From Adineta ricciae (taxonomy: Eukaryota > Rotifera > Eurotatoria > Adinetida > Adinetidae), in contig CAJNOJ010000080.1 in NCBI GenBank assembly GCA_905250025.1, positions 124,001 through 188,000 of the forward strand: DNA of 64,000 nt. Reading direction: 5' to 3'. A program made the translations under genes and the position numbers. Under the pieces are notes generated by a model. The model was not told the DNA's origin. It made no database searches and was given only the letters and a program-made list of their open reading frames with translations. This document shows, piece after piece, positions 1 to 64,000 of the stretch (position 1 is its first letter; every line of letters begins with the position of its first letter).

Positions 1-4744
<4,744 letters not shown>

Positions 4745-5177
4745 GAACAGTGCAATGATTGATTGTTTCGTATGACGGACAAAACACATAGGCACCTGTG
4801 TTGTTCTCCTCGTTGTATTTTATTGTTTACGTATTTCTAGTTTTTACGTGTCGTTCTTACTCTATTTTCTCTTTGTGATATATTAACCTCTCTCTCATCA
4901 ACTTCTGACTTCGTTTGAACGTTTTTATCAAACGAAAATAAATGAAGAAGAAAATCCTATAATCATATGTGCGTATATCGCGACATCTATCACGACAGAT
5001 TTTGATTGTTCCGTAGGCGAAGTAAACAAATGTCATCCGAAGAAGAAAAATCCCCAATCAGACTCATCAATCATTTCTTCACACTCAAGTACGATGAGTA
5101 TTAACTAGAATAACATTGCTAGGTAGCTTTCTTTTTGAGGGACGTGTGTTGTTTTTTTTGTAAATAATCATCATCTC
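4745..5177. other. Intergenic: FASN 3' end and NCAPH upstream region
   Basis: No coding exon is supported here. A canonical AATAAA at about 4938-4943 probably serves the fatty acid synthase transcript. The next gene begins at 5178, so this stretch must also hold the NCAPH promoter. No TATA box stands out. Confidence 0.6.
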
Positions 5178-6782
5178 ATGGCGACAACTGCTCCGGATAT
5201 GGATCTGTTTGTCGATAATCAACCGATGAACGACGAAGAATTAACGAAATTACATGAATCCACATTGCAAATGTTTCGGTCGAATAAAATTGGACCAAAA
5301 AATGCATTTGATATCGTTCTCATCGATTACTTACCTGCGATATTCGAAGCGACCAGTTTCGATGATGATCATATGAATAATTTCCAGTCTGTCGGCACTA
5401 CACTTGAAACATCAGGTTCGGTTCAACTGAAACTCATAAAAGCGCATTTTCGATTTCTTTTTTTTAGCAAAAATCTATGCTGCACGTATTGATTCGCTTT
5501 ACTCAGAAACTCGAAAAGCTCAGTCAATTCTTCGTTCAACCAATGAAAATCTCAATCGAATCATGGAAGAAGATGAAGAAGATCTTGATGAAACTGCTAA
5601 CGAATCAGATTGTTTTCAACGGCGAATCTCAAATAACAAAAAAATTCGTTTATTAGTCAAACGAAAAAAATCCGTTGTTACCGATCGCAATAAACTATTA
5701 CGCAAGAATCGCAACGATGAATTTCGACCGATTATGATCAATCAATTTTTCCTCTCGGCAATGAACAATGATAATATCATGCTGAGTGAACTTTATGATA
5801 GAATGAATATTTCATCGAATCCGAGTCGAACCAGTCAATTCGATTCAAATGAAATCTTGTCATTGAATACAAATACCAACGATTTCGTTTGCGATTCATT
5901 ATATATCGATACCTCTAATACATCGATGTCAAGTAAGTTCGCATTATTTCGTTTCTCCTTTTTGCAATTCGAATTTATTCAGACGATCACAATCTTTCTC
6001 CGTTAACGGATGCAAGTACGACAATGAACTCCAGTCAATTCTTAACTCCGTCAAGTGTCACAACATTATCAGTCACTTCAACAACGACTCCAATTCGATC
6101 ACGTACGAATAGTTTATCAAGTAATTCGAGTATTCTTACAAACGCGGCCAATCTTCTAACGGACACACCAAACGAATACTCGTATTTGGATTCGACGAAA
6201 GTCAATGCATTTATGAACGAAATTCATACACCTACAAAAGTCGATGATGTCATTCCATCGCCAACAAAAGCGACTCGTAAACGGCGATTAACAATTGAAT
6301 ATCCATTTCCATTTCTTGTTGAACAAGCGAAAAAGCAACGTGTCACACCTAAGAAACTACAAGAAGAGCTTTTCAAACAAACGCTTCTTCCCAGACCACT
6401 GTCACCTGAATATAAATTCTCGCCATTCGATGATCCGCTTGATGATTCAGTGATCAGCTCAGTTGAACTTCCTCCAATTGTCTCATTCAATGCTGGTTCT
6501 ACTGAAGTCAATGTAACCAAACGGCAACGTGCAATTGATTTCCGCCATTTACAAACCAGCATGCATCATATGATTTCAAAGAGTTTTCAAGATGATCATG
6601 ATTTAGTTTTTAGTGAAATTTATCCGATTATCCATTCAAATGATCAACGGTCTTCATCTGACGTGGGCATTTCTTTTGCAGCTTTACTTAATAATGCTGT
6701 ACGATATCAACTTGTATTAGAATCCAATGATATACGAGATGATATTCGTATCTTACCTCCTAGAATTCAAAATCAACACTAA
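5178..6782 (+). CDS. NCAPH: Condensin complex subunit 2 (kleisin CAP-H/Barren), short form
   Basis: Kleisin that bridges the SMC2/SMC4 heads in condensin I during mitotic chromosome compaction. Three exons (5178-5415, 5468-5932, 5983-6782) give 500 residues. The N-terminal block matches animal NCAPH: a helix ending NKIGPKNAFDIVLIDYL, then the family hallmark KIYAARIDSLYSE (vertebrate form KIYAVRVDAVH). The C-terminal block has the kleisin winged-helix pattern ISFAALLNNAVRYQLVLE, corresponding to vertebrate [20 protein letters not shown]. The middle is Ser/Thr/Asn-rich and poorly conserved, with several TP/SP sites suggestive of CDK control. Human NCAPH is about 740 residues, so the centre is strongly reduced. 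The ATG at 5178 is chosen because it precedes the conserved N-terminal helix. Poly(A) signal AATAAA at 6842-6847. Confidence 0.85.
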
Positions 6783-7586
6783 TTGGAAATTCGTTTTCAG
6801 TAAATTTTTGTTCTGTAAAGATTGTTTGTACATAGAATCAAAATAAAAGCTATTTGTTTCTATAATAAGTCAGTGCATCATGTGAATAACGATAACGCTG
6901 TTTTGATTTATTTGCAATCGAAACGTTGTTTCTATGCCCGTCTAACTCAATCACTGTATACAATTTCATAGTTCAGCCATGAAACAATGTAGAATCATAC
7001 TTGTGACATACAGTGATGGAGAAAGAACTGCTTTCAGTTTAAGAATGTCTGTCTATGTATAGTAGAATCGATGAACTTATCAGATACGTGCATAGTCAAT
7101 GACGAACATCGTATTTCTTGTTGGATACTATGAGTTAGTGTTGAGTATTGTTTTCCGTGTTGCAGCTTCACATGAAGTTACCAAAAACATTGTATTCGCA
7201 AAAACGTTAGAGTTCTAGCAGGGTAAACTAAATGGGGTGTGGGTCCACACGGATCCCACAACATCTACGGAGGGTTAATATCAAAGAGAAAAGAATAGTT
7301 TGTTTTGATAATTCATTATATCGAAAGATGTTTTTCATATTTGTCATCGTTTGCAAACTGCGTTCATATTCAAATCCAACTCTTCTTTCCAGATGTCGTC
7401 ATTCAACTGTTAGTTTCGATTTTTCGATGATAAATGATAAATATATCGATTGGTTCGATAAAACCTAACGTCAGTTCACTATGTTATCTCGAAATAAAAA
7501 TGATTTGCCGATGATAAGAGATAACAAACGAAGTGAAATAAACAAATATATATTTTTTTTTCAGTTTTATTTGCACTAAAACTAAC
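6783..7586. other. Intergenic region between NCAPH and GSTZ1
   Basis: No supported gene. It holds the NCAPH poly(A) signal and, at 7237-7250, a small perfect inverted repeat (GTGTGG, 2-base loop, CCACAC) inside a GT-rich patch that also contains GGATCC. The open frame near 7232-7468 has no family resemblance and I treat it as chance. Confidence 0.5.
6842..6847 (+). other. Poly(A) signal of NCAPH
   Basis: AATAAA 60 bases after the stop codon. Confidence 0.7.
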
Positions 7587-8735
7587 ATGTCTAATGCTGA
7601 AGCTAAAGTAAACGAACGATCTCATCGTATACGAAAAACTCGACAATTTCATATATTTAGCCGGTACTTCATTCATATTATCGCAGCTCATGTTCATATC
7701 GAGTTCGAATCGGTAAATATATTCATTGGAACATATAACTGACTTGTTATCGTTTTCAATCATAGCATTAAATTTGAAGAATATTGATTATGCTACTCAC
7801 GCAGTAAATCTTATCAAAAGTGAACAGGTCTGCTCTTTCCGGATTGTTTCTGTACAGACAATGGTTTTGGGAGCTCTTTGCTTCTGTTCTAGTTAAATGA
7901 TGAGTACAAGAAGCTGAATCCAAAAGGTGAAGTTCCAGTATGTAAAAATATTCCGCTGTATAATAGAATTTTCTTGTTATTGAATTTAGGTTTTATTCAT
8001 CGATGGGAAAGCACTTGCGCAATCGGTTTGCGAATTCTACTGAATTTCGAGATGTTTAATCTTGATGTGATTCTTCATAGCTTCCAATCATCGAATACAT
8101 CGAGGAAACACGTCAATTCAAACCTCGACTTCTACCTGAAGATCCTTTTAAACGTTATCAGGTTGAGAGAAGAAGCTCCGTTTAGAAAAATGAATCTTTT
8201 ATTAAACTCTCCTGTAGGCTCGTATGATAAGTGAAATTATCGCTTCTGGCATTCAGGTATCTTCGATTCGAATGATTTCTTCTAATTATCATCTTTCTCT
8301 CTGAAGCCATTACAAAACTTGAGTGTTCTCAAACGTGTTGGCGACGAGAAAAAAGCAGAATGGGCACATCATTTTATCAAAGTTGGGCTCGATGGTAAAC
8401 CTATCGATGAAAATGTTTTTCGCGAAAACATTTTGTTCTTACAGCGGTCGAAAAAGTCCTCGAAGAATCAGCTGGTCGCTATTGTGTAGGTGATGAAGTT
8501 TCACTCGCTGACTGTTGTCTCGTACCTCAACTATACAATGCACGACGGTTCGAAACGACTTTATTTCTCATGTTCGAAAACAAACATAATTTTCTTGTGT
8601 AGATTTAACGTGGATTTGGCTAATTATCCTATTATGACTGCTATTGAAGAAAGATTAAGTGCTCTTCCTGCCTTTCAAAAGGCACATCCTGATTGTCAAC
8701 CCGATTTTCCCGGAGAAAGTGTTACAAAAGCCTAA
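7587..8735 (+). CDS. GSTZ1: Maleylacetoacetate isomerase / glutathione S-transferase zeta
   Basis: Glutathione-dependent isomerase that turns 4-maleylacetoacetate into fumarylacetoacetate in phenylalanine/tyrosine breakdown; it usually acts in the cytosol or mitochondria. Ten small exons (7587-7607, 7661-7712, 7766-7827, 7893-7937, 7990-8025, 8081-8161, 8218-8256, 8307-8394, 8445-8547, 8603-8735) join in frame to 219 residues, the usual length. The zeta-class glutathione-site signature [11 protein letters not shown] is present with its Ser-Ser-Cys. [14 protein letters not shown] and the C-terminal block [19 protein letters not shown] are also typical of GSTZ1. The first coding exon has only 21 bases. 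No canonical AATAAA is obvious downstream. Confidence 0.95.
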
Positions 8736-9591
8736 ACGAACGAGTTTTGACCTTCAAGATTTTCTTGTGATTAGTTTTTAACATAAACATTGATAAAAAC
8801 GTTTATTTTTACGTTTTTCAAAAACAACATGCTTAGCACCTTCATCTGAATTGGTTATTTTTCTCACAAGATGTCAGTAAATGTGTTGACCGAGTGCGAA
8901 ATTTAGTCATATTACGTTATTGTTTTCGTTTCTAATCATTCGATTAAAGATATGTGTTGTTGTCAACAGGTGTGTCGACTAGAGTGAAGAAAACAAAGGA
9001 TTGTGCGTTTTTAACGATTGATATTTGTACTTTGATAAACGAATCTTCCGACAGATGAGAATCGAGCAGAAAGAATTGAAAACAAAAACGCGAAAATATG
9101 TTATTGATAAAACAGATAGATCCGAAGCGTTTTTCTTGATCTCAAGAGATAGGGTGTTATCTGTCCAGATTAGTATTCCTGTCTGCTTTTATGTAAACGG
9201 AGTGACTGATCCGATTCACCGAATTCCAAAGAAAAACATATCTACTGAGAGAAATTTACCATGCCGTGAAAGAGAAGACGTTCGTCAGTCCTTGGCGATA
9301 CCACATTTCGATGTATACATTTTTCATTCTATTTAGTATTCGATGATCGCATGCGTTGCCTGCATGTGTTCTCATACATTAGTCGCTGATAAGGTACATG
9401 TATAACAGAGAAAAATATAAAGAAAAAACGGAGAAGAAAGCAGAGCGAGTATAAGAATGCAAAAAATTTGTATAGAAGTATATCTGTCCTTCGTTCGAAT
9501 CAGTGATCCATCGAACCTTGCTCTTTTATTGTTACAATGTTTCGTTGGCTTTCTTTTAGGTACAACATTTCATTAAGTTCTAAGATAAACG
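8736..9591. other. Intergenic region between GSTZ1 and the methyltransferase gene
   Basis: No supported gene. The open frame around 9025-9336 shows no known motif and no splice partners. The stretch is AT-rich, with purine runs at 9410-9450. It probably contains the GSTZ1 3' end and the promoter of the downstream methyltransferase. Confidence 0.5.
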
Positions 9592-11707
9592 ATGCCTGAA
9601 GTTGATGAATGCCAACGTTTAAATATTGATGATGAAACAGCGAAAGAACGACGATCGAGTAGTTCAGGTATTGAGCAGAGAAAAGTTGGTTGTGAGACGA
9701 TCGATAAGCTTTTGTATTTTCAGCATCCGAAGGTCGAGCGACGATGGTTACCTACTGGAAACGTAATTCCAATCCTAATCTTGAAAGTATGATGCTCGAT
9801 ACGAATGCAGATAAAATCAATCGATATGAATATCCGGAAATTCTCGAATGTTTGCCTGATCTCGATGGAAAACGCGTTCTTGAATTAGGTGCTGGTATTG
9901 GGTTCGTATTAAAAATACAAATGAGATGTTTTTCTTTTGAAAATAATATTCTTTATGAATTTCTAGACGTTTTACCAAAAAGTTCGCTCAATTAGCGAAG
10001 TCAGTTGTCGCGGTGGATTTTATGGAGAGTTTCTTGGAGAAAAACAAAGAAGAAAATAGTCATTATGGCACCGTCGAATTCTTACATCAAGATGCAACGT
10101 TATTAAACTTTGAACCGAATAGGTATTTTCTATGATATACCAAGATTATGATATGATTTCATTTTGCTTTGTCGTTTAGTTTTGATATTGTTTTTAGCAA
10201 TTGGCTTTTTATGTATTTATCTGATCAAGAAACTGAACAACTTTTACAGAAAAGTTTAACTTGGTTAAAATCAGATGGAACGTTATTTTTCCGTGAATCT
10301 TGTTTTCATTCTTCAGGTAAGCTTACCGAGACAAAAAAAGTCTTTATTCTCTCAATGTTACTTCATAGGAAACATCAAGCCCGATGAAAATCCTACACAC
10401 TATCGTTCACCTCGGCAATATATCGATATGTGTCAATCTCGTATACTGAATACAACGCCGGAACAAGTCTTTGAACTCGTTTTCGCTAAGGCATTGGAAT
10501 CTTATTATGAAATCAAACAAAACAATAATCAAGTAAGAGTAAATATGAAGAATAACAATGACCTTCTTATAAATTCTTTTCAGGTCTGCTTTTTATTCAA
10601 CAAAACCAACCTACAAAATCATAATGGTTACAAAACATTGCAAGATTTTCTTGATCATTCGGAATATGCGGAAAAAAGTATTCAAAAATACGAATCAGTC
10701 CGGGGCCTAGGTTTCGTTACCATCGGTGGTTCGATATTAACACACGAATTAGTCAAACGACTTGATCTGACCAAATCGCAGCGTTTGTTAAACTTCGGCT
10801 GTGCAACTGGCGGAAGTTCATTTCAAATCGCTCAAGTTTGTTATCTTTTCATAGAAGATATCAAACAACTTTCGTGTATTTAGGAGTACGGCTGCGAAAT
10901 CATCGGTGTAGACATCTCAGCAAATATGATCGGCATGGGTATTGAGTGAAAAAAGATAACAAATTTACTGTGAAAGCGAGATTTGTTATTGGATTTTAGC
11001 ATGGGATCGAGCTTTGTCGTACAAAGGATATAAAATTCGTTTTGAGATCGGTGAGGGTACAAAAATGCGATTTTCTCCATCGAAATTCGATGCGATTTAC
11101 AGGTAAGACAACAGATTGTATTTATTTCGTCGTCACTGATCTTTTTTCAAAGTCGTGATGTCATCTTCCATGTGTCGGATAAAACAACTCTCTTGAACAA
11201 TTTCTATACATGGTTGAAAAGTGATGGTCGATTGCTGATCACAGATTTCTGCTGTGGTAATACACCGTTCTCTCAAGATCTAATTGATTATGCCCGTAGT
11301 GGTATCTATACGCTTACACCTATTCAAGAATACGCTGATGTAATTGCTAGAATAACCGATTTCTCGAACTCATTTGTCCTTTTGGCTTTAGCTTATTGAA
11401 AAATGTGGCTTTGTTCAAGTTCGTGCTGAGGATTGTTCTGATTTGTATCAACAATACTGTTTGAACGAAATTGAGATTGCTGAAAAGAATCGAGCAAATC
11501 CGGACTCGGTAGGATGGATAATTTCGAGTCAATCTGTTTATTTCTTTCTCTTTGTATTAGAAACTCTCTCGTCAAGAACTAGATGCATGTGTTCGTCAAT
11601 GGAAATTGAAATACTCTTTAACCAACTCCGGCCAACGTCGCTGGTGTATTTTCGAAGCAAGAAAACGAACAAGTTCCTGTCGAGAAGATGATATAAACGA
11701 ACAGTAG
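9592..11707 (+). CDS. PMT: Tandem-domain phosphoethanolamine N-methyltransferase
   Basis: S-adenosylmethionine-dependent enzyme that methylates phosphoethanolamine stepwise to phosphocholine, the plant/nematode route to phosphatidylcholine. Eleven exons (first 9592-9667, last 11561-11707) join in frame to 523 residues. Domain 1 carries [23 protein letters not shown] and FFRESCFH, as in plant enzymes. The linker VCFLFNK leads to domain 2, with [14 protein letters not shown], the SAM loop [11 protein letters not shown] and [11 protein letters not shown]. The Tyr and His of the plant/Plasmodium catalytic dyad appear to be kept (Y of KYESV, H of IFHVS). The second SAM loop is altered: GCATGGSS where plants have GCGIGGGD. 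Plants and some fishes and amphibians have the two-domain form; nematodes usually split the domains into PMT-1 and PMT-2. AATAAA at 11774-11779. Confidence 0.9.
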
Positions 11708-11803
11708 ACGATTTCATAACTATTCAATGAGATTCGTTTATTTTATGAATAGAAGGAAAAAAAAAGAATACGAAATAAATTCATAACAAAAAGATTGTAT
11801 TGA

Positions 11804-12426
11804 TTATTTGATATTGCTAAGATGTTTCGCTTGAAGATACAACATTAGTTTGCCGATATATACATCGACATGCTGAGTATGCCGTTGAAATTCTCTGCTA
11901 AAATAGTTGGAAACACAAATGAAGGGGTAAATCTTTGTTCTTGACAGCTTACAGTGTGAAATCAGTATCGAATTTGGTCTTTTGTGCAATGTGTGAGATC
12001 ATGAATAGTGATGTTTCACCATGTAGACCTTCATCTGAACTACAGTGTTCATTGAAATCTGTATTTCGATAGATATTATAATGAATATTCTACATTGCAA
12101 GTCAAAGGAGAATTATTTTCAATTGAAAAAGAAATTCTCACTTCAAGATCACGTGTATTGTTTGTATAATGATCATATTCAACAATTTCCAATGTGTAGA
12201 ATATCATTTCAGCAAAGGTATGATAAATCTGATACAGAAATATCAAATTGTCATTTCGATATCTTTGATCTGAATGAGAGAAATATTCATCGAGATATTT
12301 CGCTGCTTGACATGCAGCTTTGGCAAAACTAATATCATTTTTTTGATGATATTTATTATAAATACGTATCAATGTATCTGAAACAGTACTAGTATAGATC
12401 GGTGTTGGCGATGGGAGTGCCGTCAT
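11804..12426 (-). CDS. Small unrecognised protein, 171 residues
   Basis: I do not recognise this gene. Three exons on the minus strand (12426-12142, 12089-11953, 11897-11804) with canonical GT..AG introns of 52 and 55 bases join in frame from ATG to TAA, which makes chance unlikely. The N-terminal half is predicted helical (FAKAACQAAKYLDEYF), the middle is acidic and polar, and the end is basic (LQAKHLSNIK). There is no signal peptide, membrane segment or cysteine pattern. It is convergent with the methyltransferase gene, whose stop is only 97 bases away, so their 3' untranslated regions probably overlap. Confidence 0.6.
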
Positions 12427-13077
12427 GGACGAAACGTTCTTCGAACAGAGAATAATGTTATTTGGGAATATACTTTCAAAGATTTACTTTATATAGGGAA
12501 AGTGGCTTGATATTGGCTAATAAAATTCTTGATATTGGTAACATGATGATTGGTTTTAAGCGGTTGAAGTAACGAAAAGAATGTGGTAATGTACAAAATG
12601 CTTCCGATATCGTAGCACGTGTTATTTAAAAACCGCGAGTTCGCTGTGAAATCGTGTCCAAACATGCAACCTGATAGGCCATCGAATACTGTCGATGATA
12701 TAGTTCAAAGTTCGTCTAATACACCTGCACGTCACATAAAATTCATTTCGATTTCATCTGGAATATATAAAACAAATGAGAATTCGATAGTTTTATTATT
12801 CAATGATAATCACCACAAAGTGTTAGTCAAATAATTCAGTCGATATTTACAAAAGTGCCTTTCACGGGAGTACTCTCATTATCATTCGAAAGTAACAATA
12901 AATCACTTTCATAAAACAAACGAGAGAATTACATACTAACTTAAAACGATCATTCTATCGTGAAAACAAAACGATAGATGAAAGAAGAAAAAAGAAACCG
13001 GGTACATTGGGATTACTTTCGAAATGTATATATGATATCACCGTACGAGGTAATGAAATAAGAACCTGGTTTTTCGG
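12427..13077. other. Intergenic region upstream of the small gene
   Basis: No supported gene. The stretch separates the start of the small minus-strand gene (12426) from the 3' end of the USP gene (13078). The open frame at 12619-12834 lacks any recognisable feature. Confidence 0.5.
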
Positions 13078-16000
13078 TTAGAGCGACGAATGTGATCGAT
13101 CACCATCGTTTTCCGTTAATTGACGATCGTGAGGGTCAGATCGGTTGATGGTAATGGGAATTTGGATAGGCTCAAGTAAAACTGATGAAATGTCTAATCG
13201 ATGACGAAGCGTTGGATACTGATGAAATAACTCTTGAATTGTAGTTTGATAGCGTTCAACTAAATGATCTGTCTTAATCGAAAGATGATGTTGATGTTGA
13301 TCAGTGGGTTGTTCCAATAAACGTTCAAGAAATGCTTCGAGAGAAGCCGAACGTACACTCGCTAAAAAGACGATAGTATACATTAGAGAAGTTCGATTAG
13401 ATCAAACAACATACGTTGTAATTGATCAAGAAGTGAATACCAAACTTCTTGAATTTCGGATACGAAAGTTTGATCATCGTCTGAGCTAATTTTCAATTCG
13501 GATAAGCACGAAAGAATGTGGTGTGTTTCATCATTTAGATTATAGTTCGAGTAAGCTCGGAAATTGCTCAGGATAATTTCATTCCATTTCTAGAGACTGA
13601 AATTTTCGGGCAAATCTAAGAAAAATGAAACGTTACTTGGAAACAAAGTTGTCTCGTCTTAAACAAGATCGACTGATCGATTGATTTCATAGGCGAAGCA
13701 CCGTGCCGTGAAAGATTTAGATGATATTCACAAGCAAGACAGAAGTACGCAATAGCATCTTTATACCTTGATCAAAAATCTTATAGAATCTTCGTACGGA
13801 TCATAATCGACTTACTTATTTTCAGCCATCAAGCGACAACCGGCAACAAATGCAGCAGTAGTACCTCGAAAGTTTTTGTAATCAGCTATTAAGTCCTTGA
13901 AGACGTCAATGAATAGTTTCTCAATGAGAACAATAGAATATCAATCGTACTTGATATTCTTCAATTTCGTCATCAGACATTTGCAGTTCGCGACAAGTAA
14001 GTTGTGCTTGCGATTGAAATATTGTTAATCTAAAAGAAATTCAACCATTCGTTTGGATGATTTTCCTTTGGTTAAAGTCATTACCGAACATTACTACGCT
14101 CGATTGGTAAACGACGGATAATATCGAACATTACGCGGCGTTGGTAGATCTCATTAACATCGTTTGCGATGAAATACGATAAGATATGCTCTAACCGATG
14201 GTCTCTTTTCGGTAAATCCATCATGATCTCCGATTTTGATGAGACATATGCATTGATCTCAGCGTCGACAATCTAATCGAATAGATGGATCAATTGAAGA
14301 GTGCATCGAAAGATAAACTTTACTTCACGCAGTAGAAGATCGACTTTTTCCAAGGAGAGTTTTGATTCGTTAATTTTCAGTAGATGCATCACTTGCCTAA
14401 TCACTGGATCGACTATTTCTCTATCTGAATGAGACAGTATTCATGAAAAGTAGCTGTGCAATAAGATAAATACGAGTTACCGAAAAACATATTCGGATCT
14501 GTGAATATCGGCAGTGTTGATATTCGATCTACGATATGATGATTTCTTATTTGTGTGGTGACATCTTCCAAATTTTTATCAAGTTTCTCGAACTGAAATT
14601 TATCAGTTTGTTCCTTTAATGATTGTAGATCATTGTCTAAAGTACGATGGAGTTCAGGAGTTAACAGACAAGATGCATCTAAAGAAAGACTTTGATTTAT
14701 TAACAACGATGAAATATGAAGTTGAATACTCAACCGTTAAATAGTGACTTGTCTGGATCGATGTAAACAAGTAGATAAGCACTAGGAACATGTTGTTCAT
14801 CTTGATCATCTTGTTGCTGACCTATACCGGCTTCGATCACATCATCCCATTTGCTTTCGGTAACTAAAATATATGACATACTGTAGAGAATAACAGAAGA
14901 AAGAAACATTTTCACGAATGTCTCTTCATTGTTAAACCGATTACCTTCTTTGTCATTATATTGATACCATTTCTGTTTATCGGCATGATATACATAAGTC
15001 CAGAAATGACCAACTGCAGCGCTTCCTTGATGAACGCAGACAGCATGTAATGCATATTTAGTCTAGAGCAAAATGTGATTTGATGTAAAAATCTTTTTGA
15101 ACTTGCAAACCTTAGTTAATTCTGGTATGTCGTACAATTGTTTTAATTGCTGTTTTAACCGATGAATCTCTTCGCGAAGAACTGGAGTAAACAGAGTGAT
15201 TCGAATCCGAAAACAATACTCGCTTTCAATCGTAATTTACCTGCGCATCGATTCTCAATTTCAGTTAGCCAACTGGGCAAAAGAGTTTGAATGTATCGAA
15301 GATCTTCGGATGTTGTCGGTGACGGCCGAATCGAACATGATTGAGAAACAGTTGGTGTGTCCGAAACTGTTCTAAACGATGGAAATCTTCATCAATGCAA
15401 AGCATCCTTTCTAAAAACAAATACTCTACCTGTCCACTAAAACGGGATCAAGTCGATTACCAGTAGCATATTCATAAACAACTCGTATAGCATCGCTTAG
15501 TAAAATGGATCCATTGTTACACGGATATTTCAAATAGCTGGAAGAATAAATCATAGGTCTCAATTTTTTGTTGGAATTATTACCTATCTAATTGACTTTC
15601 TAAATCGTGCAACCGAGTAAGAAGCGTTCGAGCGGTTTCGCGTTTGTTTAGAATCAGATTTTCATTTGCTAACATGTACCGATCAAGATACAGTTCACGA
15701 TAAAACTCAAAGGGTATAACTAGTTTCGATGCTTGTTTTGTAGCTTGAGAAAACCGATAACGATTTAAACAAATGAATAATACAGGAGGCAGATGTTTTA
15801 ACCACCGTTGTTCAACGATATCCTAACAAAAGAAAATTACATTATCGTATTTTATCTGAACAAGTTGTTTGAAAGTATTATAATCTTCAGTATCCAATAT
15901 ACCTGATGATCCGAAGGTTCTTCATTTATTCGTCGAAGCCAAAAAGCTTCCAGAGCATCGTATAAATTTGTGGAATCAAGTATGGAAATATTGATTTGTC

Positions 16001-17287
16001 TAAAAGCTTCATGTGCTAAATATTCAAAGGTATTTTCTCCGTAAAACTCCGTATAAAATCGAAATCTACTTGGTTCGTGCCCATGTCTTTTAACTTCAAC
16101 TTCTCCCGTGACAAATGAATGAACAGGATTGTCCGAATTCGATGACTGCAATGCATTTTCTAGACTATAATGATCAAAGCTCAGTATCTTTTTCAATAAT
16201 AATCTCAAATCTCAAACTTTTTCCTTCGGATTTCGAATCCTAATTCAATAAGATCGATAAGATGTATTGCAAACTCTGAGCAATCCTGAAAATTGCTAAA
16301 TGAAAGTCAGACGTTTGGATCCTTTTTCGGAAGATTACCTCTTGTGAGAAGTTGACACCGGATAGTTTTCCTGTTTCATTAAAACTTCGGATTGCTGGCT
16401 CAGGATCGATTGATCGTCGTGGTGATTTTAACATCAAAACAAATAATTGACGTAGGTTTTTCGTAAAATCAATTGCCTTCTTCTCCTAAATGGATTCGAA
16501 GATAACCCATTAAAGAAATTGTCAGATATTGACTTACGTGACTATCTGACGGAGAATTTTCTTCGGAAAATTTAAAGTTCAAGATCAAATGACGAAAATA
16601 GGGTAATGTATAAAGTGTTTGAATAACTGAATTAAACCAACACGTATTTCCAATATTTCTCAAGCCAACTGGTTCGTCAACAGGATTTCTTTCGGCTATA
16701 TCAGATTCGTCAATTGATTGTTTCACCGATTCAAATGATGATAAGATTGCTCTAAAACCAATATGACTTTCCCACCGAAATTCAATTTAGTGAAGCTTCT
16801 TCTCACCGTTCTAGATCTGCATCTACTGATTGCATCGGATTTGTATCCGATGGAAATTGTACATCAACACCTGCAGTTATCCTTCGAGCGATTCGATGAT
16901 TCGATGTCTGCGATAAATCCATCGCTGTTTTCGGTAGAGAGGCACTACTATTGTCGTGCGCTTCTCGACCAAATGCCTGGCCAGTAGTTCGAGTCTGAAA
17001 GAAAACAACCTTTTGAAAAACTGCATTGATTTTCTAAATGATACTAACGTTATCATCGAGTAATAAACTAATGACTTGGTCCATTGAATAATGACCGGCA
17101 TCATCCATACATGCTTCAATTGTTTGATTGATACTCTGATTGTCTACGTTGGTAATTTCACTGATCTGTCGGATAACATCAGATCGATCACGTTGCACCT
17201 ATTCATTTCAAATTCGGTGTTTCAATGTTAAAAAAAAGGTTCTTTTTTACGAACGATCGAAACAGCCGAGTTCCTTAAGTCACTCAT
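13078..17287 (-). CDS. Ubiquitin-specific protease of the USP25/USP28 family
   Basis: Cysteine deubiquitinase. I traced the first fifteen exons in frame from the ATG at 17287, and the rest follow to 13078, about twenty in all. The N-terminus holds a UBA-like segment ([14 protein letters not shown]) as in USP25/28. The catalytic Cys box is [19 protein letters not shown], encoded in 16538-16751. [16 protein letters not shown] matches the conserved QQDVSEF motif. The helical insertion typical of this pair is present ([30 protein letters not shown]). The catalytic His is in [15 protein letters not shown] and the Asn/Asp in QYND, around 14945-15062. The C-terminal extension ([34 protein letters not shown]) is specific to USP25/28, so the family call is firm. 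Which paralogue it equals cannot be said, since the two arose in vertebrates. Several donors begin GTT. Confidence 0.9.
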
Positions 17288-17470
17288 GGTAGTCGGTTGA
17301 ATGTCTCAATCTAGTAAAAAAACTCCATTGATAAGGAATATCCACGTCGGAAATAGAAAGAAAAAGTAAATCATATTGATTGGTTCATTCATCTCCACCT
17401 GAAGTTTCGTCATCCTCCAATTATTTCGAACAGAAAAACAAAATACCTATTTCGTAGTTTTAAATACAAG

Positions 17471-17490
17471 ACACACACACACACATACAC
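17471..17490. repeat. Short (AC)n microsatellite
   Basis: A run of about ten AC units with one interruption, in the gap between the USP gene start and the DUF1761 gene end. Confidence 0.85.
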
Positions 17491-17534
17491 GCGTCTAACT
17501 AAGAGTATTCAAAATGTCTATGCAATGTAGTTGT

Positions 17535-17963
17535 TTAGCGCCAGGCTCCAAGTATTGCACCCGCTAATGATGCGCCCACCATCGGGTAACCGATATTGAT
17601 AGCCGCAAGTTTCCATGAAAAGTCATTTTTCGAAAAAATATGGTTTGGTAGCATACTTGTCAAGGCGAAGCCAAGCCAACAGCAAAAGCCAATTTTCATT
17701 CCATCAAGCCATGAGCTCGATCCGAGTATTTGTTGAATAAAATGTGCCAGAACGATGACCATGATAAAATGACACACTGTACTGATCATATAACCTTTTT
17801 GGGCGTTCTTTTGAACGGTTGGGTCGTTTTTCATTTTGTTCAAATCGAGACCCATAAGTTTAGCCCATGGCTTGGCGAAAAGTAATGAAGAATACCATAA
17901 ACCTCCTAAAATTATATTGATTAATGTACATGTTGCCACAGCCCAATAGTTAACAGTCGTCAT
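17535..17963 (-). CDS. DUF1761 family four-helix membrane protein, intronless
   Basis: A 142-residue protein in one exon. It begins MTTVNYWAV followed by a hydrophobic helix containing NIILGGLWYSSLLFAKPWAKLMG, the opening typical of the DUF1761 family (Asn-Tyr, then Gly-x-Trp-Tyr-Ser). Three further hydrophobic segments follow (ISTVCHFIMVIVLAHFI, IGFCCWLGFALTSM, INIGYPMVGASLAGAILGA), so four membrane helices are likely. The function of the family is unknown. I know DUF1761 mostly from bacteria and fungi. With no intron in a genome where nearly all neighbours have many, horizontal origin is a fair inference but is not proven. The ATG at 17963 is preferred over an in-frame GTG upstream because it sits at the family's usual start. 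Confidence 0.8.
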   Translation of the reverse strand: MTTVNYWAVATCTLINIILGGLWYSSLLFAKPWAKLMGLDLNKMKNDPTVQKNAQKGYMISTVCHFIMVIVLAHFIQQILGSSSWLDGMKIGFCCWLGFALTSMLPNHIFSKNDFSWKLAAINIGYPMVGASLAGAILGAWR

Positions 17964-18848
17964 ATCGTGTGAAATCACGAATATCTAAATGTAGAACAAA
18001 AGAAAACAAACATAATGAATCGATACATATGTCGCAGCGGATAATGAAAGAATGAATTGAACACGTGTTTTTCTTTCTCGCCTAGAACAGATAAAAAGAA
18101 TAGAGTCGGAATTTCACATATAAACGATATGAATGTATTTCAGTTCATAAATCAGTAAACAGTTCGTGTAGGATGATTTTATCTAGTTCCTTTCAGTTTG
18201 TTCTCTATCGATTTGTTTGAAAGTAAATGATATTCCTTGTAGCGCATGATTTTCGTGCATAAACAACGTTTCGCTATTTCAGAAGATAAAAGTGTAATTG
18301 AATACAATTAAGTTGAGATCAGCGAGTAAATAGTTGACGGGTATTAAACGTGTCCGATGCAAATCGATGAGAACGACAGATTTTCATAATGATACAACTC
18401 CTCATAAATATTTTTTAGGAATTAATTGATTAAATCATCCCTTCTATTGATAACCTCTTTAGGTAAACAATTATTTCTAGACTACTAAAGTCAGCTACGA
18501 ATATTTTCGTTATTAACAGAAATAAGAAATTCCTTTTTCTAAGTTCTATGCATTGAGATGAGTGGTGCCATCTCATCGGAAATAAATTTTGATTCGTTCA
18601 TGTGTTGTCTTATCCACAATAGGCTATGTATTTATTTTATTCATTCACAACCATCATTATCGAGCATATTATATATTCTGTGAGTGTGTAGAATTAAGTT
18701 CCGTTGCTTGTATTCTCTGCATCATAAGCAAATGTTTCCGGTCGAAAATACTCAAGACCAATTGATCATTTGCATTGCTTCCTTGGATAAATAGGTCAAT
18801 CGACAATCTTTTGTTCTTTAGAATTATTTCTTCGAACTGATCCATTCA
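17964..18848. other. Intergenic, divergent promoter region for DUF1761 and RPB9
   Basis: No coding exon is supported. The DUF1761 gene reads left and RPB9 reads right from this 885-base AT-rich gap, so both promoters should lie here. No element stands out by eye. Confidence 0.5.
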
Positions 18849-19897
18849 ATGGACACGACCAGCAACAATTCAGGTTTTGTTGGTATTAAATTTTGTCAAG
18901 AATGGTTCGTATAAGTTGACATTAGTATTTTCAACTTTCACATATTCTTTCTCTCAATTAGCAATAACATGTTATACCCAAAGGAAGACAAAGAGAATCG
19001 AATTTTACTCTATGCAGTGAGTGATACGTTTCTTGTTGTCATTTTCTGAACATATTCGTGTAGTGTCGTCGATGCCAACATCAACAAGCAGCAGATAATC
19101 CTTGCATCTATGTCAATAAGATTACACATGAAATTGAGTACGTATTCACTTGTAAATCACTGTCCATATTAGAAACTGCCAGGGATTTCTAATATGTCTC
19201 ATCATTTTTTTGAAAACTTTAGTTACCGAAGGTTTTTCACGGATTGTTATGTAAATTATAAACTTTTTCGAGTTAATACTACATCCCGATCTCGAAGTCG
19301 ATTGTTTTCTCAGACTTCGCTGTAAAAAAAGTATTAAAAATCCTCAGAAATCCTTATAAAAAGTTTTGAATAAATAGGAGGAAGGTCCTATTCGCATATA
19401 TGTTGTTCATCTCCGAAAGGGCTTCTATTACAAGGCAGAATGTATAAGAAGTCCGTTTGAGTCTTGATTAATCGAATAGTTATATGAGTTCAAACAGAAA
19501 TTGTGAGCAAGAAAACGCTTCATTGATTACTCGGGTACATCGAATTGGTGATGATTTTCGTCGTTGAAACAGTCGATATATACTTTTGTTATTTTAGTGA
19601 ATTGACGCAAATTGTCACAGATGTTATTTCGGATCCAACATTACCACGCACTTCTGATCATCCTTGTGAGTCAAATCGAACGAATAGTTTCGTGGAATTC
19701 ATAATATGTTTTCGCAGGCCCAAAATGTCGAACAGCAGACGCGGTTTTCTTTCAAGCCCAATCAGCTCGTAGTGAGGTATGTATTTCTTTCAGAGATGTC
19801 TTTTCATTTTTCGACAATTGCTTTCTTCTTTCAGGATCGTATGACACTTTATTACGTATGTCGAAATCAACATTGTCTTTATCGATGGACAGAATAA
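18849..19897 (+). CDS. POLR2I: DNA-directed RNA polymerase II subunit RPB9
   Basis: Small zinc-ribbon subunit of RNA polymerase II needed for start-site choice, elongation and transcript proofreading. Six exons (18849-18904, 18962-19016, 19064-19137, 19598-19665, 19718-19776, 19835-19897) join in frame to 124 residues; the human protein has 125. The first zinc ribbon is CQEC...CRRC and the second is CPKC...CRNQHC, with the conserved C-terminal [24 protein letters not shown]-like linker residues ([19 protein letters not shown]) are typical of the family. The third intron is 460 bases, far longer than the others. AATAAA at 19925-19930. Confidence 0.95.
19138..19597 (+). other. Unusually long RPB9 intron with an 11-bp perfect inverted repeat
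   Basis: All other introns of this gene are about 50-60 bases. This one is 460 bases and contains the arms CATATTAGAAA (19165-19175) and TTTCTAATATG (19186-19196) around a 10-base loop. No open frame or known element is visible in it. It could be the remnant of a small inserted element or an intronic structure. Confidence 0.6.
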
Positions 19898-19988
19898 AGA
19901 TCTTTTTTTAAATGTTATTATGTGAATAAACTAGGAAAACTGTTCTTCGATTTCAGATATGTAATTGGTTTTGAAACCTAATTTCATC

Positions 19989-22519
19989 ATGTCATCTCAA
20001 GACGAAAACGCGAATATCGTTTCCAATGAAGAAAAACCTATTCCATCTGCTAATCAGAAACGCCGTGTGCGTTTTCCCAGTGATGAATCTCAATTACGTA
20101 TGATATCGATTGCACCGGAACCGTTAGCCAATCAACCGCTGCTATCACTTGGTGTGATTTTACAACGCTATCGTGGCGCATGTCAGCGTTTACAAATACG
20201 TCCACTGAATTGTTTGTTAGAACAATTGAATAACATGAATGATGGAAGGAAAACGTTCTATGATCGTCTTGAATGTTTGAAAGTCGTTAACGAACGCTTG
20301 GATTTAAAACATATGGATGCGATCGAAGAAATTCTCTCACGTTGTCGCTTTTATGTATTGGATTTTGAATCGTCGTTTCCGGATGATACGACACTTGTAC
20401 AATTTTTCGACATTATCGAATATTATGACTCATGTACGCATTTGAATTTGTCAAACAATCGCTCGATCAATTTCCATGGTTATCAAGCACTGACGCGGTA
20501 TATGAGAAAAACCAGAGTTCTGGAAAGATTAGACATGAATTCTATACGCTTTGATGATGCAAGTATGTTAGGATTCGGTCGATCATTACGAATGTCATCG
20601 ACATTGTATGAACTGCATGTGGAATCATGTCAGTTGAATGGCAAAATGTTACAAAAACTTATCCAAAACATTCGAGCGTGCCCATGTTTACGTGAACTTT
20701 ATCTATGTGATAATCGTATGTATTCGCGTTTGAATTTCATCCTCTTTTCGAGTTTGTTTCAATTCAGGGCAGATCCTTCTAGTCGACTTTTCATATAAAA
20801 TAACACTGATCGTTTAGTTTGTATGGACACAGTTTGCAATTTCATATCTTTCTTTTTGCCACAAATGACGTGAAGAGTATTCTATTTCTATATATTTTTT
20901 CATCAATTGAAGTGCTTTTTTTTGTTCTGTCTCCAAAGAATCCTTTGTTCTATCTGAAGAATAGCATGCTTTTCTCTAATTAGGTCTGCAAGTACAAGAT
21001 TCGATACTGATAAATGAATTGATTCGTTCATGTGGACAATTTCTTCATGTGCTCGACCTTCGTTCGAATTCACTGCAAGATAATGGTATGTCTCATATTG
21101 CGTCGCAGTTAAGTCAATACGATGAGCATCACACACATCAAAACACGATCTACAAGATAAGTTTTCAATCGAATCAATTGACTCATCAGGGTGTGGCCTT
21201 CTTGGCCAAAGCGCTGTTGCACAATCGAACGATACGTTCGTTAAATTTAAGCTACAATCAGATTACAAATGAAGGTTTATATGTTTTACGCGATGCATTG
21301 TTAACAAATCGGACAATTAATGAATTGATCCTCAGAAATTGCCGTTTGACAGATCAAGCGGCGATCGCTTTAGCCGAATTTATAGCTGAATCTTCAGTTA
21401 TTCAATATCTCGATTTAAGAGAGAATAACATCCAAGCAAGTGGCATATGCGGAATGGCGATAGCAATGAAGAATAACAGATCTTTGTTGAAAGTAGATTT
21501 CGATTCTATCGATTCGTCGACGAACCCGTCGTTCAATCAAAGTATCGATCGAACAGCGAGCTCTTCAAATGGTTTATTATCTTTATCGAATCTCCGACGA
21601 ATGACTGTTGGCCTAGGCAGTTTTAGTACTACTAACAATTCAGCGAGTAGTTCCAATCAAGCATTGAACCATAATGCTAAAGAATTGAATGAACAGAAAG
21701 CGAAATGGATGAATGATATTGAATGTATATGTCAGAGGAATTTACTTCTCTACGAAGATCAACTTCGGCGACAAGAAGAAGAGCAATTGACGAATAATCA
21801 TGGTTGGATATTTTGGATTCTTTCTGTGAGATTTTATATTTGAGCTTGTTTAGAAATAACTGATACGAATGGAATCGACCATCATGAAGCATCGACAACG
21901 ACACCGAATGGCGTTATTTTAGAAGAAAAGGATGAAAATAACGGAAACTCATTAGGTACAAACGAACATAACAGTGAAGAAACACCAGTTACTACAGATG
22001 ACAATCTACAGTAAACAATTTCGATTGTTCTTTTGATCGAAGAAATCACGATTTTTTTATTTAGAACAAACGAAACTTCTGCTGATGCTAATGAACAATC
22101 AGAACCTACAGAAGATCAGCCAAAATCCGACAACGTCACAGAACAACTAACAAATGAACATAATAGTAATGATGTATGCATAACAACTGATACTACAAAG
22201 TAAGTCAGCTCACTAGAAAACGATTCAAATCAGGACTTCCTTCATATGTAGCCCTTTACCAATTGACGATAATCATGAAATAGTGCAAACAACTCCGACC
22301 GAACCAATGCTAAACAATTCTCAACCTCTTCCAGATTCTCTCGAAGATAATTTAACAGATGACGAAGATGATGGAAAACAACAAATTCGTCATTCTGATA
22401 GTCTCTATTTATTACGTAAAAAGAACGTAAACCATGCTGATGGTAGTGATACTAGTGATGATGAATCTCAACTATCGACCATTATCGAACCAACTCAAGA
22501 AATTGTCGATGGTATATAA
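19989..22519 (+). CDS. PPP1R37: Protein phosphatase 1 regulatory subunit 37 (leucine-rich repeat protein)
   Basis: Leucine-rich repeat protein that binds and inhibits PP1. Five exons (19989-20715, 20984-21802, 21854-22010, 22065-22199, 22252-22519) join in frame to 701 residues; the human protein is about 690. The PP1-docking RVxF motif is KRRVRFPSDE near residue 30. Ribonuclease-inhibitor-type repeats run from about residue 130 to 490, including CTHLNLSNNRSINFHG, VLDLRSNSLQDNG, IRSLNLSYNQITNEGL and IQYLDLRENNI, in the same order as vertebrate PPP1R37. The tail (last three exons) is acidic and Asp/Glu/Ser/Thr-rich, as in the family. The ATG at 19989 is chosen because the frame upstream opens only with TTG. 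The first intron is 268 bases. Confidence 0.9.
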
Positions 22520-23980
22520 AAATGTTAGTCTCATTCAAGAAAAAAAGTCTTTTCCTCTCGTGGTGCACGGTGCAATAAAAGATCTTGAACAAAAACACGA
22601 CTTTGTGGAAGTTTCATGTTGGTGCTAATGGCTTTGGATACATTCCACAAAAGATTTTCTTTCTGCCGGTGGAAAAATTTAACTGAATATGGACGAATAC
22701 AACAGTAGTATTGAACGGTTCATTCTCAACTGATTGTTTTCTCTCTACAACACTTCTGTCCATATAATTTCTTTCCAAATATTTTCTGCTTTCGAGTGAG
22801 AGTATCCCCAAGGTGCTTCTCACAATTTTTTCTTTTGAATCTTGTAATGATGACATTTTCTTATTCGCTCGCTCGCTTCGTCTGCATGCATACTCATATT
22901 TAACTACTATCTATCTTATGGATATAAAAATCCTTTTTTTCTTTTTATTTAAACTTCGCTCTCGTTGGTTTCCCAAAATGTCTCTGGCCAATCTACGCGC
23001 GTGTACGTGTCTCGTTCAAGCAAATCTCTTTTTTTCTCGGATTTCTCAATGATAACTTCAACGTTTCTTTCTCTTTTTCCTCTCTTTTTGTTGTTTAGAC
23101 GACATTATCAATAAATGATAAATACGATCGACTTATTTAACTTGAAATAAACTTATTAGACTTGCATGCTGTTCGTTGTTTTAACAAAAACGTATTTGCA
23201 TAAGAATGCCTGACAACTATCAACACTAGCAGATGTCGACATAATCGAATAGACTTGATTGTGAATGCGAAAAATATTTTCTCTTGTTTTTTCTTTCCTC
23301 AGATGTTCAGCAAAGCATTCCCCAACAATATTTAATCTTTGAATCTATTTAGGATGCGAAAACAATGATTATCAAATCTCGTTTGTTTTCGGCATTTGTT
23401 TTATTTATTTATTTTTTTCTTCTTCTCTCATCCCAAGGACATGAAAATGTGTCTATCGTTGTTGTCAGAATAACAAAATAATAGAAACTTTCTCTCCTCC
23501 GATTTGACACGAAAAACAAAAGTACATAACAGGTTAAGGTTCACAAAGACAAATGTATGTTTATCTCGTCGTCAGACTATGCAAACACAAAAACAAGTTC
23601 TTCGTTTATTCAATAAGTTTTGTCATCGTCGCATTACATTGAATGATTTGTTCGCGTTCGAAAGATACATTGAAGAAGTTCTTTACGAGATAAAACATGT
23701 TCACACAAACTGTTCTACACAACACACAGAGATACATACAAATAGATACAAAGCGAGTTCTTGCCGTGTTTGTTTTTCTTCGCAAACAAATATAATTGAC
23801 GACTGTTTGCTGGTTTTTTTTAGCGATACTTTCAAAGCATCGAACAATCCGAAATTAAAGTCAGAAAACCGTCTGACGGTTCATTGCGCCGGACTCGAGA
23901 ATAAGAGATGAAAAGGAAATATACAAGAATTTGAAATGAAAACAACAAAAACAAGATTTCGGAAAGAAAAAAAAATTTTT
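22520..23980. other. Intergenic, convergent 3' ends
   Basis: PPP1R37 and the receptor-like gene converge here. An AATAAA at 23110-23115 probably belongs to PPP1R37, which would give it a 3' untranslated region of about 600 bases. T-rich and CT-rich runs are common. The open frame at 23504-23911 has no recognisable feature and is left out. Confidence 0.5.
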
Positions 23981-26389
23981 TTAAACATTCATCGATATGG
24001 TTGAGTCTAAAAATCTTTGTATATGGGCGTGAATCGGTGTACTTTGATGCATTGAACCCGCACAAAATAAACGTTCAAAGACATCTTCTTTCACTTGATA
24101 GATATTGCATAAAAAGAAAACTATTTTCGAATATTTGACGCGTGTTAAACACCATGTGGTCAATTTTGCTTGCGTTTGACATTCCGCTTTTTCAAATAGA
24201 TTTCCAGATGAATTATTAAATAATGTTTTACCTTCTTTGTAAATGATCATTTCGCGGATGAGATTGAAACCATTCTCATCGATTTCAAGTGTTTTACCGC
24301 GAGTTATTAACGATTCGATTTGTTTAACATCATTTTCGGTCGGATAGGTAATCGTTGTCGACGATGTCGATAATGACGTACATGACATATCATTAGTTAT
24401 TTGCAAATCTTTGGTGACATAGATTTCAAAGCTGTGTTCAATCATGCTGGTTAAGAGTAAGCGATGCCAGATGCGAGAAAGTAATAAGTATTTATCTTTC
24501 GCATTGGTGAGTGTTTCTTGAACGACGGAAAGTGATAGAGCAAAGTTAACATTACGTTCGAGCCAATCGTTGATGCGAGCACCGATGACGGGCATGAGTT
24601 TTTTCGGAATACACACATAATCGTTATTGGGTTCTTTTGGAGGACTTGAACATGGTGGAGAATTCGAGGGTGAGGCAGATGATGATGAAGATGAGTAACG
24701 AAAGTTGGATGAAAGAGGGCCTAAATGGAAACGAAAGGATTAACATTAACCGAGCAGATCGAAAACGTACTACTATCATTTGTTCGATTGCTTCCACTAT
24801 GTTTTCGCAGATCGATTGGTACTGGTTTAAGTAATTTTTGTTGTTGTTGTCCTAATATTCGACTACTTTCAAGTAGAGTTTGATAGGTTTCTCGTCGGTA
24901 TGGTTGATCATTTAATGATGAGTTTGACTGAATATGATTGTTATTGTTATCACTTTCTGGCGCTTGTTTCCGACGTTCGCGAAACTTCTCTGTTGGTGAT
25001 GATTTACCTCCATTCGTGCTGGCATTTGCAGATGCGGCAGCCGCGACGGCAGCAGCAGCCATCATTGACGGTGGAATTGGTAGATATCCGGAAGCTGCCG
25101 CAGCATGCAATAATGCTGCGGGATAATTGACACGAAACTGTTGAGTGAGTGTGTGCATAAGAGCATATTGAGCATAACCAAAAGCCAATGCTTCTTGTTG
25201 ACTAAATGGAATGTTCGAATTTGTTGTCGATGTTGGCATGGTAAAACCCGATGAAACAGTAGCTTCACTTGAAAATTTCTTGTCTTTATTGAGTTCGTCA
25301 TAGAAATGAGCGAGAGATTTCCGTTTTCGACTACCAGTTGGCATTTGGGGTTGATGGTTAGGTTCGGTCTGATTTGTACGGAACACCTACACGAAAAATG
25401 TATTATTGTTATAATAGCTGTTAGTAATAAGAATATTTGTTCAAGATATTTTTGGTTTCCCTTAGCACTTACATGTACAATATTGTTATCTGACAACGGA
25501 CTGGAGGATGAAACACCAGAATCCGATGCACATGATTTGACTGAAGCGGAACGAACGATCTTCGGTGCCATTTCATCAGGCGATGGAGACGTTGATGGAA
25601 TTATCATATTATTTGTTGTTGTTGCGAATGAAGGACAAGACGAAGCTGTTGCTAATAGATAAGATGTTGGAGATGGAAATGATTGAGTGACTGGTGCTGG
25701 TTCAGAAGGTGACACAGTAGATGTAGGAGAAGCGGCTCGTTTTGTCAGGGCAGCCATAGGGTAGGATCGGCAACGAGGCGGCGAAGAATTGCCTGAATTT
25801 GAAACGTCATTATGTGATGAATCCGGCCGAGTATTATTGAAAACATGAGTGGCAGGTGAAACAGGCAGTGATGTCGACGATTTCATATCCACAAGCGTAT
25901 CAGTTGTGTTTGTACTCGTTGGGGAGTTCATTGAAATGGCATTTGTGGTTACACTGGTCGGGGAAATAGTGCGCGGTGATTGTAATGTACCATTGAGTAG
26001 AGCCGGTAAAATATTTGTCAAAGTACTGCTGGCTGTCCGATGCGATGACGATGATGGGGATGCATAATTACCTTTTCGTAAAAGGGATGCAATGCTCAAT
26101 GACGATGGTGACGACGAGGGTGTAACCGAGGAATTCGACGATTGAAGCATTTGTGTGAGAAAGGCATTCTCGACAGATGAATTCATATCATCCTTTTCTA
26201 TTTATAAGAATAAATAGAATGAATGTGACGGTACAAATATGAACGAGAGAGAGAGCAAAAGAAAAAGAACTTACCATCTGTTTGATGATTTAGTTGAAGT
26301 TGTTTGCGCTTTTCACGGACACTTTTGCAAAAAGCAATACGGTCCAATGTATTGATTGAATGCGGTGAGACGACGGTAGCGGGAATCAT
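23981..26389 (-). CDS. Nuclear-receptor-like ligand-binding-domain protein without a zinc-finger domain
   Basis: Four exons (26389-26275, 26197-25473, 25386-24771, 24720-23981) join in frame to 731 residues. The N-terminal two thirds are low-complexity: Ser/Thr/Pro-rich (residues about 40-280), then a poly-Ala run and Asn-rich stretches. The last 220 residues resemble a nuclear receptor ligand-binding domain of the tailless/NR2E kind. NVNFALSLSVV followed by AKDKYLLLSRIW fits the receptor signature around helices 3-5, and VFERLFCAGSMHQSTPIHAHIQRFL resembles the VEEVFF..TIGNVPI..LL end of TLX. No Cys-rich zinc-finger DNA-binding domain is encoded; the first exon begins MIPATVVSPHSINT. This recalls the NR0B group (DAX1/SHP), though it may simply be an unrelated transcription-factor-like protein. 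I am moderately sure of the domain and unsure of the subfamily. Confidence 0.6.
25027..25060 (-). repeat. GC-rich alanine repeat in coding exon
   Basis: A GCA/GCC/GCG run encodes an alanine-rich stretch (MAAAAVAAAASANAS) inside the receptor-like protein. It is notably GC-richer than its surroundings. Confidence 0.8.
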
Positions 26390-29300
26390 CGGTGATCAGT
26401 GGACTTATTCAATGGTCCACGTAGAAAAAAATCTGACCTTATCGGTCTAGAATGACAAAAGAAAAAGAAGAATAGAGATTAGATTGTATAATCGATTATG
26501 AACGGTAAAATTATTGTTGTCTCTTGTCCCTCCTCGTTCATCCGATCTGTATACATAAAACGGTGACGAGCGTACGTATTGTTCAATTTTCTTTTTATTT
26601 CTTCTTTGTTTTTTATTTGTGATGCTTTAATTCCTGTCTAGCCATTGTCGGTACGCACTAACGAACGAAAGCGTCGAAATCGTGACGAGCAAGAAAAAAC
26701 CCGGGGAGACTGAACGAAAAAAGAACGCGCTGGATCAGAAGTAGTTGGTGTGACTCAAGACGATTGTTGAAGAAATGTTTACGAAACATCTACGTCTATC
26801 GTCTTTTCGAACTTTCCGAGTGAATGATGATATACTGTCCAGAGAACCAGATCATATCATCAACGAATGCCGACATGCTTCATTATGTTAATAAATACCG
26901 AAGACAGAAAGAAGAGAAATAGAACTCGAGTATTTTTTTCCTGAAATGGACGGACACGAACTCAGAAGCTGAAGAAGAAGAATAACAACAACAGTTATCA
27001 TCATCATTAAACGGGACCTTTCTCTACCCGATCTTGTTTTTCTACTTATTTTGAATCAGTCTCTTCTCACTCTCCCTTTCTCTCTTTATTTTTCCCTTCC
27101 TTTTTTTCTCGTATTTTCAAGGACGCATGCAAGCCTACGTTGTTGTCTAAAGAAAGAGAACAGGAGACGACCTTGAACTACATGTCAAAAGGCTACCCGC
27201 ATGCTTGCGATAGCGCGCCAAACGCTAGTTTTGACAATGTTGTTGTTGTTGTTGTTATTTTTATTGTTTTTATGTGTCATCGCGCACATAGACGAGCGAT
27301 GGCGTCAAGTCATCGACGTCGAAAGAATAAGAGTCAGCAAGCCTTCTCATTTATTTCTCTATTCTTCACATCTTACTCCGGCTTTTATTAAAGCAGAAAA
27401 AACTAATAAAAACGACAAAAAAAATATGCCGTTTGCCATTTATTCACCGATAGCCGAAAGAAAAGAAGAGAATAAAAGGCTTGTTTTTGAAAAAGGTAAC
27501 ACTCAGCTGCTTCTAGTTTGATTCTTTATCCTTGCATAATTAGTGGTACGACAGCAGTGTTTTGATGTTTTCGTCTTATTCTAATCGAGAATCGCACTAG
27601 TGGAAATTCTTTCTTTCCTGTTTTTCTTCTTCTTCTTCTTCTCGGTTGATCTTGTTTGAAGCATATAAAGAAAAACAACACAAAGGAAAAAAGAATTTAT
27701 TCTTCTTTGTAGTAGATTCACAACAGACATTGGTCGTAAATCAGCAATCTAACAACAAATTATTTTCAAATCTCAATCTGATCTTACCTGAATAAGGAAA
27801 GATCTGCGTTTCTATCTTGGGAACTAATAGTTTTAAAAAGTAAAAACCAAGAACGAGATTCATACGCACCCGAGGTCAAGGTTCGGCAATGAGTGATGTA
27901 CACCCTCAAATGTAGATATGTTCGTTTGTTTAAATTATTAAATTTTACCACTTCACTCTATGCACTTTACTCTACTCGTGCTTTAATCAATCCAATATCA
28001 TCGATTACGACAGTCGCAAGGCGAGGGACACGACACGCATCATAGTGAGAGAGTGAAGAGAAAAAATTTGCTCATCTTCGCCTTACTCTCAATCATTCAA
28101 TGTCATTTTATGTGCATTATCTGACTGAGTGCTTGTTTCGGACCAGTTTCTTACCTAATGCATATACATCTATGTATATTTATATATGTATATGTACATA
28201 TATACGCATACGTAAATGTACACGGTCAGTATATTCGCTCAAGGAAGACTCGTGTAGAAGAAGGTAGAATGTAAGAGAAGAAACGAGGGAATAGTATATT
28301 GCACAACTCTTCATCACGGCATGACAATGACGGCGGCGCATATATGATGTAAGCTACCACTATCATCACTACCAACAATGTACAAAAAGAGTACACTCGA
28401 GACTGACCTGTCGTCGGCGCCGACCTACAATAATCGAAGCACCTGTACATATATGTGCTCCACTTACAAAAAGAAGAGAAATAATGGATGGAAAGCAAAT
28501 ATAGTTCATAGATATATATGTATGCATGTATGCGCAATGTATACATATGATAGAAAGAGAAAAAAAGGGCCAAGGTGAATGAATGATTGAAGTAGAACTG
28601 ACCCAGACAACAGCGCCAGACATGCGCACTCAACAGCAATCGATGTATTCAATAGAACAGTAATTATGACTTGTACTGTACTGTTCAATTGGTCGATTCG
28701 ACTAGCTAGCCAGTCGCTTGTTCACTCTTCTTCTTTCCTCTCAGCTCGTTTTGCTGGAGGACAACTAGACTATTACAGCATGCGTACATATACAGAATGT
28801 CTAGTCTTTCTATATATGGTCGAGTAGACAAACGGAAAGTCAGACGTGCAGACATACTAACAGATAGCAAATGTCTTTGCTTTCTGAACATATACATTTT
28901 GACATCAGTACAATGTCTGTTCATCTTCACTGCGTCTTTCGTACTGAAAAATGTAAACAATGTGTGTGTAGCCTTCGTTCTCTCAGTGCGCTATTTACTC
29001 AATGAAAATAGTACCACTGTCACAAATATTGGACAACCCTCATGAATACGCATGTTTTTCATGAGAACATGTTGAAGATGTTTTGCATATAGAAAATGAA
29101 TCAAAAACTTACCGAAGATAAATAGATATTTCGTTGGCGAGAGTAGACTTCGTTGACAAGATGTGTTATGAGGAATTTACGATGCAAATTAGCTGTTGTT
29201 ATTTACAACGAATAACTTTGGAAAAACTCGCGTTAGATCAAAAGTTCGATCGAAAGTATGATTGCGTAGTCTTTGTCGTCTATTGATTGACCATCAAATA

Positions 29301-31408
29301 ACAAAAACTGACCATTTTCTCTCTCTTTTTCTCCTTCTTTCTTTCTTTTCTTTTCTCTAGATACTCTTCTCTCGCATTTTTTGCTTTTGTGCTTGTCGTT
29401 GAACATAAAACTATACATAGGATAAGGAGAAGAAGAAAAATGAGAATGCAGTCGTCATCGTTCAAGGCTAACTAATGGACTCTGTCCGCATATATATATA
29501 TGTATGAATGTATACTTCGAATAGTAAAGAGAATGATGACGTACGAGAAAAGAAAAAAAATTTTGCTGCGTTCTTATTCTCTTTTACGCTTTCAGCGAGT
29601 GTTAAATGAGAAGGAGAGACGTAATCTAGCTGAGGCATATAATACGAGACCACTTGACCAACCAAACTGCTCTCGTTTCTTTACTTGCTCGCCTTTCATT
29701 TTTAGGTCAGACAGCCAGACAGCCAGACACATAATCGCTAATTCAATTTACTGTCGACGCGGTCAGAGAGACGCGTCGTCATCGTCTCTCGTTCTCTTTC
29801 TCACTGAAATATTTGCTCATGGCCCATGGACATTGACCAGCTGCCACAGCACGTAATTCATCTTCTCCGAACAATATGTAAGAGAAGAAATTTTCTCGTT
29901 TATTATTCGAATGTCTGACCGGACCTTGCTCTTTGTCTACGCATGTTTGTCTGTCGAAATCAAATGTAAATGTAACCGGTCACCATTCAATATCATGTCC
30001 TTTTCACTGTATATATTTTCATAACTAAATCCCGTCATTTGTTCGCACAACAACGCTGACGTGTCCGTCTATGTAACCTATTCCTTATGTTTGAGAACAT
30101 GTCTATACGATTATCACCGACGATTTATGACAGATCCTGTTTGACCTACGCTTGTAGTTATTGTCATCGAGTGATGACACAATCATCCGTAGACACGGTT
30201 AAGAAATGTACAGACAACATATAAATTCATCAGCTGGATTACATGGGCCGAAAAAGACTAAGATATTGAAATTAGCTTGATTATTGTACATATGCAAGGG
30301 ATCTCATTAGGACCTGTCTATACGTATAGTGAATCATCAGATGATAAGAATTTGTTTAAACAAACGAACAATACAAGGAAAATATTGAGACGATTGCATC
30401 CATGCATAGATTATTTTGAAAAGAGCTTTTTATCTAATTAGTCTAGCACCATTTTTTATTCAGACAGAGAACAATGATAGTGGATTCTTTCTTTTCTATT
30501 GATTATTATGATCATTATGGTTATCTGTTCAATCATATTCGTTGAAGTTACACAGTGGATCGTTTAACATCCGAACAAAGCAAAGAAATGTTTTGCATCG
30601 ATCTTGGAGCAATCAAACAGCATGACCTTGAAAGCTAATAGCAATTCCAAGCTTTTCTGTTCATTTCGATGATTTGAAAATCAAATCCGCCCACTGGAAT
30701 ATGACTAATCAGCATTTCTAAATGTTAGTTGTAAAGTAATATGTATGTTACGTCTATGATTTCGTTAATTTCATATTCCTACATAATTCTGCATTGTATT
30801 CACGTCTGATGACCTATATACATATCTCGTACAAACAATAGTAAAAGAACAGATGTGTCACATATGCCATTGAACAGACAGACGTATCTCTCTTCTTTCT
30901 CGATTGACCGAGCAATCATCGACTATCAACATATATTATTGATACAATCTCACTCTTTTACTTTCTCGACTAAGTGATGGTAGACAGATAGACAAACAAA
31001 AAGAAAGTGTTAGAATTTTATATCAACAGTGACACTGACGATAGAATCTAACCTTTCAAAATCGTATTTATCATAATGTGATTGCTCTCGAATGCTGAGA
31101 AATCATTTTGGTTTGACCAACACTTCCAAGTGCGATCGGTTTGGTTTGAAATAGTTTGATAAATTGTTGATAACGATAATGGAAATTTGTGCTTATGATA
31201 TGTTTTTATGTTGATTTCGAATCAATTTCATTTTCGCCGACATGATTATGTATATTTACATGTAAAGACTACCTACACCTTTTAGCCAATGTCATGATTT
31301 TATTTCGTTCTCCTTGCTATTTTCCTTTATTCAATATCACGAATCATTACTGAAATAAAGGGAATATAAGTAGTCTATCGAGTAATAATTAATATCTATC
31401 GTTTTGAA
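26390..31408. other. Gene-poor 5-kb region
   Basis: The longest stretch of the window without a supportable gene. It is rich in simple sequence: TTG/TTA repeats near 27240, TATATG-type repeats at 28160-28215, TCTT-type pyrimidine runs at 27620 and 29300-29360, and AGACAGACAGCC near 29705-29730. None of the open frames there has a recognisable domain or splice partners. It lies upstream of both the receptor-like gene (reading left) and the 31409 gene (reading right). Regulatory sequence or 5' untranslated exons of the receptor-like gene are the likeliest content. I looked for a zinc-finger exon here and saw none. Confidence 0.55.
28160..28215. repeat. TATATG-type simple repeat
   Basis: Degenerate alternation of TATATA, TGTATA and TACATA units within the gene-poor region. 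Confidence 0.75.
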
Positions 31409-32859
31409 ATGGACCGATTACGTTCTAGTGGCAAACGAACGACACTTCGAGATATTGCAGAAAATCCTTCGATACAAAAACCAACACTTGGTATGACTGA
31501 GATTCGCGATCATTAAATGTCTTTTATTGTTTTTGTTTTGTAGTTCAAATCGGCACGAGATCAATCGTTGTTGGAGAAAAGATTCATGGACAATATATTG
31601 TCGCGTCTCCATGTAGAGTAGCTAACAATCAATTCGATAAGTCCGAACAAGAAATTATTCTCTCGAGTAAACAATCAGGTATTTGGAAAATAGTTACTGA
31701 TGACAACAATCATACTCAGCGATTGACAACAGCTGACATTGAGAATATTCATACACATGATGTAGGAAAAAAACGAGTCACACCGCGGTCATACATATGT
31801 ACAAAACAAATCGAAGCATTTGAACTTCACGTGCGTAAAAACGGTAAACAATTGTTGATCTTTTGTTTCTTATGAACTGTATTCGATTTGTTAAGATGAT
31901 ACAGTTTTCAATAGATATCGAATTGATCGTAAACGGATCTGTATCGATGAGAATACTGAATTTCAAATAGCAGATATTGGTGAAGTTGAATATACACCAT
32001 CCGAAGGCGAACGAACATCTCAAGATTACATCGTTGTTTCCAAGTCAAAATCAAGTTCTTTCATTCAGTTACTTCTACCACATGTTCAAGGAACTAAAAA
32101 CCTTATTCGAAATCGGGCATTACGTTCCTTGCATTGCACAATTATCAATGACCCACAAAAACGTTCGTTTTTACTTGAAGTCAATGATCAACGATATGAT
32201 ATATACCCAGTGGCGTCGGAAGGCTCAACAGATTTACGATATTTACACTCCACACACAATCTCTTCAATTATTTGTCGAAATATGGCAATGATCAATCAC
32301 TTTGTGTGAAGTTGATAAAAGGTAAAACAAGAAAATTGTTATTTTTGCATTATCAAACTTGTCGTTCGATATTTCAGGTGATCGACCGGTTAAATCCATA
32401 GCATTCGATGGTTACATGATGTTCAAAAGAGTCCTCAGTGGTGACAAAATTCCACTCTGCCGTGTAGATAATCTCGAAGTCACTCTCGTCAATCTCGATT
32501 TGACGATCCCAGTCAAAGTACAAAGTCATGATCCATCACCAAATATCCACGCCGCGGAGCATCGATGTATGCAATTAACCATCTCTCTACTCAGTCGTCA
32601 TGAATCAGAAATCTACGTGTCGATCGATATGGATCAAAATCCGGCGAATTTTCTTTTCAAAGAGCAAGCATCGAAATTTCGCTCCCAAGATGATTTACGT
32701 CTAGAACAGCGAAGAAAAACATCACATCATCGTGGATCTCAGACACCGACATTATCTCGAGTAAATCGACATGATGACAAACACTTATCGAAATTCAATC
32801 GAGAACATATCAAACAAGAATTTCAGTCAATTTCAACTGCACAGAAGATTGTTCCATAA
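31409..32859 (+). CDS. Unrecognised protein, 429 residues
   Basis: I do not recognise this gene. Four exons (31409-31490, 31544-31843, 31896-32321, 32378-32859) with canonical introns of 52-56 bases join in frame from ATG to stop. The first 350 residues look like a folded, beta-rich domain with alternating hydrophobic positions (HGQYIVASPCRV, FLLEVNDQRYDIYPV, FDGYMMFKRVLSG). The last 80 are basic and polar (RLEQRRKTSHHRGSQ), probably disordered. No signal peptide or membrane segment. A distant likeness to CABIT-type domains crossed my mind but is too weak to assert. AATAAA at 33040-33045. Confidence 0.7.
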
Positions 32860-33217
32860 AAGTAAATGTTTTTTCGACCAATTGAAAAACAAGTGCAAAA
32901 ACGGCATAAACAACGAATTCAAACGAACATCAACGTTAGCAAAAGACAACTCCTTTTTCTTTTCGAATTCATTTTTCTTTCATAAAATGCGCTATTGTTA
33001 CCCACTTTATATGTGCAAACAAATATTTTCATGAGTTTGAATAAAAAGAAAAAAGGCGTTTCTGTATAATCAGCAGACTATATAAGTGTTGAAAAGAAAT
33101 CTTTCATCATCAAACAACAAAATCACATCAGAAAGTAAAATATTACAAGCATTGCGTGACGTATTTGTACTATTTTTCTCATAGATAATCGGACTCAAAC
33201 ACTTTCAGACTTCTGAC
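32860..33217. other. Intergenic region between the 31409 gene and tubby
   Basis: Holds the AATAAA of the upstream gene at 33040-33045. TTTCAG just before 33208 could be the acceptor of a 5' untranslated intron of the tubby gene. Nothing else is seen. Confidence 0.5.
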
Positions 33218-34871
33218 ATGTTAGCTGATATTATGGCAAATCCATGGCGGTAAGAATCATTTCATATATATCTATTCAAGCAAAATCGATTTATTTTTCA
33301 GAGTGGAAGACTCGGATGGCGAGGAAGAGATTGATCACCGATTGTATCGACGTATTTCATTTACAACACAGAATTCACTACCAAATGTAAGTGAATGAGC
33401 TCTTGTCGATAAAAATATATCTTTAATTTTGTAGATGTTAACAAGACAACGTATACCGAAAATAGTCGATTGGGATCCGATTATAACTGAGGATAGACAT
33501 AAAAGTATAATCGGACTCGGTTTTAGCGAAGACAAATTTTCATTGTGAATATTTAGGAAAATTTGGACGCAATCGAACAGCACCATCATTTGAAAAAGCA
33601 CCTTCCGATCGCAAGCCAATCTTCTCTGGTACACGAGCCGTCAAACTATCTCATTCCTTCCTAGAACCACGTGGATATGCTAAACCTATGATCGTCAATG
33701 CTCCTGATACACCTCCAGTTCGTAGAAAGATAGTTTGATTTATTTCATCAGCTATTCGTTTGTTGATTAGGCTTCACCACCAAACGATAATTCAACTTTC
33801 GATCCACTTTTACTTATTCAAGAACATCTAATTGATTTCATTTATTCACCCATCCCAAAACGTCATTCATCATTCATCCATTGTTGTCTTCGTCGTGATA
33901 AAACTGGTATTCAAAAAGGATTTTATCCAACATTTTATCTCCATTTCGAACGGCCATCCGATGGCAAAAAGGTATAAATCTATCCGCCAAAGTAAATAGA
34001 TGCCTTATCTTTTCTCTTTTAGATATTCTTAATGACAGCACGAAAAGTCGCTCGACTAGATCGACAAAGCGAATATGTCATCTCAACAAATATCGAAACG
34101 TTGTCCAAAAAAGCCGGTGGCGATGGCTGTATTGGAAAACTACGAGAAAATAATGTCACTGGGACTGAATATACATTGTATGATAACGGGCAAAGTCCGA
34201 GCAAATACAAACCTAAAAACTCAATTGATAAAAATGGCTTACGACGTGAACTAGCTGGAATTGTCTATGTATGTGGGAAGACTTCCTGTCTCTGTAAAAC
34301 TTCATTTCTTTCAATTTATAGAATAGCAATATGTTTGGTTTGAAAGGCCCAAGACAAATGAAAGTTTTGCTACCTGAATTTGGCCATGAGATTCGACCTA
34401 CAGAAGTAAATTTGAATCTTATTTACAAATTCCTCAAATAGTTATCAATGAATTCTAGGCTGAAGATACAATTCTCGATCAATGGCGAGATCGCAATTTT
34501 AATTCTTTAGTGCAATTAAATAATCGAGTACCCACATACAGTACAGGTAAGACCGAATCATTTCTCATGTGAATGTAACCCTTTACTTCTCTTTAGAAAC
34601 CAAAATGCATATGCTTCAGTATTTCAGTAATCGCGCTGTTCGACCATCCAAGAAAAACTTTCAAATCATCGTTGAAAATCAAAATCGTATGTAATTTCAA
34701 TTCACATTGATTTATTTCATGTGCCATTGTTTAGATGAAGCAGAAATTGCCATGCAGTTCGGTCGTGTAGACGATGATACATTCATTTGTGATTATCGAT
34801 ATCCACTTTCTGCAATACAAGCATTTGGCATTGCACTCAGCTCGTTCGATAAGCGTATTGCGCGTGATTAA
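33218..34871 (+). CDS. TULP: Tubby-like protein
   Basis: Tubby-family phosphoinositide-binding protein; relatives carry membrane receptors into cilia with the IFT-A complex and some signal to the nucleus. Ten exons (33218-33249, 33302-33386, 33435-33504, 33557-33717, 33771-33971, 34023-34268, 34322-34405, 34459-34546, 34597-34686, 34735-34871) join in frame to 397 residues. The first 140 residues are an acidic then basic disordered leader. The C-terminal tubby barrel starts at about residue 145. Its signature end is clear: [21 protein letters not shown] and the closing [21 protein letters not shown], nearly the family consensus [31 protein letters not shown] and [10 protein letters not shown] are also conserved. 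The protein is shorter than vertebrate TUB (about 500) because of the leader. Which TUB/TULP paralogue it equals is unclear. Confidence 0.93.
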
Positions 34872-35029
34872 AAAATTGTACAGTTTTTGTGTTTATATAT
34901 TTGCATTTAATACAAACTGAAAGCTCATGCCTTTTTCTTGCATAGCGAATATGAGATTCAGTTTTCAATTGTCTTCACCTTTCCATTGATAACCCACTGA
35001 AATGAAGAGTGAAATGACGAAAAACCGAA

Positions 35030-35742
35030 TTATTGGAATAGAGATATACTAGAAAATGGTGAATCATCAGATGAATGATAGGAAGCACTTTGTGGCACGG
35101 ATGATCGAGAAGTATCCGGTGGAGTTATAGGTTGTGATAGAACAGGTATTGATTCGGAAACAGATGGTGAGGGTGACGGGTCGAGAGTTAATTGATGAGT
35201 TTTCGACTTGAAATAAAAGTGACTTAGATTATTAATAGAACACTTGTCTTACTGGTAGGGATCGTTTTGTGCGTACAGTTGACTTGACTTTGACCTAATA
35301 TTGCTAACTCTACATTGGTCAATGCTAAAAAAAGACAATACTTACCACTGATTGCACTGGTGTTGACAGTGGTAGATTTTGATTAATGCTTATTTGTGAT
35401 CGACGCGAAGGAGAAACGCATCGTGGCGGAGTATTCGTAATCGAATCATATGCAATATTGGCTAATTGATCAATAAAATGAACATTATCTACATTTGAGT
35501 TGGTCAAATACATTTCCTCGATGAGATTGGGGCTAAAACTCATTATACTCAATATGACATTTCCCTATTCGAGCATGTACGTACACTTGCTCGAAAGCTC
35601 GAATGAGTTGTTCACCAGAAACGCCTCGTCGAACAAGTCTTGTTAATATCTGACAACGAACATCATTGAAATAATTTCTCAAACACCGAAAATTTGTATC
35701 CGATGTCAAAATTGATCGATCTTGTTCGCAAAACATTTGCAT
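35030..35742 (-). CDS. Small unrecognised protein, 187 residues
   Basis: I do not recognise this gene. Four exons (35742-35585, 35532-35346, 35294-35253, 35206-35030) with introns of 46-52 bases join in frame from ATG to TAA. The N-terminal 100 residues are predicted helical (LRNYFNDVRCQILTRLV, SGEQLIRAFEQV, FIDQLANIAYDSI) and look like a small three- or four-helix domain. The C-terminal part is Ser/Pro-rich with SP/TP sites (TPPRCVSPSRRSQ, DPSPSPSVSE). It is convergent with tubby, whose stop is about 160 bases away, and divergent from EB1. A second ATG two codons on (35736) is an equally good start. Confidence 0.6.
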
Positions 35743-36243
35743 AGTAAAAGAAGAAAAGCTTCTGATCAAAGGCGCGATTATGTAACTTTTATTGGAAATT
35801 AGCGTCCTCTTTCGTCTTTTGTTTTTCTCTCCTAAAAAACATATTACTTTCTCCAATGAAAGCAAGAAAAAAACACGAAAATATATCAGAATGAATGAAT
35901 ATTCATGTTTGACGTCTTATTTATTTTTTGTTTATCGTACGATTCGAATTTGTATTGCCGGTCGCTATTGACGTTCAAAAACATGTTTCATATCCTACAT
36001 ACATAAATAATTCAAGACCTTCTTTTTACATATCACAAATAGACATTCTTTTCTTCTCTTTGACTTTGCTCAACACCATTTACACGCGTGCGTATAGATT
36101 GATTAGTTCAACATGATCTCATTCTTCACCTTTCACAGACAATTAGCGAACAGAATTGATAAATGTCAGAATAGGAACATTCTATTGATAATGATATCAA
36201 TAGAAGAAATGTGCAGCACTCGCATTTGTTGCTTTCATTGTAG
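35743..36243. other. Shared divergent promoter region
   Basis: A 500-base gap between the minus-strand small gene and EB1. A splice acceptor (TTGTAG) lies directly before the EB1 ATG at 36244, so EB1 probably has a 5' untranslated exon in this gap. No other element is seen. Confidence 0.55.
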
Positions 36244-37958
36244 ATGGCTGCGGTAAATGTATATCATACAAGTGTGACAACAGACAATCTTAGTAGAAAT
36301 GATATTCTACAATGGATTAATTCGGCTCTTGATGCCAATTTCGTCAAAATTGAAGATCTTTGTTCCGGTACAGATGAAAGTTCACATGCGTACTGGTAAA
36401 ACTTGCCATCGTTTGCATTTGTTTAGGTGCTGCATATTGTCAATTCATGGAAATGTTGTTTCCAGGTATGTTTAACTTATCTATTCATGTATCGATCATT
36501 TTTTCGAAAAAAAAACTTCTCTTCTAGGCTCGATAGGTGCTCGATCAAAACGTGTGAAATGGAATACAAAACTTGAACATGAATACATTAATAACTTTAA
36601 AGTGCTGCAAGAATATTTCAAAGCACTGTCTGTAGAAAAGGTAACTTTTAGTTTCATTCGATCGACACGTTTACATTTGCATATTACATGTCGCAGACAG
36701 AAAAATCGGATGAAGCACTCAGAGATTGAGCCTATGATGAATTCTATGTTTATTTACTCAGCGCGGAAGTCATGACTGCAGTGTAAAGTGTGATCTTTTT
36801 CTTTTCAGATTGTTCCCGTGGAGAAACTGGTCAAGGGAAAATTTCAGGACAACTTTGAATTTGTTCAATGGTTCAAAAAATTCTTTGATGCTAATTATAC
36901 CGATTCACAGGACTACGACCCGGTTGCTGCTCGTGATGGACAGTAAGTTAAATCTGGATTTGATCTCCTCTATAAAACGATCAATTATTCTTTGTTTTCA
37001 AAGGCCATTAGGTAGTGGTGGTAAAGCAGCCGGACCTGGCAGTAACTCTGGTATTCGAGCACCACCTGTGTCTCGAGCACCAGCATCGAAACCTGCTCCT
37101 CCACCGTCAAAACCAGTAACGACGAGTAAGTCGAAACGTATGAAGTTATCGAGTAAGTTTCATTTCTTTGTCTTCGCAGCAAAACCCGTCCAACAACACA
37201 CGCCGAAAACGGCTCCTGCTATTCATCGACCAACTGCTCCCTCCAATCATACTACAACAATTAATGACCATCATTCTCATCCTGGAGCGCACAGTAATGA
37301 AACAGCACGATTACAACAAGAAGTACGATAATTCAATTTGATCTTTTGTTTTCTATATGCGCATTTTGTTTCCTATAGATTGATAATTTACAAGAAATGA
37401 TTCAACAACATGCGACTCATATTGCTGGCTTAGAGAAAGAACGTGATTTCTATTATAATAAATTACGCGATGTGGAAACCATTTGTCAAGAACCTGATTT
37501 TGAAAGTTTACCACATACACAAAAGATTCTGGATATTCTCTATGCAACCGAGGTACGTAAATAATGATTTCGTCTCTTGGAACATTCATTATACAATATT
37601 AGCTTATATCGTACTAACAAGATCGATATTTTTAAGGAAGGCTTTGAGATTCCTGATGAAAACGATCAATATCATCATCATACCGAACAAGATTTTTGAT
37701 AAGGAGTCGGTGTGTTGTCTATTCCTGTTTGTTTCTTTGTTTGTTTGTTGACTGTGGTTATCTGTTGCTTTCAGTTGATTCTGTGCATGTCGAATAGACA
37801 GATCTTTTCCTTTCTATATATTTATTGAATTCTTTTTCTATTTCTAGGAAGGCTTTGTGCAACCTGAACAAGAGAACGAGCATGATGATTTCGATAATGA
37901 AAATATCAACAATGGTGCTGGTTCCGGTCTAACGGCTGCTGATGACGAAACATACTGA
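36244..37958 (+). CDS. MAPRE1: Microtubule plus-end tracking protein EB1
   Basis: Tracks growing microtubule ends and recruits partners through its EB homology domain and C-terminal acidic-aromatic tail. Exons 36244-36367, 36427-36465, 36528-36640, 36809-36942, 37004-37125, 37180-37322, 37379-37552 and 37848-37958 join in frame to 319 residues. Residues 1-135 are the calponin-homology domain ([35 protein letters not shown]). A Pro/Ala/Ser linker follows. The EB homology coiled coil starts [12 protein letters not shown] and continues through [14 protein letters not shown], ending LDILYATE. The last exon ends ...DDETY; vertebrate EB1 ends EEY, the CAP-Gly ligand. A second terminal exon lies at 37637-37699. 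The gene symbol is given for the family; it may be the single ancestor of the vertebrate MAPRE genes. AATAAA at 38221-38226. Confidence 0.95.
37637..37699 (+). CDS. MAPRE1: Alternative last exon of EB1
   Basis: After the shared donor at 37553, an acceptor TTTTTAAG precedes this exon, which reads [20 protein letters not shown] and stops. The exon at 37848 begins with the same ten bases (GAAGGCTTTG) after its own acceptor. Joining this one gives a 303-residue protein ending in -EQDF, again acidic plus aromatic. EGFEIPDE is closer to the vertebrate EB1 tail (EGFVIPDE) than the other exon is. No AATAAA lies between the two, so both forms probably share the downstream poly(A) site. Confidence 0.7.
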   Translation, partial: EGFEIPDENDQYHHHTEQDF

Positions 37959-38453
37959 AAGCGACATCAAGATAATTATTTCCATATTCCTCGGTTTTCT
38001 GCTTCTATTTCTTTTTTGCATTCACATCCGATTTGTTTTTCTTCCTCTTCTTCTTTAGTATAATTACACTGAAGTCTTTTAAGAAATTGTTTTGCGTGTG
38101 CGTGTGTATTTCCTTCTCGTTCTCTATGAAATAGATGTGCACATTTGCCTTCTACTCGACTATTTATATCTTGATATATACATGTGTGTGTGTTTGTGTG
38201 TAAATGATTACTAATACAATAATAAAAGAATGTGTTTATTCATTTCTTTTTGACAATTTTAAACGAGAAAGACTTGACTTTTTGTCTCTTGATGAAAATG
38301 ATTATTTAATCGATTTGATCAAGTGGGGAAGTTTCTCCTGAAGACATTGATTTGAAGTGTTTGAATTGTTCTATGTGAAGAATTGCATTCTTTTTTTCAA
38401 ATATTATACAAACAAAGAGAAAGAGTGAGAGAGAAAATGGATTCAATCGACAT
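37959..38453. other. Intergenic, convergent 3' ends
   Basis: EB1 and the membrane-protein gene converge here. AATAAA at 38221-38226 fits the EB1 transcript. TG-rich runs at 38095-38110 and 38180-38205 are typical downstream elements. Confidence 0.6.
38221..38226 (+). other. Poly(A) signal of EB1
   Basis: AATAAA followed by TG/T-rich sequence, about 260 bases after the stop of the distal terminal exon. It is the first such signal after either alternative exon. Confidence 0.7.
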
Positions 38454-40114
38454 TTACAGTTCATCATTGGGGAGACTTTGATGTGCTGCGGAAAATGTAT
38501 ATCGCGATGGTCGATGAGTATATTTCCGTCGTTTGTCATTGCTGGTCGACATGGTCGAACGATTTTGTGATCCCGAACGGCGTGAATGCGCTTTCCATAC
38601 TAAACTAAATCGACTGCTCAAACTCGTTCGGTCACTCCAACACGCACTACTCTTTCGACTATGCGCTATCGAAAGGTTATCATCGATGAATGGGATAGGT
38701 TCATTGTCAGTATCGAAGCGCTGTTTTATTGCACTTTCGATGGTACTATGGAAATACGACGGACGACTGTTGAAATAATGAGAACATGGCGCGGCCGTTG
38801 GCTGCTTTGTTGGAAGGAGGTTGGCTGTTGGTGCGGAAGTCGATGCCTGAGACGTATCTGATTCATTATAACATGTCGAAGAGATTTGTTCGTCTTCTTC
38901 AGTGGCTAATCGTAATGGAGATGAAATAATCAGACTGAAAGAAAGGCTCTCTTCGGAATGAGGAAACATGAAGTTATATTCGACTTTACCGATCCTTTTC
39001 CGGTTTTCGTTTTTGTACAGCTCCATTCATTCGTTCATTATGATGATTTGTTGAATAGAACCTAAACAATAGAAAGTTTCAATAGACCAAGATTTTCCTT
39101 TTCATATAGATCACCAACGTTTTCTTCGCTAAGATAAGAATCAGTATCAGCAAGACAAGAATTAAGACGAACAGAATCAGCAAACAAACAGCGTACAACC
39201 AAATTGGATCTACTGATGTATGTTGCAAAACATTCGATGGAAGGTGAATCTAAGAAACGAAAATGAATGACAAAAGTATCATTTCGTTCAATTATACTTG
39301 ATGTTTGATATCCTGATAGATATCTTGTTGATAACGTTTAAGTGCAAGTAAAAATTGATCGTTTGTTAGTGCTACTGTTTGACGATACGGATCTTTGATG
39401 AATATTGCAACAAATAAACGATGATCAGCTGATTCTTCTTCATAATTTTGCACGATAACATGATCAGCTCTAAACATTTCCGATCGGAATTTAATAGAAC
39501 AATGAAAAAAACTCCTTTTCTCAATCATACCGAATAAATTCTGTATCTTTGCTCAGACAAGTTGATTGGAATTTCAAGCAAAACTTACGCACGGCTTTCG
39601 CAATACTCTGGCGTAGATTCCGATAGATACGATTCTCAAATGTTTCCATTGTTGCATTTTCAATAATCAACGTCACACTACCGCGTAGTGCATACGGCCA
39701 AAATTGATTTCTTCGCGTGTTATTCATCGATGACGAAGATATCTGATCAAATATGTTCGCCTAGAAGTATTTATGAGGAAAGATTCATCAGATCATATAA
39801 CTGTTAAATACTCACACATGAATCAGTGCACGTTTGAGAAGTGTTCTTGTCGCACAAGTTTATGTTTGGTATAAAACAGTGCAGCAACGTGTTCTGTAAA
39901 TTGTGAAGATTTTTATTTGTTTTATGAGAAGTGTTCGTCGGAATCGATGCTAATTGACCTTTGTATCGTAATTGTATCGGCGTTTTAGTTAGTGAGTGTA
40001 ATTCAATTTGAATATGCAGACTCTTGATCGAGAAGCGCAAACCAATCAACGAGGAGATTTGTTTGAACTTAATCGAAGATAAATTTAATAGAAAATAGTC
40101 ATTATTTTCAGTGT
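38454..40114 (-). CDS. Single-pass membrane protein, unrecognised (5' exon not identified)
   Basis: I do not recognise the family. The exon at 40114 begins right after an acceptor and has no ATG, so at least one upstream exon, perhaps with the signal peptide, is missing from my model. The extracellular part has Cys pairs and N-glycosylation sites (NLSS, NTS, NATM) and a mixed alpha/beta stretch (RGSVTLIIENATMETFENRIYRNL), somewhat like an SEA-type fold. A strong membrane helix follows (WLYAVCLLILFVLILVLLILILILA) with a basic stop-transfer KK. The cytoplasmic tail of about 200 residues is Ser/Arg-rich with many possible phosphosites (SIAHSRKSS, RRSGSQNRSTMS). The arrangement (glycosylated ectodomain, one helix, polar tail) indicates a type I surface protein. 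Confidence 0.6.
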
Positions 40115-40795
40115 CTAAAAAATGAAACAAAGCAAATGAGATTATATATCGATGTTACATGCTTGTTAAATGACCCATAAATTGACTACATTAGACATCT
40201 ATTCACTCCTCATACACTCATGACTGTCTCGACATATCTAGACAAAAAAAAGAGTATAATTAACGTTCTTTCGATATCTTATACAATTGATGAGAAGAGA
40301 AGTGAGAATACTGACACGTTCTTTCTCGATAAAGAGTAGTGACAAGAGAGAGAAAGACGAGAGAAGTCGCTTATCCTAATACCTTTTCATAAGAATACAC
40401 GAAATATCGCCATTAGCTCAAACGTATTCAAACAAAGCGAACGAAAGAAGAAGAAGAAGAAAAGAAAAAAAACCGAAAAGTGCCGCTGATGGGGAAACGC
40501 CTTCTTTCTTTTCACTAAGCACAAAAGAGATCAATTCAAACCCTTCTATAAATATAAACAATCTAAGCTTTTTTATTGTCCTTTATTGAGAAACGAAGAA
40601 GCACCGCAGTTTCTAACCTAATCACCGGCGAGAATCAATTTTCGTAACTCATTCGAAATCGAATTCTACCAAATGAACATAACACAATCCACTTTCTCTC
40701 ATGACAATATCGCCGGAGGACAAGTACATCGTTCTAGATCATAATCAAATAAAGAAGCAATTTCATTTAATGTCAAAAAGATCGAGTGCTTCTCA
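40115..40795. other. Intergenic region between the membrane protein and CUB protein genes
   Basis: No coding exon is supported. It must hold the missing first exon(s) and promoter of the membrane-protein gene and the 3' end of the CUB gene. Purine-rich runs (GAAGAAGAAGAAGAAAAG) lie near 40447-40470. Confidence 0.45.
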
Positions 40796-43700
40796 CTAGA
40801 AACTATCATCTCTCAATATAGACAAACAAAATTCATTGGCGAAGTCGAATATGACCTTTGTATTACATGGAATATCCTTCTTCATTGACATGGATAAGGT
40901 TTCGAGTTTGGACATCTGATTATCAATCATGATCATTCGGATGCGATAGGTCGGGATGGATTTTATCCAATGAGACTTACTTAGATCAAATAGACGAATC
41001 GATGTACCATTATCGCCTTGAATGATGATAAAATCGATTGAATTGAAACTGGTTGATGGAAGATGAATATCGTAAAGAGCGAAATCATTTGTTGCAATTA
41101 AACTTGAAGTTTTATTCGTGGAGATATTCTCATGTTTCTCCTGTTCGTAGAGAATGACGAGAAAATCCGAGTTTTGCACATTGTTTTGTTGCGCAAGTCG
41201 GATGTTAAAATGGTAACTAAGGATAGGAATTATGGTAGTGGTCGATGAAAGATTCGTATTCGCTGTTGTTTCAAGTATTAGATTTGGATTCGATGAGAAC
41301 ATTACTGCTGAAAATGTCGAATTCTCGTATTGACCACGGATTGTCCAGAGTGAAGTCTTTGAATAGGAGAAACAATGTTTATTTTGAAAAGCGATGTCAC
41401 CCTTATTTACCGATTGATTGCTTTGGTAAGAAATATAATAAAAATCTCGAAAATTGAAATAGCCTTTGGAAATCTTGTAAAGACTCAGGCGAAATAATCG
41501 TTTCTGCTTTTGCTGTGGCAACGACCACGAAGTATAAACAATTCGAAAAGATTTCAAGTGAGACGTCAATGCATGAGCAAAACGTCTTGCTGATATCGTG
41601 TCTAACGAATAGCTTTTCGTACTATTGTCATCTAAAGGTTCAGATCAGTTTCAATCAACTATTCGAAAGAAGTTTTACTTTCGGGAAGAATCAATTCAGC
41701 TGGTGTTTTTCCATCGAAGTTTTCAATATCGAAAATAATTCCCGACGAGTCATTCAATGATATGATCCATTCAATAGAAATATACGACTCCGATGCCAAG
41801 GATGGTGTTAATACCAGACTATCGTCGTTGAAAGTCAAGTAATGACTTAACAACACTAGTTCAATGTTTCAATATGAAAATCATCGAAAGAAATGAAAGT
41901 CTTTCACTTACTTTTCTTGTATTTATCGATTTGAATGTTGTATTCTACTAACATCCAGATAAACTCCGGTTCGATTGATAATATGCATGATCCAGTATGG
42001 TGAGAGGCAAATGGCAATTGTTCGTTGTTACACACATATCGTGTTTGAGATGAATCTTTGATCTGAAAGCAGAATCGTCGATTGTCAATGGTTCGTAAAG
42101 ATTCAAAACGAATTTGAACGCATTCGTCATCCAATGCTTCGATATGCCAAATATAAGCCTATAGCAACAAAAATCAATGAGGGATTTCGGATGAACTGTT
42201 CGAATACTTGAGTTAGATTATGATAAATGCTATTTGTTGGCAGACTAATCAGACGATAAGGAAATAATCGATGATCGTCAAGAACTTGAACATAAGGTTT
42301 TGCCGTGACCGTTGACCCTGAAAGGAAAAAATCGCATACCTTTCTATTGAAAGTACAATTTCATGCGTTTTACATCGAATCGTTTCGGTATAGAATAACC
42401 GAAACGAAGAGACATCTAAAGAGAATTGACTGGAATAGAATCGAATCCATATTTGACTGTCATTTGCAATAAACCAAGTGCCGGGCAATGTATCTAAGAA
42501 GACTAATCATAGGCAACGACATAGATTTGTGTGGGGAAATGCTAACCTGATAGATGAAATAATCGATATTCATTTGGATTATGAAACAGACCAATTTCTA
42601 TATAGTTTTCTTGATTATCCCAATTCAAATAGTCAAATCGTAAGAGAATATTTTGTCCATCATCGACTTCGATCAATATCAAACAATCGAATGACGTTAA
42701 AGTTTGATGTTGAAATTCAATTGTACCATTGGCTGATGAATACTTCTTTCCACACGGCAAATCTTTCCATTCATCTACTTTCCCAGCAGTCGTATTCCAT
42801 TCTAAATCGAGATTGGCATCGAAATCGAGCATTAGCTATCAACATACTTCGATACGTCAGATTAAACCCACGATAGCGATAATCATCGTCGGCATGTTTA
42901 GTCCGAAGGATAATTTTCGTTTCATTCGCTGCTGAAAATCTATATGATCTCGGCGTGTCCAACGTATAGGTAACTCCACCTAGAATATTAATTGAGTTCA
43001 GTATAAAAGTGAAGGATAAAGAATACTGTTGATTTATTTATCAAATTACTGTCGTTATAGTTCGCATATAACTAGACCTTATCGAATCTCTAATTGGTAT
43101 GTTCGACCTTGGATGGAATCAGTGTGTAAGATGCATATTGCGATAGAAAATATCAATCAAAGAGAACAGAAGGTTTCATTAGATGCTTAGTGTATAATGA
43201 CGACAGGTTACCTACTCTAATTCGAAAGCAAAGAGCCTTTCATTACCCGTATTGACTTGCAGATAATCATGTTCATAGTCCAGATAAATATCGTTCAGTT
43301 CAATTTGAATTTCACTGAAAGAATTCATGTGAATGATCCACGTATGCTCAACATTAGTTCGGAGAAAGTTCGGATAGTTATTCGATTGTATAACTCCGTA
43401 ATTATCATTGATTTCTATTGTAATGTTTTCTAATTAATCAAAAGAAATATCGTTGCTTCAAAAGATCAAGGCAAGTGTCTTACCTTTCACAATAATTTCA
43501 TATTGGAGAGAGAATCCCGATGCGTTATTTGTCTTATCAGTTTGGAAAACGATGAGGATATTATCATTTGGAATGAACAAGTGTTTGTTGTCCATCTCAT
43601 CACCTGACCATTCGTATAAAATCATCGCGCGATTATTTAAATTTTGACCAAGATAAATCGTGAATGTATCGTAATGATATTCCGTTTGGAATGCTGCAAT

Positions 43701-44544
43701 GTTCAATCGAATGAATGCATGACGATGAAAGAAATTCCAGCGACATATCTAGAAAAAAAAGACACTCGAGGAATTTTTTTTTTATTGAAAAGTCTTGTCT
43801 TACCATATTATTTGAGTAGTTTTGAGGATAATTTGGACTTGAAAGATTTCCATAGGGAAATGAGTAGGACGATTTCGAATTTTGACGAATATCGGCATTG
43901 ATTAATAGCTTCGCAGATTTTCCGACTGAAGGCGAAGCTACAAAAGATTAAAATCGCGCGTGAGTAGATTTATCAAATATTCTCTCGGAAAGTCTTTTTT
44001 TCTGGAGATTTTCACTCATTTGTTAATTACTTTCGAAATAATAACATGTGAAGAAAAAACATCGTTAAGTCTTGAAAGATTTCTTTCTTTATACAAACAA
44101 AAATGAATGAATCTTACATTGATTGACTAGAAATGCATAATCAAGAGTAAAACCTGAGCCAGTCGTTGTATGGTCACTGACAAATTGCATCCAGATCGGA
44201 CGAAGTTGAATATCACCACGCAGCAAGATCAAACACGGATCAGGCAATTTCGAACCGGAGAAACGAAACAATTTCGAATTGTATCTCGAGACATCGAATA
44301 TTGTTTCGCCGATAAACAATTCATCATGGCCGAACTCCGTATCGAAATAATGAAAAGTGATCAACAGATACCGGAAACCACTCGAATTCACTGATCCGGA
44401 GAGGTTAAATACCCACAGACACTCAATATTGTTCTCATACGATGGAAATATAACTGTTCCAGTTGTGTTTGTTAATTGATAATCACACGAATAAGCAACC
44501 GATGAAAAAAATAGGATGAGGTAAAGCACGATATTAATGCACAT
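40796..44544 (-). CDS. Secreted multi-CUB-domain protein
   Basis: Begins with a clear signal peptide (MCINIVLYLILFFSSVAYSC, residues 1-20). Many exons follow, encoding about six CUB-like modules: aromatic and glycosylated beta-sandwich units with the usual landmarks (GTVIFPSYENNIECLWVF; FGHDELFIGE; LFRFSG; SGFTLDYAF; SSPNYPQNYSNNM; SGFSLQYEI). Several modules have only some of the four cysteines usual in CUB domains, so they are degenerate. The last 250 residues lack the CUB pattern. There is no protease, EGF or LDL-receptor module and no clear membrane segment, so a secreted or extracellular adhesion role is inferred. I did not place each exon boundary exactly; the ATG and the final stop are from the sequence. 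Confidence 0.75.
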
Positions 44545-47057
44545 CTCGACAAGCCGTCATGATTTCTTTTCTAATAGACACATTTATCCTTCAAACGAGA
44601 TTAGATCTGCAAATGACGTATGTTTTTAATGCAAGGTACATCATAGGTAAGAATGGAACTAATGAAGTGAGGAAAAAGATTTCTCTCGTTTGATAAGATT
44701 CAACATGGTAACTTGTGCCACATACTAAGACTAATAACAGCTAATTTTTGCGCAAAACAAGATCAGTATTCTCGAAAGACAGTAGGAGCACTTTATATGC
44801 ATAAACGATAATATTTAGCATAAGTGATGGAAATAGAAAAAGAAAAACATGAAGGTTATGTATATAAAGCCGTGAGGGATGAGCCGACTCTATATTATTG
44901 CGATAGATTCGACACAACAAAAGAAGAGAGGAGGGTATTTTCGCCACATCCGTCATAACAGAAGGAATTGGAAAGATCAAGACTAATACAATGACGATGA
45001 AGGTTATGAGAACGTAGTAAAAAACAAAAAAAAATGACTGTCATAAGTAAGTTTTCTTTCTCCCTCTCTCTCTGTCTCTCTCGTCTTCTTTCGTGTATAT
45101 ATATAAATATACATGTACGCATTCTTCTCGTAGAAAAAGGAAAAGAATCGATTCAGTTCGTCAATAAACAATTTCTTTAAATTTCAAGGTTTCATTCAAT
45201 CAATAAAACATCGTAATTTACGCATTCATTCATCGATGAAGAACAACAATTATACCTGTTTGTTGACAAGAATTCACCGATAGTCATTTGTAATGCGACT
45301 TGAATGAATAAAACCACCATTTATGCCATTCTTCGGCGTCGTTTTATTTGCTTGACAAATGAGATTAGACGAGCAGAAATACAGTTTATTGAACTGAAAG
45401 AAAAACTTCATACGCGAGAAATCGATTGGGAATAATTATGTGAAATTTATTTCGAAAATCAACATATCAATCGATTTGAATGATGCGTGAGTATCACGTT
45501 AAAGTCGCTATTGCTTTTCTCTCACTAAATCTCACATTTTGAATATCAATTGTAATCAGATGCTTTGATGAAATCTGAATCGACTGTCCTTGACATACGG
45601 TTTTACTTCGGCGAGTCCCTTAATCAATACTAATAATAAAAACTGTGTGATTCTTACACTTAAACCACCAACAGTAACAAAGGCACACGTACAAATGTGC
45701 CATTTCACTTGACAAAGTAATTGATAAACACCTAGATAGATAACGGATGAAATTCGATACGTATACTCAATTTTTCGAGCTTAGGCAGGGGAACCGTTGA
45801 TGATAAAATTACATGCAAATATTGAATATACATTTTCGATCAAACTACTTCCACTTGCACATCGAGTTACGTATCAACATCATTCAAATCAAGCCATTGT
45901 AGTGTCTTTCAAAGCATCCTGACAAAAGCGGAGAAAAAGGACGTTGTTAAGTGTAATATGTATTCTGAATAGAACATCTATTCCAATTAAAAGGCAGCTG
46001 TTGTTCCGAGAAAATCCCACAGCATATTTGATTGTTTACATTTTCTATTCAAACTCGACGCCGACATGGATCGATTTTTATCAAGAAAAATATGCTGTCA
46101 TGTATTCATCGAATGATCTGATAACGATTAGATATTTATGAAAAAAAAAGTAACTCAAGGACATTGATGATACGCGATTAATTAGGGAAGAAAAAGAAGA
46201 CACGTACATCACGAATCGCATCGTGGGTGTGTTGATCAGATTTGAATAGTTAGATGAGTAAATAAGGATAAATTATTCATTTGAATTCATTGAGCTTCTA
46301 AAGTTTCTCGTCTTGTTCACAATCCGATCTCAAGAGATTCCACATATGCAGTCATTCTTCATTGCTCGAAGTACTTGCATTCTCGTGTCTATCATTTCTT
46401 CTTTAATTAACTCCGACATTCACGTTCCATAGCGACTATTTGATCACATAGCCGGCGCACTTTCGCCTATTTTCTCGACATAACATCAGCCGTTAAAATA
46501 CTTCTGATCATTTATTTATTCTCTCTCACTAAGAATGTGTCAACAACACCCGAACATTAACATATTTCTTGTGCGAGAAAATCTCGACTTGTATTATCGT
46601 TGCTAAGAAAGATAAATGTCAGACGTGATTAGAATTCAGCCAGTTAACCGAACGAATTCACTTTTTTCGATTCGAAACACATGGCAAAGCAAAACAAAGA
46701 GAAAAGATTCATAATTAAAATGCAAACAATCTTTTGGAATATATATGTGTATTATTATTTTGCCGAGAAAAAAAGAAGAAAAAGAAAAACATTACCATAA
46801 CATCAAACTTTCTGTATGATTTGTATTTTGACGTGGAGGTAAGTGCAGAGGAATTAACTGACAAGTGAAGTAAAGCAAAGGAGAGAAAGAGTGAACGAGA
46901 GCCTCAAGCATTCATTAGTAACTTGAAAAGAAAAACGTGCAATCTTTCAGATTGTATCGTTTGAAATCAGCAAAAGAAACAAAGTGGTTGTGTGAAACAT
47001 CGGTCGACTCCTATTCGATATCTTTTTGGCTGAATAAACTGAATTGACTTCGAGGAA
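44545..47057. other. Intergenic region upstream of CUB and CCDC17 genes
   Basis: A 2.5-kb AT-rich gap between two divergent genes. It includes a CT microsatellite at 45061-45085 and scattered AT runs. No open frame with a recognisable feature is seen. Promoters of both flanking genes should lie at its ends. Confidence 0.5.
45061..45085. repeat. (CT)n microsatellite
   Basis: Alternating CT units with one TG interruption. Confidence 0.8.
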
Positions 47058-49438
47058 ATGCCGAGTTATCAACCGATTAAATGCGCCCAATGTGGAATGA
47101 CGTTTCCCAACGATGATGCTTTGATGAAACACAAAAGTAAATTTTGCGTTGGAGTCAAAGATTCGGGCATCAACAGGAAATACAATCCGTCGGATGATGA
47201 ACGTACTGATCGTTATCCAAGAGAGAATTATGTCTTCAATCGACCGTCATCGAAACGAGGTACGAAACATCAATCGTCAGTCGCTAAGGTAAAACGAAAT
47301 TTGCGTGTGATGTCGAATGATATGAGTCAATTTAGAAACGAAATGAAGTGTATGATTGGAAGAACAAACGATCGATGCTTCAGAATTTGAAAGATATGGA
47401 AGATCAGGCGTATTATAACTCGCAAAAAGCACGAAAGCCTGTAGCACGTCGAAAGACGACGAATAATCATGACCATATATTGAACGAAGTAAAATAATTC
47501 GATTGAGTGTAATTCATCTAATCGATTGTTCTTAGTATGAACGATTAGAAGCACAAGAACGCGACATTTTGAGACAGATATCGAATTTAGAAGATCCAGC
47601 GGATTCCTATGTAAGTTCTGATTGCTTATCCAATTGAATTTTCATTGGGTTTTTTTTTGTCCTTACCAGACAAACGGTTTAACAGGTCATGAGCGAAATC
47701 AACTAGAAGCGTTAAAACGAGAAAATGCTCGTCTCGAACAGGAGCGTCGGCGTAATTTTCAATCTACTTTCGATCCTCTCTCCAAGTAAATCAGTTTTGC
47801 TTTTAGTTATTCAAGTCAAACTTAAAAAACTAATCATAAAAAATGATCAACTAACCACTGTGCCAGATTACGAACCACATAGAATTTTACGCGAACTCCA
47901 AGATCAACGAGATCAGAGTATGAGAAATTTATACACGCTTACTGATCCACTTAACAAGTATTCGACTTGCAATGAAAATATCTTATTTTCAATGTTTTTC
48001 CTCTAGTCGACGAGCATATTCGACTGAAATACCATCGTTACCATATCTTCCACCGCAACGGCGAACGTCGGGAGACGATATTAGGTACGAATCGTGGCAA
48101 AATTTGTTTTCATTTCAATTGAACTGCCATTATAGAACTATGCGTAATTCGTATCTACAGTCTGGTGGCCACAATGCAGCTGTACTTGTTGGCTATTCAG
48201 ATATAGAGCGTAAATTGAGTCGATATGATCATTATCCAATCATGAGAGATAATCCTGAACCTTTAATTCGTCAGAAATGTATGAAATGAAAAAGTCGATG
48301 TCTGAGTTATCTTCAAGTGTTGTTATCTTTAGTTCAACCGGTTCCGCCATTTCCCGGAGTTGATTTGACATCCAGTAAAGTAACGAATGTTAAGAATGAA
48401 AATCAACGACTTCGAAATGAGCTCGATGACATACGTCGTCGTTTTCAAGGATTAGATTCGCGTAATTCATTTTTCCTGAAAACTCTCACCAAATCTCAAT
48501 GTTTTATTCTTTCTCGATTCTAGGAACGAAAAGATTAGAATTAGGCGTAGGGTCAAATCGTCTGTCTGATCCTATCGTCACAAATGATGATCACAATTAC
48601 ACCAAGCCGAGAGTAAATGGCAATCCACCAATGAACTCCTTAATCCATTCATCCACTCGGCAGAACGATCATTATCAACGTGCAAATCGTTTATCATCGC
48701 CAACATACAACCGCTACTCTCCAACTCAAAGTTTTGCACCGTATGACCCTACGGATGGTTTCGTTATCTTCTTTGACTACATTTCTAATTTATCCACGGC
48801 TATTGATCGTGTTCGATTGATTACTTGTCTTCACCATGAACAGACAGGTCTCGGTGAACCTTCACAATTAGATCCATGTAGATGTGAATTATTAGCTGAT
48901 GAATTAAGTAACGATACAATGCGAACAGCTTATGTAGCCACGAAACAACCTGTACCAAGGTCTATTCATTCAACTAATTCGAATATTTCCAATAGAAAAC
49001 TTGTACATGTTTTAGATGTCCACCGCAACAAGCTTTGAAAATTGTGGTGGAAGTCCAAGCCACCTCAAAACAAGCACCGCACGATCCATTCCTAACTGCT
49101 GCTTGGGCCAAAATGCCTATATTTGATTACAAAAACTCTTTGCTAACTGGCCGATGGAGAATATCATTAAAATCCTTACCCATCCAACACGACGAAAGAG
49201 TCTCAGTCATCAGTTCACTTCCAAACGTGAGTTAAGTACTATCACCGAAAGAAACACTGATTTTCTCCTACAGTTTGGACATGCCGAGTTGCATTATCGA
49301 CTAGTCAATCTTCGAGATGCTGTCAATCAATCCAATACCACTTTAGTGCCTCAATCACGAGATCTTTATAAACTTCCTCCATACGTAAGTGAATTCCGTC
49401 ACAATCATCAATTTCAGTTTTCATTTTTTTAGGATTAA
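47058..49438 (+). CDS. CCDC17: Coiled-coil domain-containing protein 17
   Basis: Metazoan protein of uncertain function, found in ciliated lineages. The N-terminus carries the C2H2-like finger typical of the family (CAQCGMTFPNDDALMKHKSKFC), matching vertebrate CCDC17 in position. Coiled-coil segments follow (YERLEAQERDILRQIS, LEALKRENARLEQER, VKNENQRLRNELDDIRRRF). The C-terminal domain matches the family with PYDPTDGFVIFFDYI, VATKQPVPR and a C2-like beta sandwich to the end. Introns are about 50-60 bases, for example GTAAAACG..TTTAG at 47289. The last intron splices at 49433 to give a two-codon final exon ending at 49438. AATAAA at 49943-49948. Confidence 0.88.
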
Positions 49439-50275
49439 TTTTTGACTTCATGACAATGTCATTCGCCATTTTCCTTGTCTTACTTTTCTCATGACGTTGT
49501 TTATACATATGCATAAAGAAAAGAAGTTCGATTTGTGTTGTTCATAAACTATTATTATAATTAGGTATGTGTATTTTGTCATGAATGATAATAATGCAAA
49601 TGAACATACATAGCAAAGCAAAGACGTAGAGAAAAGAAGAGGAGAACAATGAGTGTGAGAAAAAGAGAGAGGCAGCAAATGAGAAATAGCATGAACGATT
49701 GAAGAAATACAACGACAGGCAGAAGAAAGAATCATGACATAAAAGAAAAACGAGAAATCAATTAATATAGGAAGAAAATGAGAAAAGAAAAGAATTGATC
49801 TCGTTTTTTTCTTTTGGTAAGAAGATAAGAAAATGACTTTAATTTTGATATACGATCAAACGTGTTTCACACGTATTTCTGTCGTCATGTAGAAGATTTC
49901 TCCAATCAATTATGCTCCTATATTATAAATAGCATACAGAGAAATAAAAACTGAATTTATAATCAAACACACAAATAAAACCGCAAATCGGTTGATGACA
50001 AAGCGAAAGAAAACGAAATGAATATTGTCAGTACATGATACAAGACTACCCCTTCAATGATGATGTTCACCTGAAATAAACAAAAACAAAGACATGAATA
50101 TACCGATCGAGATTTTTCGTTTTGGATTAGTAGTATCTAGTGGTAAAACACAGCAAGCAAGCGTAAAAATCATGCATTAGTGAGAAGTTGAAACGCGTAG
50201 AGAGACGATGACGAGGAAGAGAGACAGAGAGAGAAGAACGGTTGAAAGTGAGAGATGTTTACCACATAAGAAAAT
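49439..50275. other. Intergenic, convergent 3' ends
   Basis: CCDC17 and the giant-protein gene converge. It has purine-rich stretches and AATAAA at 49943-49948, which fits CCDC17. No gene is supported. Confidence 0.5.
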
Positions 50276-53200
50276 TTAATGCTGTTGACTAGTTGATGGA
50301 TCTGCACAATAGCAATCGTCGGAATGATGAGAAGAAGACGATGAATGCGAAGACATAGATGTGAGAGGCGAAGAAGTGACTCCTTCTTTAGGTAATGTTG
50401 ATCGAGGAGATTGATGATGACCTCCTAACGAACCGGGATGCGAGTGAGTTTTTTTCTTCGGTTGGCTAGTCGACAATTCTGTTTGACTAACGGATGGAGA
50501 CGATGAAACTGATGCGGATGATTGATGTCGAGAACGGACCGGATTGGCATTGACAAACGGAGGTAGAAATGGTAAATCCGTTGCCGATTGCGTCTGCGGT
50601 TGTTGTCGAAAACTAGCGAGGTCAGTTTCAGCTTGTAAGATCCGCTGTTGAGGATAGGATGAAATCGAATGTTGTTGAGAATATATCACAGAACGAGACG
50701 TTGAAGAAAACGAGGAAGAAGAAGATGAACTGGATGAAGGAGTTTTAATACGTCTTGTTGCTTGATCATGTGTAGGTGCGGATAAACGGCGTTTATCTTG
50801 ACTAGATGAGGTTGTTTGATGCTGACGAATATCTTCATCAGATGAAAATAGATTCCGTTCTTGGCTTTGTAGGTCTTCATGTGTGATTTCAACGAAGTCA
50901 TCATCAATCGAATGACGTTGTGATTTTTCGATAACAGTTGTTGCATCGGATTGCGACGAAATAGAATTAGTTAAATCACCTGCCATGTCGAGAATGTCAT
51001 TGAGAACATTTTGTACATCGTTATCAACAGATGAAAAATGCTTTTCGATAAACGATTCGACTTTGTTGTTGTTGTTCGCGTTTTCATTTGTTTCATGTTG
51101 TTGAATGAACGAATCAACCGATGAACGTATTTCGCGTGCTGCATCGATAACATTTGTTGATGAAGTATTCTTTAACAATTCCATTTCAATACGTTCGAAT
51201 TCCATTAATGAATCATCGGTGTTTGGTGTATTTGATGAATTATGTTCAGTTGAATACGGACGAAGAATATCACTTGTTGTTAAACTTAATGTACTAAGAG
51301 CAGGTTTGATCTCGTCTTGTCGTAGCTCAGGACTTTCATAAACGGTTTCCAGTGTTGTACCCGAGCGTAGATCGAACCCGGTATCAAGTGGGGGATATTC
51401 GCATTGATGTTGAAGAATATCAATTAAGTCTGGACTTTCGTGTTTATCAGATGAACTTGATGAAGAATTGGATGGTGTATCGGTTTTAATTTCCTTCGAG
51501 TTTGTCGATGGTGAACTATTCTTCACTAAAACGAATTCATCAGATACATCTCCGATGTCTCGTTCGCCAAAATCTAATGCAGAATCGTCTAACGAACGTG
51601 GTGTGTAACGATTTATCGGTGAGATATTTTCAATCAAATCTGTTTTAGTTGTTAACATCTCGATTGGACTACTCGATGGTTGAGGCTGTTCTTGTTTTGT
51701 ATAGAAGCTAAACGCTGACGTTGGCTTTTCGATAACTGTTGGTTTCTGTTCAAGTTGTTCAGCTTTCAATTGATCGAAAAATAACGTTGAAGATGGTGTA
51801 TATTGCTCAGGTACACGAATAATGATACAACTGTCTGAACTGAAACGTTGCAATGTACCATAGTCAAGCTCATCCGGACAAGCTTGCAGCTGTTGTTCAC
51901 TATGTGCGTGAATGAGCTTTGTTGTTGTAGTGGTGGTTGTTGCGGCTGCTGGTTCACTTGTTGGCAGCGATTGATTCAGACTTTGATCAGTGAATGGCGA
52001 GATTATGTCGGATTTATTGGTGTCATCGTCGCCAGCGAGAGTTTTTTCGATTAGGCGATCTAATGAACGTTCGAATTTGAGCTTGATTTGATCAATTAAT
52101 GTTTCTTTTTCTTGATAAATATCATCTAATTGTATATGAATAGTCGATTTAATGGAATCAAGTAACGAGGAATCGCGGTCGCTTTCACTCCCAGCATCAT
52201 AATCCGAATGAGACAAAGTTTTTGTTGCTGTTTGTATCGTTGGTGATCCTAGCGGTGGAGTTGATGCTAGTGGATAAGTTTGGTTTTCACCTAATTCTAA
52301 ATCTGTTTTCAATGTTGCAAGATTAGTACGAAGAATTTCCTCTTGAATGCTTTTGATTAACTGTTTTTCATTCGAATCACCATTTAGTGAATCTACACTT
52401 TCTTCTCGTTGAAAGTTTCCGCCGGTAAATCCACTGCTACCTGGTGGTAATCGCGGTGAACGTGGTGAAATATCATTGCTATCTAATTTGAATGAGACGC
52501 TTTTCGACGAAATATTTTCGGAGGGATTTCCAGTTGCATCATTCAAAAGTGAAAATCGTTGTTCATTCGAACGTTTTCGTCGTTGTGTGGTTTCTTGATT
52601 TCCACCGCTACTCTCTTCACCCTCACCCGAATATTTCTCTTCTCGAAGTTTTTCATTGGTTGCTGTACTCGAGAATTGTGATTGAATTTCATTCGATTGT
52701 TTTTCATCGGAACTCGAATCATCATAGCCAGGATTGATTGTTCCGCTTTCATCAGCATAATCATTATCATCAGACGTTAAGAAGTTTGGTGTTTCATCAT
52801 CGGCGGTTAAATATTGACTAGAATTCGATTGGGTCGGTGGTTGAAGACGTACTTTGTCATCATCAACTGTCGAATTGGTGCTGCGAACATCGACATATTC
52901 GCCACCGCTGGATGGTGATATTGCACTAAAGTATGTTCCCGTATCAGATTGAGAACCATGACGAACAATGACTGGTGGTGGTGGTGGTGATAGGGGTGAT
53001 GATGCTTTTGGAGATCGCTCAAGATTAAGAATGTCAGCATCTGTATATGAGTGATGGAGATTCTTTGTTGGCGTTGTTGTGGTCGATGATCGGGCTGAAT
53101 GATCTTCATCAGCAGATTGATCACGAGTATTCGAAGATTCATCAGCACTGTAGTGATCGTTAAAACCAAACGAACTTGTGTCGGTTGGTATTTGATTTTG

Positions 53201-56200
53201 TTTATGTTCGTCTTCACCCTCTTCACGAAGTCCGTCTTCTTCCTCTCCATCATCATCATCAGATGAAGTACCGTCGCCTAGTTGCTGATCACTTTTGTTG
53301 CTGTGAGACGAATCATCATGTTCACCAGTCATTTGAGCTACAACATCGGTTAATACTTGATTAACGTAATCAGACGTCAGAATATCGAATTCTTCTTCCG
53401 TCATTGTTTCATCAGCTTTTTCTTGCAATTGTTGTCCAGGTGCACTCAGTGCTAGCGGTCTTTGACAACTACTTGTTGGTTCAAATGTATCTAAAAATGC
53501 TGATGTTGGTATACTGCACGATTCAGAATGTTCAGGACTCGATTCTTTTTCCACAGCATCATCATATGGCGTTGAATGCCGTTGGTGTTGTTGATGTATG
53601 AATTCTAGTGAGTTGTCTTTCGAGATCGCCGGTAAAAATCCTTCCGAGACTTCATTGTTGGCCGCTATTAAACTATCACGTTTCGAACCGCCCGTTGTCA
53701 ATACTGTTTCGGATTGTGTACGATTTTGTGCATGTAAATGCGGTAAGGTTGTTTGATCGAGATTGTTGATATTATCTATTTCGTATAGTTCGGGACTACG
53801 AACGAGTTTGTTTTGTTCGTCATCGTGTAATTCATAGGCTGAATGAAAATGTTGTTGTGGTGATGATGTCAACGGTTCGTTTTCATCGTCCACAAGTTGT
53901 TTTTCAGTAAAATCAGAATTACTGTTCAATGAAGATGTTGAACGTTGCTTGCGACGATTCTCCATAACTTCCTGAACCATTTCTACTGGTTTAGCAACAA
54001 ATGCTTTGACACGATCAAAAAATCCAACTGCACTTGTTGATGGAGATGAACCTGGATTAAACTCGTTATTATCGTCATCGACATCTTTTCGAGTGGTTTC
54101 ACGGTAGATCTGTTGATTCTTCTGTGATTCATCGTATAAAATCTGTTGTTGGTCATCCATGTATTCATTCGACGGTGTTAATTCATCTTGACCGGTCAAA
54201 CACGATGCGGACAAGGAGTGACCATCGTACATGTGTAACGGTGTTGACGATGTACTGAAAAGACTGTTTTCACTTGCTGTACGACGCGCGTGAATAACTG
54301 GTAATTGACCGATGTCGATCTCATTGGATATTAATGGATATCGATCGGCTGATGGCTGGCGATCATTTGACTCATCGTCATCATAATATTTTTTCATCAT
54401 TTGACTCGGCGTTGGTTCACTTTGGTGCTGTTTCACGATGAAGTCATATGTTTCGTTTGGCGGTTGGACAGGAGTTTTTGGTGAAATAAGTTTTAATTCT
54501 TGTTCCGAATCGAGAGAATCAGATGACTGTTGTTTAAGAGAATCTTGGCTAATGATCATTTCTTCATTGATAGAGTCCGTGCTCATTTCCATTTCTTGTT
54601 GACTTTGTTGTTGTTGTTGTGAAGATTGATAAGTTTGCTTTTGATTTGATTCATTTGAAGTCGAAGGTTGCTGTTGTTGGGATTCGGATGAAGTTGTTTC
54701 TTGAGTAGTAGACGAAACTAATGGTTTATCACCTTTGTGATCGTGATCGTCGTCGTCGTCGTCATCGGAATCATGATGTTCTGATAATGATTTGTCATGG
54801 TCATCAGTGACTGATTGCCGTTTCGACTTCTTTTTACTTTCATTATCTTCGTCTTCATCCGATAGAAGTTGCTCTTCACGAACACTCTTTAAATAATGGT
54901 TCGAAGCTAATTCTGCTTCTTCATCACCAACTGTCGTATGAGAAACATTGTCTCTCCCATCTGCTTGATCAGCTTCTGTTTCATCTCGTTGATGCTGTTC
55001 ATCCATTAAATGTTCATAGCGTGACATCCGTCGAAGATAATCAAGTTGAGCAGCTAATTCACTCGATCGATCACCAGTGCTATCTTCATGAGAATGATCT
55101 AAGTCATCTGATATACTTGTTCCTGATGATTGAATGTGAGGTGCACGCCGTTGATCAGTAGAGAGTGCGGTAATCGATTTTTTTCTTATTTGTGGTATAT
55201 CCAAATGCTAAAGAGATCAATAGTGAAAAATGGAATTTCTCTGCTATTTTGCTCTTTTACTTACCTCGCCTTGAACGTTCACTCGCGCCTGTTGGATAAC
55301 ATCGATTATCATTTTCTGTAAACCTGGATGATCGTCTTGTTCATGCTGTAATTGTTTTTGCGCTTCATCAACATCGCTCATTGATGAGCATGTGACATGA
55401 ACAAATTCATTTTTCAATAATGGCGATCCTGGTGGACTCAAAGGACGTCGCTCTGTTTGATGAGATTCACCTGATTGCGAATCGTGACGATATTTAAGAA
55501 TATCACGCGACAATGAATCGACACTGGCTGATTGCAAGACCTCTTCGTCATGTTGTTCAGGAGCATCTGTTATTTTATCAGGCTGATCGACAATTTTGGT
55601 CGTTGATTCAGGCGAATGCAAATTGTCTTCGGTAGGTTGTAATTCGATTACCGGTGGAATGGTTACATCGTAATGATGAATTTCATCATTGTCGGACATT
55701 GATGATGATGCTGATGGTGACGACGAACGAATAATATCAACATTGTCGTTGATTTCGTGCTCAAATTTATGTAACTCTTGCATAAGGTCAGCAAGTTCAT
55801 GTGTTGATTTGGCAGTTGCTGCATCTGTTATGGATAAATATGGTTCACCGGTAATATTTTCAATCGATTTGTCTTTTTCTTCGTCATCTGATGTTAAATG
55901 TTCTTCTTCTTTCTCGACGTCAACCCGATCACTACCACTACTTGTCAGTTGACTTGGTTTTTCTTCTGTGATAGCACCGGGTACGTTCTTAACCAAAGTT
56001 GACCAATCAGTTAAGTCACTAATCGATACATCAGCACTGGTTGTCTCATCACGTTGCGACGAAGGTATTTCATCATCATATTTTGTGTAGACATTATCGA
56101 GTACATCGTTAACAATGCCTGTTGCTGTCTGATAGAGAGAATAATTTCTGTCTTGTTCGATAGTTTCGTTGACAGCTTCATCAAGAATTCGACTGACGAA

Positions 56201-59200
56201 TTGCTGTGATGTTTGTTCAAGAACTTTCTCATATTGATCATCTCGATCCGATTTGGAAAGAATATATTCTGTGTCAGGGGTAGATGTTTTAAACAGATTC
56301 TTATCTTGTTCGTCAGGAAGTGAAATATCAAGGTGTGTCGGTCGAAAATCATTTTCGTCTTCGTGTTCCAACTCTTCCTCGCCTTGATATGATGGAATTG
56401 TACGAGATATGACACTTGAATGTTGAACGTGGGAGATCAATGATGATTCAGGATTTTCATCGACTGGTGAGTCAAGTGCATATTTCGCTGGTCGATATCT
56501 GTCACCATAGATTTCTTCACGTTGGAAAGCTGATTGTGTCCATGGCTCTGGTCGTTTCAGTTGTTCATTTTCGACTTCATCTTCATCGGAACGGACGAAC
56601 GATTGCACGTTGGCAAAATGCTCATCGCTTATTTCTCGTTCGAAACTCTTGGCCGACTCCATGTGGAAAGGTTCATCTTGACTTGGAAACGATTCATATG
56701 GATATTGTTGTTTCGGTGATGTTTCAGTGGTATGACGATCTTCTAAGTCGTGCTCGTCAGGAGATTCAATAGAGGATTTCTTTTCGACGCTCGGACTACG
56801 TTCGACTTGATCTTCATTGAGTAGTCGTGGAAAGGAAAGAGCAACTTGTCCCGCACTTAACAATCTCGTGAAATCATTTGTTTCATCTTGATGAGTTTCC
56901 GTAATGCTATGATCAAATGTCTTATGGTCTTCGAGTTCTTGAGAACTGGCGAGAATGTCTTGATCTGATTGTTCTTTGCTTTCTTCATCACGACGCTCTT
57001 CTTCAGATTCACTATCTGCGCGTGATTTATTACTCACTTTGTCAATGCTTAAGCGTCGTGCAAATTCTTGTTCAGTTGCTTCTTCCTCGGTCTTGACACT
57101 CGATGCTTTTGATGATAACGCTTGCGCTGGTTCAGCACTGAATTGGTCAGTTGAACTTCGTCTTTGTTCAGCTGAAGAGAGAAGTTCTTCGCCATCTTGC
57201 GATGTAGTTGGTGCAAAGTGTTTTGATTCAATTATCGGAGATGCTTCTTCAACTACTAGATGGTCAGTGCTGTGTTTATGTTTGGACTGATACTGGTCTC
57301 CTTCTTCTACATTCGAGATCTGGGATGCATGAATAACTTCTTTTCGAAGTTCGCCGTCATCTTCGTGTGATGATTGAGTGAAGGATTCATGTGCTATCGA
57401 TTTTTCTTTCTCCAATTTGTGCACATCTTCCGTTTCAGATTTGACTTCTTCAGAGATGAATTCATCTGGATATTGATCTTCGTCATGTTCAGTTGCTGGT
57501 GGGGATCGAGTATCGATTCTTTCCGAACTTGGGTAGCTGATAGGTTTATAATCGTGTTCAATTCCGCTTTCATACTTTTCAGTTTTATTAGGAGAAGTAG
57601 CGAAAGTTTGTGGAATAGTTTCAATAGTTGGCGAAGATTTCGTGATGATTTCTTCGGTACTCTCTTTGCGTCCAAACGAAGGCTGTTCAGCTTCATGAGA
57701 TGACATTGCAACGATGTCATGCACTCTCACCTTTTGATCAGATTTATCTTGATTATCTGACGATTCACCGGTGGATTTACGTCGAGGTACATGCGATTGA
57801 TCATCATGTCTTTGTTCAAAACTATCTGCGCGATTTTCGGCAGTTGTATGAGAAGGTTCGACATTAAAGTCTTGTGACTCTCGGTCTTCTTCGAATGATG
57901 ATGAAGGTGCAGATGCAACAATAAATTTCACATCGCTCATTTTGTCATCTTTGTGATCAATTGCACCAACAGTAGATGCATGTCCTTCAACTATTGGATG
58001 ACTGTCAGCAGGCACTTGCTCAACGCTCGATTGCTTTTCGTATCGAGTTTGATCTTCTTTAGTTTCCATTTCGGTATCAGATAATGGTAATGATTCAGTG
58101 TTGATGCGATGTTCACTTAATTGTCGTTGTGTTTCGTGTTCTTCGTCTTCTGTAGATTTGTGCGAATCTCTTTTGATAGGCTGGACAGTTTGGAGAATCT
58201 CTTCTTTTTCATCTTCATGGGATGTTTTCATGATAACGTCATTATCGTCGTCGTCGTCATCGGCAACGAAATGTTCTTCTCCAATTATCTGTGAACTTTG
58301 CAGCGACGATTGATCTGCGACTTCAGATTTTTCCTCTCCTGCACTTTGTGTGCTTGGATAACGTTCATAGAAATCTTTATGTTGTTCTACCTTTGGCAAT
58401 GATTCCATGGTAATTTGGTCTGAGCTGACTTTTCTTTCAGGTTGATATTTTTCTTCCTCATGTTCAACTGATCGATGAGTATCAACAGCTGTATGTTCTG
58501 GTTTCAAGACTTGAATGTCATGTTTATCTTCGGATGATGTTGGAGATTCAGCATGTGTTTGTTCAGTAATCGAATGTTGTTGATATTCACATTGATGTTC
58601 ATGGTCGTCTTCACTTGATCGACGTGATTCTCTGTGAACAGTTTCTAAACTTGTTGGCCGTTCTGATACATACTCTTCTTCAATAAGTGATTGTTTCGAA
58701 CTGACTGATTTTTCGAATTGATCTTCTTCATCTTCATGCTCACTGAACTGCGGAGATTTCACATCTGTTCTTGTCAGTGTTGCACTTACTGGACTAATCA
58801 CAGTTTCTTTATCGATCGAGAATTGTTCATGTTGAAATTCTTTCTCTTCGATCATCGGAGAAGAGTCAGCGTTAATTCTTTCTACGTGATGTTGTTGCTC
58901 TGTTTGAAGTTCGTCCACTCCGGATTCTTGATGACTGATTTCAGACTTCTGTTCAGATTCGTGATCTTCTTCATATACAATACTTCTTTCCGATATGACT
59001 GGAGACTGTTCGAAAGCAGTTTCTTGCTCTTGTTGGTGTTCCTTGTCAATAGTCGATTGAAAAGGTTGAACAACAGTTTTATCGGTACTAGGTTGTCGTT
59101 CGAAATGAGGTTCTTCAATTTGTTCTTCGTGTTCACTGGATTGAAGAGATGAAGAGAGAACTTTTTCTACACTTGGTGTTCGTACTAGCTGTTCTTCTTT

Positions 59201-62200
59201 CGTATGTTCGACGTGAAACATTGGTTGAACATCTGTTTCGTCAACGTATCTTTTTTGTTCGTCATAATTTTCTTCTTCTTCTTCGTGTTCACTATAACGT
59301 GGAGATTCGGAGCGAGGTCCTTCAATACTTGGTGCATGCAATAACTGCTCTTCTGTTTGTTCATCTTCTGCATGAGTAACGTGAGATGACTGTGTAGACA
59401 CGGTTCGATCCAAACTGCGTTGTCGTTCCAGGCGGTTTTCTTTGTTTTTGTCTTCTTCCGATTCACTTTCCACACTGCGGTGTTCTTCTTCATGTTCACT
59501 GAATTGATGAGATTCAGAGAGAGACTTCTCACTACTTGGTGTTTGCGCTAACTGTTTTTTCTGTTCGTCTTCTACGTGTGTGGTATGAGATGACGGTTCG
59601 GTAACGATTTCATCGATGCTGGGTTGACGCTCAAGCTGGTGTTCTTCTTCTACTCGTTCTTCGTATTCACTGGACTGGCGAGATGCGGAACGCGGTTCTT
59701 CTACACTTGGCGTTCGTAGAAGTTCTTCTTTGTGTTTCTCGTCCACATGTATAAAATCGGCTGATGATGGAATAACAGTTTTATCGATGCTTGATTGTCG
59801 TTCGAAGCGATGTTCTTCTTTTTCATCGTGCTCTTCACGCTCCTCGTCTTCGTCGGCTTCGAAAGATTGTAAGTGAGGTTGTTCTACACTTGGTGTTCGT
59901 AGTAATTCCTGTTTATAGTCGTCTTCTACATGTGTGAAACCAGTTACAACACTTTTCTCGTCACGGAGTTGTTGCTCAAAGTGGTGTTCTCCTTGGTATT
60001 CTTTGTGTTCACTGCGTTGAGGAGATTCAGAACGATGTTGTTCTACGATTGATGTTTTTGATAGCTCTTGTTTGTGTTCATCTGCCACTTGGGCGAAATC
60101 AGCTGACGGAGAAACTACACTTTTATCGATGCTGGCTTGTCGCTCAAGGCGAAGCTCTTCGTCATGTTCACTGGATTGAATAGATGCCAAGCGCGGTTTT
60201 TCAACACTTGGTGTTCGCACTAGTTGTTGTTCCTGTTCGTCTTCCACATGCGTGATGTCGGATTGTGGTTGACACTCGAGCTGATGTTCTACTTCTACTT
60301 CGTCATGTTCACTAGATTGACGAGATACAGATCGCGGTTGTTCTACGCTTGGTGTCCGTGGTAATTCTTGCCTACGTTCCTCTTCTACATGTGTAGATTC
60401 AGCTGATGGAGATAGAACAGCGTTATCGACACTTGTTTGTCGTTCGATATGATGTTCATTTTCGTGCTGCTCATGCTCGCTAGAATGAATAGATGCAGAA
60501 CGAGACTTGTCGATACTTGGTGTCCGTATTAACTGTTGTTCGTGTGTCTCTTCTATATGTTCAGCTTGCGATGATAGTTGGATATTAGTTTCATCGGCAA
60601 CTTCTCGTTGTTTGACGTGAGACTCTTTCTCGTGTTCACTGGATTGAGAGGATTCAGAATGAAGCTGCTCCACGCTTGGTGTTCGTACTAATTGATGTTC
60701 ATATGCCTCGTCTGTGTGTGTGATCTGAGACACTGTTTCAATAACAGATTTCTCAATACTAGGTTGACGTTCAAAACGATGTTGTTGTTGTTGTTCTTCT
60801 TCTTCTGGTTCTTCATGTTCACTAACGTGAGACGGTTGAGAGCGAGTCTTCTCCGTACTGGGCGTACGAACCAGTTCCATCTTATGTTCATCTTGTTGAT
60901 GGGTAAATTGGAATGTTGGCTGGCCAGCCATTTCATTGACACTTGATTGTTGATGGTCTTCTTCGTCATGTGGCAAATCTAATGACGGTGAAACACGACT
61001 TTCGTGGACGTTGCGTTGTTGTTGTCGATCGAGATGATCTCCTTGTTCCTCATGCTCATCGAATGGTGGAGAAGGAGACCGAAGTTTCTCACTACTTGGT
61101 GTTCTTGCTAGTTCATGCTCATGTTCGATTTCTGTGTGCGGAAAGTCAGACACTGGTGAAATAGAAGTTTGGAAGTTAGATCGTTGTTCAAAATGTTCTT
61201 TTTCTTCTGATTCACTGATATAAGGAGATTCTTGATGAAGTTTTTCGACACTTGGTGTTCGCGCTAATCGTTGTTCATGTTCATCTTGTCGATAGGTGAA
61301 GTCAGATGATGGATGAACAACTGTATTATCGACGTTAGATTGCTGTTCAAGGTGTTTTTCCTCTTCTTCTTCGTGTTCACTGAATCGGTGTGAGCTAGAG
61401 CGAGATTTTTCAGAGCTTGGTGTTCGTGTCAATTGTTGTTCGTATGTCGCTTCTGCATGTGTATCATGAGAGAGTGATTGAATCACATTTTCGTGTAGAA
61501 GTTTTTCTTGTTCGTAATAATGCTCTTCATGTTGATCTTCTACTTTTGATTCAGTTTGCATAGTTGACTGTTCGTGGTCGCTGAGTCGCTGTGATTGAAA
61601 ACGAGGTTCTTCAACACTTGGAGTTCGCACTAGTTCATGTTTATCTCCTTCATGTTCGACTACATTCAAAGGCGTAACTGATATTTGTTCAATCATTTGC
61701 TTTTGTTCTGGAAAATGCTGATCTGTTTGCTCGCCATCGTCGTGCTCACTTTCTCGTGAAGATTCAATAGCATGTTCGTCGTAGTGGAATGATTCACTTT
61801 CGTGTTGAGCTGCGACTGGACTTTCCTCGGTGCTAAGCCGCCTTTCTTTTTCATACATATGACTTTGGATGTCTTGAGATGATTCAAGTACATCCTCTTC
61901 ATGTTCGCTGGGTCGTGATGATGTTGTACTAACTTTTCTTGAAATTGATTTCTCATCAATTTCAACATTTTTGTCAACCGGAACTTCTTCAGATTTCATT
62001 TTATCTTCAACTTGATGATCATCTTCTTCGTGTTCACTGGGTTGAGGAGATTCGGTGTGAGCTCTTTCCGAGCTTCGTCTTTGTTCAAGCTTATGATCAT
62101 CTTCGATATCACGTCTTTCTTGTTCAAGTGTTTCACCAGGTATAATCACAGTTCCTTTATCACTGGAAAATTGTTCAGCTTGATGACCCTTATCGTCAAT

Positions 62201-64000
62201 TAGTGAAGATCTTAGGAAAGCTTGGTCAACGTTAATCTGTTGTTGTGATGAATAATTTGGTTCTTCATGTTTCTCATCTTCATCTTCGCTATGTTGAGTT
62301 GATCCAGTGATAATTTGTTGTACACTTGGCTTGCGCTCAGATCTCACTTCATCTACTGCGACCTTTTCAGAGCTTAGTTCTGACTGCAACTTGTGTTGAT
62401 CTTGTACATCGGGCCCCGCTTCATGTTGATCAGCTGAAGTTTCTTCCTGTTCAACATCTTGCGGTGTTCCAATATAAAATTTGCCTGATTGTTGATCTTG
62501 TTCTTTGTCGACAGTGATGTCATCCGAAATTAATTTTTCATGTGTTTGGTCGGGAGTACGAATCGATGATTCATGTTCAGCTTCGATTGTTGACGAAGGT
62601 TCGAAGATTTTATCTGTACTCCAAGTTCGTTCAATGTGCGATTGTTCATTTTCATCTCGGTGCTCGTAATCATGTGACACATCTTCTATTGTTTCATCTT
62701 CAATATCTTCAGTCGATTGTTTTAACTCCATTTCACTGGTAGTAGACTGTTGTTGAAGTGTTGTGGTCGGTGGAAATTCTTCACTAAATCTTCGTTCGGG
62801 TCGATACTGTTCGCCATAGACTTCTTTTCTTTGGTTCGATGATTGTATCCAATCTTGAGCGTGCGATCGAATTTCATGTGTAATTTTTTCCAATTCACCT
62901 GTGGGCTCTTCGATCAATTGTGATTCTTCTTGTGGCCAACGTTCAGTCTCTTGTCGAGTTAAGATCGTTCGATGTATAACAATAGGTATTTCGGCACTGA
63001 ATGGAGAGATGGTATCGCGTTCTTCGATTTGAATGGCTGATGATGATGATAACGGAAAATTTTCGATTTCATGCACGATTTCGTATGAAGTTGCAGGCGG
63101 ATGACGTTGTTCAGTTGTAATAAACGATTCCGCTAAAACTTCTTCATCTTCTCTCACTGATTGTTCTTCGATTTTCGTCGGTTTTTTTGTCCACGAAGCA
63201 GCAAGCATAAGATCACTCATAATGTCTCGAAGATTATCAATTGATGATGGTGGTGATGGTGATCTTAACTGTCGTTCAGCATGTATCGATGGTGTACGTT
63301 CGACAAATAGTGAGCGACGTGAGTCGCCTTCATAGAAAACATCACCCGATACCAGCGGACTTTCCGGTATGAGCGGTTTTTCATGTTCACTCGTATCATT
63401 GTCTTTGTTCGCTTTGTGATAGAATGAACGATGGATATCACCTTCATAGAAACTATCTGCACTAATTCGCGCTTCTTCCGGTATGAGATGAGTGGTATGT
63501 GTTAATGAAGTTTTCTTTTCTCGAGGAGGTTTATCTCCTTCGAAAAAGACGTCGCGTGTAATGACAGGATCTTCAGGAATGAGATGAGATTGCGATTGCC
63601 GAGGTGACAATAATCGGCCATCAGGTCCACGATGAAAATATTCAGCCATTTGTTCAGGTGTCCAATCGTTTTCTGCTGATACTTTCGATTCCTGTTCAAC
63701 AATATCAGTTCTAGTCGGTTGCAAATCCTCGATTTTACTTGATTTGATATCATTGATAATTCGACGTAACTCGTTGACATTTTGTTCGAATAATTCAATT
63801 AAACTATAATCTTCTTGATGAACGTTATTCTGTAAATTTTCGTTGATAGTTTGAAATAAATTTTCTAATTCATCTAATTCGTATTCAATGCGTAATTCAT
63901 CAGTTTTGTTCAACTGAATATCCGACATGAGTGCTTTCAAATCATGAATTTTCGTAAGAGTATCTTGGAAGTTAGCTGCGGTAAACTGATTGTTCTTTAA
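50276..64000 (-). CDS. Giant intrinsically disordered repeat protein, C-terminal 4,555 residues
   Basis: Two huge exons (64000-55265 and 55207-50276) flank a 57-base canonical intron; both junctions are in phase 0. The frame is open at the window edge, so the start lies outside. Composition is dominated by Glu, Ser, Gln, His and Asp. The first 80 residues look like helical, spectrin-like coiled coil (ELRIEYELDELENLFQTINENL). Then come a triplicated LIPE...FYEGD module, about 15 tandem copies of an RTPSVE/SSEHEE unit, diverged acidic copies, and in the second exon Ser/Gln/Asp-rich disorder, including an Asp run and a Ser run, with one amphipathic helix (FFDRVKAFVAKPVEMVQEVMENRRKQR). It ends CYCADPSTSQQH. 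I do not recognise it. Giant neuronal ankyrin or MAP1-type insert exons look similar in composition, but no diagnostic domain is in view. Confidence 0.85.
59110..61650 (-). repeat. Tandem array of about 15 coding repeats of ~174 bp
   Basis: On the plus strand the motif ACTTGGTGTTCG or a close variant recurs at about 61612, 61417, 61250, 61098, 60860, 60674, 60510, 60348, 60200, 60045, 59888, 59702, 59535, 59326 and 59170, a mean spacing of about 174 bases. Each unit encodes RTPSVE, then a Ser-rich stretch, SSEHEE, an acidic run, and usually RQPSIDK. Copies are diverged at the DNA level but keep these motifs. Confidence 0.85.
63310..63600 (-). repeat. Triplicated LIPE-x-FYEGD module
   Basis: Three successive units in the giant protein share a pattern: LIPEDPVITRDVFFEGD, LIPEEARISADSFYEGD and LIPESPLVSGDVFYEGD. 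The last two are followed by a basic RS(F/L). Spacing is roughly 110-120 bases. Confidence 0.85.

Follow-up and report, generated by a model that had tools for sequence, protein, structure and literature searches.

Two predicted alternative tail exons in an EB1 gene of the rotifer Adineta ricciae and their possible role in partner choice

EB1 travels on growing microtubule ends. EB proteins act as a hub for many partners at the microtubule plus end, which are bound through a pocket for SxIP motifs and through a C-terminal ligand for CAP-Gly domains. The window analysed here is the whole stretch of 64,000 nucleotides taken from contig CAJNOJ010000080.1 of A. ricciae, and its forward strand carries an EB1 gene for which the splice model joins seven constitutive exons in frame (36244-37552), followed by two alternative tail exons, here called T1 and T2 (Table 1). 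Membership of the EB family is indicated at both ends of the protein. Both the window protein (E 1.3e-11) and a form of the related locus L030 that contains a second version of exon 3, exon 3B (E 2.3e-13), score above cut-off for the CH domain (PF00307); the EBH motif (PF03271) is found in the window protein with an E of 2.2e-16, likewise above cut-off. The form with exon 3A from a sister locus matches structures of the human EB1 CH domain, with a best E of 4.9e-63. The predicted protein thus resembles EB1 and EB3 (MAPRE1 and MAPRE3), since it has the CH domain, the EBH motif and a tail starting with EGF that are found in the metazoan EB family.

The 130-Mb genome harbours three EB1 loci, namely the window copy (contig C80) and two sister loci, L030 and L031. 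A whole-protein search of the genome found no fourth locus, the best match elsewhere having an E of 0.76. A telomere pattern, tried as a marker of bdelloid identity, gave 12 and 26 matches where its reversed control gave 14 and 30, and so has no value for that purpose. Loci L002 and L003 are shorter versions of L030 and L031, and the L002 sequence is the same as in L030. The two sisters are 95.3% identical over 3.1 kb, and the window copy is separated from L030 by a synonymous divergence of about 1.5. On the 3' side of the window gene, positions 38607-38766 are conserved in both sisters (77.5 and 78.8% over 160 bases); this stretch perhaps belongs to an adjacent gene, which would be compatible with an ancient duplication of a whole block.

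Table 1. Features of the EB1 gene in the window.
Feature	Position	Strand	Basis or remark
EB1 exon 1, ATG and start of CH domain	36244..36367	+	in-frame splice model; Pfam CH
EB1 exon 2	36427..36465	+	splice model
EB1 exon 3A, CH domain; sole exon-3 version found in the window copy	36528..36640	+	
Intron in which sister loci hold exon 3B; no remnant detected in the window	36641..36808	+	
EB1 exon 4, end of CH domain	36809..36942	+	splice model
EB1 exon 5, linker	37004..37125	+	splice model
EB1 exon 6, linker	37180..37322	+	splice model
EB1 exon 7 (E7), encoding coiled coil and EBH domain; GT at 37553 is the donor for both tails	37379..37552	+	Pfam PF03271, E 5.7e-15
T1, alternative tail, weak acceptor	37637..37699	+	splice model, acceptor matrix, conservation
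T2, alternative tail, strong acceptor	37848..37958	+	splice model, acceptor matrix
AATAAA, first canonical polyA signal past T2	38221..38226	+	variant AATACA at 38213

The original prediction had placed two coding tails with different ends behind the one donor of exon 7, and this picture was borne out. Both exons start behind an AG, open with GAAGGCTTTG and remain in frame (phase 0) to stops of their own, T1 ending in -EQDF and T2 in -DDETY. Both are also kept in both sister loci, so that T1 and T2 occur in the same order, phase and place in all three EB1 loci, with both acceptor AGs and both frames conserved. The start of T1 was compared at the nucleotide level. Positions 37634-37669 of the window, a segment that takes in the last three bases of the intron and 33 bases at the start of T1, match L002 at 31 of 36 bases (86.1%); this is also the top 36-base match across the whole interval from E7 to T2, and 60 shuffles reached no more than 24/36. 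Across six other intron intervals, some of them barely longer than 36 bases (two further ones were too short), the best 36-base match between window and sister did not exceed 21/36, and the conservation at the start of T1 is therefore no accident. Within the T1 exon alone, the best 36-base match between window and sister is 28/36. Among the residues aligned between the window copy and L030, 10 of 15 are identical in T1 and 16 of 36 in T2. At its start T1 encodes EGFEIPDE (window) or EGFHIPDE (sisters), where human EB1 has EGFVIPDE.

Conservation of this kind could also be left by an exon that is no longer productive. T1 might be a relic of an older tail or an element that regulates splicing, with T2 as the sole tail in use. 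Of the two tails T1 is the nearer to the human segment, matching it at seven of eight residues by eye (EGFEIPDE) where T2 matches at five (EGFVQPEQ), and the end of T1 is not conserved. However, all three copies keep T1 open up to an in-frame stop despite the high silent divergence, and a relic would have decayed over such a distance; we therefore regard this explanation as improbable. Because T1 and T2 are both kept in the diverged sister loci, both tails are very likely coding sequence that has been retained since the copies separated.

The ends of the two tails have fared differently. T1 ends in -EQDF in the window copy and in -DDP or -EDP in L030 and L031, so a terminal Phe is not conserved in T1, whereas T2 ends in -TY in all three copies. 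An acidic tail with a C-terminal aromatic residue, similar to EEY/F, is therefore present in T2 of all three loci and in T1 of the window copy only, and the aromatic end is conserved in T2 alone. The dN/dS of each tail is about 0.48, far above the 0.1 of the gene, and the variable last residues of T1 look as they might in a part under loose selection.

The two exons had also been described as duplicated-looking. The shared EGF start stands, but the resemblance beyond the EGF codons proved marginal by shuffling. With these codons included, the similarity of T1 and T2 had a shuffle P of 0.02 in the window, 0.16 in L030 and 0.04 in L031; without them, the values were 0.077, 0.1245 and 0.028, respectively. 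EGF is the EB family's own sequence at the start of the tail, as in human EB1, and the ten-base match of GAAGGCTTTG, perfect between T1 and T2 in the window, falls to 7/10 in the sister copies. The motif at the start of both exons mostly reflects the EGF that the whole family has where the EBH domain ends, and the origin of T1 and T2 by exon duplication is likely but not proven.

Another pair of alternative exons lies in the CH domain of the sister loci. Both have a second version of exon 3, exon 3B (L030 4598-4704; L031 4601-4707), which is identical in protein between them with one silent change. Exon 3A is 113 bases long, in the window as well, and exon 3B of the sisters is 107 bases long. 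Either one singly keeps the frame, and with these lengths the inclusion of both or of neither would shift it, which makes the two mutually exclusive by reading frame. With gaps placed by hand, 3A and 3B share 21 of 35 residues, they share 21/35 and 23/35, respectively, with the human exon, and 3A of the window agrees with 3A of the sister at 32/37. The two versions are thus about as far apart as either is from the human exon, while 3A is close between copies, so the duplication seems to predate the split of the EB1 copies. As homologous, adjacent exons of which one is usable without frameshift, 3A and 3B resemble tandem duplicated exon substitution (PMC9741552). T1 and T2 depart from this pattern of mutually exclusive homologous exons, as they are terminal, share only an EGFxxP start and are of likely but unproven homology. 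No remnant of 3B was detected in the window intron that corresponds to its place (the best local alignment scored 14, with a shuffle P of 0.85), and tblastn of 3B against the window gave a significant E-value only at exon 3A; 3B appears to have vanished completely from the window copy. In the sisters, 3A or 3B, which lie in the microtubule-binding domain, combined with T1 or T2 might form a two-module splice kit that yields four EB1 forms per gene, with the window copy fixed on 3A and left with the tail choice only. We put this forward tentatively, with somewhat less than even confidence. Such a kit would differ from the vertebrate arrangement, in which EB1, EB2 and EB3 are encoded by separate genes, in that four predicted forms would come from one gene.

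The alternative exons also tend to accumulate fewer silent changes. Between L030 and L031, exons 3A, 3B, T1 and T2 have synonymous changes at 3 of 79 sites and the constitutive exons at 25 of 161 (Fisher P 0.009); between the window and L030, the two tails have 14/30 and the rest, which includes exon 3A, 120/181 (P 0.043), the exon grouping having been chosen in this test after the counts were seen. Exon 3A itself is not low in synonymous change between the window and L030 (0.64). The deficit fits splicing signals inside the alternative exons, although gene conversion could also have lowered silent change between the sisters.

How a choice between the tails would be made depends on the signals around them. 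In all three copies, none of the eight polyA hexamers tested occurs from the T1 stop to T2, and the best donor from inside T1 to T2 scores only 3.2 on a matrix of 23 donors from the same gene models, which themselves range from 5.4 to 10.8. On these grounds, separate terminal exons with polyA sites of their own, and T1 as a cassette exon, were both rejected. The choice is thus most simply one between two acceptors. These are unequal in the window. The original prediction of two good acceptors applies to T2 but not to T1. Their scores are 12.9 and 0.6, respectively, with a matrix built from 20 constitutive acceptors of the same EB1 genes, which themselves score 4.8 to 15.0, partly by construction. 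Of the 6306 AGs on the two strands of the window, 17% score at least 0.6. In both sister loci the T1 acceptor scores 6.0, so that its strength, unlike its AG, is not conserved.

These scores raise the possibility that T1 of the window is an ageing exon, with an acceptor so weakened that T2 is almost always taken, T1 being active mainly in the sisters and the work being split among copies. The absence of exon 3B from the window copy points the same way, as one simplification has probably already happened there. On the other hand, the window T1 is fully open and retains EGFxIPDExDQ, the matrix draws on 20 sites, all taken from these EB1 genes, and where splicing is regulated the upstream acceptor is commonly weak. 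Decay of the window T1 is in our view unlikely, although it deserves more weight than the unproductive exon considered above.

The reading that we favour, and on which we stand evenly balanced, is that the last intron of EB1 has two competing 3' splice sites, the choice of which would set the partners of the protein, SxIP proteins for T1 and CAP-Gly proteins for T2. Use of the T1 acceptor would give a last exon that starts at 37637 and extends as far as the shared polyA site, with its stop at 37699 and T2 as part of the 3' untranslated region; since this stop would sit in the last exon, nonsense-mediated decay would not be expected. Use of the T2 acceptor would remove T1 together with the intron. 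That both tails are spliced in life, and that the T1 message reaches the shared polyA site, we infer from the arrangement of these signals. The resulting proteins would differ in two respects. T1 would provide a short tail that retains the F-x-I-P segment (FEIP in the window, FHIP in the sisters), which would lock SxIP partners. T2 would have F-x-Q-P instead (FVQP or FAQP), followed by an acidic linker of greater length and by the conserved ending -[DE]TY (-DETY or -EDTY) suited to CAP-Gly partners. Splicing would thereby shift the balance of EB1 towards SxIP proteins when T1 is used, and towards CAP-Gly proteins, CLIP-170 and dynactin among them, when T2 is used.

Human EB1 holds a bound SxIP ligand in the EBH pocket by means of its FVIP segment, which closes over the ligand as a lock (PMC12695022). 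The same source emphasises that the C-terminus of the EBH domain is flexible and accommodates a variety of ligands, which tempers the weakening of the SxIP lock that the Gln of FxQP may bring. The proposed preference of T1 for SxIP partners turns on this one residue. The window T1 could itself bind CAP-Gly domains through -EQDF, so T1 would not be blind to CAP-Gly in every copy. As for T2, the acidic-Thr-aromatic end resembles the -ETF of CLIP-170 and of Bim1, the EB protein of yeast, where it is the end recognised by CAP-Gly domains (PMC11782662; for the native ETF end of CLIP-170, PMC8664194; for background on CAP-Gly and EEY/F, PMC5552355). T2 differs from both in having Tyr in place of Phe and in that the end would be supplied by an alternative exon. 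Compared with EB1 and EB3, the acidic-aromatic end is shared by T2 and by the window T1. The differences are that one gene offers two tails, that T2 ends in -TY and not in -EEY, that Gln replaces the Ile of FVIP in T2, and that the sister T1 has no aromatic end. Potential partners are at hand, as CAP-Gly domains gave 26 exon matches in the genome. A search for the zinc-knuckle family of CLIP-170 gave no match, but the controls matched nothing either, so this is no evidence of absence.

A different purpose had originally been proposed for the pair, namely a switch between a Tyr tail that can be detyrosinated and a Phe tail that cannot. The window tails do end in Phe (T1) and Tyr (T2), and the genome contains vasohibin-like genes (seven matches) and at least two alpha-tubulin loci with a downstream frame ending in -EGEEY (2 of 30 tubulin-like loci scanned), which makes a tyrosination cycle on tubulin plausible. 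Arce, in the title of a 1978 paper, reportedly suggests that Phe at the tubulin end can also be released. For EB1 itself the literature is divided. Detyrosinated EB1 was reported in HUVEC and tumour cells by Rovini and colleagues (PMC3672205), and the opposite result was obtained in mouse fibroblasts and brain, where EB1 was fully tyrosinated and even a chimera of EB1 with the alpha-tubulin end was less than 4% detyrosinated (PMC3303835). The penultimate residue of T2 is Thr, where tubulin has Glu. Above all, T1 of the sisters ends in Pro, so a Phe/Tyr pair cannot be the general purpose of the two tails. The switch has accordingly been set aside as the main function and is, as the purpose of the pair, highly improbable.

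Among the titles and abstract openings listed for open-access papers on EB1 splice forms, EB1 tails or rotifer EB1, none reports alternative EB1 tails or an EB1 from a rotifer. If the choice between two competing acceptors operates as proposed, an exon pair that changes the pocket loop and the CAP-Gly ligand together would allow the EB hub to be retuned by splicing, and the natural T1/T2 pair would separate the SxIP and CAP-Gly classes of partner without engineered mutants. With their second CH exon, the sister copies would add a natural experiment on how end tracking is governed by the CH domain.

Elsewhere in the window, the minus strand of positions 50276-64000 contains two very long open frames, of 1643 and at least 2918 amino acids. 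Their product would be one giant protein or two, acidic and repetitive, in which diverged repeats of the type RTPSVEKxRSxSxxxSEHEE recur. These frames are the probable cause of the strong AT skew between 52 and 64 kb.
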